Source: Sulfurimonas crateris
GTDB lineage: Bacteria; Campylobacterota; Campylobacteria; Campylobacterales; Sulfurimonadaceae
Reading direction: 5' to 3'
NCBI RefSeq assembly: GCF_005217605.1
Contig: NZ_SZPX01000003.1
Span: 124,001 to 188,000, forward strand
DNA length: 64,000 nucleotides
Below the pieces are notes generated by a model, which saw only the letters and a program-made list of their open reading frames with translations, was not told the origin of the DNA and searched no databases. Every line of letters starts with the position of its first letter. The first letter of the stretch is position 1. Made by a program: the position numbers and the translations under genes. Of this stretch, positions 1 to 64,000 are shown one piece after another.

Positions 1-234
1 AAGCAATCCCATAAATGTAAGAAAGGTCAAAATAGGATTAAGCACACCACCAAAAAAATCTCCCCAAGCACCGAGTCCCTCGCGGTTAAAAAGAAGATTA
101 AAAGCAAAAACTATAGCTATACCAATCAATGCAAGTTTAAATAAAGAAAAAAGAGTATTTTCATTTGTATCGTTTGATACTATTTTTTTGAAGATTTTAT
201 CTAATTTATCGTTGAAGCAGTTAAGGATACTCAT
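1..234 (-). CDS. Partial membrane protein of unknown function (cut by the left edge)
   Basis: The minus-strand ATG at 234 opens a frame that stays open for 78 codons to the window edge, so only the N-terminus is present. The product begins MSILNCFNDK, has a hydrophobic segment around residues 34-48 (LALIGIAIVFAFNLLF) and then a GAWGDFFGGVLNPILTFLTF stretch leading into a second hydrophobic segment. This layout resembles bacterial membrane proteins, some annotated as phage-abortive-infection-like, but that is recall only. The ATG overlaps the stop of the upstream gene by one base (TGATG), so the two are probably translated together as the tail of the polysaccharide operon. Confidence 0.6.
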   Translation of the reverse strand, partial: MSILNCFNDKLDKIFKKIVSNDTNENTLFSLFKLALIGIAIVFAFNLLFNREGLGAWGDFFGGVLNPILTFLTFMGLL

Positions 235-554
235 CAAACTTGACCTCCAAAACTAAAAATAACTATACCGATTATAACAAGAAAAACACCTGTTATTTTG
301 ACTTTATTTAATTCTTCTTTAAATATCCAGGCCGATAAAAGAAAAACTGTCACATAATTTAAACTCATTATGACTGTAAAATATTTCAAGTCTATCAACT
401 TCATTAAAAAATATGATGCTACAACAACTAACACAAATAAAAAATATCCAGTTGCTAAAAATAGCTTACTGTTGTTCTTAATAGCTGCGTATTTTAGTAA
501 TAGTTGCCCTACAGTAGTAAATAAAATATTTATGATTATTAAAACAACTGTCAT
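234..554 (-). CDS. Small EmrE/ArnF-like four-helix membrane protein (flippase subunit candidate)
   Basis: This 106-residue protein is almost entirely hydrophobic, with four predicted membrane helices, a GQLLLKYAA segment in helix 1 and a final helix ending IVIFSFGG. Size and topology match the SMR/EamA half-transporter group, which includes the ArnE and ArnF subunits of the undecaprenyl-phosphate-aminoarabinose flippase. It overlaps the upstream gene, which encodes a second protein of the same size and topology, by four bases (ATGA). A GtrB/ArnC-like glycosyltransferase lies two genes further upstream. I infer that the two small proteins form a heterodimer moving a polyprenyl-phosphate sugar across the inner membrane. 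A cation/drug SMR pump is the alternative. Confidence 0.6.
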   Translation of the reverse strand: MTVVLIIINILFTTVGQLLLKYAAIKNNSKLFLATGYFLFVLVVVASYFLMKLIDLKYFTVIMSLNYVTVFLLSAWIFKEELNKVKITGVFLVIIGIVIFSFGGQV

Positions 555-886
555 CTACTTTTTCCTAGTAATATAACACCATAAACCATCAATCCCAATC
601 CAACCACATGCCAAAAACTAACAACTTCTCCAAAAAGCACCACAGCATATACAAAAATAAGTACTTGTACCAATGAGTTAAATGGATACACTCTCGAAAG
701 TTCGTTATGTTTTAAAACTATTTGCCAAATATACGCTCGTGAAACGATAAATGCAAAAGCAACTCCTAATAGAATCAAGCTATATGTTTCATAAATTGAA
801 GCATATTTTATAGTCATAAATGAAAAAGATTGCAATAGTATTGCGATAAGTACAAAATCTACTCTCTTAATTTGCAGTTGCATCAT
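551..886 (-). CDS. Small EmrE/ArnE-like four-helix membrane protein (flippase subunit candidate)
   Basis: This 111-residue, very hydrophobic protein has four predicted helices. It carries an SFMTIKYAS segment in helix 1 comparable with GQLLLKYAA of the downstream partner, and SRVYPFNSLVQVL before helix 3, a pattern typical of EamA/SMR half-transporters. The start is one of two consecutive ATGs, and it overlaps the sulfotransferase gene by 20 bases. Pairing with the next gene and proximity to a GT2 polyprenyl-phosphate-type transferase suggest an ArnE/ArnF-like lipid-linked sugar flippase. The substrate cannot be read from the sequence. Confidence 0.6.
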   Translation of the reverse strand: MMQLQIKRVDFVLIAILLQSFSFMTIKYASIYETYSLILLGVAFAFIVSRAYIWQIVLKHNELSRVYPFNSLVQVLIFVYAVVLFGEVVSFWHVVGLGLMVYGVILLGKSR

Positions 887-1907
887 ATCGCTTTATCTCT
901 TGCTCAATATTCTCACTTAAAGAACTGAACTCTTTATCTAAATGCTCTGAAGCTTCCACTCCAAAATCTTTAAAAGTTTTGATAATTCCTTTGTTTGGTT
1001 GTGTATCAAAGCTATATCCCATCAGCTCCATTTCACTTTTACAAATACTCTCTATGTAGTTTATCTCATCATCAGATAAAACATTTTTATACCCACCAAC
1101 TGACTTAGATGAGATAAACGATGTCTTTGTGTCAAAAGAGGTGTTAGCTTTCCAAAGTTCCCCGTCTCTGTCGTAAATACCTTTTTTAAAATGATTTTTT
1201 TCAAAAGGTGCTGTACCCAGAAAGTCGGTAACTTTAGCCAATATTTCATAAGGAGCGGTTACTAGGTCTTCATATTTTACATAAATAATATTTTTGCTAT
1301 TTTTTAAATTTTTGATATAGTCAATCGTGCGCCTCCAACCCCTCAAAACAAATAATGTTGGCTTTTTATTTCCTAAATATTTTTCTTTTTGAGGGTAGTT
1401 CACAGAAGCTACTACATCCCTTGGATCTCTTACTATAGCAACAACTCTTGTACCGTTTTGTACCAAATAAGGTATAAACTCTTCACACATTATCTCTTTT
1501 GCACCAAAGAAATGAACATCTTTTTTTGCTAGATTATTTTTTAGTATCAAGTCAAAAACTTCTAATAAAGTATAAGTTTCTTTTTTCGGTAGATTAAAAC
1601 TAACTTTTGTCATTTGCCCTGAATAACTCTTCATCTTCTCAAATAGCTGTTCAAGCGTTTGATAGTTAATCTCATAGGTATGAAGAAAAAAATTGAAATC
1701 TTCAATTTTATAATCTCCATCAAACACATTATCGTTTAACACATAGTACTTTTCTATTTCATTTTGCTTTAAAAAAGTTTTTTTTGCTTCTGTAAATAGC
1801 AAAGGAAAAGGTTGAGATAATATCTCAATATTTTTATGGTTCGATAAAAGTTTATCAAGCAGTGTAGTTCCAGAACGCCCCATTCCTGTTATAAAAGTTC
1901 TATTCAT
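867..1907 (-). CDS. Sulfotransferase (PAPS-dependent)
   Basis: The product is a predicted cytoplasmic sulfotransferase of about 346 residues. It opens with the 5'-phosphosulfate loop FITGMGRSGTTLLDKLLS (residues 4-21), and the 3'-phosphate-binding segment VVAIVRDPRDVVAS lies near residue 165. Both are hallmarks of PAPS-using sulfotransferases. I place the start at the ATG at 1907 (MNRTFITG), because it puts the loop at the usual N-terminal position, has AGGGG about eight bases upstream and overlaps the upstream GT2 gene by eight bases. A start at 1934 would add nine unrelated residues. In this locus the acceptor is probably a surface sugar or its lipid-linked precursor, which is inference. 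Confidence 0.8.
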   Translation of the reverse strand: MNRTFITGMGRSGTTLLDKLLSNHKNIEILSQPFPLLFTEAKKTFLKQNEIEKYYVLNDNVFDGDYKIEDFNFFLHTYEINYQTLEQLFEKMKSYSGQMTKVSFNLPKKETYTLLEVFDLILKNNLAKKDVHFFGAKEIMCEEFIPYLVQNGTRVVAIVRDPRDVVASVNYPQKEKYLGNKKPTLFVLRGWRRTIDYIKNLKNSKNIIYVKYEDLVTAPYEILAKVTDFLGTAPFEKNHFKKGIYDRDGELWKANTSFDTKTSFISSKSVGGYKNVLSDDEINYIESICKSEMELMGYSFDTQPNKGIIKTFKDFGVEASEHLDKEFSSLSENIEQEIKRYDATAN

Positions 1908-2841
1908 TTTCACCGCCCCTAATTTTTCTAACAAAATAATGCGGTCTATTTTCAGAAGTATGGATAATCCGCACCAAATACTCCCCTATGACACCAAGAG
2001 TAAACATTATCATCCCACCAAAAAAGAGTATGGCAACCATAATCGAACTCCACCCTTGCAAGGCAATATCAAAAAATACTCTTCGATACACAATCACACC
2101 TGCATAAACAAGACTTACAAAAGCCAAAAAGAGTCCTAAGTATCCAATCCATTTGAGCAATAAAGAGGAGTTGTTGATAAGTAGGTTTGTAAAAAGCTGT
2201 ATCATTTTTCCTAAAGTGTAGTTGCTTTTGCCCTCTTCTCTTGCATAATGAGGTACTTCTACATTGACAATATCTTTAGAAACTGAAAACAAAAGTGCAG
2301 GGATAAAAGGATACGAAGTACCGATTTTAAGCATATTATCTGCTATTACTCTGTTAAAAAGTCTAAAAGATGTAAGCTTGATATGCTTTGGCTTACCTAA
2401 GATAATATGATCAAAATATCCCTTTATAGAGCTTGTAATTCTCTTAAAAGCATTGTGTTTTTTACTCTTAAATTTTGCTATAACTATATCATGAGAGTCT
2501 TCTTGTATAAGTGTTGGGATATCAAAAGGGTCGTGTTGCATATCATCATCCATAGTGATGACATATTCCCCTAAAGAGTTTGCGATACCGCAAAGCACGG
2601 CGGACTGTTGCCCGAAGTTTTGAGTAAACTCTATAGTTTTTACAAACTTATACTGCGTATGTAACTCTTCCAATGCTTTACATGTAGCGTCATCAAAAGG
2701 GCTGTCGTTGACAAAAATAAGTTCAAAACTCTTACCTTGCAATTTTGTATTAAAAAGTTCATCTACCTTTTGTGTCAAAATTTTTAATGACTCTTTTGAT
2801 CTATACACTGGTACGACTATTGAGTAATCAATTTTCTTCAT
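1900..2841 (-). CDS. GT2 family glycosyltransferase, GtrB/ArnC/DPM1-like
   Basis: This 313-residue protein has an N-terminal GT-A domain with SIVVPVYRS (residues 7-15), LIFVNDSPFDDA near residue 44 and the metal-binding stretch VITMDDDMQHDP near residue 95. Two membrane helices follow in the C-terminal third (roughly 232-258 and 266-292). The layout is that of transferases that load a sugar from a nucleotide donor onto polyprenyl phosphate at the cytoplasmic face of the inner membrane (GtrB, ArnC, DPM1). The ArnE/ArnF-like pair downstream and the GT-C-like membrane proteins upstream fit a lipid-linked sugar pathway: load, flip, then transfer outside. The donor sugar is unknown. Confidence 0.8.
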   Translation of the reverse strand: MKKIDYSIVVPVYRSKESLKILTQKVDELFNTKLQGKSFELIFVNDSPFDDATCKALEELHTQYKFVKTIEFTQNFGQQSAVLCGIANSLGEYVITMDDDMQHDPFDIPTLIQEDSHDIVIAKFKSKKHNAFKRITSSIKGYFDHIILGKPKHIKLTSFRLFNRVIADNMLKIGTSYPFIPALLFSVSKDIVNVEVPHYAREEGKSNYTLGKMIQLFTNLLINNSSLLLKWIGYLGLFLAFVSLVYAGVIVYRRVFFDIALQGWSSIMVAILFFGGMIMFTLGVIGEYLVRIIHTSENRPHYFVRKIRGGENE

Positions 2842-2881
2842 TTAAAACTCTTCATAATTTTTTTTTGTATTTTCACCTTGA

Positions 2882-3175
2882 TTAAATATCAACTTTTGTC
2901 TCATCAAAATCAATATATTTATAAATAGCCATTATATAAACGCTATTTTGATTTATTTTATAAATTACCTTATAACCAAAAACAACAAATTCTCTAATAT
3001 TTTCAATATTAAATGTTGCATTAACTTTCCCTATATAAGGATACTCTTCTAGTATTTCCAACTTTGACTTTATTTTTATTAGATATTGTCTGGCATACTC
3101 TTTATTATCTTTTGAAATATACTCTTTGATATTTTTTAATTGTTCTTTTGCTGCTTGTGAATATAATAATCTCAT
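2882..3175 (-). CDS. RelE/ParE-family toxin
   Basis: This 97-residue basic protein has the RelE/ParE pattern: an N-terminal helix pair with LLYSQAAKEQLKNIKEYIS, then LEEYPYIGK, then the strand-rich C-terminal part IREFVVFGYKVIYKI. Family members usually cleave ribosome-bound mRNA (RelE) or inhibit gyrase (ParE), and the sequence does not decide which. The start overlaps the stop of the small upstream gene by one base (TAATG), a standard antitoxin-toxin arrangement. The pair lies between the GT2 gene and a WbqC-like gene. Confidence 0.8.
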   Translation of the reverse strand: MRLLYSQAAKEQLKNIKEYISKDNKEYARQYLIKIKSKLEILEEYPYIGKVNATFNIENIREFVVFGYKVIYKINQNSVYIMAIYKYIDFDETKVDI

Positions 3176-3384
3176 TACTTAAGTAATTCATCCCATATAT
3201 CATTATGCTCAAAAGTTTGTCCACTTTTTTCTTGAATTAGAGCATTGAATATCATCTCTTTTTCTTTCTCATAAAGTGTGTTATCAAGTATCTCTACCTC
3301 ATTTCCATCTTTTGCAATCTTATTTATACTATCCATCAGAAGTTGCATTGTGTGTTGAGTTGCTCTTAAATGTAAAGTTTCCAT
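3175..3384 (-). CDS. Antitoxin partner of the RelE/ParE toxin
   Basis: This 69-residue protein (METLHLRATQHTMQLL...) lies immediately upstream of the RelE/ParE-like gene and overlaps it by one base. It is mostly helical, with an acidic C-terminal tail ending HNDIWDELLK of the kind that wraps a RelE-type toxin. The N-terminus could be a short ribbon-helix-helix DNA-binding segment, but this is weak. The assignment as antitoxin rests mainly on size, position and the coupled overlap. An AAAGG ribosome-binding site precedes the ATG. Confidence 0.7.
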   Translation of the reverse strand: METLHLRATQHTMQLLMDSINKIAKDGNEVEILDNTLYEKEKEMIFNALIQEKSGQTFEHNDIWDELLK

Positions 3385-3449
3385 GGCTATTTACCTTTCA
3401 TATATTCGTTGTGTTTATTTTATCTAAAACATCATTTAAGTTATATTCA

Positions 3450-4148
3450 TCAGCTTTTATCAAAACTCTTCATAAATTCTTTTGCTCTATCGCCTTGATT
3501 AAATATCAAATCCAAAATACACACTCCATGTTCAAAAGGTAGATGAAGTTGTTCGTACTCTTTGTATCCACTATAATCCATCCACTCTACTTGAATATTT
3601 TCAGTTCTTGCTAACTCTTCATCAAAGTAGTCTTTTGCAGCAGGACCACTTAGATAATGCGTTGCATCCGTTTGTTTACAAAGGTTGATAAGCCGTTCAG
3701 TTTGTCCACCGATTAGCTCATAATCACTTGACCAACTTAATTTTGTATCAATACCCAATATCTCATTTATAGCAATTATAAATTTATAGTTGATTTGACT
3801 CAAATACTCTTCGCTACATCCCAAGTATAACTCTTCAAAAATATCTTTATACTCTTTGAAATATTTCGTTTTGGTATAGTTTTGTGAAATAGCTCGCCAA
3901 TGCTTTATATTCCATTTTTTATCAGTTATCTTGCTGTCTTTAATCTTTTGCTCTAAACTTTCTTGTCGCACGGGGATAGTCAGCCACTGAATACCTTGAG
4001 AAGTTTTTATTTTATTTCTATTTCGCCAGTCATTTTTAGTGTATTGAACTTCATCATAAAATATAAACTCATCCACCATATTTATAAGGTCAAAATAACC
4101 TTTCCATGGGATGTAGTTAGATTGTAAAATTGCTACTTTTTTCACCAT
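3450..4148 (-). CDS. WbqC-family protein
   Basis: The N-terminus VAILQSNYIPWKGYFDLINM, followed by FIFYDEVQYTKNDWRNRNKI and WLTIPV, is the signature of the WbqC-like family, which recurs in O-antigen and capsule loci. The biochemical role of the family is not firmly established; an acyl- or aminosugar-modifying role is sometimes suggested. I prefer the ATG at 4148 (MVKKVAILQSNY), which has GGAAG just upstream and matches the usual family start. An ATG at 4157 would add three residues. Length is about 232 residues. It lies next to a small GNAT-like gene and may act with it on a sugar precursor. Confidence 0.75.
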   Translation of the reverse strand: MVKKVAILQSNYIPWKGYFDLINMVDEFIFYDEVQYTKNDWRNRNKIKTSQGIQWLTIPVRQESLEQKIKDSKITDKKWNIKHWRAISQNYTKTKYFKEYKDIFEELYLGCSEEYLSQINYKFIIAINEILGIDTKLSWSSDYELIGGQTERLINLCKQTDATHYLSGPAAKDYFDEELARTENIQVEWMDYSGYKEYEQLHLPFEHGVCILDLIFNQGDRAKEFMKSFDKS

Positions 4149-4158
4149 AACTTCCATT

Positions 4159-4575
4159 TTAATAAATTTTTCTCATTTTATCTTTTAAGGGAATAAATAT
4201 AAATATTGTCAAACAAATTCTTTTCAGCATAAAACCAGGAGCCCCTCCAGTTAGATGGCTTCCATCGCTTCTCGTATTGCCATCATCTTGCGCACATGTG
4301 ATTATGGAGCCAAACATCTCTTTGTGAAAAAGCAAACATTCTATTCCTATGCCTTGATTGGTATATCTACTATCTAGTTCGTCCAAAAACATACGGAGAA
4401 TATAAAAGTTTCCATCATTATCATGTAGTTCAATACTGCCTATCTTTTTGTCATCAAGAGTTTTTACCAATATCTCTTCACCCATCTCATCAAGAATTAT
4501 TTTAATTCGTTCTTGATTTTGAAGTTCATAGATTCTTTCAAAATCATCATCAGTGATTAATTTTAGTTTTTTCAT
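4159..4575 (-). CDS. Small GNAT-like protein
   Basis: This 138-residue protein has no strong signature. The central stretch SRYTNQGIGIECLLFHKEMF resembles the acetyl-CoA-binding turn and following helix of GNAT N-acetyltransferases (xxGIGxxLL), and DGSHLTGGAPGFMLK recurs in small GNAT-like proteins I recall from other loci. It ends one base before the first candidate start of the WbqC-like gene, so the two are co-transcribed. The C-terminal ICLTIFIFIP segment is unusually hydrophobic. Function is unproven; an N- or O-acetyl modification of a sugar is one possibility. Confidence 0.5.
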   Translation of the reverse strand: MKKLKLITDDDFERIYELQNQERIKIILDEMGEEILVKTLDDKKIGSIELHDNDGNFYILRMFLDELDSRYTNQGIGIECLLFHKEMFGSIITCAQDDGNTRSDGSHLTGGAPGFMLKRICLTIFIFIPLKDKMRKIY

Positions 4576-4658
4576 TAATTTTTATCCCTTTTTACTCTAC
4601 ATATAATATAACACTGCTATTTTTTCGTTTATTTTCTGCTTTAGACATCGGTTCTTTT

Positions 4659-6242
4659 TTAGTCGGAAGTACACGATAATCTCATTCTTAATAAAATTAA
4701 CGATTCCGTGTTATCAACTTTTTCAATTATATGTTTACAAGATGAATTTTTAATATAATACATGTCATAAAGAGATAAAAAAATATTGTTTGACTTTTCG
4801 TAATCAAACCATTTAAATCCATTATCTGAAATTATAAAAAGTATCTCTCCAGTTATTAATTTTTCGTAACTAAACTTTCCTAAATTCATAGGATGTCTTG
4901 CTAGCCACCCTGAATTTAAGATATTGAATTTATTTGCATTAAAGATTCCATCTTCATTAAATAAAATTCCTGACTGCAAATATGGTATCCCCAATCTCCC
5001 TGGAAAATAAATTCCTGGCACAAGTATTTTATTGTATTTTTCTGAAATATATGTAAGTTCATCTAAGACGGCTGTTTGTTTAGCCATATAAATATCTTTA
5101 TTTACGTGCCTATTTAGACAAACTTTTCCAATTTTAAACAGTATAAATCCTACTAAAATTGAATACAAAATCATTATTAAGAATCTTTTTCTTCCCTTAA
5201 CAACTTGAATTTGATTGAATAAAAGTATTGAGTGCCCAAGAATAAGAGGTAAAGAGACTCTATCAACATCCCTTGCCAAAAAACTTAAAATGATCAAAAA
5301 ATATACGGAGATATTAATTAATAAATTCTTTCCTGATTTATTTAAAGCGTATAACAATAATAATAAAAATATATTAAAGAATAAAATATATTTATAATCC
5401 TTATTAGTAAATATTTTTTTTAACTTATCTATACTTGTACTCATTAAAGACTTTAAATAAACACTATCTCTAGAACAAGCAGCACTTATGACATTTTCAT
5501 TTGGCATAAGCTCCGTATCAACATTGTACCATCTCAATAAAATATGTTTTTCTGAGTTTGATAAATCATTTGTATTATTAAAGCCTCTATAATCTTGAAT
5601 AGTTCCTCTTGCCGTATTATATTCATACCATTCTTGATATGGCTGTTGCATTTTTAAAAATATATGAATCAAAATTATACCCATAGGAATAAGTAATAAA
5701 AAATACTTTTTATTAAATGTAGGTCTAAAAAGTAAAAAATTTAAAAATATAAATGGAATAATGGACGTAACTATACCTGTTCTCAACAAAGATGCTATTG
5801 ATAGAAATATAATAAATAAGAAAAAAGACCTCTTTAAAATAAATAAACTTGCGATTATATAAACTACTGTCAACGCAGTTATAGAAAAATAAATAAAATT
5901 AATAGCTATAAACACAACAAATAAGCCATATAGCCAGATTTTTTCTTGATATCTTTTCATAAAATAATGAAAAACAATAATTAAAAATAAATTAAGAAAT
6001 AAAATAAAAATACTGTACCATTGAAGATGTGGTAAAAAAGTGTATAGTTCCCCTAAAAGCAAAGAGGATAGATAATGAAGTATAAGAGTATGTGGTTCAT
6101 TGGCTCTTAATAAGTTAAGCAATGCAATATCATCGTTTGTAGTTGTTCTAACATATCCATTTAAACCTAGATATAAAATACAAAAGGCACCAGTAATGGA
6201 TATAATGAAATAATAATTAGAATTTAAAATATTTTTAACCAT
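4659..6242 (-). CDS. Multi-pass membrane protein, GT-C-like glycosyltransferase candidate
   Basis: This 527-residue protein has about ten or more hydrophobic helices, with the last ~130 residues predicted outside the membrane. The first external loop contains TTNDDIALLNLLRANEPH, and a di-acidic pair in that loop is the usual catalytic position of GT-C transferases, which use polyprenyl-phosphate sugars in the periplasm. The neighbouring gene encodes another protein of the same general plan with no spacing between the two. The base composition is strikingly AT-rich even for this window. A Wzy-type polymerase or an O-antigen-modifying transferase is possible. No specific family could be assigned. 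Confidence 0.55.
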   Translation of the reverse strand: MVKNILNSNYYFIISITGAFCILYLGLNGYVRTTTNDDIALLNLLRANEPHTLILHYLSSLLLGELYTFLPHLQWYSIFILFLNLFLIIVFHYFMKRYQEKIWLYGLFVVFIAINFIYFSITALTVVYIIASLFILKRSFFLFIIFLSIASLLRTGIVTSIIPFIFLNFLLFRPTFNKKYFLLLIPMGIILIHIFLKMQQPYQEWYEYNTARGTIQDYRGFNNTNDLSNSEKHILLRWYNVDTELMPNENVISAACSRDSVYLKSLMSTSIDKLKKIFTNKDYKYILFFNIFLLLLLYALNKSGKNLLINISVYFLIILSFLARDVDRVSLPLILGHSILLFNQIQVVKGRKRFLIMILYSILVGFILFKIGKVCLNRHVNKDIYMAKQTAVLDELTYISEKYNKILVPGIYFPGRLGIPYLQSGILFNEDGIFNANKFNILNSGWLARHPMNLGKFSYEKLITGEILFIISDNGFKWFDYEKSNNIFLSLYDMYYIKNSSCKHIIEKVDNTESLILLRMRLSCTSD

Positions 6243-8855
6243 CTAGTCATTAACCTTTTGCAGGAATTTTAAATCAATCAAAACAACTTGCAAATCATTT
6301 TTCCACCCAATTGTTTCTAACTCTAAACTATATTGATTTCCACTAAGTCCATGTAGCTCTATTTCTATATTTTCAACATCAAAATCATTTATCTGAAATT
6401 GTTTTGTTACTATATTGCTATGTTCATCCTTGATATCAATCTTTAAAACACCAGAGTCATTTTTAGTCTTAAACTTATAGTGCTTCATAGCTTTTAAACT
6501 TAAAATTAAATTTTTTTTGTTTTCAATCGAAATGTTGTCATAAATTATTTTTGTGCCATTTCTAATCGCAATAGAATTTTTTGGGTAATATTTATCTCTA
6601 ATCAGTTGAAATGGTTTTATCCATAAATTTGTCATATATTTATTATGACTTATTTTGCTGAATTGTTTAAATGTATATTGTGTCTCTTTTTTTGATTTTT
6701 CTTGAATATCATCATATTTACAATCTTTTATTGAGTCATCAATGTTTAATAAAAAGTATGCCTTTCCAATAAATAGACTTGAATTTTTACATTCTCTTAA
6801 AGCTTCTGCAAACTTTACAAACTGATTATCTGGGATATACTTTGGATAAAGCAAGTGAGTTGTTTTTGTTTTTACTAACATATCTTTAAAAGTTTCAAAA
6901 TCTTTAAATAAATATGGTCTTTGAGATGCTATGTGTGGACCAGACTCATAGGTTGCATTTAGTAAATATAGCTCCTGTTCTGATCCATGCCCTATAACTT
7001 TTTTAAAGCTATTGATTTCATGTAAATGTTCATAAATATCTATAGCACCAGCACCTTCTAATTTAGTTAGTCTTATACTTTCTTTGTTAAATGGATTTTT
7101 AAAAAAATCTAAATCCAGCTTATTTGTACCATACGACCAACCATGATTTGTTATAAAAAGTACAATAATATTTACAGCTACTATAGGAAGCAAGAACCTA
7201 TAGTAATCAACAATTTTTTGATTTAAAGAAATTAACACAAAAGTAATGATAATAGGAATTAAGTGATAATTTCCATCGCCACCAACTGCAACTTTTTTTC
7301 CAAATAAAACATATAAAACAAACAAAAATATAAAAATATAAAGAATCAAAATTATTTTAGATGCATCTATTCTTGGTTTATACTTTAAAATATAAAACAA
7401 AAACAAGCCAAAAACAAGTGTATAAATATTGGAAATCCATGCAAAGATCATCCTTGTTTCTGTGGGATAGAAATTGTATTTTATAAAAAGTTCGTAGAGT
7501 GAATAAATATCTTTTGCACTACGTCTATTTATTTTATCATATAACTCATTGTAATTAAATCCTAAGTATTCATATATCGATCCTACCATTGATATATTTT
7601 CACTAAGAGATGTAAATGGTATACCAACAATACTAACTGTGCGATAAGTTACTAACAAAAATGTCAATGTTAAAATAAAATAGATAAAGTAGTGTAGTTT
7701 ATGTACATCATTAACAAGGGATTTTAAGTTTTTCAAAAAATAGCCTACAAAAAAAACTCCTAACACAGAAATATAAGGCACTACTGATAATTTAGTTGTT
7801 AAGGAAAGCACTAACAATAGCAAAGACAAAATAAAATATGAAAGTAGCTTTGTTTCACTATACTTTAAGAAAAAAATTACGCTCATAAATACAATAAATG
7901 AACTAAACAAATCAGGCTTTGCAAGAATTGAGGAGTTAGCAACCGCAGGGATAGTTATAATCATAAATATAACAAAAAGTGCACTGCTTGTACTTAGTTT
8001 TGTTTTCAAAAATTCATAAATAGCAAGAATAAAAAATATTAAAACAAAAACTGTAAACATTCTTCCTAAAGCAAAACTGTCAAAAAATTCTAATGGATAA
8101 ATAACTATTTCATAAAGTTTTGGATAAAAACTTACCCAATGCTGTAACATTAAAATTGGTTCAAAGAAACTTCCATTTTGATTTAAAACTTCTGCACCTC
8201 TTAGTGAATACCAAAACTCATCATAGCTTGGATTTGATGAAGACTGAACAATCAAAATAAAAAATAAAATTAAAAAGATTGAAATTAAAAAGGGGTACTT
8301 TATTTTTTTACTATTGTAATGCTTGATCAAAAAACTTGAAATCAAAAAAAACAAATTGTGTTGTTTAAAAAATAAAGCAATTAAAAATATTAAGCAAATA
8401 GAAACAACAAGCACATTGAGAGTAGCCATGGAAAAAAGTGACAATCCCAATAAATACAGCACCCATAAACAAATTCCAATTAAAAAGATTAATGAGTACT
8501 TGTACACTATATTCGCTTTCGACAAAGCTACAGAACCTAAAAAATACAAACTACTAACATAAAAAAAATCGATCAAAAAAATAAGATCAACATTATGTCT
8601 TCTCAAATACAAAGCAGTAAGTACAAACAAAACTATGCTAAAAAATAGTTTTGCTTTATGAAAAAATTTTAAAGGTATATAAATAAGAAGAAAAAAAAAC
8701 AATAATTCCACTGTTCCTTCTACGACAGCTGGTTGCTTAATATGCCATCCAAAAGGTCCATTTACTAGAAAATCATATAAAGGAATAGTTGCAAAAACAC
8801 ATGCTAAGCTAAAAAATAAAATATTTGATATGTTTTTCATAAAAAAACTGCGCAT
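6243..8855 (-). CDS. Large GT39/PMT-like membrane glycosyltransferase
   Basis: This 870-residue protein has many membrane helices in its first ~570 residues and a soluble C-terminal part of about 290 residues, rich in beta-type sequence and possibly sugar-binding. After a long N-terminal helical region, SSNPSYDEFWYSLRGAEVLN (near residue 207) places an acidic pair in an external loop, followed by a long amphipathic stretch, and AKPDLFSSFIVFMSVIFFLKY resembles the PMT/ArnT-type GT-C core. Such enzymes transfer a sugar from a polyprenyl phosphate donor in the periplasm. It abuts the second membrane protein gene. The ATG at 8855 gives MRSFFMKN; an internal ATG at 8840 is also possible. Confidence 0.6.
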   Translation of the reverse strand: MRSFFMKNISNILFFSLACVFATIPLYDFLVNGPFGWHIKQPAVVEGTVELLFFFLLIYIPLKFFHKAKLFFSIVLFVLTALYLRRHNVDLIFLIDFFYVSSLYFLGSVALSKANIVYKYSLIFLIGICLWVLYLLGLSLFSMATLNVLVVSICLIFLIALFFKQHNLFFLISSFLIKHYNSKKIKYPFLISIFLILFFILIVQSSSNPSYDEFWYSLRGAEVLNQNGSFFEPILMLQHWVSFYPKLYEIVIYPLEFFDSFALGRMFTVFVLIFFILAIYEFLKTKLSTSSALFVIFMIITIPAVANSSILAKPDLFSSFIVFMSVIFFLKYSETKLLSYFILSLLLLVLSLTTKLSVVPYISVLGVFFVGYFLKNLKSLVNDVHKLHYFIYFILTLTFLLVTYRTVSIVGIPFTSLSENISMVGSIYEYLGFNYNELYDKINRRSAKDIYSLYELFIKYNFYPTETRMIFAWISNIYTLVFGLFLFYILKYKPRIDASKIILILYIFIFLFVLYVLFGKKVAVGGDGNYHLIPIIITFVLISLNQKIVDYYRFLLPIVAVNIIVLFITNHGWSYGTNKLDLDFFKNPFNKESIRLTKLEGAGAIDIYEHLHEINSFKKVIGHGSEQELYLLNATYESGPHIASQRPYLFKDFETFKDMLVKTKTTHLLYPKYIPDNQFVKFAEALRECKNSSLFIGKAYFLLNIDDSIKDCKYDDIQEKSKKETQYTFKQFSKISHNKYMTNLWIKPFQLIRDKYYPKNSIAIRNGTKIIYDNISIENKKNLILSLKAMKHYKFKTKNDSGVLKIDIKDEHSNIVTKQFQINDFDVENIEIELHGLSGNQYSLELETIGWKNDLQVVLIDLKFLQKVND

Positions 8856-8857
8856 TA

Positions 8858-9703
8858 TTAATCAAGCCTTCTTTTTTTGAAGTTATTTAACTTACTTTCA
8901 AAATTTTCAATCCTTGCTATCTTCTCATCCAACAAATCATTCCCCAATTTATAAAGTTCTAAATCATAAGCATTTTTTTCTAAAACAAGCTGCTGTAAAT
9001 CCTCATCTATCTGTTGGAGTAACTTGTCTGATTTTTCATCAACCGATAATTCCTTACTTGTATCAGTGACATTTTTTCTAACATAAGACAAGTCTATATT
9101 TGGAAAATGCTCTCTTAAATACTCTTCAAATACAACCATACTTTCATCATATCTATCTACTATTCCTATAAGAGGGATCTCAAAAATATTTTTTTTAGCA
9201 ACTTTATATTTTTCATCTATTTTATTTGGATTTGGTCCAAGCCCAGAGAGAAATACAGTGTGACAGTTTCTTATAGTCGCTGCTACATCATCTCTCATTC
9301 TCCATCTTATATATTCATTCATATCTAACTCTTTTGCCATTTTCGCACCGAGTGAGATCTCCGCAGGCTGTTGTCTTTCAAAAGTATATACAGATTTAAT
9401 TCTCTCAATTGGATGTCTTAAAAAATAGATTTGATGAAAGTTATATCTCTCGTTATTTTGGGCTTTAAAATGTATAGAGTGACTAGAAAAAGCGTTAATA
9501 GTTGAGTTTTTATCTAAAAAACTGTTTAAATAATCCTGCTTACCCTCCACTAAATCCCTATCTTCTCTATGGTCAACAAAGTTTTTAGCAAAATTTTTCT
9601 CTAAAGTATGGTCAAATGTAGTTCCTGCATTTTTAAATATATGGGAATGCAATATTACATCTCTTTTACCGCTAACTGTTTGTTTTTTAAAAAAATTGAA
9701 CAT
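8858..9703 (-). CDS. Sulfotransferase family 2-like protein
   Basis: This 281-residue protein resembles the heparan/chondroitin-type sulfotransferase family found in many marine bacteria. The 5'-phosphosulfate loop is HSHIFKNAGTTFDHTL (residues 19-34), and the 3'-phosphate-binding segment is IYFLRHPIERIKSVYTF near residue 92. SSHSIHF between them matches the conserved strand before the second motif. It shares no extended similarity with the sulfotransferases at 867 and 13190 beyond the PAPS-binding motifs, so a different acceptor position is likely. The C-terminal 60 residues are charged and helical. It is followed after two bases by the GT-C-like gene. Confidence 0.8.
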   Translation of the reverse strand: MFNFFKKQTVSGKRDVILHSHIFKNAGTTFDHTLEKNFAKNFVDHREDRDLVEGKQDYLNSFLDKNSTINAFSSHSIHFKAQNNERYNFHQIYFLRHPIERIKSVYTFERQQPAEISLGAKMAKELDMNEYIRWRMRDDVAATIRNCHTVFLSGLGPNPNKIDEKYKVAKKNIFEIPLIGIVDRYDESMVVFEEYLREHFPNIDLSYVRKNVTDTSKELSVDEKSDKLLQQIDEDLQQLVLEKNAYDLELYKLGNDLLDEKIARIENFESKLNNFKKRRLD

Positions 9704-9708
9704 ATCTG

Positions 9709-11067
9709 CTATTTCCTTTCATAATCATCATCAAGTCTGATGATATCATCTTCACCTGTATATTCTCCAACTTGCGCCTCTATAAGCACAAGTGGTAATT
9801 TTCCGTTATTTTCAAGCCTATGCACTTCACCTGCTTTTATGTAAGTGCTTTCATTGGGTCGCACTAAAAATGTTCTCCCTTCTATACTAACGGTTGCCGT
9901 GCCTGACACAACTATCCAATGCTCATTTCTATGTAAATGCTTTTGCAAAGAAAGTCTTTGACCCGGCTTAACTACTATCCTTTTTATCTTGTAACCATCC
10001 GAATCCTCAAGAACCGTATATGTACCCCATGGTCTATAACCTGTAAGATGTATGTTGTGAAGTTCAGAGTTTTTTCTGACTTCCTCTACTATTTTTTTAA
10101 CTTTTTGCGAGCTGCCTTTTTTAGACACAAGCAAAGCGTCTCCCGTATCAATGATGATTAAATTCTCAACATCAACGGTTGCAATTTTTCTTTCATTGCC
10201 ATATACTAGGTTATTTTTAGAGTCTATACAAATATGATTTTGGTTTATGGTATTTCCGTCTTTATCTTTTGGCATCTCTTCATATAATGCATCAAAGCTT
10301 CCTACATCACTCCAAGAAATATTTGAAGGAACTACTTTGACAATATTGGATTTTTCCATAACTGCATAGTCTATGCTGTCTTCAGGTATAGACAACATAT
10401 CATCATATTTTATTCTAATAATTTCATCTTTATTTGCATTATTAAAAGCATTTAAAGAAGCATTATATATTTTGGGAGAGTACTTTTTTAATTCATCTAA
10501 AAACACTCCTGCTCTAAAGCAGAACATACCTGAATTCCAATAATAGTTTCCGGCTTTAAGATATTTTTTTGCGGTTTCAAAGTTTGGTTTTTCATGGAAA
10601 GCTTTTACATCAAATTGATTTACACTTTCAATATAGCCAAATCCTGTTTCAGCAAAAGTCGGAGTTATCCCAAAAGTTACGAGATTATTTTCTTTAGCTA
10701 ATTCTTTTGCTTTGTTTAATACTTTTTCATACTCTTTTTCATCTTTTATGAGATGATCGCTTGGAGTTACTAGAACTATCTCATCTTTGTTTAAAGCTAA
10801 ACAAGCAAGAGCTATTGCAGGAGCTGTATTTCTTCCGATAGGTTCTAAAAGAAATGTTGAATTCTCTTCTAGTTGGTCTTGTGCTAAAAAATACTGCTCT
10901 GCGTTAGAAACTATAAATTTTTTATCACAAACTTTACTATTTCTATCAACTGTAAGTTGAAAAAGCGACTTATCATCAAATAGCTTTACAAACTGCTTTG
11001 GCATAAGTGTTCTACTTATAGGCCATAAGCGCGTTCCGTTTCCTCCGCATAATATTATATTAATCAT
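9709..11067 (-). CDS. manC: Mannose-1-phosphate guanylyltransferase / mannose-6-phosphate isomerase
   Basis: This 452-residue bifunctional type II enzyme makes GDP-mannose precursors. The nucleotidyltransferase half begins IILCGGNGTRLWPISRTLMP, followed by PKQF, and has FHEKPNFETA near residue 158. The C-terminal cupin half carries RPWGTYTVLED and KRIVVKPGQRLSLQKHLHR, the metal-binding isomerase signature. Length is normal for ManC/CpsB. It overlaps the upstream dual glycosyltransferase by eight bases. GDP-mannose could feed mannose, fucose, rhamnose or perosamine incorporation; no GDP-mannose-modifying gene is visible here. Confidence 0.92.
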   Translation of the reverse strand: MINIILCGGNGTRLWPISRTLMPKQFVKLFDDKSLFQLTVDRNSKVCDKKFIVSNAEQYFLAQDQLEENSTFLLEPIGRNTAPAIALACLALNKDEIVLVTPSDHLIKDEKEYEKVLNKAKELAKENNLVTFGITPTFAETGFGYIESVNQFDVKAFHEKPNFETAKKYLKAGNYYWNSGMFCFRAGVFLDELKKYSPKIYNASLNAFNNANKDEIIRIKYDDMLSIPEDSIDYAVMEKSNIVKVVPSNISWSDVGSFDALYEEMPKDKDGNTINQNHICIDSKNNLVYGNERKIATVDVENLIIIDTGDALLVSKKGSSQKVKKIVEEVRKNSELHNIHLTGYRPWGTYTVLEDSDGYKIKRIVVKPGQRLSLQKHLHRNEHWIVVSGTATVSIEGRTFLVRPNESTYIKAGEVHRLENNGKLPLVLIEAQVGEYTGEDDIIRLDDDYERK

Positions 11068-13186
11068 TCTTAAGTACCTTATCTAAATAATCATATGAAA
11101 AATATTGTGCACAATACTCTAAAGAGTTTTTAGCATATTTTTCATTTGTTTCACTTTTAAGCATCTCTAAAACAGCTTCTACAAATTCTTCTTTAGTATC
11201 AGCAATCTTCATATAATTTTGAGCCTCTATTAATCCCTCTGCTCCTATGGTTGTAGTTACTATAGGTGTAGAATTATAAAGTGCTTCTACAACTTTTCCT
11301 TTAACTCCAGCACCAAATCGCAAGGGGATAACAGCTACTTTAGAGTTTTCGTATAGTAGCCTTAACTCCTCATCTGTTAAATAACCTTTGACCACTATAC
11401 CATCTTCTCCATCAAGTTTTTTGAGTTGTTCTGGCATGTTTGAACCTGCTATAGTTAACTTTACTGTACTGTTTTTCTTTTTAATTTCTTTCCAACAGTT
11501 TTGAATAAACCATTGCATCCCATCTAAATTGGGCACATGTGAAAAGCCACCAATAAACATAATGTTATTATCTAATATGGCAATATTCTTACTTTTTTGA
11601 TCAAATTGTTTGTATAAAAACAAAGGTACAACTTTTATCTTAAAATCATACTCTTTTAATATCTTTTTTTCATATTGTGAAAAAAGCCAAGTTTCATCTG
11701 TTTTGCTCATAAGTTCTAATTCTATTTGTTTCCATGAATCACTACTTTCTATCAACTTTTTATCTTGTGTTATTTCATATTGTCTTTGTTCTCTAAGAAA
11801 ATGTAGATCATGTGCATAATAAATTGTTTTTGCTGAAGAATGTGCTTTAATAATATCAATATATTTAACTGCTATATGCGGTCTTGATAAAATCACTTCA
11901 TCAAAATATTTTCCATTTTTCTTGAACCATGCTTCAAAGTTTTTTCTATACTCTAGACCATATAATACTTCTATACCCATTGATTCCAGCATCGATGTGT
12001 AAGGTTCGTTTCTATGATAACTGTCACCTAAAAAAGTAACCTTATAGCCACAGCCAACAAAAAACTCCATATAGTTCCATGTAGCTCTGCTACCAGCATC
12101 CTTATCATATGTAGGCACATAATGGTCTATAACTAACATATGCTTTTTATCTTTACTTCTATCCCTTGTTAAAAAAACGTTTTCACCATGTTTAAATTGA
12201 TTGTTTAACTCATCTTTCCATTTTTCTATAAATTTTTCTCTATTTTTGACTTGATAGGTTTTGATTCCATTATTTGTATCCGTACCGTGTGATATACCTT
12301 CAAAATGAACAGCTACTGACTTCGGCTGGTACATCACCTTATAGCCATGCTTTCTTACCTCAAATGCCAGATCTGTATCTTCATAATATGCAGGAACATA
12401 TCTTTTATCAAAGCCACCTATTTTATCCCACAATGATTTTTTTATCATTATAGAAGCCCCAGAGATGTAATCAACTTCTTTAACATAGTTGTATTCAGGT
12501 TTTGTTGGGTCATCAAACTTACCGTAGTTCCAGCCACTAGCATCATTCCAAATAATCCCGCCTGCTTCTTGAAGCCTGCCATCAGGATATACAAGCTTTG
12601 AACCTACCATACCAATCTTTTCATCGCGCTCTATCAGCTCAACTAATGAACTTAGCCAGCCTTCTTGTACCTGTGTGTCATTATTTAAAAAAAGGAGATG
12701 TGTTCCAGTGGCTTTTCGAGCCGCATTATTGCAGTTGAGTAAAAAACCAAGATTTTTCTCATTTCTTACAACAATAATATTTTTAACAATATCATTGATC
12801 AAAACTGTTTCATCAGCAGAAACATCATCAGCTATAATGATCTCATACTCAATATCTCTAGTATGTAATAAAATTGATTTTAAGCATTTATATGTATATT
12901 GCCATTGATTATAGACAGGAATGACAATCGATACTTTTGGACTCTGACACTCATTAAATAATAGTGGCTCTTTAAAATTGCAATTTTCTATTAAATCTAA
13001 TTTTAAATTATTATGGCTTATATTTAACAGTAACATTACATTATGATTAATAAGTCCAAAGTTTCCTTTTAAAATATGATAAATCAAACTTTTTATATTA
13101 TGAGTTGTTATATGAGAATAAAGTTTACCAAAGTTTAAAATAATTAGTTTAACTAATTTTAAGCCCTTTCCGATCTTAGACATCAA
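11060..13186 (-). CDS. Two-domain glycosyltransferase (GT2 plus GT4-like)
   Basis: This 708-residue protein joins two transferase domains. Residues ~83-320 form a GT2 fold with VSIVIPVYNQWQYTYKCLKS, IIIADDVS, LLFLNNDTQVQEGWL and a YEDTDLAF motif. Residues ~355-705 look like a GT-B/GT4 domain, with GGFSHVPNLDGMQWF, GYLTDEELRLLY and the donor-binding segment RFGAGVKGKVVEALYNSTP. Such fusions in O-antigen and capsule clusters add two successive sugars on the cytoplasmic face, which suits an ABC-exported chain. Neither sugar can be named from the sequence. It ends overlapping manC and lies four bases after the sulfotransferase gene. Confidence 0.85.
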   Translation of the reverse strand: MMSKIGKGLKLVKLIILNFGKLYSHITTHNIKSLIYHILKGNFGLINHNVMLLLNISHNNLKLDLIENCNFKEPLLFNECQSPKVSIVIPVYNQWQYTYKCLKSILLHTRDIEYEIIIADDVSADETVLINDIVKNIIVVRNEKNLGFLLNCNNAARKATGTHLLFLNNDTQVQEGWLSSLVELIERDEKIGMVGSKLVYPDGRLQEAGGIIWNDASGWNYGKFDDPTKPEYNYVKEVDYISGASIMIKKSLWDKIGGFDKRYVPAYYEDTDLAFEVRKHGYKVMYQPKSVAVHFEGISHGTDTNNGIKTYQVKNREKFIEKWKDELNNQFKHGENVFLTRDRSKDKKHMLVIDHYVPTYDKDAGSRATWNYMEFFVGCGYKVTFLGDSYHRNEPYTSMLESMGIEVLYGLEYRKNFEAWFKKNGKYFDEVILSRPHIAVKYIDIIKAHSSAKTIYYAHDLHFLREQRQYEITQDKKLIESSDSWKQIELELMSKTDETWLFSQYEKKILKEYDFKIKVVPLFLYKQFDQKSKNIAILDNNIMFIGGFSHVPNLDGMQWFIQNCWKEIKKKNSTVKLTIAGSNMPEQLKKLDGEDGIVVKGYLTDEELRLLYENSKVAVIPLRFGAGVKGKVVEALYNSTPIVTTTIGAEGLIEAQNYMKIADTKEEFVEAVLEMLKSETNEKYAKNSLEYCAQYFSYDYLDKVLKND

Positions 13187-13189
13187 TTG

Positions 13190-14215
13190 TCACCCTTTTA
13201 TATATGTTTTAATAATTCTTAATGGCTTAGTTATTTTCCAGCTTTTACTTTCATAAACCATGGCAAGTTCTTGCTTTAAAGCCTGCATAGCAATATTGGC
13301 GGAACTCAACTCTTTTTTAGTATTGTTTAACTCATTTTTTGCATTATCTAGCTCATTTTTTGCATTATCTAGCTCTATTTTTAAATCCAGCGTACATGCG
13401 CTATAAAATCTTCTAATTTCATCATTTTTATGCCGCATTGCATCAAAAGTTTCTTTTGAAACACTATTTAAATCTTGGTGATATAAATTTAAAAAATCTT
13501 CAAGTACAAAGCGTATCCCTTTTTGTAGTGCTAATTTATCCAGATTGTTGTGTTTTAGGTTTGGTTCTAAAAATGAGTTTATCTCGGTCTTGTTTTTTAT
13601 GTATGCTTCAAAAAGATCTGTATTTAAAAAGTCATCTATTTGCTTTACAGTCTGCTCTGTTTCGCCTAAAAGGGTATCAAACTTTAAAAAGTATCTTTTG
13701 TATGGTCTACTTCTCAGTTCTGCTTCCAAAAAATGATTTAGCCATAAAGCCACACTTTTTTCAATACTAAATCCATTTCTTTTTTCTAAAGACTGGGCAA
13801 CTTCAAGCGGATTTCTGTATGGAAGAAGAACTTTTATACCGATTTGCAACTCTGAAAGTGCCTCTTCATATAAAGGAAACAGATAGCAAATTCTAGGATC
13901 TTTTATAGCAAAAAGCGTACTGTTGTTAAATTCTTGCAGTAAAATATTTTTTAATTCATCTTTATCATTTTCATCTATAAACTGTTCTTTTTCATCATAG
14001 TCAAAAAATATATCATCCCATGAACTATTCACTCTTCTTAATAGCTTATCATTAAAGTGCATTAGATATGAATTTTCAAAAAAGCCTTTTTCATTCGCAA
14101 AATTTGCTTTCATCAACTCACTACCAAGGTCAATATCTAGCAAGTTTAAAGTACCTGTCAAAGCAGAAGTTCCACTTCTATGCATCCCTAGCACTAAAAT
14201 ACATGTTTGTTTCAT
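13190..14215 (-). CDS. Sulfotransferase-like protein with C-terminal coiled-coil tail
   Basis: This 341-residue protein begins with the PAPS loop LVLGMHRSGTSALTGTLNLL (residues 7-26). KDPRICYLFPLY and VLLPYRNPLEVAQSLEKR follow, the latter being the expected 3'-phosphate-binding region. The sulfotransferase part ends near residue 270. It is followed by a heptad-repeat coiled coil (units like LDNAKNE) and a basic tail SKSWKITKPLRIIKTYIKG, a tail type often seen at the ends of glycosyltransferases from polysaccharide loci. The coiled coil may tether the enzyme to a partner or the membrane. This is the third sulfotransferase of the locus. Confidence 0.75.
   Translation of the reverse strand: MKQTCILVLGMHRSGTSALTGTLNLLDIDLGSELMKANFANEKGFFENSYLMHFNDKLLRRVNSSWDDIFFDYDEKEQFIDENDKDELKNILLQEFNNSTLFAIKDPRICYLFPLYEEALSELQIGIKVLLPYRNPLEVAQSLEKRNGFSIEKSVALWLNHFLEAELRSRPYKRYFLKFDTLLGETEQTVKQIDDFLNTDLFEAYIKNKTEINSFLEPNLKHNNLDKLALQKGIRFVLEDFLNLYHQDLNSVSKETFDAMRHKNDEIRRFYSACTLDLKIELDNAKNELDNAKNELNNTKKELSSANIAMQALKQELAMVYESKSWKITKPLRIIKTYIKG
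13310..13372 (-). repeat. 21-bp tandem repeat coding for the coiled coil of the sulfotransferase
   Basis: Two perfect 21-base copies lie at 13331-13351 and 13352-13372, with a diverged copy at 13310-13330. Read on the minus strand, each encodes seven residues of the type ELDNAKN, one turn of the heptad. The unit length keeps both the reading frame and the coiled-coil register, so copy-number change would lengthen or shorten the tail without breaking the gene. Confidence 0.8.
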
Positions 14216-14229
14216 TCTAGTTTGTTTTC

Positions 14230-14874
14230 CTATTTCTCAATTAATAGCCACGTATGGTTATTAGGATGAGTATCGTCAGTTTTTCTACATTTGAATCCGT
14301 ACTCTTCAGCGAGTTGTTTCATAAAATCAAATCTGTAAGTCACACATCCAGGATAAACCCAGTCACTACCCTCATAGTTTTCATCTCCTTCAATAAATGA
14401 TGCCAACAATTTAAAATTTTTGTTAGCCACTTTAGAAAGATTTAAAAGACATGTTTTTATCTGTTCAACAGATGCATGTGTAAATATAGATTGGGCAAGA
14501 GCAAAATCAAACTCTGTACCAAACTTGTAAAAATCAAAATTTGTACTATGTAAAAATTTTGGTTTTTTTAATTTCACTATTTCTTTACCTAGTTCAAAAT
14601 AAATTCCATCTTCAACAAGCCATTTTTCAGGTTCAACGCCATGATAATTATTTTCTAGCAAGTAAATTATAAAAAGCCTTCCGCCTCTCAAGCTTCCACA
14701 ACCAATATCTAAAAATTTATGATTTTCTCTAAGTCCATGCTTAGTCAACAAATTAAATTGCATTGCAGAGACCAGATCATATTTTGAAGGTGGACCAATA
14801 AATGATCTATAATGTTTATCACCAGCTTTTAATGTTAAATCTATTTTTTTTCTTTTTTGAAACTTTTTTAGCAT
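14230..14874 (-). CDS. SAM-dependent methyltransferase
   Basis: This 214-residue protein has a class I methyltransferase fold. Motif I is KFLDIGCGSLRGGRLFI (residues ~53-69), followed by YHGVEPEKWLVEDG and the motif IV-like DFALAQSIFTHAS. It overlaps the Wzt gene by seven bases and lies 14 bases before the coiled-coil sulfotransferase gene. In ABC-exported O-antigens a methyl group often caps the chain and is the signal recognised by the C-terminal domain of Wzt, so chain termination is an attractive but unproven role. Confidence 0.8.
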   Translation of the reverse strand: MLKKFQKRKKIDLTLKAGDKHYRSFIGPPSKYDLVSAMQFNLLTKHGLRENHKFLDIGCGSLRGGRLFIIYLLENNYHGVEPEKWLVEDGIYFELGKEIVKLKKPKFLHSTNFDFYKFGTEFDFALAQSIFTHASVEQIKTCLLNLSKVANKNFKLLASFIEGDENYEGSDWVYPGCVTYRFDFMKQLAEEYGFKCRKTDDTHPNNHTWLLIEK

Positions 14875-16211
14875 ATTTCAATATTTCCTTTTAAATTCAA
14901 ATCTATTAATCCTCTCATTTGTCTATTTTGATTATTTATGACTTTAAACATATAAGCATCTTTAATTCTTGCCATAAACTTATTATCAATCCCCATAACT
15001 CCAAGGGTTAAAAAATACTCACCTTCAAGTACCGTACAAGAAAATTTCCATTCAACAAAAACATTTTTAGCATTAATAATATGATATTTTTTTTGTTCTG
15101 GAAAATGACCATTTACCAGTATAACTCCCTGTTTTGTATGTAATGATATTCCCAATATCACATTATTGTTTTTTTCAGCAAAATCTACTTTATGGCTAAG
15201 AATATATTCACCTCCCTGAACTAATACATTAACCTCTCTCCCATCAAGAGTAGTTATCTTTATATCGCTTATTTTAGCGCCCTTTTCTTCATAGCAGATA
15301 GTTGAAGTTGGCTTTAATGCCGGATTGTAGAACTCATCAATACTATTGGTCGATTGTCGATTGTCGATTGTCGATTGTGATTCAGAAACAAGCATATCTT
15401 CTTCTTTTTTTGTTTCTACTTCGCCTTTGGATAGACTTTCGTACTCTTTTTCTATTTCTGCTTTGTCAATTTTAGTTTCGTTAATGTGCTTCATATATAA
15501 GCCGGTTACTAGCTTGGGCGTACCGTCTATGATCTGTTTGCCATTGCTTATCCAGATGGCACGGTTGCAGAGTGCTACGACGCTTCCTTCACTGTGGCTT
15601 ACAAAAAGGATGGTCGCACCTCTTGAGCGGATCTCTTCCATTTTGGCAAAACATTTTCTGGCGAATGCAGCATCCCCTACACTTAGTGCTTCATCGACTA
15701 TGAGTATATCCGGCTCTACACTGATAGAAACAGAAAAAGCAAGTCTTGCTTTCATGCCGCTGCTATAGGTTTTGACAGGTTGATTTATAAACTCTCCAAG
15801 TTCTGCAAACTCCACTATCTCTTTTATCTTGCTGTCCGTCTCTTTTTTTGACATACCGTTGATGGAGGTATTTAAATACACATTTTCAAGCCCGGTCATC
15901 TCAGGGTTGAAACCCGCTCCTAGCTCAAGTATGGCAGAGATCTTTCCATGGACGGAGACCTTACCGCTTGTAGGTGTTAGAACTCCTGTGATGATCTTAA
16001 GAAGTGTTGATTTACCACTGCCGTTTTTACCTACTATCCCTACTGTTTCACCCTTTTTTATCTCAAAGCTTACATCGTTTAGTGCATAGAAATCTCTGTG
16101 GTACTTTTTTTTGAGTGGATGAAGTGATTCTTTGAGTCTATCTATAGGTTTGTCGTAGAGTTTGTATGTTTTAGTAAGATTTTGTACTTTTATGGCTGTG
16201 TTTTTAGTCAT
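14868..16211 (-). CDS. wzt: Polysaccharide ABC exporter ATPase with C-terminal carbohydrate-binding domain
   Basis: The protein has 447 residues. Residues ~1-240 are an ABC ATPase of the O-antigen/capsule export type, with Walker A GIVGKNGSGKSTLLK, signature TYSSGMKARLAFS and Walker B PDILIVDEALSVGD. Residues ~305-447 form a beta-rich domain with KISDIKITTLDGREV and SHKVDF, matching the Wzt C-terminal domain that binds the capped end of the chain. The linker carries the peptide QSTIDNRQSTN, encoded by four copies of a 7-bp repeat. The cognate permease lies one gene upstream, with an AlbA-type gene between them that overlaps this start by eight bases. Confidence 0.88.
   Translation of the reverse strand: MTKNTAIKVQNLTKTYKLYDKPIDRLKESLHPLKKKYHRDFYALNDVSFEIKKGETVGIVGKNGSGKSTLLKIITGVLTPTSGKVSVHGKISAILELGAGFNPEMTGLENVYLNTSINGMSKKETDSKIKEIVEFAELGEFINQPVKTYSSGMKARLAFSVSISVEPDILIVDEALSVGDAAFARKCFAKMEEIRSRGATILFVSHSEGSVVALCNRAIWISNGKQIIDGTPKLVTGLYMKHINETKIDKAEIEKEYESLSKGEVETKKEEDMLVSESQSTIDNRQSTNSIDEFYNPALKPTSTICYEEKGAKISDIKITTLDGREVNVLVQGGEYILSHKVDFAEKNNNVILGISLHTKQGVILVNGHFPEQKKYHIINAKNVFVEWKFSCTVLEGEYFLTLGVMGIDNKFMARIKDAYMFKVINNQNRQMRGLIDLNLKGNIEIC
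15351..15378 (-). repeat. Heptanucleotide array A, four units, inside wzt
   Basis: Four exact plus-strand copies of CGATTGT (GTCGATT in another phase) lie in the linker between the ATPase and the binding domain of Wzt. On the coding strand they are in the open orientation and encode QSTIDNRQST. The unit is a variant of the GTTGATG family seen elsewhere in the locus. Confidence 0.9.
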
Positions 16212-17553
16212 CTACACTCCAATATCCACCAGTTTTTGGGGCACCTCTAAACTCTATCTTTTTTTCTTCTTTGAGTTGCTTTAGCCATCTTTCTATATTT
16301 TTAACCGATGTATTTAACTCTTGAACAAAAAAAGTTGAGCGATTATTTGGTTTATTTTGGATAAGTTCATAAAGAGATTTTACTCCCTCATTTACTCCCT
16401 CATTTACTCCCTCATTTACTCCCTCATTTAATTTTTCTTTATAAAGAGTTACTCTAAAACCATGAACAAACTCTTCAAAAGTAGGCTCTATTACTCCATG
16501 AGCTTTACACTCATCTTTTATCCTATGTATTCCAGAACCGTATCGCTCTATAATCCCTGCTTCTTTAAAAGCCCTTGCTATTGCTCTGTTTCTAGTACGA
16601 GAAGAGTAATCACCACTTTGGAGTTTTTCTATAGTGATGTCATCATAAAGTTTTCCTGGATTAAAAAACTCTATTTTATCATCAAATATTTTAATGATAG
16701 AGTTTCCACTATCTCTGTAATCTCTATGAACAATCATATTTATAACTACCTCCCTTATTGCTTCAAGTGGATAATCATATCTTACTGTTCTTTGAGCTTC
16801 GCCAGTGATGATAAACTCTGTCATAAGATGTTTTTTTATTCCATCTATTACCATATCAACTTGATCAAGCAAGTTTGTGTCTATGTCGATGTTGTCTATA
16901 ATAGTTATTGGGTCTTTAAATCTTCCTATTTGAAGTGATGTAAGAGGAGAGGTATTTGATGTAAAAAGCAAATATGCTCCAAATGTAAGCTTGTCTTCTT
17001 TGATAAGCTCATATTTTCGCAAAATAGTCATAGGATCATCACTAAAATTTTTACCTAAGTTTTTTTCGACTTTTTGGATAAACTTAACTATATTCTCTTG
17101 TGAAATATCACTAAAATCATGTCTTTCATCTATATGAAAATCCCAACTACTGTTTATAGTTTTAAGATGCTCATTTGCTATCTCATCTAAAGTCATGAGA
17201 TGGTTTGAGTTTTTGATTCTCTTATAATAGCGATTTTTAAAAGCTACAGGTTTTAAAGGATATTCTTTTATTTCTATAAGCAAAATTGTTCTTTCTTCCA
17301 ATTTTAACTCTTCTATATCTACTAAAATATTTGGCTGAGTATTTTGCTTGATAGTATTTATATGATTTTGAATAGTTTCTGATGTATTGGTTATACCTAA
17401 TACTTTGCCGCCATCGTCTACTCCTATAACTATACTGCCGCCTTTTGCATTTGCAAAAGCTACTACAGTTTCTATAACCTCTTTTGAAAAGGAGGTTTTG
17501 AACTCCACAAACTGACCTTCACCTTTTTTGATAATATTCATAATATCAATCAT
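16204..17553 (-). CDS. AlbA_2/Schlafen-type putative regulator between wzm and wzt
   Basis: This 449-residue protein begins with an AlbA_2 domain (EFKTSFSKEVIETVVAFANA then GGSIVIGVDDGG), followed by a GHKL-type ATPase-like segment with EVVINMIVHRDY and FFNPGKLYD. A (NEGV)4 spacer precedes a C-terminal winged-helix-like part ending GAPKTGGYWSVDD. The family is usually called RecG-like or ATP-binding transcriptional regulator, and some members act in phage defence. It overlaps wzm by four bases at its start and wzt by eight at its end, so it is translated as part of the exporter operon. Whether it regulates the locus or is a passenger cannot be decided here. Confidence 0.8.
   Translation of the reverse strand: MIDIMNIIKKGEGQFVEFKTSFSKEVIETVVAFANAKGGSIVIGVDDGGKVLGITNTSETIQNHINTIKQNTQPNILVDIEELKLEERTILLIEIKEYPLKPVAFKNRYYKRIKNSNHLMTLDEIANEHLKTINSSWDFHIDERHDFSDISQENIVKFIQKVEKNLGKNFSDDPMTILRKYELIKEDKLTFGAYLLFTSNTSPLTSLQIGRFKDPITIIDNIDIDTNLLDQVDMVIDGIKKHLMTEFIITGEAQRTVRYDYPLEAIREVVINMIVHRDYRDSGNSIIKIFDDKIEFFNPGKLYDDITIEKLQSGDYSSRTRNRAIARAFKEAGIIERYGSGIHRIKDECKAHGVIEPTFEEFVHGFRVTLYKEKLNEGVNEGVNEGVNEGVKSLYELIQNKPNNRSTFFVQELNTSVKNIERWLKQLKEEKKIEFRGAPKTGGYWSVDD
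16379..16426 (-). repeat. 12-bp tandem repeat encoding (NEGV)4
   Basis: Four perfect copies of a 12-base unit (TTTACTCCCTCA on the plus strand) encode NEGV repeats between the ATPase-like and winged-helix parts of the AlbA-type protein. Because 12 is a multiple of three, copy-number change would only alter linker length. Confidence 0.9.
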
Positions 17554-18362
17554 AGTACATCCCCAAAATGAGGTCTGAGTCTTTTAAATACCAATGCGCC
17601 TACTGCTAAACAAAACAGCGTCAACCCAAAATAGTAAATAGTTGTATTTTGATGTTCCCAGAACCAAGAACCGTTTATAAAACTGTTTCTATACCCGTCT
17701 ACTATATAAAAAGCAGGATTAAGCTTAAGTATCCACTGATATTTCTCCGGAATCATATCCATTGACCAAAAAATAGGAGTTGCCCAAAAACCAATCTGCA
17801 TAAGTACTGCGATAAAATTACCTATATCTTTTACAAAAACTCTCACGGCAGAAGTCAGCCAAGAAAGTCCCAGTAAAAGAACTACTGAACAAAGTATATA
17901 AAATGGCAGCTGAAGCCAATAAATCGTAGGCATATAACCATAAAGCAAAAAAGCAACTATAACAAAACCTACAAGAGCAAAATGGATAATAAGCGCTGAG
18001 CCAATTTGCACCAATGGCAGGATACTTACCCTAAATGAAACTTTTTTCACTAAGAATGAGTTGTTAACAACGGCACCCGTGGCACTTGTAAAGGCATTTG
18101 AAATAAAAAACCAAGGTATCATACCACTGATGAGATATAAAAAAAATGGAGCACCATGCGTTGAAGGTCCGGCCCTAAAACCTATCTCAAATACGAACCA
18201 AATCACCATGATAAAAGCAAGAGGTTGCACAAAAGCCCATACAAGCCCCAAATACGAGCCTAGGTATTGTTTGCGGAAATCATTTTTAATTAGCGTGATT
18301 AGCAATTCTCTACTGCTGTAAATATGTTTTAAAAATCTGTAAAACTCTTTGATATAACGCAT
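17550..18362 (-). CDS. wzm: Polysaccharide ABC exporter permease
   Basis: This 270-residue ABC-2-type inner-membrane permease starts with the amphipathic region ELLITLIKNDFRKQYLGSYLG, followed by GLVWAFVQPLAFIMVIWFVF and about six helices. The length and the LGxxW-xxxxP pattern match Wzm/KpsM/TagG exporters, which move completed lipid-linked chains from the cytoplasm. It works with the Wzt ATPase encoded downstream. The intervening AlbA-type gene overlaps this gene's stop by four bases. CysQ lies three bases upstream. Confidence 0.9.
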   Translation of the reverse strand: MRYIKEFYRFLKHIYSSRELLITLIKNDFRKQYLGSYLGLVWAFVQPLAFIMVIWFVFEIGFRAGPSTHGAPFFLYLISGMIPWFFISNAFTSATGAVVNNSFLVKKVSFRVSILPLVQIGSALIIHFALVGFVIVAFLLYGYMPTIYWLQLPFYILCSVVLLLGLSWLTSAVRVFVKDIGNFIAVLMQIGFWATPIFWSMDMIPEKYQWILKLNPAFYIVDGYRNSFINGSWFWEHQNTTIYYFGLTLFCLAVGALVFKRLRPHFGDVL

Positions 18363-18365
18363 AAA

Positions 18366-19121
18366 TTATTTCACCACAAACCAAGGGTTCAGAAGATTTT
18401 CTTTGTTGTAAACCATTGGCTCATTGTTTTCAAACTGGTAAGTCATCTTCCCAGCTTCTCTAACAATCGCATCCGCCGCCGCGGTATCCCACTCCATTGT
18501 AGGGGCAAGACGAGGGTATATGTCTGCTTCACCTGAAGCTATCATACATAGCTTTAGACTACTTCCTTTTGATACTTGTTCAATCACTTTAGCATCAAGA
18601 GTGTTTATAAACTCTTGAGTCTCTTCTGAAAGATGTGATTTTGAGGCAACTACATAAAGTTTTTCACTTTTATCTTTATTTACTTTTAATGGTAATTTTT
18701 GACCATTTAAAAATGTACCTTCACCTTGCTTCGCACTATACATCTCATCTATCGCAGGCGCATAGACTACACCTAGCACTGGTGAGTTTTTGTGGATGAG
18801 TGCGATATTTACAGTAAACTCATCGTTTTTCTTGATAAACTCTTTTGTTCCGTCTATGGGGTCTATACACCAGTAGTACTCCCACTCTTTTCTTGTCTCA
18901 TACTCTGTTTGTTTGTTTTCTTCGCTCATGATCGGCATCTGAGGATAAAGTTTTTTAAGCTCGCTACAAATGATCTCGTTTGCCTGCAAGTCTGCCTCAG
19001 TAAGCGGCGATTTATCGTCTTTGTACTCTATGCTAAAATCTCTGGTATATATATTCATTATCTTAGCACCGGCTTTTAGTGCTATCTGCTTTATATCTTC
19101 TATATTTATACTATCTAACAT
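18366..19121 (-). CDS. cysQ: 3'(2'),5'-bisphosphate nucleotidase
   Basis: This 251-residue inositol-monophosphatase-fold enzyme has MSEEN (metal ligand Glu), [20 protein letters not shown] and the C-terminal [16 protein letters not shown], the three metal-binding motifs of the family. CysQ hydrolyses PAP, the by-product each time a sulfotransferase uses PAPS, and so relieves product inhibition. It overlaps cysC by 11 bases and lies in the middle of a locus with three sulfotransferases, so PAP clearance is the natural role. Confidence 0.92.
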
Positions 19122-19713
19122 CTATATATCCGTTCGTTTTTAAATAATCTGTTATTTTATCTATATTTTCATTAAGCTCTGTTTTATCATTGACTATATG
19201 AAGCTCAGATTTTAACGGTTTTTCGTAAGGAGAGTCTATACCTGTAAAGTTTTTTATCTCTCCGGCTCTTGCTTTTTTATACAACCCTTTTGGGTCTCTG
19301 CTCTCACACACTTCAAGCGGAGTATCAACAAAAATCTCTATAAACTCATCTTCTTTTACAAGTGACCTTACTTGTGCTCTATCTGAAATAAAAGGCGATA
19401 TAAAAGCCGTAATGATGATGGTACCGCTATCTACAAAAAGCTTTGCAACTTCGCCGACTCTTCTTATGTTTTCTACTCTTGCGTTATCATCAAACCCTAA
19501 GTCAACATTTAGCCCATGTCTAACATTGTCGCCATCAAGAAGATAGGTATGAAAACCTAACTCAAATAGCTTTGCCTCAAGTGCATTGGCAAGAGTTGAT
19601 TTACCGCTTCCGCTAAGCCCTGTAAACCATAAGATGCAAGGCTTTTGGTTTTTAAGTTTGGCTCTTTGCTCTTTTACAACGTGAGTGTTATGCCAGACCG
19701 TATTATTTGACAT
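19111..19713 (-). CDS. cysC: Adenylylsulfate kinase
   Basis: This 200-residue APS kinase phosphorylates APS to PAPS. It has the P-loop [17 protein letters not shown] (residues ~30-46), [11 protein letters not shown], the phosphoserine-region [13 protein letters not shown] and [13 protein letters not shown], all standard for CysC. It overlaps the paralogue encoded upstream by 11 bases and cysQ by 11 bases, so synthesis and disposal of the sulfate donor are encoded in one translation-coupled block. Confidence 0.95.
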
Positions 19714-20428
19714 AGTGAGCCTTTATATACTTGATAATAATCTTTGTAGCTTCTTCAACAGATGTTTTATCTGTATCTATAACTATCTCTGCATGCTGTG
19801 GCTCTTCATAGATGTCATTTACGCCTGTGAAGTTTTGCAGTTGACCCACCAAGGCTTTGGCATATTTGCCTTTGTAGTCTCGTTTTTTACATGTCTCGAT
19901 GTCGGCTTTTACATAGACTACCACATTGTTCTTCACCATCTCTCTTATGGCTTTTCTTGATTCACTATACGGGCTTACAAATGAGGCAACGGTTGAGATA
20001 GAGTTGTTTTGCAATGTTTTTATAAGATGCCCTACCCTGTGCATATGTCTGTTCCTGTCTTCCCTTGTATAACCTATGTCTGGAATAAGTTCTCTTATAT
20101 CTTTAGAGTCAATTCGCTCTAAGGGAATATCTAGTTTCTCCAGCTCTTTATAGACCGCATCCGCAATTGTTGTTTTTCCTGAGAGCGGTAAGCCAGTAAA
20201 CCAAAGGTTAAAAGGCTCTATTTTTTTTCTGCCCCATCTTATCTTTACCCATGCTCTCTCATGCGCCCAATAAAGCGCTATTTTAGCAAATGTCTCTATG
20301 ATTCCGGCCGCAATAGCAAGGTCAAGCCTTCCAAAGAAGACATAAACAATAATAATCGTCGTAGTTGTGGCAAAAACTCTCCAACTTACGCCTTTTGCAA
20401 CCGAGCGGATATTTGTATCTTTATACAC
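19703..20428 (-). CDS. Membrane-anchored APS kinase paralogue (DUF2061-CysC fusion)
   Basis: The protein has 241 residues. Residues 1-65 match the small DUF2061 membrane domain, with two helices around [20 protein letters not shown] and [12 protein letters not shown] before them. Residues ~72-240 are an APS kinase domain with P-loop [42 protein letters not shown] and [13 protein letters not shown]. The key kinase motifs are present though diverged from the neighbouring CysC, so it may be active, perhaps placing PAPS synthesis at the inner membrane near the sulfotransferases. It overlaps cysN by one base. A regulatory or different nucleotide-kinase role is possible. Confidence 0.85.
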
Positions 20429-21894
20429 TAAAAGATCTCCTTACAGTTCCACTCAGGAAAATTATCTCTAATATACTTGTTTAAAGCTATTTCCGCATCC
20501 GTATACTCTTTGATTTCACTATTTACTGCTGAGTGTCCGCCGCCGACTACCGAAGATACTATCATCCCTGCGCCAATTGTTTCATTACTGTATCTATCTA
20601 TAATGATAAAACTGCCTGTGTATCTGTTGTTCTCATATGGATCAACGGCGATCTGACGGTCAAGTTTGAGGGTACACTTTGCAATGTCGTTAAGTTCTAG
20701 CTGTTTTGCGTCCAACTCTTCAAAAGTGTTGATATCTTTTTTATACTCTATGGATTGAAAAGTACCGTTAATAACAGAAGTTGCCCTTTTTATAATATAG
20801 CTTGAGTTTAATTGCATCGGTATCTCGCTCATCCATACTATCATAGTAGAGAGCTGGCTAGAGACTTGCGGTATGTCGTCGGATTTTACTATCATATCCC
20901 CACGGCTGATATCTATCTCATCTTCTAAAGTAATTGTCGTTGCCATAGGAGCGAATGCTTTTTCAATAGTTTCTACCATCTCATCTTTGTTTTTTGGTCT
21001 TAAATCTTTTATATCATTTGAAACAATCGATTTTACTTTGCTTGATTTTTTAGATGGGAGGACCGTAATAAAATCACCGACAGAGATACTTCCACTGGCT
21101 ATAGTTCCGCAAAAGCCTCTAAAGTTAAGATGTGGACGACTCACATATTGCACAGGCATTCTAAAGGAGTTATTCTCTTTTTTGTGAATCTCTATAGTAT
21201 CTAACAGCTCCATAAGAGGAAGCCCGCCGTACCATGAAGATTTTTCACCAATAGTTACGATATTATCTCCATCAAGTGCTGAAATTGGAATGTAGGTGAA
21301 ATTAATATCATTATAGTGTGGTAGATTTGGTATAACTTTTTGATACTCTGATTTTATCTCTTCGAATTTATCTTTGCTAAAATCAACAAGATCCATTTTA
21401 TTAATGGCAACTATGATATTTTTTATCCCTAAAAGTGAAACAATGTATGAGTGCCTTTTTGTTTGTGTAAGAACACCTTGTCTTGCATCTATGAGAATTA
21501 TGGCGATATCAGCCGTACTTGCACCTGTAGCCATATTTCTTGTGTATTGCTCATGTCCTGGGGTATCTGCTATTATAAACTTTCTTTTTTCAGTTGAAAA
21601 GTATCTATAGGCTACATCTATAGTGATACCTTGCTCTCTCTCACTTGCAAGACCATCAACCAAAAGAGCCAAGTCTATCTTATCACCTGTTGTCCCTGAT
21701 TTTTTAGAATCCTTCTCTATTGCTGAGAGCTGATCTTCAAATATCATCTTGCTATCATAAAGAAGTCTGCCTATAAGTGTACTTTTACCGTCATCCACGC
21801 TTCCGCAAGTTATAAAGCGGCATATCTCTTTGTTTTCGTGCTCTTTAAGGTATTGCTCAATGTTTTGAGCAATTAAATCTGATTGATGTGCCAT
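20428..21894 (-). CDS. cysN: Sulfate adenylyltransferase GTPase subunit
   Basis: This 488-residue EF-Tu-like GTPase drives ATP sulfurylase. G1 is ITCGSVDDGKSTLIGRLL, G3 IIADTPGHEQYTRNMATGAS and G4 AINKMDLV, followed by two beta-barrel domains. I place the start at the ATG at 21894 (MAHQSDLIAQNIEQYL), one base after the cysD stop. The longer reading to 21939 would add 15 residues overlapping cysD and lacking family resemblance. With CysD it makes APS from sulfate and ATP. No fused kinase domain is present, so kinase activity comes from the separate genes downstream. Confidence 0.95.
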   Translation of the reverse strand: MAHQSDLIAQNIEQYLKEHENKEICRFITCGSVDDGKSTLIGRLLYDSKMIFEDQLSAIEKDSKKSGTTGDKIDLALLVDGLASEREQGITIDVAYRYFSTEKRKFIIADTPGHEQYTRNMATGASTADIAIILIDARQGVLTQTKRHSYIVSLLGIKNIIVAINKMDLVDFSKDKFEEIKSEYQKVIPNLPHYNDINFTYIPISALDGDNIVTIGEKSSWYGGLPLMELLDTIEIHKKENNSFRMPVQYVSRPHLNFRGFCGTIASGSISVGDFITVLPSKKSSKVKSIVSNDIKDLRPKNKDEMVETIEKAFAPMATTITLEDEIDISRGDMIVKSDDIPQVSSQLSTMIVWMSEIPMQLNSSYIIKRATSVINGTFQSIEYKKDINTFEELDAKQLELNDIAKCTLKLDRQIAVDPYENNRYTGSFIIIDRYSNETIGAGMIVSSVVGGGHSAVNSEIKEYTDAEIALNKYIRDNFPEWNCKEIF

Positions 21895-21895
21895 A

Positions 21896-22807
21896 TTAAA
21901 AATATCCCTCTTGTTTCTTTTTCTCCATCGATGCGTCACCGTCAGAGTCTATAAGTCGTCCTTGTCTCTCACTTGTAGTGCACACAAGCATCTCTTGGAT
22001 GATCTCAGGCAGTGTTGTTGCACTTGAGTTTACAGCTCCCGTAAGTGGGTAACAGCCCAAAGTTCTAAATCGCACTACCTCTTCTTTTGCGGTATCTGAG
22101 AGCTTCTTTGGCATACGCTCATCATCAACTAGTATCTTTGTGCCCATATATTCTATAACAGGTCGTTTTTTTGCAAAATAGAGGTCAGGGATAGAGATAT
22201 TTTCAAGATAAATATATTGCCAAATATCAAGTTCTGTCCAGTTACTCAAGGGAAATACTCTTATGCTTTCACCTTTTTGATGTCTGCCGTTGAAAATATT
22301 CCAAAGTTCAGGACGCTGATTTTTTGGGTCCCAGCGGTGGTTTTCATCACGAAAAGAGTATATGCGCTCTTTTGCGCGGCTTTTCTCTTCATCGCGTCTT
22401 GCTCCACCAAATACCGCATCGAACTTATAGATATCTAGCATCTGCTTTAAGCCTTGCGTTTTCATAATGTCAGTATGCATCGCGCTTCCATGCTCAAATG
22501 GAGAGATATTCAACCTGTCACCCTCTGGATTGCTATAGACTATGAGTTCCATACCAACCTCTTTTGCACGACGGTCGCGAAACTCTATCATCTCTTTGAA
22601 TTTCCATTTAGTATCTACATGCACAAGCGGAAGAGGAGGAGGAGCAGGATAGAATGCTTTTTGCAGAAGATGAAGCATAACAGAGCTGTCTTTGCCTACG
22701 CTATAAAGCATGGCAGGATTAGCAAACTCAGCTACAACCTCTCGCATGATATGCATAGATTCTGCTTCTAGCTGTTTTAAGTGAGTAAGTTTTTGTTTAT
22801 CTAACAT
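21896..22807 (-). CDS. cysD: Sulfate adenylyltransferase catalytic subunit
   Basis: This 303-residue protein belongs to the PAPS reductase/ATP sulfurylase superfamily. It has the PP-loop-like [20 protein letters not shown] (residues ~34-53), [20 protein letters not shown] and the C-terminal LRTLG-like [15 protein letters not shown]. It forms the heterodimer with CysN that adenylates sulfate. It overlaps rfbB by one base, which binds the sulfate-activation genes to the sugar-nucleotide genes in one transcript. No cysH or sulfite reductase gene is present in the window. Confidence 0.95.
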
Positions 22808-23913
22808 TAATTGTAACCCTTTTTATACTTATTTAAATACCATTCTATGGTCTTGATGATGCCTGTGTCGAATGTTTCGTCTGCTTTCCAGCCTAGTTCA
22901 TTTTCCAGTTTTGTTGCATCAATAGCGTATCTTCTATCATGACCTGCTCTGTCTTCCACGAAAGTTATTAAATCCTTGTAAGATTTAAGTTGATGGTTGA
23001 TAGTTGATAGTTGATAGTTATTTTCGACTGGATAAACTTCGTCTAATATACTGCAAATCTTATCTACAATCTTAAGATTTGTTCTTTCATTTCTTCCGCC
23101 TATATTATAAACTTCTCCAGTTTTACCTGTGTGATAAACAATATCTATTCCTTTACAGTGGTCAAGCACATAAAGCCAATCTCTTATGTTTTTTCCATCT
23201 CCGTAGATCGGGATGTTTTCACCTGCTAGTGCTTTACGGATGATAGTTGGGATGAGTTTTTCATCGTGTTGTTTTGGTCCATAGTTATTTGAGCAGTTTG
23301 TGATAACTGTATTTAAACCATATGTTTCATTGTATGCTCTGATGATCATATCGCTTGAAGCTTTTGAAGCTGAGTATGGAGAGTTTGGAGCGTACGGGGT
23401 TGACTCTGTGAACAGATCAGTTTCGTTTAGTGTTCCGTATACTTCATCAGTGCTAATGTGGTGAAAACGAGGAAGCGAAGCTTCAGTTGATTGTTGATTG
23501 TGGATTGTTGGTAGATATTTATTTTTGTAAGTAAATGGCTTCTCCATCCAATGCTTATATGCTACATCTACTAGAGTAAAAGTACCTGTTACATTTGTTT
23601 GCACAAATACTCCCGGGTTTTTGATGGAGTTATCTACATGGCTTTCTGCTGCAAAGTGGATAACACCTTGTATATCGTATTCAGTAAATATAAACTCTAC
23701 AAGCTCACGGTTACAGATGTCACCTTTTATAAACTTATATCGTGGATTATTTTCACACTCTTTTAGGTTTTGTAAATCACCTGCGTATGTAAGTAGGTCT
23801 AAGTTTACTAAGTTGTAGTTTGGATATTTATCTAAAAAGTACGGCACAAAGTTTGAGCCAATGAAGCCTGCACAGCCTGTTACCAGTATTGTTTTATTTG
23901 TATTGTCAAACAT
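22807..23913 (-). CDS. rfbB: dTDP-glucose 4,6-dehydratase with repeat-derived insertions
   Basis: This 368-residue SDR enzyme catalyses the second step to dTDP-L-rhamnose. It shows [17 protein letters not shown] at the N-terminus, [12 protein letters not shown], the catalytic [10 protein letters not shown] and [10 protein letters not shown]. Two stretches, [13 protein letters not shown] before the catalytic strand and [11 protein letters not shown] in the C-terminal region, are encoded by 7-bp repeats and fall where family members have variable loops. The protein is somewhat longer than the usual ~340-360 residues. All active-site residues are in place, so it should work. AGGA precedes the ATG within the end of the KilA-N gene. 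Confidence 0.93.
22989..23016 (-). repeat. Heptanucleotide array B, four units, inside rfbB
   Basis: On the plus strand the units read GTTGATG, GTTGATA, GTTGATA, GTTGATA. In the coding direction they encode [11 protein letters not shown], near the C-terminal third of the dehydratase and shortly before the conserved [13 protein letters not shown] motif. Confidence 0.9.
23486..23513 (-). repeat. Heptanucleotide array C, three to four units, inside rfbB
   Basis: Units on the plus strand are GTTGATT, GTTGATT, GTGGATT and the degenerate GTTGGTA. They encode [10 protein letters not shown] just before the catalytic strand of RfbB. The palindrome GAAGCTTC lies at 23477-23484, next to the array. Confidence 0.8.
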
Positions 23914-23914
23914 T

Positions 23915-24739
23915 CTATTTTCCTAATTTTTTAATAGTTGGATTATTTAATAATGATTTCATCTGAGATATCGCCATGCTATTTAATACAATTAGTCTAT
24001 CGGACTGTGACATGCCTTGTTTGATTAGTTCAGCATTTACGCTTTCCATATTTGACAACACGATGAGCTGTTGTACACTTGCATAGTCTCTTAGATTTCC
24101 ATCTTTATCACTATTTGTTTCTCGCCACTCTTTGGCTGTCATACCAAAGAGTGCCATATTCAAAACATCTGCTTCATTTGCATACACAAAACTCTCTATT
24201 GGTTTTGAAAGTATGCTTGGTATGAGATGCTCTTTTATGGCATCAGTATGGATTTTATAGTTTATTTTAGAAAGACTTCTGCTTAGATTCCATTCTAAAG
24301 ATTTGTTTTCTATCTCTTCATTTTTAAGTCTTTGAAACTCTTTTATAAGAAATAGTTTGAACTCTGCACTTATCCAGCTCGCAAACTCAAAAGCTATATC
24401 TTTATGAGCATATGTACCGCCATATCTACCGGCTTTGCTAATAATCCCTATAGCATTTGTACTGTTTACCCATTGCTTAGGGGTAAGAATAAAACTATTT
24501 ACACCTGACTTATTTTTAATTCCATCGAATTCGATGGAATTAAAATCTTCATTATTTATTTTTTCCCATAATCCCAAAAATTCAATAGTCTCTCTATTTC
24601 TCATCCAGTTTTGTAAGATATAATCACTTCTATCACTATCTTTATATCTAGCTATATCCGTAAGAGATATAAAATCCTCTTTTTCATGTTGGCGGATTGA
24701 GATCAATGTTTCTTGAACTATGAGTTTATTTTGCTTCAT
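23915..24739 (-). CDS. KilA-N domain protein
   Basis: This 274-residue protein has a phage-type KilA-N DNA-binding domain: FISLTDIARYKDSDRSDYIL and WMRNRETIEFLGLWE, then GRYGGTYAHKDIAFEFASWI and EFKLFLIKEFQRLK. The C-terminal half (ADVLNMALFGMTAKEWRE...) is shared by bacterial stand-alone KilA-N proteins. Such genes usually belong to prophages or genomic islands, yet this one sits between rfbD and rfbB, overlaps rfbD by 14 bases and ends one base before rfbB. It could be a passenger captured in the operon or a local DNA-binding regulator. No phage genes lie nearby. Confidence 0.85.
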   Translation of the reverse strand: MKQNKLIVQETLISIRQHEKEDFISLTDIARYKDSDRSDYILQNWMRNRETIEFLGLWEKINNEDFNSIEFDGIKNKSGVNSFILTPKQWVNSTNAIGIISKAGRYGGTYAHKDIAFEFASWISAEFKLFLIKEFQRLKNEEIENKSLEWNLSRSLSKINYKIHTDAIKEHLIPSILSKPIESFVYANEADVLNMALFGMTAKEWRETNSDKDGNLRDYASVQQLIVLSNMESVNAELIKQGMSQSDRLIVLNSMAISQMKSLLNNPTIKKLGK

Positions 24740-25604
24740 TTTTTCTTTCTCCCAATCTTCTTAAGCAATCATCTAAGCTATCTTTCCAGTATGGTATCTC
24801 TAGGTTAAACTCTTTTTTTATTTTAACTTTATTTAGCAGAGAGTAGTGTGGTCTTTTTGCCGGGGTTGGGTACTCTTTGGTTTCTATGGGGTTTATCTTG
24901 CAATCTAGTTTTGCCATGCGCATAATCTCTTTTGCGAAATCATACCAAGAGAGAACTCCTTCATTTGAGTAGTTATAAATTTCTGTCTTTTCATTGTTTA
25001 TCTTTGGAAGAATATCTAAAATAGTTTTTGCCAAATCTTTAGCATAAGTAGGCGTTCCGACTTGGTCAAAAATGACGCCAAGTTGCTCTTTCTCTTTGCC
25101 TAAACGAAGCATCGTTTTTACAAAGCTTGCTCCATAGTAGCTATAAACCCATGAAGTTCTTATGATAATGGAGTTTTTGAGTTTATACTCTATCATCGCT
25201 TCTTCACCGTCAAGTTTTGTTTTTCCATAAACAGCTTGCGGGTTTGTTGCATCTTCTTCCGTATAAGGCTTAAAGTTTGTTCCATCAAATACATAATCTG
25301 TAGAGATATGTATTAACTTGATCCCAAACTCGTTTGATAGCATTGCTAAATTTTTTACGGCTTGTTGATTGATCTTATCTGAGAGTTCTTGTTCACTCTG
25401 GGCTTTATCTACCGCTGTATATGCTGCACAGTTGATGATAGTATCTATATTATTTTGAATGATAAATTTTCTAACTTTATTGCTATCCGTAATATCAAGT
25501 TCTGTTCTATTTGTAAAATAAAATCTATATGGATAACTCGGTGAGAGTTCTTTTATCTCACTTCCCACCTGACCGTTTGAGCCTGTCACTAAAATATTAG
25601 GCAT
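24726..25604 (-). CDS. rfbD: dTDP-4-dehydrorhamnose reductase
   Basis: This 292-residue SDR enzyme catalyses the final NADPH-dependent reduction to dTDP-L-rhamnose. It has ILVTGSNGQVGSEIKEL at the N-terminus, TIINCAAYTAVDKAQ, STDYVFDGT and VYGKTKLDGE. Length is normal for RfbD. It overlaps rfbC by eight bases and the KilA-N gene by 14. The C-terminal residues ERKNEAK are encoded in the overlap with the KilA-N start, so a late insertion of that gene may have reshaped the end. Confidence 0.93.
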   Translation of the reverse strand: MPNILVTGSNGQVGSEIKELSPSYPYRFYFTNRTELDITDSNKVRKFIIQNNIDTIINCAAYTAVDKAQSEQELSDKINQQAVKNLAMLSNEFGIKLIHISTDYVFDGTNFKPYTEEDATNPQAVYGKTKLDGEEAMIEYKLKNSIIIRTSWVYSYYGASFVKTMLRLGKEKEQLGVIFDQVGTPTYAKDLAKTILDILPKINNEKTEIYNYSNEGVLSWYDFAKEIMRMAKLDCKINPIETKEYPTPAKRPHYSLLNKVKIKKEFNLEIPYWKDSLDDCLRRLGERKNEAK

Positions 25605-26172
25605 AATAATCTACCCCGTATTCAAATAGATAATTTGTCTCATTCAACTTAGGCTGTTTTGTGTCTTTTTCTGAAAGCTTTATTTCATCATGAGTTAGTA
25701 TCCAGTCAATATTTAGATGCTCATCATCAAAAGCTATACCTTTGTCATTTTCTGGGCTGTAGTAATTATCTACTTTATAAGCAAATATAGTATCATCTTC
25801 AAGTACCACAAATCCATGTGCAAAACCTCTTGGAATTAAAAGCTGCTTTTTATTTTTACTGCTTAATTCTACTGCTACATATTGCCCAAAAGTCGGAGAA
25901 TTTTTTCTTATATCTACTGCTACATCCAGCACTTTTCCTTGAATAACTCTCACAAGTTTTGTTTGAGCCGAAGGGTGAAGTTGATAGTGAAGTCCTCTAA
26001 GAACTCCTTTTGAACTTTTTGATTCATTATCTTGACAAAAGTTTATCTTGTATCCCAAAAAGTGTTCGAGTTTATCTTGCCTGAAAGTCTCTATAAAATA
26101 ACCACGGGCATCACCATGGACAGTTGGCTCGATGATCACGACATCTGGAATTTCAGTTCTTATAAATGTCAT
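25597..26172 (-). CDS. rfbC: dTDP-4-dehydrorhamnose 3,5-epimerase
   Basis: This 191-residue cupin-fold epimerase catalyses the third step of dTDP-rhamnose synthesis. [40 protein letters not shown] (with the catalytic His region), [20 protein letters not shown] and [15 protein letters not shown] are all family signatures. It overlaps rfbA by four bases and rfbD by eight. Confidence 0.94.
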
Positions 26173-27059
26173 CTCTGCACTCTTCCTTCATTAGCTCTTC
26201 TAATTAAATATTGTCCATAGCCGTTTTTGCTTAAAGGTTGTGCAAGTTCTAAAAGTTTTTCTTTTGAAATATAGCCCATTTCATATGCTATTTCTTCTAA
26301 ACATGCGACTTTTAATCCTTGCCTGTGTTCTATGGTTTGTATAAAAGTGCTTGCTTCAAGCAGTGACTCATGAGTTCCAGTATCTAACCATGCATATCCC
26401 CTGCCCATAAGTTTTACTCTAAGTCTTTGCTCTTTTAAATAGTCTTGATTTAAAGTAGTGATCTCCAATTCACCTCTATTAGACGGTTTGACAAGCTTTG
26501 CTTTCGCCACTACATCTTTTGGATAAAAGTAAAGCCCTACTACCGCATAATTTGATTTTGGATTTTTAGGTTTTTCTTCTATGCTTATTACATTTTGTTC
26601 ATCATCAAATTCAGCTACACCATAGCGTTCAGGATCAGTTACATAGTAACCAAATACAGTAGCCTTGTTCTCTTCTTTAGCATTTTTAATACTTTTTGCC
26701 AGCATATTTGTAAGTCCGTGACCGTAAAAAATATTATCACCCAGAACCAAACAAGCATCATCACCATCCAAAAACTCTTCTCCTAACATAAATGCTTGAG
26801 CCAAACCATCCGGAGAGGGTTGAATAACATACTCAAATCGCATTCCAAGATCGCTTCCATCACCAAATAGATTTATAAAGCTCTGCTGATCTTGCGGAGT
26901 TGTAATGATAAGGACCTCTTTGATACCTGCAAGCATCAATACTGAAAGCGGATAATAGATCATAGGTTTATCATAGATGGGAACCAGTTGTTTACTCACC
27001 CCTTTTGTAATCGGATATAGTCTAGTACCGCTTCCACCTGCCAATATAATGCCTTTCAT
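26169..27059 (-). CDS. rfbA: Glucose-1-phosphate thymidylyltransferase
   Basis: This 296-residue nucleotidyltransferase begins [20 protein letters not shown], with [29 protein letters not shown] and [20 protein letters not shown]. It makes dTDP-glucose and is the committed step of rhamnose synthesis, normally feedback-inhibited by dTDP-rhamnose. It overlaps the epimerase gene upstream by four bases. Confidence 0.95.
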
Positions 27060-28162
27060 TTATCATTCTCCTCTTTGCCATAAAATTCTCTATACCACTC
27101 CACAAATTCCCCTATTCCATCTGAGAGTTTTGTATCTGGTTTATATCCAAAATCATTCATCAAGCCGCTCACATCCGCATAAGTAGAGACGACATCGCCG
27201 TCTTGCATCGGCAAAAACTCTTTTTTAGCTTTTTTGCCGATGGCTTTTTCAAGAGTCTCTATAAACTCCATAAGCTCTACCGGAGAATTGTTGCCGATAT
27301 TGTATAGTTTGCAAGCTTTGATATCTCTGTTTTTAAGCTGCATATCTATTACATTTATAATCCCATCTACTATGTCGTCTATGTAGGTAAAGTCTCTGCT
27401 CATCTTGCCGTGGTTAAACACCTTTATGGCTCTATCGTTTGATATGGCGTCGGCAAAAAGCATAGGTGCCATATCTGGTCTGCCCCATGGTCCGTAAACC
27501 GTAAAGAAGCGTAGCCCGGTAGTCCGTATGCCATAGAGATGGCTATATGTGTGAGCCATAAGCTCATTTGATTTTTTTGTAGCGGCATATAGCGAGATAG
27601 GAGTGTCCGTTTTATCGGTAGTTTTAAACGGCTGTGATTCATTAAGCCCATACACACTTGAACTGCTAGCGTATAGAAGATTTTTTACGCCAAAGTTTCG
27701 ACAAGCCTCAAGTATGTTTAAAAATCCCACAACATTGCTCTGAATATACGCATGCGGATTCTCTATGGAGTACCTAACACCTGCCTGAGCGGCAAGATTA
27801 CAGACCGCGTCGAACTTTTCGGTTTCAAAAAGGTTGTTTAAAGTTTGCGCATCTTCGAGGTTTGCTTTGATAAATTTATGTTTTGGGAATCTAGTGGATA
27901 GAGAATAGTTGATGGTTGATAGATTTTGGTCTATAGTTGATTGTTGATTATTGATGGTGTCTTTTTGAATTCCTAATTCTGTAAGTCTTGCATATTTTAG
28001 GTTCACGTCATAGTAGTCGTTGATATTGTCAAGTCCGACTACTTCATCGCCACGCTCTAAAAGTTTTTTAGCCAAGTGGTAGCCGATAAATCCTGCTGTT
28101 CCTGTTACCAAAATCTTTTTAGATTTTGGTGTTAATGGTTGATGGTTAATGGTTGATGGCAT
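27056..28162 (-). CDS. UDP-glucuronate 4-epimerase-like NAD-dependent epimerase
   Basis: This 368-residue SDR enzyme has [40 protein letters not shown] (typical of UDP-glucuronate epimerases), [12 protein letters not shown] and [13 protein letters not shown]. With Ugd encoded just downstream of a small gene, the pair would give UDP-galacturonate from UDP-glucose. Two repeat-derived stretches are present: the N-terminal tail [11 protein letters not shown] directly after the start codon, and [18 protein letters not shown] in the variable loop after LGIQ. The start is the ATG at 28162, overlapping the four-helix gene's stop as TAATG; no other ATG precedes the Rossmann motif. Confidence 0.88.
27894..27956 (-). 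repeat. Heptanucleotide array D, nine phase-locked units, partly decayed
   Basis: In steps of seven from 27894 the plus strand reads GTGGATA, GAGAATA, GTTGATG, GTTGATA, GATTTTG, GTCTATA, GTTGATT, GTTGATT, ATTGATG. Several units have drifted but phase is kept over 63 bases (21 codons). The array encodes the loop [21 protein letters not shown] of the epimerase; it reads as an older array under coding constraint. Confidence 0.8.
28131..28158 (-). repeat. Heptanucleotide array E, four units, at the start codon of the epimerase gene
   Basis: The plus-strand units are GTTAATG, GTTGATG, GTTAATG, GTTGATG. They follow the epimerase ATG (28160-28162) almost directly and encode STINHQPLT, an N-terminal tail that the family normally lacks. 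Gain or loss of one unit would shift the whole gene out of frame. Confidence 0.9.
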
Positions 28163-28518
28163 TAGTTGGTTTTCCTTCTAATTGAATTTATAAGTGCATT
28201 TGTCATTTTTCTTATTTTTGTAATTTGATTTATTTCATTATCAATATTTTGTATATAGCTAAGTCTTTTTGCAATCAAAAGTTGTGTTTCAACTTCTGAT
28301 GCCGAGCCCAAAGCAATATACAAAAACTGCACAAACTCTTTATCTGTATTTCTATTTTGACCTTCTGCTATATTTGATGGTACTGAAACTACAGCTCTTT
28401 TAAGCTGATCAGTTAAAGCGTATATCTCTTCTTTTGGAAAAAGCTTTAGCAGCCTATAAACATTTTCTACTAAATCCATTGACTCTTTCCAAACATTTAA
28501 GTCTTTATAATCACTCAT
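28162..28518 (-). CDS. Four-helix-bundle protein, S23/IVS type
   Basis: I start this protein at the ATG at 28518, giving 118 residues beginning MSDYKDLNVWKESMDLVENV. VVSVPSNIAEGQNRN and FLYIALGSASEVETQLLIAK follow, the signature of the S23 four-helix-bundle family first seen in 23S rRNA intervening sequences and related to the Avd accessory protein of diversity-generating retroelements. A longer reading to 28587 would add MMVYGLWFMVYGLWFMV, which is translated heptanucleotide repeat. The gene lies between ugd and the epimerase gene, next to the largest repeat array. Function is unknown; nucleic-acid binding is plausible. Confidence 0.85.
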   Translation of the reverse strand: MSDYKDLNVWKESMDLVENVYRLLKLFPKEEIYALTDQLKRAVVSVPSNIAEGQNRNTDKEFVQFLYIALGSASEVETQLLIAKRLSYIQNIDNEINQITKIRKMTNALINSIRRKTN

Positions 28519-28536
28519 TTTAAAACCTTTGTTTTC

Positions 28537-28634
28537 AACCATAAACCATAAACCATAAACCATAAACCATAAACCATAAACCATCAACCATCAACCATCA
28601 ACCATCAACCATCAACTATTAACCATAAACCATC
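28537..28634. repeat. Heptanucleotide array F, 14 units, intergenic
   Basis: Fourteen uninterrupted 7-base units fill the gap between ugd and the four-helix gene: six AACCATA, five AACCATC, then AACTATT, AACCATA and AACCATC. It is the longest and only non-coding array in the locus, and its orientation is opposite to that of the coding arrays. The array overlaps the leader in front of the four-helix gene. A perfect seven-base inverted repeat (AATTCAG / CTGAATT, 28639-28656) adjoins it at the ugd stop. Confidence 0.95.
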
Positions 28635-28641
28635 CACCAAT

Positions 28642-29874
28642 TCAGGAATCTGAATTAAAAATATCTCTGGTATAGACTTTATCTTTGACATCCATAATGC
28701 TCTCACTCAGTCTGTTAGCGACTATTACGTCGCTTATCTTTTTAAACTCATCCAAATCTTTTATAACTCTTGAGTTAAAAAAGTCATCCTCTTGACATGC
28801 AGGTTCATAGATGACGACCTCTATTCCTTTTGCTTTTATACGCTTCATAATTCCCTGGATAGCGGAGCTTCTGAAGTTGTCCGAGCCTGTTTTCATGACA
28901 AGTCTGTATATCCCAACTGTACCAGTTGGAGTTGATGGTTGATGGTTAATTGTTGATAGTTTCTTTATGATTGAATCTGCTATAAAATCTTTTCTTGTGC
29001 TGTTTGATTTTACGATCGCCTCTATCATATTTGACGGCACGTCTGCGTAGTTGGCAAGTAGCTGTTTTGTATCTTTTGGAAGACAGTATCCGCCATATCC
29101 GAAGCTCGGGTTGTTGTAGTGCGTGCCGATGCGCGGGTCAAGTCCTACTCCCTCTATGATCTGCTTTGTGTCAAGCCCGTGTGTCTGCGCATAACTATCT
29201 AACTCGTTAAAGTATGCAACTCTCATGGCAAGATAGGTGTTTGCAAAAAGTTTTATCGCTTCGGCTTCGGTAGAGTCTGTAAATAAAATAGCTATATCTT
29301 TTTTTATGGCTCCCTCTGCCAAAAGAGAAGCAAATATCTCCGCTCTTTTACTCTTCTCTCCGACTATGATGCGGCTCGGGTAGAGGTTATCGTGAAGTGC
29401 CAGACCCTCTCTTAAAAACTCAGGCGAGAAGATGATGTTATCCGTTTTAAATTTCTCTTTTAGGCTCTTTACATAACCTACGGGAATAGTTGATTTTATA
29501 ACCATCACGGCGTTTGGGTTTATGCTTATAACATCGGCTATGACGTATTCTATAGATTTTGTGTTGAAATAGTTTGTCTGTGGGTCATAATCTGTAGGAG
29601 TAGCTATGATGACATAGTCGGCATCTCTGTAAGCTGCCTCTTTATCGAGCGTTGCAGTGAAGCTTCCAGCTTCATTGGTTGATGGTTGATGGTTGATGGT
29701 TAATAGTTTTGGAAGATACTCTTCTATATCTTTATCTTCTATTGGTGAAATACCTTTATTGAGCATCTCCACTTTCTCAGGAATGATGTCAAGCGCGACC
29801 ACTTCGTTGTGCTGTGCCAAAAGTATACCGTTACTTAGTCCGACGTATCCGGTTCCCGCTATTGCTATTTTCAC
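28642..29874 (-). CDS. ugd: UDP-glucose 6-dehydrogenase with repeat-derived insertions
   Basis: This 410-residue enzyme oxidises UDP-glucose to UDP-glucuronate. It has [47 protein letters not shown], the catalytic-cysteine motif [20 protein letters not shown] and the C-terminal YEP motif. Repeat-encoded stretches [15 protein letters not shown] (before [11 protein letters not shown]) and [14 protein letters not shown] (before the C-terminal domain) fall in surface loops between conserved blocks. The core motifs are intact. It overlaps the 60-residue gene upstream by four bases. Confidence 0.93.
28931..28958 (-). repeat. Heptanucleotide array G, four units, inside ugd
   Basis: Plus-strand units GTTGATG, GTTGATG, GTTAATT, GTTGATA encode [10 protein letters not shown], at the junction leading into the C-terminal UDP-binding domain of Ugd. 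Confidence 0.9.
29678..29705 (-). repeat. Heptanucleotide array H, four units, inside ugd
   Basis: Plus-strand units GTTGATG, GTTGATG, GTTGATG, GTTAATA encode LTINHQPST in the N-terminal Rossmann domain. The flank carries the palindrome GAAGCTTC at 29659-29666, also found beside array C. Confidence 0.9.
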
Positions 29875-30053
29875 GCGTTTTTTCTCCTATAATTTTCTGG
29901 TGTTTGTTCTGTTATAGTTCCGTCGGGCAATTGAAAATATATTCTCCCATTTTTACTATAAACATTTGCAACACCGTTTTTTAAACTCTTTTTTTGTGCT
30001 TCTTTTACAGCTTTTGATGCTACTTTTAGAATATTTTTTGCTAATTCACTCAC
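29871..30053 (-). CDS. Small basic protein coupled to the zeta-like kinase
   Basis: This 60-residue protein ([19 protein letters not shown]...) has a helical, lysine-rich N-terminal half and a beta-like C-terminal half with [20 protein letters not shown]. It overlaps the kinase gene upstream by four bases and ugd by four bases. I do not recognise a family. The coupling to a zeta-like P-loop protein suggests a two-gene module in which this is the partner, although zeta antitoxins more often precede the toxin. Confidence 0.55.
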
Positions 30054-30610
30054 TTTAAATCCTTTGTAAAGAGAATGAAATACTCATTATCTAATACTTC
30101 ATTGTCTTCTGCGATTAATTCATAATTGTCATCACCATTGAAAAACAACATCCAATTATCAACCATATCTTTATATGTATTCCAAAACAAATTTTTACTT
30201 CTTGAATATCGTCTTTTGATATCATCTTGTGGCACATCATGACCACCATTTAAAACTCTATTCTTTACCCTTAAAATATTTTCAGTATCTGTCTCTAGAA
30301 ATAGATAAATTAGAACTACTTTAAAGCCTTTTTCTTTGGCCTTATTCACCACATCTTTAAGATACTTACCAGATAAAGTTGATTCTATCATAAATGATTT
30401 ATCACCATTTAGATTTATCTCAAGCTGTCTAAAAAATTCTTTACCAGCTTTTACTTTATACTTTGAAATATCATTAGGATCAAATACTTTTGCTATCTCA
30501 TCTGCATTTATAAAATGAAGATCATTTAAAGCAGTATAACTTAATGCGAAAGTAGTTTTACCACTTCCATTTGCTCCTGCAATTATATAAAGAGTCTTAT
30601 GATTATTCAT
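30050..30610 (-). CDS. Zeta-toxin-like P-loop kinase
   Basis: This 186-residue protein has Walker A LYIIAGANGSGKTTFALSY (residues 7-25), FINADEIAKVFDPND, FMIESTLSGKYLKDVV and VLIYLFLETDTENILRVKNR. This is the architecture of the zeta-toxin/UDP-GlcNAc kinase-like group also seen in many orphan ABC/ATPase annotations. True zeta toxins phosphorylate UDP-N-acetylglucosamine, which would be notable beside sugar-nucleotide genes, but the substrate here is unknown. It is the first gene of the minus-strand polysaccharide array and has a good promoter upstream. Confidence 0.7.
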   Translation of the reverse strand: MNNHKTLYIIAGANGSGKTTFALSYTALNDLHFINADEIAKVFDPNDISKYKVKAGKEFFRQLEINLNGDKSFMIESTLSGKYLKDVVNKAKEKGFKVVLIYLFLETDTENILRVKNRVLNGGHDVPQDDIKRRYSRSKNLFWNTYKDMVDNWMLFFNGDDNYELIAEDNEVLDNEYFILFTKDLK

Positions 30611-30670
30611 CTATGCTTACAACCCATTTAAATCAAAACCTTATCTGTTCTTTTATATTTTATGAAGGGG

Positions 30671-30676
30671 ATTATA
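30671..30676 (-). promoter_or_regulatory. -10 box of the promoter for the minus-strand polysaccharide array
   Basis: On the minus strand the sequence reads TTTAGTATAATCC, a perfect TATAAT after a T-rich stretch, as in Campylobacterota sigma-70 promoters, which lack a conserved -35. It lies about 60 bases before the kinase start and is the only clear promoter at the head of the array. Confidence 0.55.
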
Positions 30677-30740
30677 CTAAAGCGTGACTTAAATTGCTCT
30701 ATTATGTTAAAATGCCAAAAAATTTTAGGTCGGTATATTT

Positions 30741-31610
30741 ATGCTTTTTAAGTTTTTTGCCCTGCTTCTTATCAGCTTTACCATGCATGCAAACATCGAA
30801 CTGGATGGTGTTTACTATGTAGAAAATAGAGAAGTGAACTCGTCTGTTATTACACAAAATGAAGCGGGCAGTTTTCATATTTTAACCATTCCGGGTAGCG
30901 ATTATCTGGCAAAGATAAAAAGCAAAGAACTTATAGATCTACTTCATAAAAACGGCTACAAGAACTACGAGCACAAAAGCAGTTATGTAAACTTTGTTCT
31001 AAAAAGCCCTATTGATACATCTTTTATAGAGCGCAGACTGAGAGAGTACTATGAAAAAGAGTACGAGAACATAGAGATCATAGATATTGTCGTAGAGCCA
31101 AGAGCCTATATGGAGAGTCTTGCCGATGATTATGTAGTAGAGATAAGAGAGCGTGACTATCTCTTCAAAGACGGTACCATTAGCATTAAAACACCGCAAA
31201 ATATGAAGTACTTTTTTGACTACTATATCAAAGCATACGTAAGTGTATATGAGAGCAGAGAGAAGATAAAAAAAGACACCAGACTAACTCCTCTTCACTA
31301 TATGCAAAAAAAGGTTCTTCTAGATAGATTTAGAGCAAAGCCGCTTCAAAATATAGACAACACACAGCTGCAGGCAAAACGCCATATACCAAAGGGCAGA
31401 GTCATCACCCATAGTGACGTTGAGCTATTTGATGTAGTTAGAAGAGATGCTATGATAAACGTAACGATGTTTAAAGAGGGCATGGTCATTACATTTAGCG
31501 CAAAAGCACTTCAAGACGCTAAAGTAAATGATATAATAAAAGTCCAAAACAGCAACGGAAAAATTTTAAAAGTAAGAGTTACAGGCAATAACAGAGCGGA
31601 GTTAGAGTGA
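30741..31610 (+). CDS. flgA: Flagellar P-ring assembly chaperone
   Basis: This 289-residue protein has an N-terminal signal peptide (MLFKFFALLLISFTMHA) and a C-terminal SAF/FlgA domain with AKRHIPKGRVITHSDVEL and FKEGMVITFSAKALQDAK, ending in the usual GxxxxVRVTGNNRAELE strand. It acts in the periplasm in building the P ring around the flagellar rod. It is the first gene of the plus-strand operon flgA-ubiX-coaD-tmk and overlaps ubiX by four bases. The middle region is poorly conserved, as usual for epsilonproteobacterial FlgA. Confidence 0.8.
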   Translation: MLFKFFALLLISFTMHANIELDGVYYVENREVNSSVITQNEAGSFHILTIPGSDYLAKIKSKELIDLLHKNGYKNYEHKSSYVNFVLKSPIDTSFIERRLREYYEKEYENIEIIDIVVEPRAYMESLADDYVVEIRERDYLFKDGTISIKTPQNMKYFFDYYIKAYVSVYESREKIKKDTRLTPLHYMQKKVLLDRFRAKPLQNIDNTQLQAKRHIPKGRVITHSDVELFDVVRRDAMINVTMFKEGMVITFSAKALQDAKVNDIIKVQNSNGKILKVRVTGNNRAELE

Positions 31611-32134
31611 AAAAACGTAAAATAGTAGTAGCAACCAGCGGGGCAAGCGGAGTAAATCTCGGCTTAAAGATTGTAGAGCTGCTCCCTCAAGAGATAGAGA
31701 AGCATTTTATTATGACCAAAAACTCCGAAGTGGTTTTAGACAAAGAGATGGGTGCAACCATTCATGACAACGCAGATATATCGGCTAGCATATCGTCGGG
31801 CTCTTTTGGGGTTGATGCAATGATAATAGCGCCCTGCAGTATGAACACGCTCGCAAAGATAGCGTGCGGCATAGCTGATAACTTGGTTACAAGATGTGCA
31901 AGCGTTATGATAAAAGAGCATAAAAAGCTCATCCTCGCTCCACGCGAGATGCCCTTTTCCGCAATAGCTTTGGAAAATATGCACAAACTTGCATCTCTTG
32001 GCGTCATTATAGCGCCTCCTGTCATGGCGTATTACTCAGAGCAGCAGACACTTGAAGAGATGGAAGATTTTCTTATTGGGAAGTGGTTTGATCTTTTAGG
32101 TATTGAAAACAGTCTTTATAAAAGGTGGGAGTAG
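31607..32134 (+). CDS. ubiX: Flavin prenyltransferase
   Basis: This 175-residue protein makes prenylated FMN for UbiD-type decarboxylases. VVATSGASGVNLGLKIVELL at the N-terminus, MIIAPCSMNTLAKIACGIAD, RCASVMIKEHKKLILAPREMP and IIAPPVMAYY are family signatures. The start is GTG at 31607, overlapping the flgA stop as GTGA, with GGAG upstream. In this lineage it probably serves ubiquinone or menaquinone synthesis. Confidence 0.93.
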   Translation: MKKRKIVVATSGASGVNLGLKIVELLPQEIEKHFIMTKNSEVVLDKEMGATIHDNADISASISSGSFGVDAMIIAPCSMNTLAKIACGIADNLVTRCASVMIKEHKKLILAPREMPFSAIALENMHKLASLGVIIAPPVMAYYSEQQTLEEMEDFLIGKWFDLLGIENSLYKRWE

Positions 32135-32625
32135 TGAAAAAAATAGCGATCTATCCGGGGACATTTGACCCGATCACAAACGGACATTTTGACATCATAG
32201 AGAGGACGCTTGTTCTTTTTGACAAGCTAATCATAGCAGTGGCAATATCGCACGATAAAAAGCCTATGTTTACGCTTGAGCAAAGAATTGATATGGTCAA
32301 AGAGTCGGTAAAAAATATGGAGAATGTTATAGTCGTAGGGTTTGACAACCTTACCGTCGAGCTTGCACGCTCATACAATGCAACGGTTCTGATCCGCGGT
32401 CTTCGTGCGGTAAGCGACTTTGAATATGAGCTTCAGCTCGGATACCTGAATAACTCGCTTGATGACACTATAGAGACGGTCTACCTTATGCCAAAACTAC
32501 AACATGCGTTTATCAGCTCCTCGATAGTGCGCAACCTTCTAAAGTTCAATGCAAAAACAGAGCACCTCGTACCAAAAGAGGTTCAAAAGATTATAGGAAA
32601 TATGAGCTCATGTACATTGCAATAG
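32134..32625 (+). CDS. coaD: Phosphopantetheine adenylyltransferase
   Basis: This 163-residue enzyme catalyses the penultimate step of coenzyme A synthesis. It has AIYPGTFDPITNGHFDIIER, containing the TNGH motif, RGLRAVSDFEYELQLGYLN and the C-terminal FISSSIVRNLL. The start is taken as GTG at 32134, overlapping the ubiX stop as TAGTG with an AGGTGGGAG site upstream. An upstream GTG at 32125 would add three residues. Confidence 0.94.
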   Translation: MKKIAIYPGTFDPITNGHFDIIERTLVLFDKLIIAVAISHDKKPMFTLEQRIDMVKESVKNMENVIVVGFDNLTVELARSYNATVLIRGLRAVSDFEYELQLGYLNNSLDDTIETVYLMPKLQHAFISSSIVRNLLKFNAKTEHLVPKEVQKIIGNMSSCTLQ

Positions 32626-33182
32626 AGGGAATCGACACGGCGGGCAAAAGCACACAGATAGAGAGATTAAGAGAGCATTTCAAGGATGCGGTGATAACAA
32701 AAGAGCCAGGCGGTACTGAAATTGGCAAAGAGATCAGGGAGATGGTACTAAGTACAAGAGCAAAGAGCAAGAGAGCGGAGTTTTTGCTCTTTTTGGCAGA
32801 CCGCGCAGAACATATCAAAGAGGTGGTTGAGCCAAACCAAGGCAAACTTATAATCTCAGACAGAAGCGCGGTAAGCGGAGTCGCTTATGCACTTGTTCAA
32901 AAAGAGATAGACAAAAAAGATCTGGTACTGCTAAACAACTTTGCGACAAACGGCATCTACCCCTCTAAAATATTCCTGCTAAAATTGAGTGAAGATGAGC
33001 TTAGGTTCAGACTCTCTCAAAAAGAGCTTGACGGGATCGAGCTAAGGGGAGTCGAGTATCTTTTAAATATTCAAGAAGCAATTATAGAGGCTGCAAAGCT
33101 CCTAGATCTGGAGCTTGTAACCATAGATGCAACAAGAAAAATAGATACTATAACAAGTGAGATATTAAATAATATAAACTAA
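32610..33182 (+). CDS. tmk: Thymidylate kinase
   Basis: This 190-residue enzyme phosphorylates dTMP. The P-loop is IAIEGIDTAGKSTQIERL, followed by TKEPGGTEIGKEIR, LLFLADRAEHI and ISDRSAVSGVAYA. It is somewhat shorter than the E. coli enzyme, as in other epsilonproteobacteria. It overlaps coaD by 16 bases, so the genes are translationally coupled. Confidence 0.93.
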   Translation: MYIAIEGIDTAGKSTQIERLREHFKDAVITKEPGGTEIGKEIREMVLSTRAKSKRAEFLLFLADRAEHIKEVVEPNQGKLIISDRSAVSGVAYALVQKEIDKKDLVLLNNFATNGIYPSKIFLLKLSEDELRFRLSQKELDGIELRGVEYLLNIQEAIIEAAKLLDLELVTIDATRKIDTITSEILNNIN

Positions 33183-33198
33183 AAAGGGGGCAAGATTA

Positions 33199-33909
33199 AT
33201 GAGTAAGAAATTGGGGAATCTCTTATTTGTAAAAGTTGGAAAAGTCACAAAGAACAAAAAGCTGACAAGCGAAAAAGAGTTTGAGTCGGGTATAAAAAAG
33301 TATCCCGTCGCTAGTGCTTTTATGACAAAAACAGGCTTTAGAGGGGATGAAGTAGCAGACCTTATCCATCACGGCGGGGAGACCAAAGCGGTGCTATTTT
33401 TCTCGACAAAGACGTACGAGAAACTAAACAGACTAAGCGGCAACAGTTTTACATACGACGATGTCGCACACTACGGAGAGAATCTTTTAGTCGACTCCAT
33501 TGATGAGTCGGATATCTGCGTAGGTGATATTTTAAAGGTCGGAGATGCGATATTTGAAGTCTCTCAGCCAAGACAGCCATGCTGGAAACTCTCCGCAAAC
33601 ACCGCAACCAAGCCGATAACAAGCATTATTTACAACAACGGTCTTACAGGATGGTACGCAAGAGTTATACAAGAGGGAGAGCTGAAAAAAGGCGACGATA
33701 TTGAGCTTATAAAAAGAGCCTATCCGGAGCTTAGCATCGAGGCTTTAAACAGGGTCATAGTCGATCCCTTTAGTGACAAAGAAGTGACGCTTCAAGCCAT
33801 AAAATGTCCGGTTTTAGGAGAGCAGTTCAGAGATTCGCTAAAGGGAAGAGCAAAGCTGAATGACCCGAAAAACGAGCCATTTTGGTATCATAGCGAACCA
33901 GAGGAGTAG
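33199..33909 (+). CDS. MOSC domain protein, YiiM-like
   Basis: This 236-residue protein has a MOSC core: FRGDEVADLIHHGGETKAV, YGENLLVDSIDESDICVGD and the cysteine-bearing SQPRQPCWKLSANT, followed by a helical C-terminal extension. MOSC proteins bind molybdenum cofactor; YiiM reduces N-hydroxylated compounds. An AGGGGG site precedes the start, 17 bases after tmk. It ends 11 bases before the stop of the convergent globin gene. Confidence 0.88.
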   Translation: MSKKLGNLLFVKVGKVTKNKKLTSEKEFESGIKKYPVASAFMTKTGFRGDEVADLIHHGGETKAVLFFSTKTYEKLNRLSGNSFTYDDVAHYGENLLVDSIDESDICVGDILKVGDAIFEVSQPRQPCWKLSANTATKPITSIIYNNGLTGWYARVIQEGELKKGDDIELIKRAYPELSIEALNRVIVDPFSDKEVTLQAIKCPVLGEQFRDSLKGRAKLNDPKNEPFWYHSEPEE

Positions 33910-33920
33910 GTGTCTCTGTG

Positions 33921-34856
33921 CTAACTCGAAAAGGCACTATCCGCTTTATTGGTACTGACCCCGACTACTCTTTTGGCACCAACAAGCCAATATGCGACTG
34001 CAAGGGCTACTATTACTGCGCCTATTATCAAAAGCTCTTTGCCGCTCTCTGATGATAAAGAGTAGATAAGAACCTTACGAATAAGTGCCGCCATAGCAAG
34101 CATTATAAACGCTCCGATAGCGAACCCTTTGCCTTGAAGATGATTTATCTCTTCATGTATAAGCTCTATCGCCGCCCAAAGAACGAGTAGACTTCCAAGG
34201 ACTGTCAATATCCCCTTCTCTATCCCAATGTCTGTAAAAAAGAGTAGATAGATGTCGTACCCAAAAAGCCCGATTGCAAAAAACGCCACTAAAGCCAGAG
34301 AGCCCGCAAGAAAGAAATTTACGTAAGAGTTGAACCTTTTAAGTCCTGATAAGATTGTTTTTTCAACCTTAGAGAGTGAGAGGAACTTTCCGAGCTCCTC
34401 TTCTCTGTATGAACTGGTCAATGTGTCCAGATTTATATCTATGATCTTCTCTACCGCTTCTATCTCCATCATGCTTCGTCTGTCGTTCTCGCAGTTTTCG
34501 TGAAGATTTTTTATGATAAAAGTCCTAACAAAAGTAAAAGCAGAGTTTACGTAGTGTGTAGGAAGCCCGATGCGCACATGAATTTCGCCTATTTTGTAGA
34601 GATATGTAAAATATTCAAGATCATATTTTCCGCAAAAAAGATTTACAAACCATGCCTTTATCTTCTCTCTGTGATAATCAATAATCTTTTGATTCTTTAG
34701 AAACTTCGCAGTTGACCCAAACCCCCAGATATAGTCGTAAAACTCCTCTATAAACCTGTTTGAGAGTTCCTCCATTCTTGGTTGAAGCTCTTTTAATATA
34801 AGAGCCTCCTCTTTTGTGAACTTATAGTGCTCTTTTAAGCTCTGGTGCTGCTGCAT
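33921..34856 (-). CDS. Sensor-globin fused to a PsiE-like membrane domain
   Basis: The protein has about 311 residues. Residues ~1-155 resemble a protoglobin sensor domain: helical, with FIEEFYDYIWGF and the haem-ligand region YKIGEIHVRIGLPTHYVNSA, in which the first His is the likely proximal ligand. Residues ~175-300 hold four membrane helices of PsiE type, with LLVLWAAIELIHEEINH and GAFIMLAMAALIRKVLIY. I place the start at the ATG at 34856, with AAGGG seven bases upstream, rather than seven codons earlier. A membrane-bound oxygen or nitric oxide sensor or reservoir is plausible. No output enzyme domain is present. Confidence 0.75.
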   Translation of the reverse strand: MQQHQSLKEHYKFTKEEALILKELQPRMEELSNRFIEEFYDYIWGFGSTAKFLKNQKIIDYHREKIKAWFVNLFCGKYDLEYFTYLYKIGEIHVRIGLPTHYVNSAFTFVRTFIIKNLHENCENDRRSMMEIEAVEKIIDINLDTLTSSYREEELGKFLSLSKVEKTILSGLKRFNSYVNFFLAGSLALVAFFAIGLFGYDIYLLFFTDIGIEKGILTVLGSLLVLWAAIELIHEEINHLQGKGFAIGAFIMLAMAALIRKVLIYSLSSESGKELLIIGAVIVALAVAYWLVGAKRVVGVSTNKADSAFSS

Positions 34857-34886
34857 ATTTCGCCCTTTTAAATCCAAATGTGATGA

Positions 34887-34892
34887 ATTATA
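34887..34892 (-). promoter_or_regulatory. -10 box of the globin-fusion gene
   Basis: The minus strand reads TTTAGTTATAATTC, with a perfect TATAAT about 30 bases before the chosen start. Confidence 0.55.
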
Positions 34893-34940
34893 ACTAAATA
34901 AAAGGTAAAAATGGTATCCTTTCAGTTAAAAAAACTTAAC

Positions 34941-34946
34941 TACAAT
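34941..34946 (+). promoter_or_regulatory. -10 box candidate for hisS
   Basis: TACAAT in the context AACTTAACTACAATTTTC lies 23 bases upstream of the hisS start. It drives the plus-strand hisS gene divergently from the globin gene. No clear -35 is seen. Confidence 0.45.
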
Positions 34947-34968
34947 TTTCAACGATATAAGGACAGAG

Positions 34969-36180
34969 ATGATCGCTTCACTTAGGGGAATGAATGATAT
35001 TTTAAGCGAGGATTATGAGAGATTTACATATTTCATAGAGAGCGCTTCAGAGATCGCTAAAAAATATGGTTTTCACTTTATTGAGACCCCTCTTTTGGAA
35101 GAGACCGCCCTTTTTAAGCGTTCTGTCGGCGAATCAAGCGACATTGTCGGCAAAGAGATGTACCAGTTCATAGACAAAGGCGAAAACGACGTCTGTCTTC
35201 GTCCTGAGGGAACGGCTGGGGTTGTTCGTGCGTTTATACAAAAAAAGCTAGACCGTGCAGGCGGAATTCACCGTTTTTTCTACCACGGAGCGATGTTTAG
35301 ATATGAGAGACCGCAAAAAGGAAGACTAAGACAGTTCCACCAATTTGGCGTAGAGAGCTTTGGAGTTGAGAGCGTTTATGAAGATGCCGCTATGATTATG
35401 ATGGTAAGCGATATTTTAAACAAGCTTGGAATCGGCTATAGACTGCAGCTCAACTCTCTTGGTTGCAGCGAGTGTATGCCTCAGTATAAAGACTCACTTG
35501 TGGACTATATCAGAAAGTGCCAAGACGGCATCTGCATCGACTGCCAAAGAAGAGTAGATACAAACCCGATAAGAGTGCTTGACTGTAAGAACGGCTCATG
35601 CCAAGAGCTCTACGTAGAGGCTCCAAAGATCACGCAAAACCTCTGTGCATCATGCAGCAGTGATTTTTCTGCACTGCAGAAGATATTGGATGATAACTCC
35701 ATCAAGTACGAAGTAGATTCAAACCTTGTTAGAGGACTTGACTACTACTCAAAGACCGCATTTGAGTTTGTAAGTGATGAGATAGGAAGCCAAAGCGCGA
35801 TCGCAGGCGGAGGACGCTATGACAGACTTGTCGAGTTTTTGGACGGACGCCCTACTCCTGCCGTGGGCTTTGCTATGGGCATCGAGAGACTTATGGAGCT
35901 TATAAAGATGCCAGAGTCCAAAAAAGAGGGCTACTACATGGGCGCAATGGATGATGAAGCATTGCAGAGCGTCATAAAGATTGCTCATCAAAAGAGAAAA
36001 ACAGACACCGTTGTGATGGACTACAAAACTAAAAACCTTAAAAACCATCTAAAAGCGGCAGATAAGGCAAATGCAAAATATTGTGCAGTAATAGGATCAG
36101 ACGAGATGAAAAACAAAACCATCTGGGTAAAGAACCTCGAAGACAAAACTGAAAATACTATACCGATAGCGGAGTTTTAA
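34969..36180 (+). CDS. hisS: Histidyl-tRNA synthetase
   Basis: This 403-residue class II synthetase has motif 2 FRYERPQKGRLRQFHQFGVE, RPEGTAGVVRAF, the histidine-specific VRGLDYYSKTAFEF and AIAGGGRYDRLVEFL, and motif 3 AVGFAMGIERLMEL. The anticodon-binding domain occupies the C-terminal part. A CxxC-type cysteine group lies in the insertion domain. It overlaps the next gene by one base (TAATG). Confidence 0.96.
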   Translation: MIASLRGMNDILSEDYERFTYFIESASEIAKKYGFHFIETPLLEETALFKRSVGESSDIVGKEMYQFIDKGENDVCLRPEGTAGVVRAFIQKKLDRAGGIHRFFYHGAMFRYERPQKGRLRQFHQFGVESFGVESVYEDAAMIMMVSDILNKLGIGYRLQLNSLGCSECMPQYKDSLVDYIRKCQDGICIDCQRRVDTNPIRVLDCKNGSCQELYVEAPKITQNLCASCSSDFSALQKILDDNSIKYEVDSNLVRGLDYYSKTAFEFVSDEIGSQSAIAGGGRYDRLVEFLDGRPTPAVGFAMGIERLMELIKMPESKKEGYYMGAMDDEALQSVIKIAHQKRKTDTVVMDYKTKNLKNHLKAADKANAKYCAVIGSDEMKNKTIWVKNLEDKTENTIPIAEF

Positions 36181-37907
36181 TGGAACTAATTCACACTTTC
36201 TGGGGCTTTTTCATAGACTTTTTTGAGCTTATAATGCTCATTGTACTTCTCTTTTTACTCCATCTCTTCATATATGACAAATATGTACAAAGAAACCACG
36301 CACTGCTTATAAACTACCCTATCATCGGCAGGATGCGCTACCTTTTTGAAGCGCTTAGAGAGCCGCTGCGCCAATACTTTGCAGATGAGTCGTTCTATGC
36401 CTCACGTGATAAGATCGAGTGGGTGTACAAAGCCGCAAAGGATGTTCCTAACTATAAATCATTCTCCGTATCTCAGCCGTTCGAGGGCTCCAGATTCATT
36501 ATAAAACACTCCTCGAATGTCCTAAATGAGGATGAAGTAAGTGAAGACGTAAGCGTGATCTTCGGAAAAGATAGAGAAAATCCGTTTATATCACACTCGC
36601 CTATAGTCCGCTCCGCAATGAGTGACGGCGCGCTCAGCCCTGAAGCAGTACGTGCATTCTCAATAGCGGGAGCAAGAACAAATCTGACTATTAACACCGG
36701 AGAAGGCTCTCTTACGTCCAACCATCTATTTACTCATAAGCCTGACCTTGAGAACTGTGAGTATCTGGAGATCGTAAAAAGCACTATGCTCTCAGAGATT
36801 GTCTTTAAAATAGTTGATAAAATATTTAATCGTGCACTTGCACTAAAAGCCTACAGAACAATTCTGCTCCATGAAAAGACTCAAAACACGTACATCTACG
36901 ACAAAGCTTCGCACGTACTCTTTCGCGTAAACTGGAATGCACCTCTGGAAGCGTTTCCAAAAGAGGTTCCTTCCGACATACCGAATATGATATTTCAGAT
37001 GAGCTCGGGTCTTTACGGAGTCCGCGACAAAGATGGAAAGTTTGATGAGCTTAGATATCAAAAAGTTATGAAGTTCTGCCGCATGACGGAGATAAAAATA
37101 GCTCAGGGTGCGAAACAGACGGGCGGAAAACTTGCGGGCTCAAAAGTCTCGGCAGATATAGCATACTACAGAGGCGTAGATGAGGGAAGAGACCTCTTCT
37201 CTCCGAACCGTTTTCCTTATGCAGACACTACCGCACACCTTTTTGACTTTATAGAAAAACTTCAAGATCTCTCTAAAAAACCTGTCGGTTTTAAAATAGT
37301 TATCTCAGATGCAGATTCTGTGGAGGAGATGGCAAAAGAGCTCTTTAAAAGAAAAGAGGCTGACAGATCTCTGCCCGATTTTATCTCGCTTGACAGCGGC
37401 GAAGGCGGGAGTGCCACCGCTCCTCTTGAACTTATGGAGTCGGTCGGACTCACGACCAACAATGCTCTTTACGTACTCGACACAATCCTTAGAAGATACG
37501 GTTTAAGGGATGATATAAAGATCATAGCAAGCGGGAAGATATTGACTCCCGATGATGTTATAATCACTATGGCTATGGGTGCGGATGCAGTGGGGATAGG
37601 CAGAGGTTTTATGATGAGCGGCGGCTGTATCCGTGCTAGAATGTGTTCAGGCTTTGGCTCGCATGTATGCCCTGTCGGGATGGCAACGCAAGACCCAAAA
37701 CGCAGAGCCTCTTACCTCGTTGTAAAAAAAGGTTTAGAGATAGGACACTATCACAACAATCTTATTAAAAATATGAAAGTTCTTCTCTCAGTTATGGGTA
37801 TTAAGCATATATCCGAGCTTAACAAGAGGCATCTTACTTTTAAAAACAGAAGCGGTGAGATATATTTCGATATAGACAAATATTTTCATCAAAAATTACA
37901 TATATAG
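36180..37907 (+). CDS. Membrane-associated FMN-binding glutamate synthase-like protein
   Basis: This 575-residue protein has an N-terminal membrane helix (residues ~9-34) followed by a GltB-type synthase domain. Signatures are GAKQTGGKLAGSKVSADIAY, FISLDSGEGGSATAPLELME and GADAVGIGRGFMMSGGCIRA, continuing to a cysteine cluster ending CPVGMATQ that matches the 3Fe-4S site of glutamate synthase. It lacks the glutaminase domain, so it is not a full GltB. Physiological substrates of this stand-alone family are uncertain. The gene is translationally coupled to hisS. Confidence 0.82.
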   Translation: MELIHTFWGFFIDFFELIMLIVLLFLLHLFIYDKYVQRNHALLINYPIIGRMRYLFEALREPLRQYFADESFYASRDKIEWVYKAAKDVPNYKSFSVSQPFEGSRFIIKHSSNVLNEDEVSEDVSVIFGKDRENPFISHSPIVRSAMSDGALSPEAVRAFSIAGARTNLTINTGEGSLTSNHLFTHKPDLENCEYLEIVKSTMLSEIVFKIVDKIFNRALALKAYRTILLHEKTQNTYIYDKASHVLFRVNWNAPLEAFPKEVPSDIPNMIFQMSSGLYGVRDKDGKFDELRYQKVMKFCRMTEIKIAQGAKQTGGKLAGSKVSADIAYYRGVDEGRDLFSPNRFPYADTTAHLFDFIEKLQDLSKKPVGFKIVISDADSVEEMAKELFKRKEADRSLPDFISLDSGEGGSATAPLELMESVGLTTNNALYVLDTILRRYGLRDDIKIIASGKILTPDDVIITMAMGADAVGIGRGFMMSGGCIRARMCSGFGSHVCPVGMATQDPKRRASYLVVKKGLEIGHYHNNLIKNMKVLLSVMGIKHISELNKRHLTFKNRSGEIYFDIDKYFHQKLHI

Positions 37908-37917
37908 GTGGATAATT

Positions 37918-39747
37918 TTGAAAAACTTTGGTCTTAACATCTGGTCTAATAACAACTTTATTATTGAAGATGGTCAGATAAAACTCAACTACAAATGTAT
38001 GCCTTCTCTTCTTCAGATAGTCGAAGATATTCGCTCAAACGACGTAAGAGGTCCTATCTTACTTAGATTTCCGCATCTAATCAAGAGTCAGATAAGAACT
38101 CTCTACTCATACTTTGACAAGGCGATACAGCAAAACAACTACAGAGGGAGCTTTAATGCCGTATTTCCTCTAAAAGTAAATCAATTTCCACATGCGGTAG
38201 ATGCGATCACATCTCAGGGAGCTCAATACAACTACGGACTTGAAGCAGGCTCTAAAGCGGAGCTTATCTTAGCGATGAGCAAAACTCCAAGCGGCGCGAA
38301 CATAACCGTAAACGGCTTTAAAGACAAAGAGATGATTACTCTTGGTTTTATTGCGGCTCAAAGCGGGCACAATATTACTATCACTATCGAAGGTCTTGGA
38401 GAGCTTGAGACTATCATCGAAGTAGCTCAGGAGTGCAATCTTAAAGTTCCAAACATCGGTATACGCGTCAGGCTTCACAGTGCGGGCAGCGGCATCTGGG
38501 CAAAAAGCGGAGGAATGGACGCAAAATTCGGTCTTACCTCTACCGAGATCATTGAGGCTATATCGCTTCTAAAAGATGCAAAACTGCTAAGCAAACTAAA
38601 TATGGTCCACTTCCATATAGGGTCGCAGATGTCAGACATCGCACCGCTTAAAAAGGCTCTTAGAGAGGCTGGAAACATCTACGCGGAACTCAAAAAGATG
38701 GGAGCAGATTCTCTAAAGAGCATCAACATCGGCGGTGGCTTGGCGGTAGAGTATGACCAGCATGTCATGTCGAGTGCCAGAAACTACTCCATCGATGAGT
38801 TTTCAAGCAGTGTTGTCTTCTTGCTCGGCGAGATCATGAATGCAAAGAATGTTGACCATCCAGATATCTTTACAGAGTCCGGACGTTTCATCGTCGCTTC
38901 TCATGCTGTTTTAATTACCCCTGTTTTAGAGCTATTTACTCAGGACTATCAGGAGAAACTCTTAAACTTTAAAGAGGTAAACCCTCCTCTTCTTGTCGAA
39001 CTTATAGAGCTAAACGACCTTTTAAACAATACCAACTGTATAGAGTACCTGCACGATGCGCTTGACCACATGGAATCGCTTCTGACACTCTTCGATCTAG
39101 GTTATATTGATCTTCAAGACCGCTCAAACGCAGAGATACTTGTGCACAACATTATAAAAAAAGCGCTCTATCTAAAATCATCAAATCCTACTGATGAGCT
39201 TGCACAGCTTCAGGTGAAGCTGCAGGAGAGATATCTTATAAATGCTTCAATTTTCCAGAGTCTGCCTGATTACTGGGGGCTTGGACAGCACTTTCCTGTT
39301 ATGCCGCTGCATCATCTAAATACAACCCCGCTAAGAGCTGCATCTCTGTGGGATATTACATGTGACAGTGACGGAGAGATAGGCTTTAACCCTGACAAAC
39401 CGCTATATCTTCACGACGTAAATCTTGATGAAGAGGAGTACTTTTTAGGCTTTTTCAATGTCGGTGCATATCAAGAGACCTTGGGGATGAACCACAACCT
39501 CTTTACACACCCGAGTGAATACACCATTACGATCGATGAGTACACTTATGAGATCAAAAATGCTGTAGAGTCCAAAAGTATACTTGATATCTTAGACTCA
39601 ATAGGCTACGATGCGGAGATGGTATCAAGCAGACTTAAGAGCGATCTTATGAAATCTGATTTTATTACAGAGCAAGAAAAAAATGATACACTTGCAAAAC
39701 TGGAGCTGTTTTTAAACCAAAACGGCTATCTAAGAACTACGAACTAG
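37918..39747 (+). CDS. speA: Biosynthetic arginine decarboxylase
   Basis: This 609-residue PLP enzyme converts arginine to agmatine for polyamine synthesis. It has FNAVFPLKVNQFPHAVDAI, holding the PLP lysine, YGLEAGSKAELILAM, VHFHIGSQMSDI and the C-terminal WDITCDSDGEIGF. Length is typical of the alanine-racemase-fold SpeA. The start is TTG at 37918 with AGGTGGA seven bases upstream. Confidence 0.95.
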   Translation: MKNFGLNIWSNNNFIIEDGQIKLNYKCMPSLLQIVEDIRSNDVRGPILLRFPHLIKSQIRTLYSYFDKAIQQNNYRGSFNAVFPLKVNQFPHAVDAITSQGAQYNYGLEAGSKAELILAMSKTPSGANITVNGFKDKEMITLGFIAAQSGHNITITIEGLGELETIIEVAQECNLKVPNIGIRVRLHSAGSGIWAKSGGMDAKFGLTSTEIIEAISLLKDAKLLSKLNMVHFHIGSQMSDIAPLKKALREAGNIYAELKKMGADSLKSINIGGGLAVEYDQHVMSSARNYSIDEFSSSVVFLLGEIMNAKNVDHPDIFTESGRFIVASHAVLITPVLELFTQDYQEKLLNFKEVNPPLLVELIELNDLLNNTNCIEYLHDALDHMESLLTLFDLGYIDLQDRSNAEILVHNIIKKALYLKSSNPTDELAQLQVKLQERYLINASIFQSLPDYWGLGQHFPVMPLHHLNTTPLRAASLWDITCDSDGEIGFNPDKPLYLHDVNLDEEEYFLGFFNVGAYQETLGMNHNLFTHPSEYTITIDEYTYEIKNAVESKSILDILDSIGYDAEMVSSRLKSDLMKSDFITEQEKNDTLAKLELFLNQNGYLRTTN

Positions 39748-39756
39748 GAGTTAAAA

Positions 39757-40458
39757 TTGGGAATTTATGCTGACATCAAAGAAGATTTTTTAAATGTTTA
39801 TAAAAATGATCCGGCACTTAGTTCTAAGCTAGACTTCCTGTTTAACTACCCAGGTGTTTGGGCTGTTGCTTGGTACAGAATAGCTCACAGCCTCTACCGC
39901 TCAAACTTTAAGACACTCGCAAGAGTCATTATGGGTCTAAATCAGATCTTTACAAATATAGATATACATCCGGGTGCGGTCATCGGCAGAAGAGTCTTTA
40001 TAGACCACGGTTTTGGTGTTGTCATAGGTCAGACTTCAATTATTGAAGATGATGTAATAATATATCAGGGAGTAACACTTGGCGGTGTATCACTCACTCA
40101 CGGCAAAAGACACCCGACCATTAAAAAAGGTGCCGTTATAGGTGCCGGAGCAAAAGTATTGGGTAATATTACAATAGGAGAGTATGCAAAGATAGGTGCA
40201 AACTCCGTTGTAGTAAAAGCGGTTCCCGACAATGCTACGGCAATAGGCATTCCCGCTCATGTAATTGAGAAAGGAAGATGTAAAGATCCATTAATGCATA
40301 ATCTCCTTCCGGATATCAATAAAGAGATGTTTGAGTATCTTCTTAAGCGTGTTGCCGTCCTTGAGCATATCTTGGTAGAAGATAATAAAGAGCTTCTTGA
40401 ACAAGACCTTCAACTTGAAAACATTTACGAATCTTTTATCCGCGCTATGAAAAACTAA
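39757..40458 (+). CDS. cysE: Serine O-acetyltransferase
   Basis: This 233-residue protein makes O-acetylserine for cysteine synthesis. A helical N-terminal domain precedes a left-handed beta helix with [38 protein letters not shown] and [20 protein letters not shown]. The start is TTG at 39757, with AGGAG six bases upstream, nine bases after speA. Sulfur is presumably supplied as sulfide, consistent with no sulfate-reduction genes in the window. Confidence 0.93.
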
Positions 40459-40469
40459 AAATATTTTAG

Positions 40470-40475
40470 TATAAT
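40470..40475 (+). promoter_or_regulatory. -10 box upstream of the aspartate aminotransferase gene
   Basis: The sequence TTTTAGTATAATTCC holds a perfect TATAAT 28 bases before the ATG. It has the same TTTAGTATAAT context as the polysaccharide-array promoter. Confidence 0.6.
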
Positions 40476-40503
40476 TCCGCAATATTTTCAAAAAGGGTTT
40501 AAT

Positions 40504-41673
40504 ATGCTAACAGACCGTATTAACACGCTATCCGAATCAATCACAATCGCTATTTCTACACTCGCAGGCGAGCTGAAAGCTCAAGGTAAAGATATCATCA
40601 GCTTCTCAGCAGGTGAGCCTGATTTTGATACGCCTCGCGTTATTAAAGATGCTGCCATTGCGGCTATCAATGATGGTTTTACGAAGTATACCGCGGTTGA
40701 CGGCATCCCTGCTCTTAAAGCGGCAATTGCAAATAAGCTCAAAAGAGACAACAACCTCACTTACGCTCCAAACCAGATCATTACCAACAACGGCGCGAAG
40801 CACTCTTTGTTCAATCTATTTGCGGCAGTCATACAAAAAGGCGACGAGGCCATCATTCCATCCCCTTACTGGGTGACATACCCTGAGCTTGTTCTCTACT
40901 ACGGCGGTACAGTCGTAGAGATAGAGACGCATGATGACAATGCGTTTAAGATAACTCCACAGCAGCTTCAAGATGCCCTTACGCCAAAGACTAAGATGAT
41001 TGTCCTGACAAGTCCATCAAATCCGACAGGTGCAGTCTACTCAAGAGCAGAACTTGAAGCGCTTGGAAAAGTACTTGAAGGCACTGATGTTATCGTTGCA
41101 AGCGATGAGATGTATGAAAAGCTTATCTACGACGGCGAGTTTACATCTTCGGCAGCTGTAAGCGAAGATATGTACAAGCGCACCGTAACTATTAACGGTC
41201 TTAGCAAATCGGTTGCGATGACAGGCTGGAGATTCGGCTATATGGCAGCGTACAATACAGAGCTTATCCAAGCTACTAAAAAACTTCAGAGCCAAAGCAC
41301 CTCTAACATCAACTCGATCACGCAAAAAGCGGCAATCGCAGGCTTAGACGGTTCAGCAGATGATGATATCGAGATGATGAGAGTCGCATTTAAAGAGCGC
41401 CGCGATGAGGCAGTAAAGCTTATAAACGCAATTGACGGACTGAGTGTATATAAGCCTGATGGCGCTTTTTATCTTTTTGTAAACATAAAAGAGCTGAGCA
41501 ACGACTCTATGGAGTTTTGTAAACAGCTTTTAGAAAAAAAAGGCGTAGCCGTAGTTCCCGGTGTTGGTTTTGGAAGCGAAGGCTACTTTAGATTCAGCTT
41601 TGCAACCGATATAGAGAGTATCCGCAAAGGTATCAAACGTATAGAAGAGTTTGTAGAAGAACTAAAGGCTTAA
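40504..41673 (+). CDS. aspC: Aspartate aminotransferase
   Basis: This 389-residue class I aminotransferase has FSAGEPDFDTPRVIKDAA, PSPYWVTYPELV, VLTSPSNPTGAVYSRAEL, the PLP lysine in NGLSKSVAMTGWRFGY and the C-terminal FRFSFATDIESI. It belongs to the subgroup Ib type found in epsilonproteobacteria. Some members also accept prephenate, which cannot be judged here. AAAGGG precedes the ATG. Confidence 0.92.
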   Translation: MLTDRINTLSESITIAISTLAGELKAQGKDIISFSAGEPDFDTPRVIKDAAIAAINDGFTKYTAVDGIPALKAAIANKLKRDNNLTYAPNQIITNNGAKHSLFNLFAAVIQKGDEAIIPSPYWVTYPELVLYYGGTVVEIETHDDNAFKITPQQLQDALTPKTKMIVLTSPSNPTGAVYSRAELEALGKVLEGTDVIVASDEMYEKLIYDGEFTSSAAVSEDMYKRTVTINGLSKSVAMTGWRFGYMAAYNTELIQATKKLQSQSTSNINSITQKAAIAGLDGSADDDIEMMRVAFKERRDEAVKLINAIDGLSVYKPDGAFYLFVNIKELSNDSMEFCKQLLEKKGVAVVPGVGFGSEGYFRFSFATDIESIRKGIKRIEEFVEELKA

Positions 41674-41698
41674 AGATCAATTTTATGCTTTTCTCTAT

Positions 41699-41729
41699 TT
41701 TATCTCTGCCATTACGATGCAGAGATAAA
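41699..41729 (+). terminator. Perfect 11-bp hairpin after aspC
   Basis: TTTATCTCTGC and its reverse complement flank a nine-base loop, 26 bases after the aspC stop. The downstream sequence is T-rich but has no immediate T-run, so it may be an imperfect intrinsic terminator or an mRNA-stabilising hairpin. The rest of the 164-base gap before the SulP gene is AT-rich with nothing else recognised. Confidence 0.55.
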
Positions 41730-41837
41730 TCCACATTTGTTTTAAATCACTTTTTTAAAAAACTAAAAACTAAGGATAGAGAATGTGAAAACATAATCTT
41801 ACACTAAACAAAAAATAAAAATAAAAAAGGATAATTA

Positions 41838-43334
41838 TTGTTAGCAAAATATTTTAAAAAAGAGGAGTGGTTCTCAAACATAAAAGGAGACTCACTAGCA
41901 GGAATCGTAGTTGCACTAGCACTTATACCCGAAGCCATAGCTTTCTCTATCATAGCGGGAGTCGATCCTAAAGTAGGACTCTATGCATCTTTTTGTATAG
42001 CGGTAGTAATCGCATTTGTAGGCGGTCGTCCGGGGATGATAAGTGCGGCAACGGGTGCAATGGCGCTTTTGATGGTAACACTTGTAAAAGAGCACGGGTT
42101 AGAGTATCTTCTTGCGGCTACGGTTTTAACAGGTCTGCTTCAGATGGGTGCGGGTTATTTTAAACTCGGGCAGTTGATGAGCTTTGTTCCACGCGCAGTC
42201 GTTGTCGGTTTTGTAAACGCCCTTGCCATCCTTATCTTTATGGCTCAGCTTCCAGAACTTACAAACGTCACTTGGCACGTTTACGCACTTACAGCCGCGG
42301 GTCTTGGCATAATATATCTCTTTCCTTACATACCAAAGATAGGAACTATGTTACCATCTCCGCTTGTAACGATTGTAGCTATCACTTTAGTCGTAGTCCT
42401 CTTTGACATAGATGTAAGAAATGTGGGTGACATGGGTGCGCTTCCAGATACACTTCCGATCTTTTTGATCCCTCAGATCCCGTTTAATCTTGAAACTCTG
42501 ATGATAATACTTCCATACTCTATCTCTTTGGCTATGGTTGGTCTTTTGGAGTCTTTGATGACGGCTACTATCGTAGATGATTTAACAGATACAAAGAGTG
42601 ATAAAAACAGAGAGTGCAGCGGTCAAGGTGTAGCAAACATAGCTTCTGGTTTTATGGGAGGTATGGCAGGTTGTGCTATGATCGGGCAATCGGTCATCAA
42701 CGTAAAATCTGGCGGACGAACAAGACTCTCGACTCTTCTAGCAGGTGTCTATCTGCTTATTATGGTCGTCTTTTTAAGCGATCTGCTCTCTATAATCCCG
42801 ATGGCAGCACTTGTCGCAGTTATGATAATGGTCTCTATCGGTACGTTTGACTGGGGCAGTGTTAAAAAACTAAAGACCCTACCAATCTCTACAAATGTTG
42901 TTATGGTAGCGACCGTTGTAGTCGTTGTTTGGACACACAACTTGGCTCTTGGTGTATTTGTGGGCGTGCTTTTGGCATCACTCTTCTTTGCAAACAAGAT
43001 CAGCCACTTTATGTACAACGAAACATCCTATGATGAGGCGACTGACACAAGAACATATAAGATAGTCGGTCAGGTATTTTTTAACAGTGCAGATAAATTT
43101 GTAGAATTTTTTGACTTTAAGGAAGTTGTAGAGAATATCACGATAGACTTAACCAGAGCTCACTTTTGGGATATATCTGCCGTTTATGCACTTGACAAAG
43201 TAGTCATTAAACTGCGCCGTGAAGGTGCAAATGTGACGCTAATCGGGCAGAATCAGGCGAGCAGTACAATCATAGACAGATTTGGTGTGCATGATAAACC
43301 AGAAGAGATAGAAAAAGTTATGGGAGGACACTAA
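41838..43334 (+). CDS. SulP-family anion transporter with STAS domain
   Basis: The protein has 498 residues, with 10-12 membrane helices and a C-terminal STAS domain (~400-490). [20 protein letters not shown] near the N-terminus, [20 protein letters not shown] and [20 protein letters not shown] are typical SulP signatures. The family moves sulfate, bicarbonate or other anions by sodium symport or exchange; the substrate here is unknown. Sulfate would link it to the sulfation locus, bicarbonate to autotrophy. The start is TTG at 41838. A Usp gene follows after one base. Confidence 0.85.
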
Positions 43335-43335
43335 G

Positions 43336-44211
43336 ATGCAAGATATAAAAAGTATAGAACAGGCGGTTTTTGCCTGCGTTGACGGTTCAAAATACTCAGA
43401 GGCAGTATGTGATTATGCGCTTCACATAGCAAAGCAGCTAAACCTAACATTAGTTTTGCTAAATACGATCGAGCACCCAAATGCCTCATCGATTACAAAC
43501 CTCTCTGGAAACTTGACTCTTGGAGAGAGAGATCTACTTCTTAATGAACTCTCAGACGAGGATGCGCAAAAGAACAAAGAGAGCATAAACCACGGCAAAG
43601 AGATCTTAAAAGAGCTAAAAGAGAGAGTCACTGACAAAGGCTACAGCAATGTTGTCATCTCCCAAAGACACGGCACTCTCTACGAAAACCTAAAAGAGCT
43701 CGAAGATAAACTAAGAGTGGTCATTTTTGGCTTCTCAGGCATGGGGCATATGCAAAAAGAGGATGAAGTAGGCTCTTGCGTAGAGAATATTATAAGAGAT
43801 GTCGATGCGCCGATAATCTTGGTAAACAAAGAGTACACTCCTATAAAGAGCGTAATGATAGCTTTTAACGGTGAGAGCGGCTCTACAAAAGCTTTAGAGG
43901 AGCTATCTTCTTCACCGATGCTTGAGCATGATGTAAAGAGATACGTTGTAAATATAAACAATAATCAAAACAGATCTGATGAGCTGATAAAACATGCAAA
44001 AGAGATCATCAAAGATGAGACTCTAAACTGTGAGTTTATCCAAAAATCAGGTGAGCCTCTAGAGAGCATCTTGGAGTGTATTGAAAAAAATAGCATTGAT
44101 ATGTTAGCTATCGGCTCTTACAGCCACGGTAAACTTAAAACCGCTCTCTTTGGAAGCCTTACGACGAAGCTTATTCAAAACGTAAAGATTCCTCTCGTTA
44201 TTTTAAAATAG
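43336..44211 (+). CDS. Tandem universal stress protein
   Basis: This 291-residue protein has two Usp domains. The first begins QAVFACVDGSKYSEAVCDYA and the second SVMIAFNGESGSTKALEELS. The second ends with the nucleotide-binding signature AIGSYSHGKLKTALFGSLTTKLI. Pairing with a SulP transporter is common and suggests ATP- or AMP-linked control of transport, which is inference. Its 3' end overlaps the convergent tamB gene by 14 bases. Confidence 0.88.
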   Translation: MQDIKSIEQAVFACVDGSKYSEAVCDYALHIAKQLNLTLVLLNTIEHPNASSITNLSGNLTLGERDLLLNELSDEDAQKNKESINHGKEILKELKERVTDKGYSNVVISQRHGTLYENLKELEDKLRVVIFGFSGMGHMQKEDEVGSCVENIIRDVDAPIILVNKEYTPIKSVMIAFNGESGSTKALEELSSSPMLEHDVKRYVVNINNNQNRSDELIKHAKEIIKDETLNCEFIQKSGEPLESILECIEKNSIDMLAIGSYSHGKLKTALFGSLTTKLIQNVKIPLVILK

Positions 44212-46852
44212 TATCCTCTAGCTTAAAATCCTTAATGTAAAAGATACCGACACCCTGTCCGGTCTCTTTTACATCAACGTCTATCCTCACCGATCTGCTG
44301 AGGCTGTACTGCAGCGTCAGGCTTGAAATATCATCGTTTTTATAGACCATACGTACTCTCTTGCCAAAACGCTTACCTATCTCATACCCTAACGTTCCAT
44401 CCTCGTTTGTAAGAATGTTGAGCGTATCTATCTTTAGGTTTGCCGACTTGCTTAAAAACCCTTTTAACCCTGCTCCCAAAGCCAGCGTTCCAAGAGAGCT
44501 TCTTGACTCTTTGCCTGTAGTGTCAAAAATAGAAGAGGTAGCCTCACCAAATAGAATATAGGAGATGATATCATCCTGACTCATTTGCGGATTTGATGAG
44601 AGGATAAACACGGGAGACTCGACTCTGTTTGTTATATATATCTCTATATCTACATTATCAAGCGTGTAGTGGTGAAGATTTAGGTTTAGGTACGGGTTGG
44701 CGTAGTGTTTATCATAAAAGTATATCTCGCTCTCATCAAACTCAAACTCTCTATCGCTGATAGTTGCGACTCCGCTGTGTATCTGCAGAGCGCCGAGTAT
44801 CTGCAATAGACCGCCAAACTCTTGATAGATAACTAGATTTGGAGTGACCAGAAGTTCAACGTCTTTTATTTTGTACTCAATTGGTTTTGACGAGTAGACT
44901 CTGATATTTAGCTCTCTTTTCTCATGCTCTTTTTTGGGCGGTTTAATATCTTGGATAATTATAATATCCTCATCCTTTATAGCATACTCTTTTTTTGGAA
45001 CATAGGTAATTACTCCGCTAAGTATCTCGATATCGCCGCTAATGCTCTGTGAGCCGTTACTATTTACAGATGCTTCAATATCAACTCTTACACTTACATT
45101 TGCATCCTCTGATTCATAACGAAACTTATCGCTCTTTATAGTAACGTCAGCACTCATTTCAGAGTAGTTCAGCTCTCCGCCTATAAGCAGATTGTCATAG
45201 ACCCAAAACTCTTTGAGCTCAATGATGTCGTTTTGGCTTAGAGAAATTTTTGAGGCTCTTTTTGAATAAACTCTCTTCTGCATCACTCCAATATTATAGC
45301 TTTTAACGATAACCTCTCTATCCGCATAAAAAAATTCAACATAAGAGTCTCTATCCGTATATATATTTTGAGAATCAAGCTCTAACCTATACCAAGGAAT
45401 ATCGACTCTTGTATCTACTTCAACTCCATCTTTAAGCGCTACTTTTGCCTTTAAGATAACAGAAGCATCAAAAAGCAGACTCTCATCTATAAGTTCGAGT
45501 TCGATTAGAAGAGTCCTAATAGAGTCTATATTTGCCTCCACCATAAACTCTCTATTTTGAATACTTCCTTTTATATCAAACTTGCTCTCTCCAGCTTTTA
45601 AAACACCGACAAGACCATTTTCATCCTCAAAGAGTGTCAAAGAGAGCTTGCCTGTGCCGATGTTTGCTCTTAAGCTCTCTTTGTTTTTTAACACAAAGAC
45701 ATTGAGCTTGGAAAATCTATCAATGTTATACTCTCTTAAGTGTGGCGCATCGCTTTTTGGATAGAGTTCGCCTGTAAGCGCTATGGATTCGTTTTTAAGC
45801 TCGACTTTTGCATCCAGATCCGCATAAATGCTCTTAGCCTTTAGTAAAAACTCTTTAAAATCTTTTGTCTGCGCATTTACAACTATATCTTTTGCCCCAA
45901 GATCAAACTGTGTCAGATTCTCATCTCTTTTTATAGCAACACTGAAGCTCTCAAAAGGAAGATTAAACTCATCTTGCACTATTTTTGCCTCTAGGTTTGA
46001 TGTAGCTTTCCCATCAAGCCCTACTCTGCTTTTTTGCTCGATGGCAATATTATTGTTCGCATAAAGAGCAGTGTAATCTGAGTAGAGCGTAAAGAAATCA
46101 TCACTAAAACTATAAGTCGCATGAAGTTCTATATTCTCTAAAACAAGATCTTCTACATCTTTAAAAACAACGCTCTTTAGCGATGTTTTAAGATCTGCTT
46201 CTTTGCTAGATATGTCAAAAAAGAGCTCAATCTTGCTTGGCGTATATCTTAAAAAACCAAGATACTCATTATGAAACTTCTCACTTGGCAAAAGAGTAGA
46301 TCTTCCTTTGAGGTTATTCTCCTTAACACTCCCCTCAAGAGAGAGAGCTGCATAGGGGGTCTCTGCCTCTAAGAGTATCTTTCGTATATCTATTGTCTCT
46401 CCAAGTCTTATATCAATAGCAGTGAGGTTTAAGGAGTATATTTCACCTTTATAGGCTGCTTTTACGTTTTGTATATCTACTTTTGAGATGTTAAGAGCAA
46501 AAATGGACGATGTCTCTGCACTCTTGGTCTCTAGAAGCTTCTTGGCATCTACAAAAACTCCATTGGCACTGATAGAGCTTACTCTTGGAGTCGGACTCAT
46601 AAGCATTAAAAGATTGTAGTTAACTCTTAACTCATCGACCTCTATACTATCCTTATACTTTACGCCACTTACAATAACTCCACTAAAGAGCGTTCCCTCT
46701 ATACCTTTATACTCTACATCATACTCTTTTAGATAGTTCTGCGCCAGATACGGCACTACATCTTTTTGAAACAGAGCAATCAAGATAATAGCTGCTCCAA
46801 GCAGTGCAAGAAGAGTTGTAAAATGTAAAAAAGTATAGACTCTTTTTATCAA
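44198..46852 (-). CDS. tamB: TamB-like translocation and assembly module protein
   Basis: This 884-residue protein has an N-terminal membrane anchor (residues ~10-32), a long beta-rich AsmA/VPS13-like body and a C-terminal TamB domain with VESPVFILSSNPQMSQDDII, SYILFGEATSSIFD and RMVYKNDDISSLTLQYSLSR. It bridges inner and outer membranes, and current models assign it phospholipid transfer or assembly of outer-membrane proteins. It is shorter than E. coli TamB (about 1260 residues). It overlaps tamA by four bases. Confidence 0.88.
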   Translation of the reverse strand: MIKRVYTFLHFTTLLALLGAAIILIALFQKDVVPYLAQNYLKEYDVEYKGIEGTLFSGVIVSGVKYKDSIEVDELRVNYNLLMLMSPTPRVSSISANGVFVDAKKLLETKSAETSSIFALNISKVDIQNVKAAYKGEIYSLNLTAIDIRLGETIDIRKILLEAETPYAALSLEGSVKENNLKGRSTLLPSEKFHNEYLGFLRYTPSKIELFFDISSKEADLKTSLKSVVFKDVEDLVLENIELHATYSFSDDFFTLYSDYTALYANNNIAIEQKSRVGLDGKATSNLEAKIVQDEFNLPFESFSVAIKRDENLTQFDLGAKDIVVNAQTKDFKEFLLKAKSIYADLDAKVELKNESIALTGELYPKSDAPHLREYNIDRFSKLNVFVLKNKESLRANIGTGKLSLTLFEDENGLVGVLKAGESKFDIKGSIQNREFMVEANIDSIRTLLIELELIDESLLFDASVILKAKVALKDGVEVDTRVDIPWYRLELDSQNIYTDRDSYVEFFYADREVIVKSYNIGVMQKRVYSKRASKISLSQNDIIELKEFWVYDNLLIGGELNYSEMSADVTIKSDKFRYESEDANVSVRVDIEASVNSNGSQSISGDIEILSGVITYVPKKEYAIKDEDIIIIQDIKPPKKEHEKRELNIRVYSSKPIEYKIKDVELLVTPNLVIYQEFGGLLQILGALQIHSGVATISDREFEFDESEIYFYDKHYANPYLNLNLHHYTLDNVDIEIYITNRVESPVFILSSNPQMSQDDIISYILFGEATSSIFDTTGKESRSSLGTLALGAGLKGFLSKSANLKIDTLNILTNEDGTLGYEIGKRFGKRVRMVYKNDDISSLTLQYSLSRSVRIDVDVKETGQGVGIFYIKDFKLEDTILK

Positions 46853-48546
46853 AACAGCTCTCCTATGTGAAAGTGAATAGCATACTGCTTTGTGGGATCT
46901 TCTATATCAAAACCTACATCAATTGCTATAGGACCGATGGGTGTTCTGTAACGAAGACCAAAACCCGCGCTGTAGTATCCGTTGTCATAACTAGGCGTAC
47001 TATCGTTTCCCAAAAAAGTGTTGTCGCTAAAGAGAACTCCCCTCAGGTTGCCATATATCTCAAAGCGTATCTCAGCCGTTGCCTCTACTATGGAGTTTGA
47101 TCCGATCAGGTTGTTTCTCTCATCAGTCGGACCCAGCTTTCTATAGCCGTATGCACGATTGCTATGCATACCGCCTGCAAAAAAGCGATAAGATGGAGGG
47201 AGATCACCATCTTTAATATCGAGCGTTCCAAAGGTGGCTCTAAATCCTGCAATATAATCATCCACTATAGGTAAAATATAGCCTCCCGTTGCCTTAAACT
47301 TATAGTATGTCGCATCAGATATATCACTCTTTAATGAACCCATTATTTGTGAGTTTATAAAGTATCCGCTTGTGGGGTCTAGTATCTTGTCTCTGGTATC
47401 GTAGCTCCACTCCAATTTGGGAGAGACCAAAAATATCGTGTGTTCAGGAATAAGGATCATATCGTCGCTGCCGTATGTTTTTGACCTGTCGATATATATG
47501 CTCTCTTTAAAGAGATGCGGTGTTCTCTTCTGCAAAAGGTATGGCTCCACAAAGACCCTGCTCTCTTTAAAAGTGACAAAATCCTCATTCTCATAACCTG
47601 CCTCCAAGCCGAGTGCGTTTCTGTTTAAGAGCGGCATATCGAAATTTGCTTTTAGAGACTGTTTTATTTGGGTCACTCTCGTCTCAATGCCTATAGTCTT
47701 TAGATTGCCTAAAAAATTTCTATGTTTGAGTCCAAGCATAATCATAGCGCCCTCATCACTGCTTACACCAAGACCGGCTTGAAAACGCAGAGGATTTTCA
47801 TTCTCTAATACGCTTAGGGATAGATCAACGCTGTTGTCTCTTTGTACCTTTGTATCTATTATCGCTTTTGATATGCCCTCATGCCCATAAAGGCTCTTAT
47901 AGCTCATATCGATCTTGTTTGAAGAGAAAGGTTCACCCTCCTCTATATGCAATATAGACTCAAGTATCTCTGCGTCGATATTTTTTGACGCCATTACCTC
48001 TATCTCTCCAAAGCGGCATCTCTCGTTTTGTAAAACTTTATAGTTCAAATATGCAAGGTTTTTCTCTATATCTATCCACGCTTTTGCATCGAGCTCGGCT
48101 TTACAAAAACTGCTCTGGGCATAGAGAAGTTTTATATCTTTTTTGCTCTGTATAAATTTGTCGGCATCAAAAACATCCCCCTCTTTAAACGGTATCTGCT
48201 TTCCTATATTCAGTCCTGCAGAGTAAGTGATAGTTTTGACGATTATTGGCTTGTTCTCTTTGATGATTATAGTGATGGTACCTTCATCACTGATGTATGA
48301 GATCTCTACGTGGTAAAAGCCTTTTGATCTATAGTACTCTTTAAGAGCCTCTATGGTCAATTCTACATCTTTAACCTCTAACGTAGGCTCATCTGCATAA
48401 AATTCAAAAAAGTAGGGTTTATGTAACTCTAGCACATCATAAAGTTCTCTTGATGAGATCTCTTTGTTCTGGCTAAAAAAAAGCAGGGGAGTTTCGGCAA
48501 GCAGAAGCGTAGAGAAGAGAAAATATATTAAAAATTTCGTTTTCAA
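46849..48546 (-). CDS. tamA: TamA/BamA-family outer-membrane protein
   Basis: This 565-residue protein has a signal peptide (MKTKFLIYFLFSTLLLA), about three POTRA domains (residues ~20-250) and an Omp85 beta barrel. The barrel contains RFFAGGMHSNRAYGYRKLGP, the loop-6 motif, and ends PTKQYAIHFHIGELF with the terminal aromatic residue expected for barrel recognition. Adjacent tamB marks it as TamA rather than BamA. Confidence 0.9.
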   Translation of the reverse strand: MKTKFLIYFLFSTLLLAETPLLFFSQNKEISSRELYDVLELHKPYFFEFYADEPTLEVKDVELTIEALKEYYRSKGFYHVEISYISDEGTITIIIKENKPIIVKTITYSAGLNIGKQIPFKEGDVFDADKFIQSKKDIKLLYAQSSFCKAELDAKAWIDIEKNLAYLNYKVLQNERCRFGEIEVMASKNIDAEILESILHIEEGEPFSSNKIDMSYKSLYGHEGISKAIIDTKVQRDNSVDLSLSVLENENPLRFQAGLGVSSDEGAMIMLGLKHRNFLGNLKTIGIETRVTQIKQSLKANFDMPLLNRNALGLEAGYENEDFVTFKESRVFVEPYLLQKRTPHLFKESIYIDRSKTYGSDDMILIPEHTIFLVSPKLEWSYDTRDKILDPTSGYFINSQIMGSLKSDISDATYYKFKATGGYILPIVDDYIAGFRATFGTLDIKDGDLPPSYRFFAGGMHSNRAYGYRKLGPTDERNNLIGSNSIVEATAEIRFEIYGNLRGVLFSDNTFLGNDSTPSYDNGYYSAGFGLRYRTPIGPIAIDVGFDIEDPTKQYAIHFHIGELF

Positions 48547-48564
48547 CTACACTCCCGTAACACC

Positions 48565-48768
48565 TTATTTTAACTCTTTAAGAGCCTCGATTACTTCATC
48601 TATATTTTCAAGCGGGATATGCACTTTCCACTCAGGCTCACCTGCATTTCCAACAAGTGATATACCGATGCTAGCCACACTTGCACTTCCTGCACCGTAA
48701 GGCTCGTCGATCTTAGTTACGTTAATAACACCTTTTTTAGTTCCGCTTAATTTAATTGTTTTTGACAT
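48565..48768 (-). CDS. Small conserved protein of unknown function
   Basis: This 67-residue protein (MSKTIKLSGTKKGVINVTKI...) is predicted to be mostly beta with a C-terminal helix IDEVIEALKELK. The middle part SASVASIGISLVGNAGEPEW carries many small residues. An AGGAT-type site precedes the ATG. It lies between tamA and lpxD and is probably co-transcribed. No family is recognised. Confidence 0.7.
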   Translation of the reverse strand: MSKTIKLSGTKKGVINVTKIDEPYGAGSASVASIGISLVGNAGEPEWKVHIPLENIDEVIEALKELK

Positions 48769-48787
48769 TAACTCATCCTTTTGTTTC

Positions 48788-49738
48788 TTATTTGATTAGT
48801 CTAGCAATTTTACCCTGAAGTTTCAACCACACTCTATGTTCCATCAAAGGAAATCCAGCAAAGGTTAAGCCGCTTTTCTCAATACTCTTTGTAACACCGC
48901 TGCGTGCCGCCATCGTAGTAAAAGGGGCGATGCTTAGATGTCCTGCCGTAGCACTCTGTCCGCCCAAGACAACATTTCTTCCTAGAGTAGTTGAGCCTGC
49001 AATGCCTGATTGGGCAACAATTACAGAGTATTCACCGATAACACAGTTGTGTCCAATTTGAACAAGATTATCTATTCTAACACCTCGCTTTATAAGCGTA
49101 GTTCCAAAAACCGCCCTGTCTATAGTGGTCGAGCTGCCTATCTCCACATCATCTTCTATAACGGCATTACCATTTTGGTATATCTTCTTATGTTCACCCA
49201 TCTTGTTCGTTGCAAAACCGAAACCATCGCTTCCTATAGTAGAGTTTGCGTGGATTATGCACTCGCTTCCTACAATGCAGTCTCTATATATAACAACACC
49301 GGGATAGATTATAGTATTGTCTCCGATAACCGTATTTGCGCCTATATAGACATGAGCCATTATAGTACAGTTCTCACCGATCACAGCACCGTTTGCTATC
49401 TCCGCTTTTGGGGATATTACAGTTCCTTTGCCTATCTTTGGCTCTGGCAGGGTCGCATCTTCAACAGGAGGTGCAAAATATTTTGAGATTCTCGCCATCT
49501 CCCAGTATGGATGTTCAACGACTAAAGCAGCGCACCCTTTGGGCACAAAATCTTTTGTGTGCCCATCAACTATTATAGCGCCTGCATTTGAGTTTTGTAT
49601 ATCTTTTATATATTTTGAATTTGCGACAAAAGAGAGCTCACTTTTTGTAGCATCTTTAAGTGTGTTCATCTTTGTTACTTCAAAGTTCTCGCCGCTAAAA
49701 TCACACTCTAAAATCTCTGCAATTTTTTTTAAATCCAT
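48788..49738 (-). CDS. lpxD: UDP-3-O-acylglucosamine N-acyltransferase, copy 2
   Basis: This 316-residue protein adds the N-linked acyl chain in lipid A synthesis. An N-terminal uridine-binding domain precedes hexapeptide repeats (GNAVIEDDVEIGSSTTIDRA, VQIGHNCVIGEYSVIVAQSG, GRNVVLGGQSATAGHLSIAP), with the catalytic His in the QIGHNC segment. The start is the ATG at 49738, with AGGAG five bases upstream. A longer reading to 49789 would overlap the neighbouring gene. It is the second of two tandem lpxD genes. Confidence 0.92.
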   Translation of the reverse strand: MDLKKIAEILECDFSGENFEVTKMNTLKDATKSELSFVANSKYIKDIQNSNAGAIIVDGHTKDFVPKGCAALVVEHPYWEMARISKYFAPPVEDATLPEPKIGKGTVISPKAEIANGAVIGENCTIMAHVYIGANTVIGDNTIIYPGVVIYRDCIVGSECIIHANSTIGSDGFGFATNKMGEHKKIYQNGNAVIEDDVEIGSSTTIDRAVFGTTLIKRGVRIDNLVQIGHNCVIGEYSVIVAQSGIAGSTTLGRNVVLGGQSATAGHLSIAPFTTMAARSGVTKSIEKSGLTFAGFPLMEHRVWLKLQGKIARLIK

Positions 49739-49746
49739 TGTTACTC

Positions 49747-50697
49747 CTACTCGTTTAACTTCGCTATCCTCACTTGAAGCCTTTTCCAATCTCTGTGATT
49801 CATAAGAGGGAATCCGCTGTAGACTCCGCCGCTTTTGTCTATGCTCTTTGTAACCCCGCTTCTTGCCGTAAAGGTAGAAAAGGGTGCTATCTCCAGATGA
49901 TCGCTAAAAGCGCTCTGTCCGCTTACAACGCAGTTACGCCCAAGCTTTGTAGAACCCCCTACTCCAGTCTGAGCTACAAAAATAGAGTACTCACCGATGT
50001 CGCAGTTGTGTGCGATATGGATAAAATTGTCAAGTTTTGTACCGCGTCTTATTATCGTAGAGTTAAAAACAGCTCTGTCTATTGCACAATTTGCGCCTAT
50101 CTCTACATCATCCTCTATTATAACATTTCCGTTTTGATATATCTTTATATGTCTGCCCTCTTTTGTATGCGAAAAACCAAAACCATCAGCCCCTATGACC
50201 GTTCCTGCATGGATGATGCACTCACTTCCGATAACAGAGTCTCTGTAGATAGTAACATTTGGATAGACAACGGTGTTACTGCCTACTACAACATTCGTAC
50301 CTATATAGGCACCTGCCATTATGGTAACGTTCGAGCCTATAACTGCACCCTTCTCGATCTTTGCCATAGAGTCTATATAGCACTCTTCGCCTACAACTGC
50401 ATCGCCAAGATGAGGCTCAATAGGTTTTTTATGAAAAAGCTTTGTAGCCTCTGCCATAGAGATTGAGACATCTTCGCAGACAATGTATGATGACCCTTTT
50501 GGAAGATGCTCTATCAGTGCATTTGTTATTAAAAAGGCTTTTGCCTTTGAGAAGTTTAGCTCATTTGCGTATCTTTTATGAACTGCAAATGAGAGTTGTG
50601 AGGGCGAAGATAAAGAGAGCTCATTCATAGAGTCTATCTCTACATCTTCCCCTACAAGCTCTAGTTTTAGATGTGAAGCTATATCGCTAAAGAGCAC
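49747..50697 (-). CDS. lpxD: UDP-3-O-acylglucosamine N-acyltransferase, copy 1
   Basis: This 316-residue LpxD has the same layout as its neighbour: FSHTKEGRHIKIYQNGNVII, VEIGANCAIDRAVFNSTIIR and IHIAHNCDIGEYSIFVAQTG with the catalytic His. The two proteins are clearly related over their full length but diverged, most strongly in the N-terminal domain. Different acyl-chain preference would explain keeping both; this is inference. It ends eight bases before the downstream copy. Confidence 0.92.
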   Translation of the reverse strand: MLFSDIASHLKLELVGEDVEIDSMNELSLSSPSQLSFAVHKRYANELNFSKAKAFLITNALIEHLPKGSSYIVCEDVSISMAEATKLFHKKPIEPHLGDAVVGEECYIDSMAKIEKGAVIGSNVTIMAGAYIGTNVVVGSNTVVYPNVTIYRDSVIGSECIIHAGTVIGADGFGFSHTKEGRHIKIYQNGNVIIEDDVEIGANCAIDRAVFNSTIIRRGTKLDNFIHIAHNCDIGEYSIFVAQTGVGGSTKLGRNCVVSGQSAFSDHLEIAPFSTFTARSGVTKSIDKSGGVYSGFPLMNHRDWKRLQVRIAKLNE

Positions 50698-50703
50698 TTA
50701 GAC

Positions 50704-51177
50704 CTATCTCTCTAGTGCTACGGCACCGCTTCTTACAATCTCTTTTGGATTGTATTTGTTTATTATCTTTAAAAAGTTGTCAACTCTCTTTGGCTCATCC
50801 GCAACCATTACTATAATCACATTATCCCCGACATTGACGATCTTTCCGTTGTATGCTCCGCAAAGCGTGCTTATATCAGTAATATTCTCAGATACCGGAA
50901 ATTTGATAAGCGCCATCTCTTTTTCAACCAGATCAGCGTGCTCATAAACCTTTAGAACAGGTATAAGCTTATGAAGCTGCTTCGTGATCTGCTCTATAAC
51001 TCTAACCGAACCTGATGTAACTATAGTAAGCCTAGAGTACTTAGAGTCCGGGATAGGAGCTACGGTTAGCGACGTAATGTTATAACCGCGTCCGGAGAAA
51101 AGGTCTGTAATACGAGAGAGTACGCTCGCCTCATTTACAACAATAACAGAAATAACTCTTCTTTCACTCTTCTCCAT
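50704..51177 (-). CDS. ilvH: Acetolactate synthase regulatory subunit
   Basis: This 157-residue protein has an N-terminal ACT domain with VISVIVVNEASVLSRITDLF, FSGRGYNITSLTVAP and DSKYSRLTIVTSG, then the usual C-terminal domain. It confers valine feedback on the catalytic subunit. It overlaps ilvB by one base. Confidence 0.94.
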   Translation of the reverse strand: MEKSERRVISVIVVNEASVLSRITDLFSGRGYNITSLTVAPIPDSKYSRLTIVTSGSVRVIEQITKQLHKLIPVLKVYEHADLVEKEMALIKFPVSENITDISTLCGAYNGKIVNVGDNVIIVMVADEPKRVDNFLKIINKYNPKEIVRSGAVALER

Positions 51178-52874
51178 TATTTTTTCTCCTTTTTCTCTAG
51201 TAGCATCATATTAAAGAGCGAGCCTCCTGCCGGAACCATCGGCATAACGTTCTCTAGTCTCTCAACCACGACATCTATAAAAGCAACTATATTTTTCTCG
51301 ATAGCATCTTTGAGTGCTGCATCAAACTCTTCTTTTGTTGTAACTCTATACCCTATTCCGCCAAATGCCTCTGCAAGCTTGACAAAGTCAGGCTGAACGC
51401 TAAGATCGGTCTCACTGTGTCTCTTTTCATAAAATAGAGTCTGCCACTGACGAACCATACCCAGATAGTTGTTGTTAAGTATAATATTTATAACAGGCAG
51501 CTTCTTCTCCACTGCGGTCATAAGCTCTTGACAGTTCATAAGTATAGAGCCGTCTCCCGTAAAGTTAATGCTTACCTTATCGGGTGATGCCGCCTTTACA
51601 CCCATAGCCGCAGGAAAACCAAAGCCCATAGTTCCAAGACCGCCTGAGCTTATCCATTGACGAGGACGGGTAAACGGATAGAACTGCGCAGCCCACATCT
51701 GATGCTGCCCGACATCGGTTGAGATATTTGCATCATCGCCTAGAAGTTCGCCGACTCTCTGGATTACCCACTGAGGTTTTAATCTATCTGTGTCTTCATG
51801 ATATGTAAGCGGATGAAGAGTATCAAAGTTCTTTATGATCTCTCTCCAAGATGCATACTTTGCAGGATTGATATTTGTCGATTGTTTGAGCATCTCCTCT
51901 ACAACGTTTTTAACATCTCCTACTATCGGATAGTCAGCATTTACAAGCTTTGAGATACTTGCAGGGTCAATATCAACGTGAATAACGCCTGCATTTTTTG
52001 CAAACTCGGATAATTTTCCCGTTACTCTATCATCAAATCTGGCACCAAGACCTATTACCAGGTCTGTCTCGCTCATAGCCATATTTGCGGCATAAGAGCC
52101 ATGCATTCCCAGCATTGAGATCAGGTACTCATCATCATGACTAAGAGTACCTCTTGCCATAAATGTCTCAACAACAGGTATTCCCGTTGCATGAACCAGA
52201 TCTCTTACTTCGTAAGCAGCATTGGAGTTTATAATACCTCCGCCTAAATAAAAGAGAGGTCTTTTTGCTTTTGCAATAGCCTCCATAGCCTTTTTGATCT
52301 GGCGCGGATTTCCTTTTGTATGAGGCTTGTATGTCTCAAGATCAAGCTCAATCGAGTAGTCAAACTTTGCTATCTGAGCCGTTACATCTTTTGGAATATC
52401 GACATGAACCGGACCGGGACGACCGCTTGCAGCAATATAGAAAGCCTCTTTAAGTATGCGTGGAAGCTCCGTTGCATCCGTAACCAGATAGTTGTGCTTT
52501 GTGCATGAGCGGCTTATTCCAACCGCATCTATCTCTTGAAACGCATCCGTTCCGATAAGACTCATTGGAACCTGCCCGCTTATAACTACTAATGGAATAG
52601 AATCCATATATGCATCCGCAAGTCCTGTCACTGCGTTTGTAAAACCCGGACCACTTGTTATCATTGCAACACCGACTTTTCCGCTGGCTTTTGAGTAGCC
52701 CTCTGCAGCATGTACCGCAGCTTGCTCATGTCTAGTCAAAATATGTTCAAATTTATCTTGCTTATAAATCTCATCGTAGACATTCATAATTGCTCCGCCG
52801 GGGTAGCCGAATACCTTCTCTACACCCTCTGCAATTAAAGCTTCAATGACCATCTGAGCGCCACTTATTTGCAT
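51177..52874 (-). CDS. ilvB: Acetolactate synthase catalytic subunit
   Basis: This 565-residue TPP enzyme starts branched-chain amino acid synthesis. It has VFGYPGGAIMNVYDEIY, RHEQAAVHAAEGYSKASGKV with the catalytic Glu, and the TPP motif NFTGDGSILMNCQELMTAV followed by ILNNNYLGMVRQWQ. AGGAG precedes the ATG. It begins the minus-strand operon ilvB-ilvH-lpxD-lpxD. Confidence 0.95.
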   Translation of the reverse strand: MQISGAQMVIEALIAEGVEKVFGYPGGAIMNVYDEIYKQDKFEHILTRHEQAAVHAAEGYSKASGKVGVAMITSGPGFTNAVTGLADAYMDSIPLVVISGQVPMSLIGTDAFQEIDAVGISRSCTKHNYLVTDATELPRILKEAFYIAASGRPGPVHVDIPKDVTAQIAKFDYSIELDLETYKPHTKGNPRQIKKAMEAIAKAKRPLFYLGGGIINSNAAYEVRDLVHATGIPVVETFMARGTLSHDDEYLISMLGMHGSYAANMAMSETDLVIGLGARFDDRVTGKLSEFAKNAGVIHVDIDPASISKLVNADYPIVGDVKNVVEEMLKQSTNINPAKYASWREIIKNFDTLHPLTYHEDTDRLKPQWVIQRVGELLGDDANISTDVGQHQMWAAQFYPFTRPRQWISSGGLGTMGFGFPAAMGVKAASPDKVSINFTGDGSILMNCQELMTAVEKKLPVINIILNNNYLGMVRQWQTLFYEKRHSETDLSVQPDFVKLAEAFGGIGYRVTTKEEFDAALKDAIEKNIVAFIDVVVERLENVMPMVPAGGSLFNMMLLEKKEKK

Positions 52875-52904
52875 GAAAAGTCTCCTATATTAAAAAATTC
52901 GCCA

Positions 52905-52910
52905 ATTATA
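52905..52910 (-). promoter_or_regulatory. -10 box for the ilvBH-lpxD operon
   Basis: The minus strand reads TTTTATATATAATTGG, with TATAAT about 30 bases before the ilvB ATG. Confidence 0.55.
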
Positions 52911-52986
52911 TATAAAATGAGCTATATCTGAGTTTAAATGTGTGAGATAAAAAAAATAGACAGTTTTAGGCTCTATATTTCATTTT

Positions 52987-53010
52987 GTGATAAAATTGTA
53001 ACAAAATTAA
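52987..53010. promoter_or_regulatory. 24-base motif, copy 1, upstream of the porin
   Basis: The sequence starts GTGATAAAAT and continues TGTAACAAAATTAA. A near-identical copy, 21 of 24 bases, lies at 54649-54672 in the same orientation. It sits about 50 bases upstream of the porin -35 and could be an operator shared by the genes on both sides. Confidence 0.5.
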
Positions 53011-53061
53011 CATCTTAGAACAATTTTGTAAAGATATTGTAAAGAATTTGTCAAATATAAA

Positions 53062-53090
53062 TTGACACTCTTCTCATATACTTTTAAAAT
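53062..53090 (+). promoter_or_regulatory. Sigma-70-type promoter of the porin gene
   Basis: TTGACA at 53062-53067 is separated by 17 bases from TAAAAT at 53085-53090, 21 bases before the porin ATG. The -35 is unusually good for this phylum and fits strong expression. Confidence 0.65.
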
Positions 53091-53110
53091 CTAATAAAAA
53101 GGGATCTAGG

Positions 53111-54358
53111 ATGATGATATCAAAAACAACGGCTCCGTTTCTGGCTTTGCTTTTAGCAGCGTCTGCGTATGGGGTTGAAAACGTAAAGGTTAGCGGGGGT
53201 GCAAAATACTGGTACCAGACAACGGTAAAAGACACTACTTCAAATGACTTTTTCCAACAAGAGAGCAGTGTCGGGGTAGCCGCTGTAGAGCTTGGAGTAA
53301 GCGCTGATCTTTACGAGGGGTTAAAGGGGAAAGCGAGTGTTATAGGAGTTGACAGTCTTGGATTAGAGCAGAGTTTTGTAAAAGATATATCGTCTGCGGG
53401 TGCAGGTCGTGAAAGTGGTGACAACTACTATAGAACACAGATCTGGATAAGTGAAGCAAATCTTGACTACAAAATAGCAAATACTTCAGTAATTGTCGGT
53501 CGTCAAGCACTTAACACTCCATTGCTTTTTACAGAGAGATGGAATGCAACATATAACACATTTGACGCAGCGGTGCTAATAAACAGTGACCTTCCTTATA
53601 CTACGCTTGTAGCAGGTTACGTGTATCAGCATAACGGTGGAGCAAGTGCAGGAAACGCTACTGCAACCAACTTTCCGAGTACAACCATGCACAACGGAAG
53701 CTACTACGGTTTTGGCAGTTCTTACGACGGTACAACAGTGACAGACGCAAAAAGAGGAGCATACGCATTTGGTGCTATGATAAAGCCTCCTGTTGAAAAT
53801 TTGGCTGTTAACCTGTGGTACTACAATATAAACTCGACATTTACTGCTTACTGGGCGGATGCAGAGTATAAAAATTCAGGACTTTTTGTCGGAATTCAAA
53901 ATGCAGGAATAAATCTGGCAGCTTCAGGTATCGACGATGCGATGATAACTGCTGCAAAAATAGGATATAGCGTGGATAAATTCAGCGCAGACATCTCTTG
54001 TTCAACAACGGCAACAGGTGAAGATGGTACGGCGACAATTGCAAATGCCGCAACGGGTGACAAATCTAAAGTGTATACGCAGTCCGTATTTCAAGATGGT
54101 GCATTTGTCGGCACACGTGATACTGATGCTATAAGAGCTGCGGCAAGTTACCAGTTTGACGGATTAAAACTAACAGCTTCATTGCAAAACGCAGAACAGA
54201 CTTCAAAGGAAGGAATGGAATTTGACCTGATTGCATCTGCAAAACTGGGCAAGTATGTAAGTTTAACGGGAATCTATGTTCATCAGGATGTTGATGAAAA
54301 AACAGCAGCAGACTTCAAGAACGATGCTATACGTCTAATCGCTGCCGTTAAATTTTAG
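53111..54358 (+). CDS. Outer-membrane porin, Campylobacterota Opr type
   Basis: This 415-residue protein has a signal peptide (MMISKTTAPFLALLLAASAYG) followed by a beta-rich barrel with alternating polar/hydrophobic strands. Features are VSGGAKYWYQT near the mature N-terminus, NTSVIVGRQALNTPLLFTER and a final strand DAIRLIAAVKF ending in Phe. It resembles the Opr/major outer membrane protein group of epsilonproteobacteria. Substrate is unknown. Two consecutive ATGs are present and either could start. It has a strong promoter and is flanked by a repeated 24-base motif. Confidence 0.85.
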   Translation: MMISKTTAPFLALLLAASAYGVENVKVSGGAKYWYQTTVKDTTSNDFFQQESSVGVAAVELGVSADLYEGLKGKASVIGVDSLGLEQSFVKDISSAGAGRESGDNYYRTQIWISEANLDYKIANTSVIVGRQALNTPLLFTERWNATYNTFDAAVLINSDLPYTTLVAGYVYQHNGGASAGNATATNFPSTTMHNGSYYGFGSSYDGTTVTDAKRGAYAFGAMIKPPVENLAVNLWYYNINSTFTAYWADAEYKNSGLFVGIQNAGINLAASGIDDAMITAAKIGYSVDKFSADISCSTTATGEDGTATIANAATGDKSKVYTQSVFQDGAFVGTRDTDAIRAAASYQFDGLKLTASLQNAEQTSKEGMEFDLIASAKLGKYVSLTGIYVHQDVDEKTAADFKNDAIRLIAAVKF

Positions 54359-54379
54359 GAAAATCATGTTTAATGCTCT

Positions 54380-54419
54380 GGCTCTAAAAGTTTCTCTCCT
54401 ACAATCAACTTTAAGAGCC
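54380..54419 (+). terminator. Inverted repeat after the porin gene
   Basis: GGCTCTAAAAG at 54380-54390 and CTTTAAGAGCC at 54409-54419 pair at 10 of 11 positions, 21 bases after the porin stop. No T-run follows, so it may be a stabilising hairpin or a shared end for the porin and the convergent small gene. Confidence 0.45.
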
Positions 54420-54439
54420 GTCTCATTTGCCAAATCTTG

Positions 54440-54574
54440 TTAGTACAAGATACCTTTATCAGGGTGAGGCTGCTCACCTCTGATAACCGACTTATCGTCA
54501 CTAGAGCTCTGAGCTGCACTTAGAGCTATAGTCATACTCATCATCACAAAAATCATTGAGATAACTTTTTTCAT
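54440..54574 (-). CDS. Short exported peptide, 44 residues
   Basis: The minus-strand ATG at 54574 has a strong AAAGGAG site eight bases upstream. The product starts MKKVISMIFVMMSMTIALSA, a clear signal peptide, followed by the short hydrophilic AQSSSDDKSVIRGEQPHPDK and GILY. Codon use and the good ribosome-binding site argue that it is real. The mature peptide would be only about 24 residues, in the periplasm or outside. It is convergent with the porin. No family is recognised. Confidence 0.6.
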   Translation of the reverse strand: MKKVISMIFVMMSMTIALSAAQSSSDDKSVIRGEQPHPDKGILY

Positions 54575-54648
54575 AGGCAAACTCCTTTATCGTAAAATTC
54601 ATACTTACATATCCGATCATCATCACAAATATGACCGAAAATATAAAT

Positions 54649-54672
54649 GTGATAAAATAATAACAAAACTAA
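54649..54672. promoter_or_regulatory. 24-base motif, copy 2, upstream of the short exported peptide
   Basis: The sequence starts GTGATAAAAT and continues AATAACAAAACTAA, matching the copy at 52987 at 21 of 24 positions. It lies 75 bases upstream of the minus-strand start of the 44-residue gene and could control it. The rest of 54575-54789 is AT-rich with no other gene seen. Confidence 0.5.
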
Positions 54673-54789
54673 GGACAATTTTTGTCTTATTTAGCAAATA
54701 AATTAGAAAAACTTATCTTGCTTGTACGAATTGTAACACATTTTATTATAACGACTCTGTAAGATATTAAGAATTTTATATGATTTTAT

Positions 54790-56913
54790 TTATAAAATGG
54801 AGTTTACTATCATGGATGGTCTCCAGCTCTCAATTAAGCCCTGTTTTTGAGAATTTATATTGATCTTAGTGTGTGGAAACTTGACCTTAAAATCCTCGAA
54901 AAAGCCCTCTATACGCTTTGTTAAGCCGTAATAAAGCATATAGTTCTTTATACCGTTTTCTACTTTTTTTTGTTCCATATTTTCATCAAGTGCCTTATAG
55001 AGCTGAGTTATATGAGCCTTTGAAAAAACATCTGCTATCTCTTGTGTTTTTGACTTTATTTTCATATATTTTGCCAAAATTCCCTTTGTTCCCTCTATAT
55101 TTGCATAAAGAGCAAGATCATCTGCTTTTTTAAGATCCTCTTCCCACTGGGCATTAAGAAGTTTTCCGTCTTGGCTCTCTTTTAGAGTCTCAAACTCATC
55201 CATAATAGTGTATGCAAGAGCACTGTTTTCCTCTTTTATGGCACCAAAAAACTTTCGTTTTGCCTCTATTAGAGCAATGCTCTCTTTTGCTTCATCCCTA
55301 AAGTCATCAAAATCAAGTAATATATGAAATATCTGAAGTGCAGAGTTAGTGTCTCCGTTACCAAGCATTACCTGAGCTTTCATATATAGATTGTCAGAGT
55401 AGTTAATAAGAGCTTTGTATTCAGGGTACTCTTTTAAAAACTCAGCCTGTTTTACGATCTCTAAAGCAAGCTTGAACTTTCTGTGAGTTATCGCTTCTCT
55501 AAATCTTTTGTAGAGATTTACATTTTGTATGAGTTCTTGAATCAGAGCACTCTTTTCGCTTATTCCCCTATAAGGTAGCAGTATCTCTTGAACTTTGTGG
55601 CTTAACTTTTGATCCAGCATATACTTTTTTGCAAGCACAAGGTCTCTCTCCCACTGAGCCTCCATCGACTTATAGACCTTTGTCTCTTTATATAGCGGAT
55701 GAAGATTCACCAAAGCGTAGGCAAGAGATAGTTTTTTTGATTTTACGTATGATAGAAACTTCTCATACTCCGAGTACTCAGAGAGTAGTTTTTGCATCTG
55801 CTGTTTTTTTGACGCAATAAGCATAAAATCTTTAAATATCTCTTCTGCCTTTACTTTTTCAGAGTTTTCCAAAAGCAGTTTTGCTCTTTGAAGCGTCTTC
55901 TCCCAGAGTATCTCAAATGTTCTGTGTGGCTTAGTATAAGCTAAAAGCGGATTCTCTCTTATGCAGCCAGAGATATGAGAATACTTTTTTTGCTCCAGCA
56001 GTTCACGCAGATGCTTCTCTTTATCAAAGATATCATAAACGAGAAGTTCACCGTTCGCACTTCCTACAATAAGCTCTTCTCTTGCTTCATCAAAGCTCAA
56101 AGATGTTATCGCATCAGAGAGTTTTATATACTTTTTTGATATCTGCTCATAAGTTAAGAGATCATATACAAGAACATATCCTAGCTTTGTACCCAAAAAA
56201 AGAAATCTGTTTTTGCTTCCCACACATACAGATAGAACTTCGTCATGTATCCCTTTGAGTCTTGCTATGACATTGGCGGAGTTTACATTCCAGACTATTG
56301 CCGTGCTCTTTTTATCAAGACTAAAAAGCCTGCCATCTTCTAAAAACTGAACCTTCAGTACGGGAGCGGAGTGGGCTTTTAACTTGCCATGCGGAGTCAT
56401 CATTGCCAAGTTGTACAGAGAGATATTTTTGTCGTAGCCAGACGTTGCAACCCATTTGCCGTCTTGTGTAAATGCTATGTCGGTTACAAAATCTTTATGG
56501 GGAGGTAGCGTGAAAGTAAGCTGTGCGCTATTTATATCTATGCCGTATGTGATCCCCTCATCGCCGCAGGAGAACATATATCTACCATGAGGTTCGATCG
56601 CAACGCAGGAGACATCTCCTTGATGTCTATCGACCTTAGTAAGCAGTTTTTTGCCTTTTGTCTCATAGAGCATAGATGTTTTATACTCTTTGTCAATTAG
56701 AGCAAAATATTTTGCATCACCGCTAAATGAGACTACTTTTGAGCCATATCTTGTATGCGAGACATCAACTTTTAGCTCATCAAGGAGCTTTAGAGTCTCT
56801 ATATCCAGATACCTTACTGTCGTAAGCGCATCAACCGCCAAAAGCGTTTTAGCGTCCAAGATCTGTGTATATATTACCGCTTCGCTAAAACTGCTTTTTT
56901 TTATCGGCTTCAT
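54790..56913 (-). CDS. WD40-repeat protein with helical C-terminal half
   Basis: The protein has 707 residues. Residues ~1-310 form a WD40-like propeller with repeats such as DVSCVAIEPHGRYMFSCGDE, FVTDIAFTQDGKWVATSGYD and EVLSVCVGSKNRFLFLG. Residues ~320-700 are helical and TPR-like. There is no signal peptide, so it is probably cytoplasmic. WD40 proteins are scaffolds, and a NapL-like role in nitrate reduction seems unlikely because no nap genes are near. It is followed upstream by ilvA with seven bases between. Confidence 0.7.
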   Translation of the reverse strand: MKPIKKSSFSEAVIYTQILDAKTLLAVDALTTVRYLDIETLKLLDELKVDVSHTRYGSKVVSFSGDAKYFALIDKEYKTSMLYETKGKKLLTKVDRHQGDVSCVAIEPHGRYMFSCGDEGITYGIDINSAQLTFTLPPHKDFVTDIAFTQDGKWVATSGYDKNISLYNLAMMTPHGKLKAHSAPVLKVQFLEDGRLFSLDKKSTAIVWNVNSANVIARLKGIHDEVLSVCVGSKNRFLFLGTKLGYVLVYDLLTYEQISKKYIKLSDAITSLSFDEAREELIVGSANGELLVYDIFDKEKHLRELLEQKKYSHISGCIRENPLLAYTKPHRTFEILWEKTLQRAKLLLENSEKVKAEEIFKDFMLIASKKQQMQKLLSEYSEYEKFLSYVKSKKLSLAYALVNLHPLYKETKVYKSMEAQWERDLVLAKKYMLDQKLSHKVQEILLPYRGISEKSALIQELIQNVNLYKRFREAITHRKFKLALEIVKQAEFLKEYPEYKALINYSDNLYMKAQVMLGNGDTNSALQIFHILLDFDDFRDEAKESIALIEAKRKFFGAIKEENSALAYTIMDEFETLKESQDGKLLNAQWEEDLKKADDLALYANIEGTKGILAKYMKIKSKTQEIADVFSKAHITQLYKALDENMEQKKVENGIKNYMLYYGLTKRIEGFFEDFKVKFPHTKININSQKQGLIESWRPSMIVNSIL

Positions 56914-56920
56914 TCTGGGC

Positions 56921-58123
56921 TTAATCTCTTATGTAGTTTTCTTCTTTTAATACTTTATAAATCATATTTTGATGCTCTTCGCCCTTAGTCTCAACATGAA
57001 CCGTAACGTTCGCGTCACCGTAATCAAGCGATATAGAGGTTCTGTCATATGCAATATGCACTATGTTTGCGTTAAGCTCTTGAAGTATCTGGGTAAAGCG
57101 CATCAATGAACCCGGTTTGTCGACTAAAGTGACAGTGAGCTTCATCTTTCTGCCGGACTTTAAAAGACCCTTCTCAATAATGACGGAGAGAAGTGTCACG
57201 TCCATATTTCCGCCACTTAGCACCAGTGCTACTTTTTTGCCTCTTAGATGTTCGAGCTTCTCATGTAGAAGTGCCGCAACACCGACCGCTCCGGCACCCT
57301 CGACCACAAGCTTTTGCTTCTCAAGCAAGAAGAGGATCGCACTTGCTATCTCCTCGTCATCTACGCTTATAAATCTATCGACACTGCCTAACATATAGCC
57401 AAGAGTGATCGGCGATGTGTCACGAACCGCGATACCGTCCGCAATAGTTCTCACACTCAGACTGTCCACGGGACTCTTTAACTCAAAAGAGTTCTTAAGC
57501 GCAGGAGCGCCCTTTGCACTCACGCCGATAACCTCTATCTTAGGATTTACGCTCTTAATAGCCGCAGCCATGCCAGATATAAGTCCGCCGCCGCCGACAG
57601 GAATTACTACTGCATCAAGATCTTGGCACTTGTCTAAAATGTCGAGTGCGAGCGTTCCTTGCCCCGCAATAACCTCCTCATCCTCAAAAGGGTGAATGAA
57701 CGTCAAAGAGTTTTTCTCTCCGTGCTCAAGGGCATAAGCATAAGCCTCATCGTAATTTGTTCCGTGCAAAATAACCTCTGCACCGTAATTTTTTACGCCG
57801 TTTATCTTTGTAAGAGGCGTTGATTCAGGCATAACGATGACCGCTTTTATGCCGAACTTTGAAGCTGAGAGTGCAACTCCCTGAGCATGGTTTCCAGCAC
57901 TTGCCGCTATAACTCCGCACTCTCTTTGCGCATCTTGCAGTGTTGCTATTTTGTTATATGCGCCTCTTATTTTAAACGCGCCTGTTACTTGAAGATTCTC
58001 TTTTTTTAGATAAACCTGACATCCTGAACTCTCACTTAGATGAGGAGCGTATGAGAGAGGCGTATCTACGACGACATCTTTTATGCGCTCTCTTGCTTCG
58101 TAGATCTTTTTTACGTCAAACAA
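56921..58123 (-). CDS. ilvA: Threonine ammonia-lyase
   Basis: This 400-residue PLP enzyme makes 2-oxobutanoate for isoleucine. It has the PLP lysine in VTGAFKIRGAYNKIATL, VIPVGGGGLISGMAAA and the C-terminal ACT-like domain LTVTLVDKPGSLMRFTQILQ. It is the short type with a single ACT domain. The start is TTG at 58123, directly after the stop of the upstream gene, with AGGGGG upstream. Confidence 0.92.
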   Translation of the reverse strand: MFDVKKIYEARERIKDVVVDTPLSYAPHLSESSGCQVYLKKENLQVTGAFKIRGAYNKIATLQDAQRECGVIAASAGNHAQGVALSASKFGIKAVIVMPESTPLTKINGVKNYGAEVILHGTNYDEAYAYALEHGEKNSLTFIHPFEDEEVIAGQGTLALDILDKCQDLDAVVIPVGGGGLISGMAAAIKSVNPKIEVIGVSAKGAPALKNSFELKSPVDSLSVRTIADGIAVRDTSPITLGYMLGSVDRFISVDDEEIASAILFLLEKQKLVVEGAGAVGVAALLHEKLEHLRGKKVALVLSGGNMDVTLLSVIIEKGLLKSGRKMKLTVTLVDKPGSLMRFTQILQELNANIVHIAYDRTSISLDYGDANVTVHVETKGEEHQNMIYKVLKEENYIRD

Positions 58124-58561
58124 CTACGCCCCCTCGTGCAAGTTACGATGTTCTACCATTGTGCACATATTTTGAACTACTCTCATACCTGCATCTTTGG
58201 CGCGAGCGGCAGCTTCGTTGTTTACGATCTCTTTTTGTGCCCAAAATACTTTTACATCGCCTCTTTGTATGCACGCATCAGCCACATTATCAAGCTCTTT
58301 TGGTTTTCTGAAGATGTCTACCATATCTATCTCAAACGGAACTTCTGCAAGTGAGCGATATACCTTCTCACCGAGAATCATCTCCTCTTTAGGATAGATA
58401 GGAACTATCTTGTACCCCTGCTCTTTTAGGTACTTTGCAACTCTGTTGCTTGCCTTTGTCTCATCGGGAGAGAGCCCGATAATCGCTATAGTTTTTGTAA
58501 TATCAAATATCTCTTTAATCTCTTGTTTGTTTGAGTTTACTGTAGGGAATTCGCACTCCAT
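58124..58561 (-). CDS. CoA-binding domain protein, YccU-like
   Basis: This 145-residue protein has a Rossmann-type CoA-binding domain: TIAIIGLSPDETKASNRVAK, YKIVPIYPKEEMILGEKVYR, MVDIFRKPKEL and VFWAQKEIVNNEAAARAKDA. It ends with the family's VVQNMCTMVEHRNL segment. It abuts ilvA directly. The molecular role of the family is not well defined. Confidence 0.88.
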   Translation of the reverse strand: MECEFPTVNSNKQEIKEIFDITKTIAIIGLSPDETKASNRVAKYLKEQGYKIVPIYPKEEMILGEKVYRSLAEVPFEIDMVDIFRKPKELDNVADACIQRGDVKVFWAQKEIVNNEAAARAKDAGMRVVQNMCTMVEHRNLHEGA

Positions 58562-58591
58562 TATAAAACCTTTAATTGAAAAATTTTCTAA

Positions 58592-59347
58592 TTATATCCA
58601 AAGTTTCTCCTGCCCTATGCGGTAGAGTGCGAAATCATATTTAAGCGGGTCATTTTTGTCAAACTCTTTTAGTTTTGCCGTAAGCTCTATCGCGGCTTGC
58701 AGGTCGTAGCTCTTTCTCTCTAAAAGCCCCATCTTTTTTGAGACATTGAATGTGTGTGTGTCAAGCGGGATGATAAGGTCTGCTTTATCTACTCCGCTCC
58801 AAAGACCCATATCAATGCTGTCCTCTCTTACCATCCAACGCAGATACATCATCCAACGCTTTAGCGCCCCTGCTCCCTTTGTTTTTAGAGTTACCTGAGA
58901 GATTAGAAAGTTATAACCCATACTCTGAAACGGATAGAGTTCTTGAAGAGCTTTAATAACAGAGTTTATCCCCTCAATAGTGCTTCTGTTTTTAAGATAG
59001 CCGCTTTTAAAAACCTCTTCCAGCGTGCTTTTTTCGTTTAGTCGTTTAAGAGCGATAAAAAGAGCGGCAACATCCTCACTCTTTTGAAATCTGTAGTAGT
59101 GCTTTTTCAATCCCTCTCTAATCTCATCATCACTTTTTTGCAGAAGAGAAAAATCAAGCGAGTTTAAAAACTTCACTATCTGCTTTACATTTCCGTAGGC
59201 AAAAAGAGCGCAGATAAGCGAGATGGTCGGGTCTTTATACTTGTGCGCAACCATAATGGGGTCTAGCCGCTCCTCACATATCTCACCCTCGCAGTTGCGC
59301 TTGGCAACTTCTAAATCCAACAGTTGTTTTATGTTTATGTCACTCAC
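58592..59347 (-). CDS. DUF2400 (TIGR02757) family protein
   Basis: This 251-residue, mostly helical protein contains DPIMVAHKYKDPTISLICAL, LKRWMMYLRWMVREDSIDMG, LIIPLDTHTFNVSKKMGLL and a final DPLKYDFALYRIGQEKL. These match the DUF2400 family found widely in epsilonproteobacteria and Bacteroidetes, distantly related to HhH-GPD-type DNA glycosylases. Function is unknown. Confidence 0.85.
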   Translation of the reverse strand: MSDINIKQLLDLEVAKRNCEGEICEERLDPIMVAHKYKDPTISLICALFAYGNVKQIVKFLNSLDFSLLQKSDDEIREGLKKHYYRFQKSEDVAALFIALKRLNEKSTLEEVFKSGYLKNRSTIEGINSVIKALQELYPFQSMGYNFLISQVTLKTKGAGALKRWMMYLRWMVREDSIDMGLWSGVDKADLIIPLDTHTFNVSKKMGLLERKSYDLQAAIELTAKLKEFDKNDPLKYDFALYRIGQEKLWI

Positions 59348-59419
59348 TTCTTAAACCTCAAAAATATTATTAATTTTTTAAGCGTATGCTATCACACAAT
59401 ATCAATATTTAGACAAAAT

Positions 59420-60373
59420 TTATTTCAATCTCCCTAAAATCTCCAAAGCTTGTATCTCAAATTTTGAAAAAGCAAACCACTTTTTGCCCAAATCTTTAAG
59501 ACTTGCTCCGATGTGATATATCTCTTTTTGATCGATGATGAGAAATCTATCATGAGCGTTTTTAAACTCTTTTAACTCTATGTTTTTATACTGTGAACTG
59601 TATTTTTGAAAATCAAGACGAAGTTGCTTTGAGATAGTTTGTGTATAAATTTTGATTTTTAAGTTTGGATATTTGCTAAAAAGTGTAAAAACCGTGTCGT
59701 CTATGTAGTTGTCAATAAGCACGACTTCACTTTTTGCACTCTTCAACAAATCATTTATAAAGGCATACGCATCGTATGTTTGCCCATCGAAAAAGATTCC
59801 CTTATCTGGTTTTTTGGTTTTGTCTTCTAAAGCATTCAGGACAACATCTATTTTCTCATCTGTACGAAACTGTTTTTGTTCTAGTGAATCCAATCTTTGA
59901 AAAACAAGAGCATTATTTGAGATAAACTTTCTCATATTTACAAAAGCTTCTATGATTTGAATACTTACTTTGATGGCTATATCACTTCGTAAAACCGCCG
60001 AAAGCATAGAAACACCTTGCTCTGTAAATACATAAGGTAAATATTTTCTATGTTTTCCACGAGCATTTTCTAAGGTCGCATTTTGCGACCTTAAAGATTT
60101 TTCTTTTTCTAAGGTGCCAAATTGGAACCTTAAAGAATCTTTTGAACTTGAGGTGTCAAATTGGAACCTCAAGTTTTCATACTCCTCTTCGGTAAGTTGA
60201 AAACGAAAACTTTGTGGAAATCTTTCTATATTTCGATTGACTGCCCGATTTAAGTTTTTTGTCTCCACCTGATATAGTTCAGCTAAATCACTATCAAGCA
60301 CAACCTGAAGTCCTCTGATAGTGTGGATTTTATCTTGCAGATTTTGTTTATTTACAATTTCTAGCTTGTTCAT
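59420..60373 (-). CDS. ORF6N-domain protein with PLD-like C-terminus
   Basis: The protein has 317 residues. The ORF6N domain (residues ~12-140) has TIRGLQVVLDSDLAELYQVE, LNRAVNRNIERFPQSFRFQL and YVFTEQGVSMLSAVLRSD, interrupted by three short repeats of LRFQF/LRSQN type. The C-terminal part has SEVVLIDNYIDDTVFTLFSK and AHDRFLIIDQKEIYHIGASL, resembling phospholipase D-like nuclease folds. ORF6N proteins are phage-derived DNA-binding proteins. The three repeats correspond to palindromes in the DNA. Confidence 0.82.
   Translation of the reverse strand: MNKLEIVNKQNLQDKIHTIRGLQVVLDSDLAELYQVETKNLNRAVNRNIERFPQSFRFQLTEEEYENLRFQFDTSSSKDSLRFQFGTLEKEKSLRSQNATLENARGKHRKYLPYVFTEQGVSMLSAVLRSDIAIKVSIQIIEAFVNMRKFISNNALVFQRLDSLEQKQFRTDEKIDVVLNALEDKTKKPDKGIFFDGQTYDAYAFINDLLKSAKSEVVLIDNYIDDTVFTLFSKYPNLKIKIYTQTISKQLRLDFQKYSSQYKNIELKEFKNAHDRFLIIDQKEIYHIGASLKDLGKKWFAFSKFEIQALEILGRLK
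60071..60172 (-). repeat. Three palindromic repeats within the ORF6N gene
   Basis: Palindromes of related sequence lie at 60071-60093 (TAAGGTCGCA, TTT, TGCGACCTTA), 60110-60132 and 60148-60172 (both pairing AGGT-like arms around CAAATTGG). They encode the peptide repeats LRSQNATLE, LRFQFGTLE and LRFQFDTSS in the ORF6N domain. The central bases vary while the arms co-vary to keep pairing. Confidence 0.75.
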
Positions 60374-60464
60374 TGTTCAAAGTTCCAAGTATTGATTTTA
60401 TCCATCATACTAAAACAATTTATTTTTATTAAAAAATATGTCATTTTGAAATGTTTTTTTTTGT

Positions 60465-60497
60465 ATGCATTCCCAAAGTCTTCGTTTGGAACGAGAA
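60465..60497. repeat. Short intergenic palindrome, REP-like
   Basis: The stretch TGCATTCCCAAAG, TCTTCG, TTTGGAACGAGA forms an imperfect hairpin in the gap between the ORF6N and HEPN-like genes. From memory it resembles a palindromic motif (CTCGTTCC ... GGGAATGCAT) dispersed in other bacterial genomes. The rest of the 136-base gap is AT-rich with nothing else seen. Confidence 0.4.
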
Positions 60498-60509
60498 AAA
60501 CTTTAATAA

Positions 60510-61199
60510 CTACTTAATTGTTCTAGATACATACTCTGCAATACCACTACCTATAGAATCTGTTATTTTAATCATTGATTCCATGTCTTTTTGAATCTCT
60601 TTTGTCAATTTCTGCATGCTGTTTAGCTCCACAATATTTCGTTCAACAAATTTTTCATAATCACCTGAAAATATGTCCTCAAATAGTTTTAAAACTGCAT
60701 CATTTGTATGAGATTTATCTGGGTATCTAAAATACATATTCATTTTATCAACATTATTAAATAGATCATTATCTATTAGTTTTGACAAGTTTTCAAAATT
60801 GTAATTAGCATATTTTTTTACAATAGATTCTAATTGTTTTATACTCTCTTGGTAATCTATTCCATCTAAATGTGGGGTTATTGTTTCCAATGGTGTAAGC
60901 TGATTATCGCCATCTTTCAAAAACTTATAAAGTGTTTCAATGTTGTGGATTTTATATTTTTTAGGCAAATCAATACTAATATTTTGAATAGTAATTAAAC
61001 ATTTTAAATAGAGTTCTATCCCATGTCTTGCATTGTAAATTGAAACATACAATTGAGGAATTAGACGAGTTGCTAAAATATATGATTTTGTTTTAATTAA
61101 TTCTTTCAATAAACTATTACAATCTTCAGATAACACACTTGCAGAATACATATATGATTCTGCTAATAACAACCAGCCTGTAGCTTTGTTTGCACTCAT
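60510..61199 (-). CDS. Helical HEPN-like protein of unknown function
   Basis: This 229-residue, wholly helical protein contains LYVSIYNARHGIELYLKCLI near residue 68, which resembles the conserved helix of HEPN domains, and HNIETLYKFLK after it. The catalytic RNase motif Rx4-6H is not evident, so nuclease activity should not be assumed. Its position between an ORF6N gene and a type ISP-like restriction-modification gene suggests a defence-island setting. It could also be an unrelated helical protein. Confidence 0.5.
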   Translation of the reverse strand: MSANKATGWLLLAESYMYSASVLSEDCNSLLKELIKTKSYILATRLIPQLYVSIYNARHGIELYLKCLITIQNISIDLPKKYKIHNIETLYKFLKDGDNQLTPLETITPHLDGIDYQESIKQLESIVKKYANYNFENLSKLIDNDLFNNVDKMNMYFRYPDKSHTNDAVLKLFEDIFSGDYEKFVERNIVELNSMQKLTKEIQKDMESMIKITDSIGSGIAEYVSRTIK

Positions 61200-61316
61200 A
61201 TATGATAACCTTCCTTCTTGGTGGTTATTATTATGGATTTAAACATTTTATATTTATTTGTATGCGGGGTTAAAGCCCCACTTCCATTTTTCATTATTTC
61301 TTCGTCACTAATCCTA

Positions 61317-64000
61317 TTAAATCTCAAAAATCGTATCGATTTTTTGCATAATCTCATGTGTCTTTGTAAGTGCTACTATGATTTTGTTGTAGTGTTCGTA
61401 ATCTTCTTCTCGCATCTCGCGCCCTGCTCTGTCTTTGAGCCATTTTTGAGCGGGTTGGTAGCCGCCTATGTAGAACTCCCAAGCAATGAGCGGGATTTTG
61501 TCGATGTACTGCTCATCGTTTAGCCACAGTTTGACAAAATCGCCCTCTATCTCGACATCTTTTTTGCTTATCTTTCTCTCAATGGTGTTATTTTCACTCT
61601 CGTTTAACGCTATAACTATCTCATAAACTTTTGGATTTTCAAGCAGATGGTAGCTTCTAAGTTCACCGCCTAATTTTACCAACTCCCAAAAAGTATCTGC
61701 TTGCGGATAGGGAACGCGAGGAAAATCAATCTTTAAAAACTCTTTGTACTTTTCTCTGTAGGCAGGAGAGTGTAAAACGGCGTAGATGTAGTCTAAAATG
61801 TCAATAGGTGCAAAGCTATCTTTAACGTCCGTTTTTTCATTGACAAATGCAAGCCCCAGTTTCTCCTCTATCTCTTTTACTATCTCAAGATTTAAGTTTG
61901 GCGTGCGTTCTGTTGTTAGTGAGTTTTCGTCTGGGTAGAGGTAGAGAGGAGAAAAAATAGAACCTTTTGTTCTTTCACCACATTTAACATCAGATATATA
62001 TTTTGAATAAAAAATTTGATTAAAAGTATCATCACTGCTACTTCTTGCAAAGATTAAACTATAGTTATTATTTAGCAAATGTTTTCCTACTTCTTTTCTA
62101 GTCCAAGAAGTTAAAATATCACTATATGTTAAATATCTATTATCAAAAGGTCTAAAGCAGTAATCTATTATTTGACTATTTAAATCACTTTTAAATGCTT
62201 TTTTTCTGTTCTCTGATAATTTCCAATCTCTTGTATCTCCAATTTGAAAATTTCTACTAGTTTCTGTGAAATATTTTTGTCTTATTTCTTCATCACTTAT
62301 TTTAGGATCTTGAAATTCATCATTTTTTTTAACTTGTTCTTCTTTTGTGAAAGAATGAGCAAGATAATCACGAGATGTTTGAACACCCGTTGAGTAGACT
62401 TTTAATAAATTTTGTAAACTTACAAATTCTTTATATTCTTCATTTTTATTTGCATGTGTAATAAAAAAATAATATGGCTCATTACATTCCAGCTTTTTCC
62501 ATGCAATATTTTTCAAGCTATTATCATTTAAAAAGTCATATTTAAACTCTCTTTTACCATATAAATCGTAGTGATAAACATCTGCTAGTTTTTTACTTTT
62601 GGTAGTTTTTATAAAGATATTTATACTTACACCCTGCATAATGTCGAATACATTTTCATCTTTGCTTCCATCGGGGCAAACCTCTTTTTTCTTTGCATTG
62701 CCATGTAGGTCTAAAATGTAAATCTTATCAAAACACTCTAAAAGCGATTTTCTCATCTGCCTATGCGTGATGCCGTCTATAAAAGAGTTGTTTGAGATGT
62801 AGGCTAAAATTCCCTCACCATTATTTTCTACATAGTGTTGTCCATAGCGAATAAATTTTATATAATCATCATCTAAACTTATCTTTCTCTCATTTAAATT
62901 TTTTTTATAATCCTGCAAAAGTTTGCTTATCCACTCGCCTTTGTTGCTAGAACTTACTGCATACGGCGGATTACCCATCACAACCATAACGGGAGTCTCT
63001 TTTTTTACCCTATCCGCCTCTTGGGATTCGGTTGCTAAAAAAGAGGCAAAGAGATTGCCTGTTTCGTCATGATGCTCTTCAAGAGAGTTTGTCAAAAAGA
63101 CTTTGAGCCTCTGCGTGGTTGTCGGCTCATAGCCTGTAAGTTTTAAGAGCAGGTCTAGTTTTAGGTGTGCCATGGCGTAACTTGCCATGACTATCTCAAA
63201 ACCGTGAAGCCTTGGAATGAGATGTTCGGTTACATAGCTGTTCCATTTGAGGTACTGCTTTTTCTCATACAAAAACTTAATGGTCTCTGCCAGAAATGTT
63301 CCCGTTCCCGTTGCAGGGTCAAGCACTTGGACTTTGTGAACTTCTTTGTCTATTTTGCCTTTTTTAGAAGGATTGTCCACTTTTATGGTTATCTTGCTTG
63401 TATCAGACAACCCTTTTGGAAGGTTAAACTCACTTGTCAGAACTTCATCGACTGCACGGACTATAAACTTTACAACAGGCTCAGGCGTGTACCAAACGCC
63501 CCTGCTTTTTCTAAGTTTTGGGTCAAACTCCGCTAAGAACTCTTCGTAAAAGTGGATAATTGGGTCATTTCTTTGTGTCGTGCTTCCAAAGTTCTCAAGC
63601 AGTTTGGTTACATCTGTTGCTAAAAATATCTTGACTAAACTATCGACTATCCATGAGATTCTGATATCTAAGTCATACCCTGCGAGTTGCTGAAAAAGCT
63701 TGCGTAAAAACGGGTTTGAATGTGGCAAAAGTTCGGCGGCTTCTTGTCTGCTAAAGGTTTGAAGTGTGGAGTCATGAAATCTAGCCGTAAACATTCCGTA
63801 AGTGATGGTTTGTGCGTACATGTCGGCAAAATCTTTGGGCGTCATATCGTGGATGAGCATCTGTTTAAATATTTTGTACTGTGAGTAAAGCTCTGTATTT
63901 TCATCCGCTTCTATATCAATTTCTATGGCTTTTAACATCACATCTGCCATAAGTTTTGCTTTATGTGCCATCATACATGCAAGACGCGACGAGGATGTAA
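61317..64000 (-). CDS. Type ISP-like restriction-modification protein (partial, cut by the right edge)
   Basis: This is the C-terminal part of a large N6-adenine DNA methyltransferase. It has VLDPATGTGTFLAETIKFLY (motif I), VVMGNPPYAVSS (motif IV), GVWYTPEPVVKFIVRAVDEV just before, and a long target-recognition C-terminus with SWTRKEVGKHLLNN. An ATG lies at 63974, but eight more sense codons follow upstream to the edge with no stop, and the family normally has several hundred more N-terminal residues (helicase and nuclease). I therefore treat the gene as extending past the window. It sits next to an HEPN-like gene and an ORF6N gene. Confidence 0.8.
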   Translation of the reverse strand, partial: TSSSRLACMMAHKAKLMADVMLKAIEIDIEADENTELYSQYKIFKQMLIHDMTPKDFADMYAQTITYGMFTARFHDSTLQTFSRQEAAELLPHSNPFLRKLFQQLAGYDLDIRISWIVDSLVKIFLATDVTKLLENFGSTTQRNDPIIHFYEEFLAEFDPKLRKSRGVWYTPEPVVKFIVRAVDEVLTSEFNLPKGLSDTSKITIKVDNPSKKGKIDKEVHKVQVLDPATGTGTFLAETIKFLYEKKQYLKWNSYVTEHLIPRLHGFEIVMASYAMAHLKLDLLLKLTGYEPTTTQRLKVFLTNSLEEHHDETGNLFASFLATESQEADRVKKETPVMVVMGNPPYAVSSSNKGEWISKLLQDYKKNLNERKISLDDDYIKFIRYGQHYVENNGEGILAYISNNSFIDGITHRQMRKSLLECFDKIYILDLHGNAKKKEVCPDGSKDENVFDIMQGVSINIFIKTTKSKKLADVYHYDLYGKREFKYDFLNDNSLKNIAWKKLECNEPYYFFITHANKNEEYKEFVSLQNLLKVYSTGVQTSRDYLAHSFTKEEQVKKNDEFQDPKISDEEIRQKYFTETSRNFQIGDTRDWKLSENRKKAFKSDLNSQIIDYCFRPFDNRYLTYSDILTSWTRKEVGKHLLNNNYSLIFARSSSDDTFNQIFYSKYISDVKCGERTKGSIFSPLYLYPDENSLTTERTPNLNLEIVKEIEEKLGLAFVNEKTDVKDSFAPIDILDYIYAVLHSPAYREKYKEFLKIDFPRVPYPQADTFWELVKLGGELRSYHLLENPKVYEIVIALNESENNTIERKISKKDVEIEGDFVKLWLNDEQYIDKIPLIAWEFYIGGYQPAQKWLKDRAGREMREEDYEHYNKIIVALTKTHEIMQKIDTIFEI

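Follow-up and report, generated by a model that had tools for sequence, protein, structure and literature searches.

Two described systems bear on the protein considered here. The globin-coupled sensor of Geobacter sulfurreducens (GsGCS) has a C-terminal part that we take to be a transmembrane domain without known function, and the ferrous-NO form of its globin is said, from work by Pesce in 2009, to lose the proximal histidine bond. Campylobacter carries a single-domain globin, Cgb, together with its Crp/Fnr regulator, NssR. The Campylobacter globin scavenges NO according to PMC1457004, and the heme of GsGCS is bis-histidyl via His66(E11) according to PMC4476040. The PsiE membrane family is widespread, and we found no mechanism assigned to it; globin-PsiE sensors have a crystallized heme sensor domain without a known output. 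On the globin-PsiE fusion itself, we found nothing in the open-access literature.

The window, by which we mean the whole 64,000-nucleotide stretch of Sulfurimonas crateris DNA that was analyzed, encodes such a fusion on its minus strand (table 1). This gene is a member of the already known GsGCS-type family of globin-PsiE proteins, and represents its E7-histidine subtype. Our analysis adds to that family a split between E7 and E11 distal histidines by clade, and a set of NO- and O2-related gene neighborhoods in Campylobacterota. An alternative TTG start is present upstream of the ATG, at 34877; homologs align from the ATG. The gene converges with a MOSC-domain gene, their stops separated by 11 bases, with the thymidylate kinase gene (tmk) next, and is divergent from hisS. 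In the close relative L002, an HPP membrane gene (5902-6447) lies between the fusion gene and the MOSC gene, the latter identified by clustering; it is absent from the window at 33909-33921. The whole source genome holds one Protoglobin match. Elsewhere in the window, an AAA/zeta-toxin-like kinase gene (30050-30610, minus strand; Pfam Zeta_toxin, 4.9e-07) is followed by an open reading frame (ORF) of 60 amino acids (29871-30053, minus strand), and the two are perhaps a toxin-antitoxin-like pair.

Table 1. Features of the globin-PsiE gene and its upstream region in the window.
Feature	Coordinates	Strand	Details
Globin-PsiE fusion CDS	33921..34856	-	311 aa; ATG at 34856, stop at 33921; GsGCS-type globin-coupled sensor
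Protoglobin domain, residues 3-154	34395..34850	-	Pfam PF11563, 1.2e-26; 2w31, E 5.6e-39
His62, predicted distal heme residue at E7 (E11 = Ile66)	34671..34673	-	Kept in 47/47 rows with a residue there
His93, predicted proximal heme ligand (F8)	34578..34580	-	Ungapped alignment with GsGCS His93 (2w31)
Helical linker, residues 155-178	34323..34394	-	Near-continuous with globin helix H and first membrane helix
PsiE domain, residues 179-293, four predicted membrane helices	33978..34322	-	Pfam PF06146, 6.6e-22
Loop between helices 2 and 3, residues 236-244, predicted cytoplasmic (topology inferred)	34125..34151	-	Gly242 marks fused clade
Intergenic region, divergent, between fusion gene and histidyl-tRNA synthetase gene (34969-36180, +)	34857..34968		

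The first-pass annotation had described an N-terminal globin of the globin-coupled-sensor type with a plausible heme histidine, four PsiE-like helices, and no signaling domain. Each of these points is borne out. The Protoglobin domain scores 94 bits against a Pfam cut-off of 25, and the closest solved structure by sequence is 2w31, the globin domain of GsGCS, which aligns without gaps over residues 4-159; other Protein Data Bank matches are 1or4, 5ohe, 4zvb, and 7o0i. The PsiE match reaches 78.4 bits against a gathering cut-off of 23.9 and covers nearly the whole Pfam model, and hydropathy peaks agree with a model of the transmembrane part in placing four membrane helices there. No third Pfam domain scores above cut-off in the 311-residue protein, and methyl-accepting, cyclase, and kinase domains are absent by the same search. 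The NCBIfam equivalog for E. coli PsiE (NF002767) stays below threshold, at 11.6 bits against a cut-off of 222.

The full-length AlphaFold model is of moderate quality (mean pLDDT 68.5; pTM 0.47), with residues 96-100, close to the proximal histidine, below a pLDDT of 50. Two model helices, 125-160 and 163-207, span the end of the globin, the linker, and the first membrane helix. Modeled alone, the membrane part (residues 157-299) reaches a pLDDT of 81 and has four helices, the first one long. If the heme lies in the cytoplasm, the loop between helices 2 and 3 would be cytoplasmic as well. A missing heme pocket had been named as the observation that would count against a globin; the globin part of the model instead finds its best structural match in 2w31 (Z 15.6, rmsd 2.5 Å, 138 residues). 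For the PsiE part, Foldseek returned no match at an E value of 0.001 or better, which does not show a new fold. VIA comparisons gave Z scores of about 8-10 alike for DgkA, VTC, Orai, and BAR chains, and we claim no fold relationship from them.

Among GTDB species genomes, 48 loci encode a relative of the protein, mostly at full length and with 70-94% identity; the ORF and its fusion are therefore not a product of chance. The 48 loci are mostly from Sulfurimonas, Sulfurovum, and other Campylobacterota, with one (L046) from a genome labeled Desulfuromonas. Over 39 members, column identity averages 82%, with invariant residues in both domains; L047 and L048 are partial, and L043 and L045 have frames broken by stops and contributed readable pieces only. 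The proposed survey of Campylobacterota found the fusion in 3 of 150 genomes of an even phylum sample, any match in 6 of 150, and, in the genus of the window, the fusion in two of eight sampled genomes. A plasmid search returned eight records, none of them a fusion: the matches lay in the globin half throughout, and no record spanned more than 39% of the query. In the genome G153, labeled Sulfuricurvum, we observed a second protoglobin (L079, 934-2007, minus strand) that ends, by our reading, in a GGDEF (diguanylate cyclase) domain. PsiE matches in L053 and L055 were rejected as spurious: their frames are about 430-460 amino acids long, and L053 resembles, in our reading, an MFS transporter. 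Other Campylobacterota gave weak PsiE matches.

Fusions with the same domain order in one reading frame extend well beyond this clade, to 24 distant fusions and to all 30 loci read in the order of G180, which we call Geobacter-like by its similarity to 2w31. In that order, the GsGCS globin finds a match in 104 of 141 genomes (in 101 with an E value below 1e-20), and PsiE lies behind the globin at each of the 30 loci. The first-pass annotation had presented the architecture as an exception; it was right that the usual output domain is lacking, and incomplete in that the architecture is no oddity, as the GsGCS type occurs in most genomes of this order. PsiE matches were found in 73 of 198 genomes from the phylum of the genome labeled Desulfuromonas, and the 50 loci read there include 25 one-frame fusions, one of them in the genome of L046 itself. 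The fusion at L046 is 70% identical and has a flavodiiron gene directly upstream; transfer or mis-binning may be the cause. In one copy, at L138 (G251), an in-frame stop splits the frame, which may reflect gene decay or an error in the sequence.

The PsiE domains of the fusions (59 rows) make up a single clade, which a branch with 100/100 support separates from 13 stand-alone PsiE proteins. Note that this tree holds 25 Campylobacterota rows, and that the row of the window was left out while its 93%-identical relative L001 was kept in. All 24 distant fusions have Trp227 and Gly242, which the nine aligned stand-alone PsiE proteins lack, whereas Glu231 and Arg260 occur in all the fused and stand-alone domains compared, with Gly221 likewise common to both. 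From these alignments, the Gly242 loop, which changed along with fusion, is a candidate coupling site.

We compared the heme pocket across 103 fusions, comprising the window, the 48 loci of its clade, the 24 distant fusions, and the 30 Geobacter-like ones. The F8 histidine and Trp69 are each present in 103 of 103, with His93 kept in all 47 rows of the window's alignment that have a residue there. The fusion protein is predicted to bind heme. The distal histidine is far more variable: 60 fusions have it at E7 only, 32 at E11 only, 1 at both, and 10 at neither. We label His62 as E7 because it lies one turn before position 66, His66 of GsGCS being named E11 in PMC4476040. The E7 histidine is universal in the window's clade (49 members), whereas 26 of the 30 Geobacter-like fusions have a distal histidine at E11 only. 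On the membrane-domain tree, the distal position needs just four changes, and it is therefore a lineage pattern and not the result of many independent events; as read from the sequences, the distal histidine shifted by one helical turn in few events. Eleven of the 24 distant fusions likewise have the E7 histidine, so that E7 marks a subtype of GsGCS-type fusions and not an exclusion from them. The E7 histidine is a putative iron ligand.

The neighborhood analysis as a whole leaves out the fused ORFs L111, L129, and L130. For Campylobacterota, ORFs up to five on each side of the 48 loci were clustered into 269 families and 31 gene-order groups. Without any pre-selection, the families found in most gene-order groups were Crp/Fnr regulators (four groups), single-domain globins (four), HPP proteins (three), thioredoxin-like proteins (three), and short-chain dehydrogenases (SDR; three, an identity by our own reading), in a ranking that counts all its nor-containing loci as a single group. 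For a family found in four of the 31 groups, the binomial probability is 1.5e-5, given a single copy in 2100 genes; this figure depends on an assumed copy number and gene count and is uncorrected for the number of families. The HPP and superoxide dismutase (SOD) neighbors mostly represent one syntenic group of Sulfurimonas. A SOD gene lies within two genes of the fusion in six loci (L001, L003, L005, L007, L009, and L034), a hemerythrin gene follows it in four (L026, L029, L038, and L040), and a single-domain globin gene is nearby in L023, L039, L044, and L045. Single cases include cytochrome bd subunit genes upstream in L011 and a flavodiiron protein gene upstream in L046.

Nitric oxide reductase (nor) genes occur near the fusion in four arrangements. 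In L018, a nor cluster immediately precedes the fusion and shares its strand, with NorB, a VWA NorD-like protein, NorQ, and a COX3-like protein encoded upstream; L028 and L030 have the same gene order, the NorB of L030 lying outside the stretch read, and in all three a small gene (COX4-like in L018) separates cluster and fusion. The identities of these genes come from matches of NorB to 3o0r (2e-197) and of NorC to 3o0r_C (3e-55), and from the CbbQ_C and VWA domains for NorQ and NorD. In L042, NorC and NorB are encoded downstream of the fusion; in L044, the nor genes are on the other strand, and an Rrf2 regulator, a single-domain globin, and an HPP gene surround the fusion. The fourth arrangement, in G058, was found post hoc, after looking for NorB: on one side are genes for a thioredoxin-like protein, a multiheme cytochrome c (by our reading), cytochrome d1, NorB, and NorC, the last three at a distance of a few genes. 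On the other side, a di-heme cytochrome c peroxidase gene (L230, 5974-7044, +) stops 3 bases short of the fusion ORF, which suggests that these two genes form one operon. No NO gene adjoins the window's own copy, whose neighbors are hisS, MOSC, and tmk; the source genome encodes, away from the fusion locus, a NorC-like protein (by our reading), a cytochrome d1, and, on another contig, a NorB (38% identity to that of L018, E 3.6e-88; best Protein Data Bank match 3o0r).

At the level of whole genomes, NorB (E ≤ 1e-30) was detected in 24 of the 150 sampled genomes, comprising all three fusion carriers and 21 of 147 noncarriers (Fisher test, P = 0.004), the three carriers being few and related. 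Single-domain globins were found in 35 of the 150 genomes, and in none of the three carriers. When 14 seeded families were considered, at least one occurred within three genes of the fusion at 25 of 48 loci, in comparison to 3 of 565 background centers, and none did at the other 23; without HPP, SOD, and Crp/Fnr, the counts were 13 of 48 and 0 of 565. These enrichments are biased, as the foreground itself supplied the seed families and two genomes made up the background; we do not use them as proof and prefer the ranking without pre-selection. A scan for promoter boxes, with consensus sequences that we assumed for NssR, FNR, and Dnr, was rejected as a source of support: boxes of these types were found in 2 of 49 upstream regions, in comparison to a shuffle mean of 2.4. 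A one-mismatch NssR-type site upstream of the fusion gene in L026 was the sole case of its kind, and the window's own intergenic region has no box of the three types with up to one mismatch.

Outside Campylobacterota, the neighbors are ordinary. Longer stretches were taken from the Geobacter-like order; 14 of the 20 had a usable center, and genes for a MoxR-like ATPase and ferrochelatase and hyp genes recur there by our reading. Frequent flanking genes in the other distant group are ndk and rlmN (again our reading). NorB was not found near the fusion in the 14 Geobacter-like stretches or in the other distant group, and the link to NO is therefore not general. Matches to the NorQ profile in these groups were set aside as weak and, in our reading, directed at a general MoxR-like ATPase. 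The first-pass annotation had proposed that the globin links O2 or NO to transport or to respiration; the Campylobacterota neighborhoods support the respiratory half of this proposal, and transport is without support here.

We propose, with a confidence evenly balanced between right and wrong, that the protein is a membrane-embedded one-component heme gas sensor of the GsGCS type, with NO as the first and O2 as the second candidate signal in Campylobacterota, and with its output within the membrane module. The cytoplasmic globin would bind heme via His93, with His62 (E7) on the distal side. Gas binding, most likely of NO in Campylobacterota and with O2 as second choice, would alter heme coordination, and this change may travel along helix H and the linker, as a near-continuous helix, to the first membrane helix and into the four-helix PsiE module. 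The output, we infer, would be a changed membrane module, read by a membrane or cytoplasmic partner belonging to the NO/O2 respiratory or detoxification machinery, and a second messenger would not be used. Alternatively, the heme iron could switch between a bis-histidyl hexacoordinate and a pentacoordinate or O2-bound state and so report oxygen or redox conditions to the membrane, the NO genes reflecting shared respiratory regulation. This account is unlikely, though far from negligible. GsGCS, the closest solved relative, is bis-histidyl through E11 (PMC4476040), a histidine is present at E7 or E11 in 93 of 103 fusions, SOD and cytochrome bd genes are among the neighbors, and Geobacter-like genomes have the fusion without a nearby NorB; however, O2 sensing alone would not lead one to expect the four arrangements with NorB-type clusters close to the fusion, and 10 of 103 fusions have neither distal histidine.

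It is improbable that the protein is a membrane-tethered NO/O2 scavenger or dioxygenase, with a globin that destroys NO and with PsiE helices that anchor it and perhaps give electrons. Detoxification genes do adjoin the fusion, and the four loci with a single-domain globin gene nearby fit this account; but the protein is without a reductase domain, the residues of the loop and of helices 2 and 3 are more conserved than an anchor requires, and NO reductase and single-domain globins already provide the activity where they co-occur. A heme-gated channel or transporter, with PsiE itself as the effector and ion or solute flux altered upon gas binding by the globin, is very improbable. Conserved charged residues within the membrane helices (Glu231, Arg260, and Lys261) would suit a channel, as would a weak resemblance of the transmembrane model to Orai (Foldseek E 0.24; VIA Z 9.1, rmsd 3.5 Å, 123 residues), which stands among equal rows from many unrelated proteins. 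Against this, the Foldseek search was empty at its threshold, Z scores near 9 are within noise for helical bundles, with DgkA and VTC chains scoring equal or higher, and transport genes, HPP perhaps excepted, are not recurrent beside the fusion. It is likewise decidedly improbable, in a broader form of the idea, that the globin directly switches an effector in the membrane, be it PsiE acting as channel or transporter or a partner protein, for instance NO reductase or cytochrome bd. If such a gas-gated effector were real, NO or O2 would control membrane energetics in one protein, without a second messenger or phosphorelay.

The one-component gas sensor that we favor has consequences of its own. 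The Campylobacterota neighborhoods provide a testable signal, NO, and candidate partners, namely NO reductase, cytochrome bd, the single-domain globin, and the Crp/Fnr regulator. If the membrane module does respond to heme ligation, the protein would be a direct gas-to-membrane switch in bacteria of oxic-anoxic, nitrate-rich interfaces.

Among known systems, HemAT, DosC, AfGcHK, and RsbR-like sensors have the same Protoglobin-type N-terminal sensor as the window's protein. Their outputs are methyl-accepting, cyclase, kinase, or STAS domains, whereas the window's protein has a four-helix membrane domain instead. From the PsiE family (PF06146, including E. coli PsiE), it shares Glu231, Arg260, and Gly221, and differs from the stand-alone members, as does its whole fused clade, in having both Trp227 and Gly242. 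The Campylobacter single-domain globin and its Crp/Fnr regulator are separate proteins there, and both types recur as neighbors of the fusion. The closest comparison remains GsGCS, represented by its globin domain (2w31), which is the best match of the window's globin in both sequence and structure and has the same proximal His93. GsGCS has Leu62 and a distal His66 (E11) where the window's protein has His62 (E7) and Ile66, and in its close relatives from the Geobacter-like order the globin is followed by the same PsiE domain.
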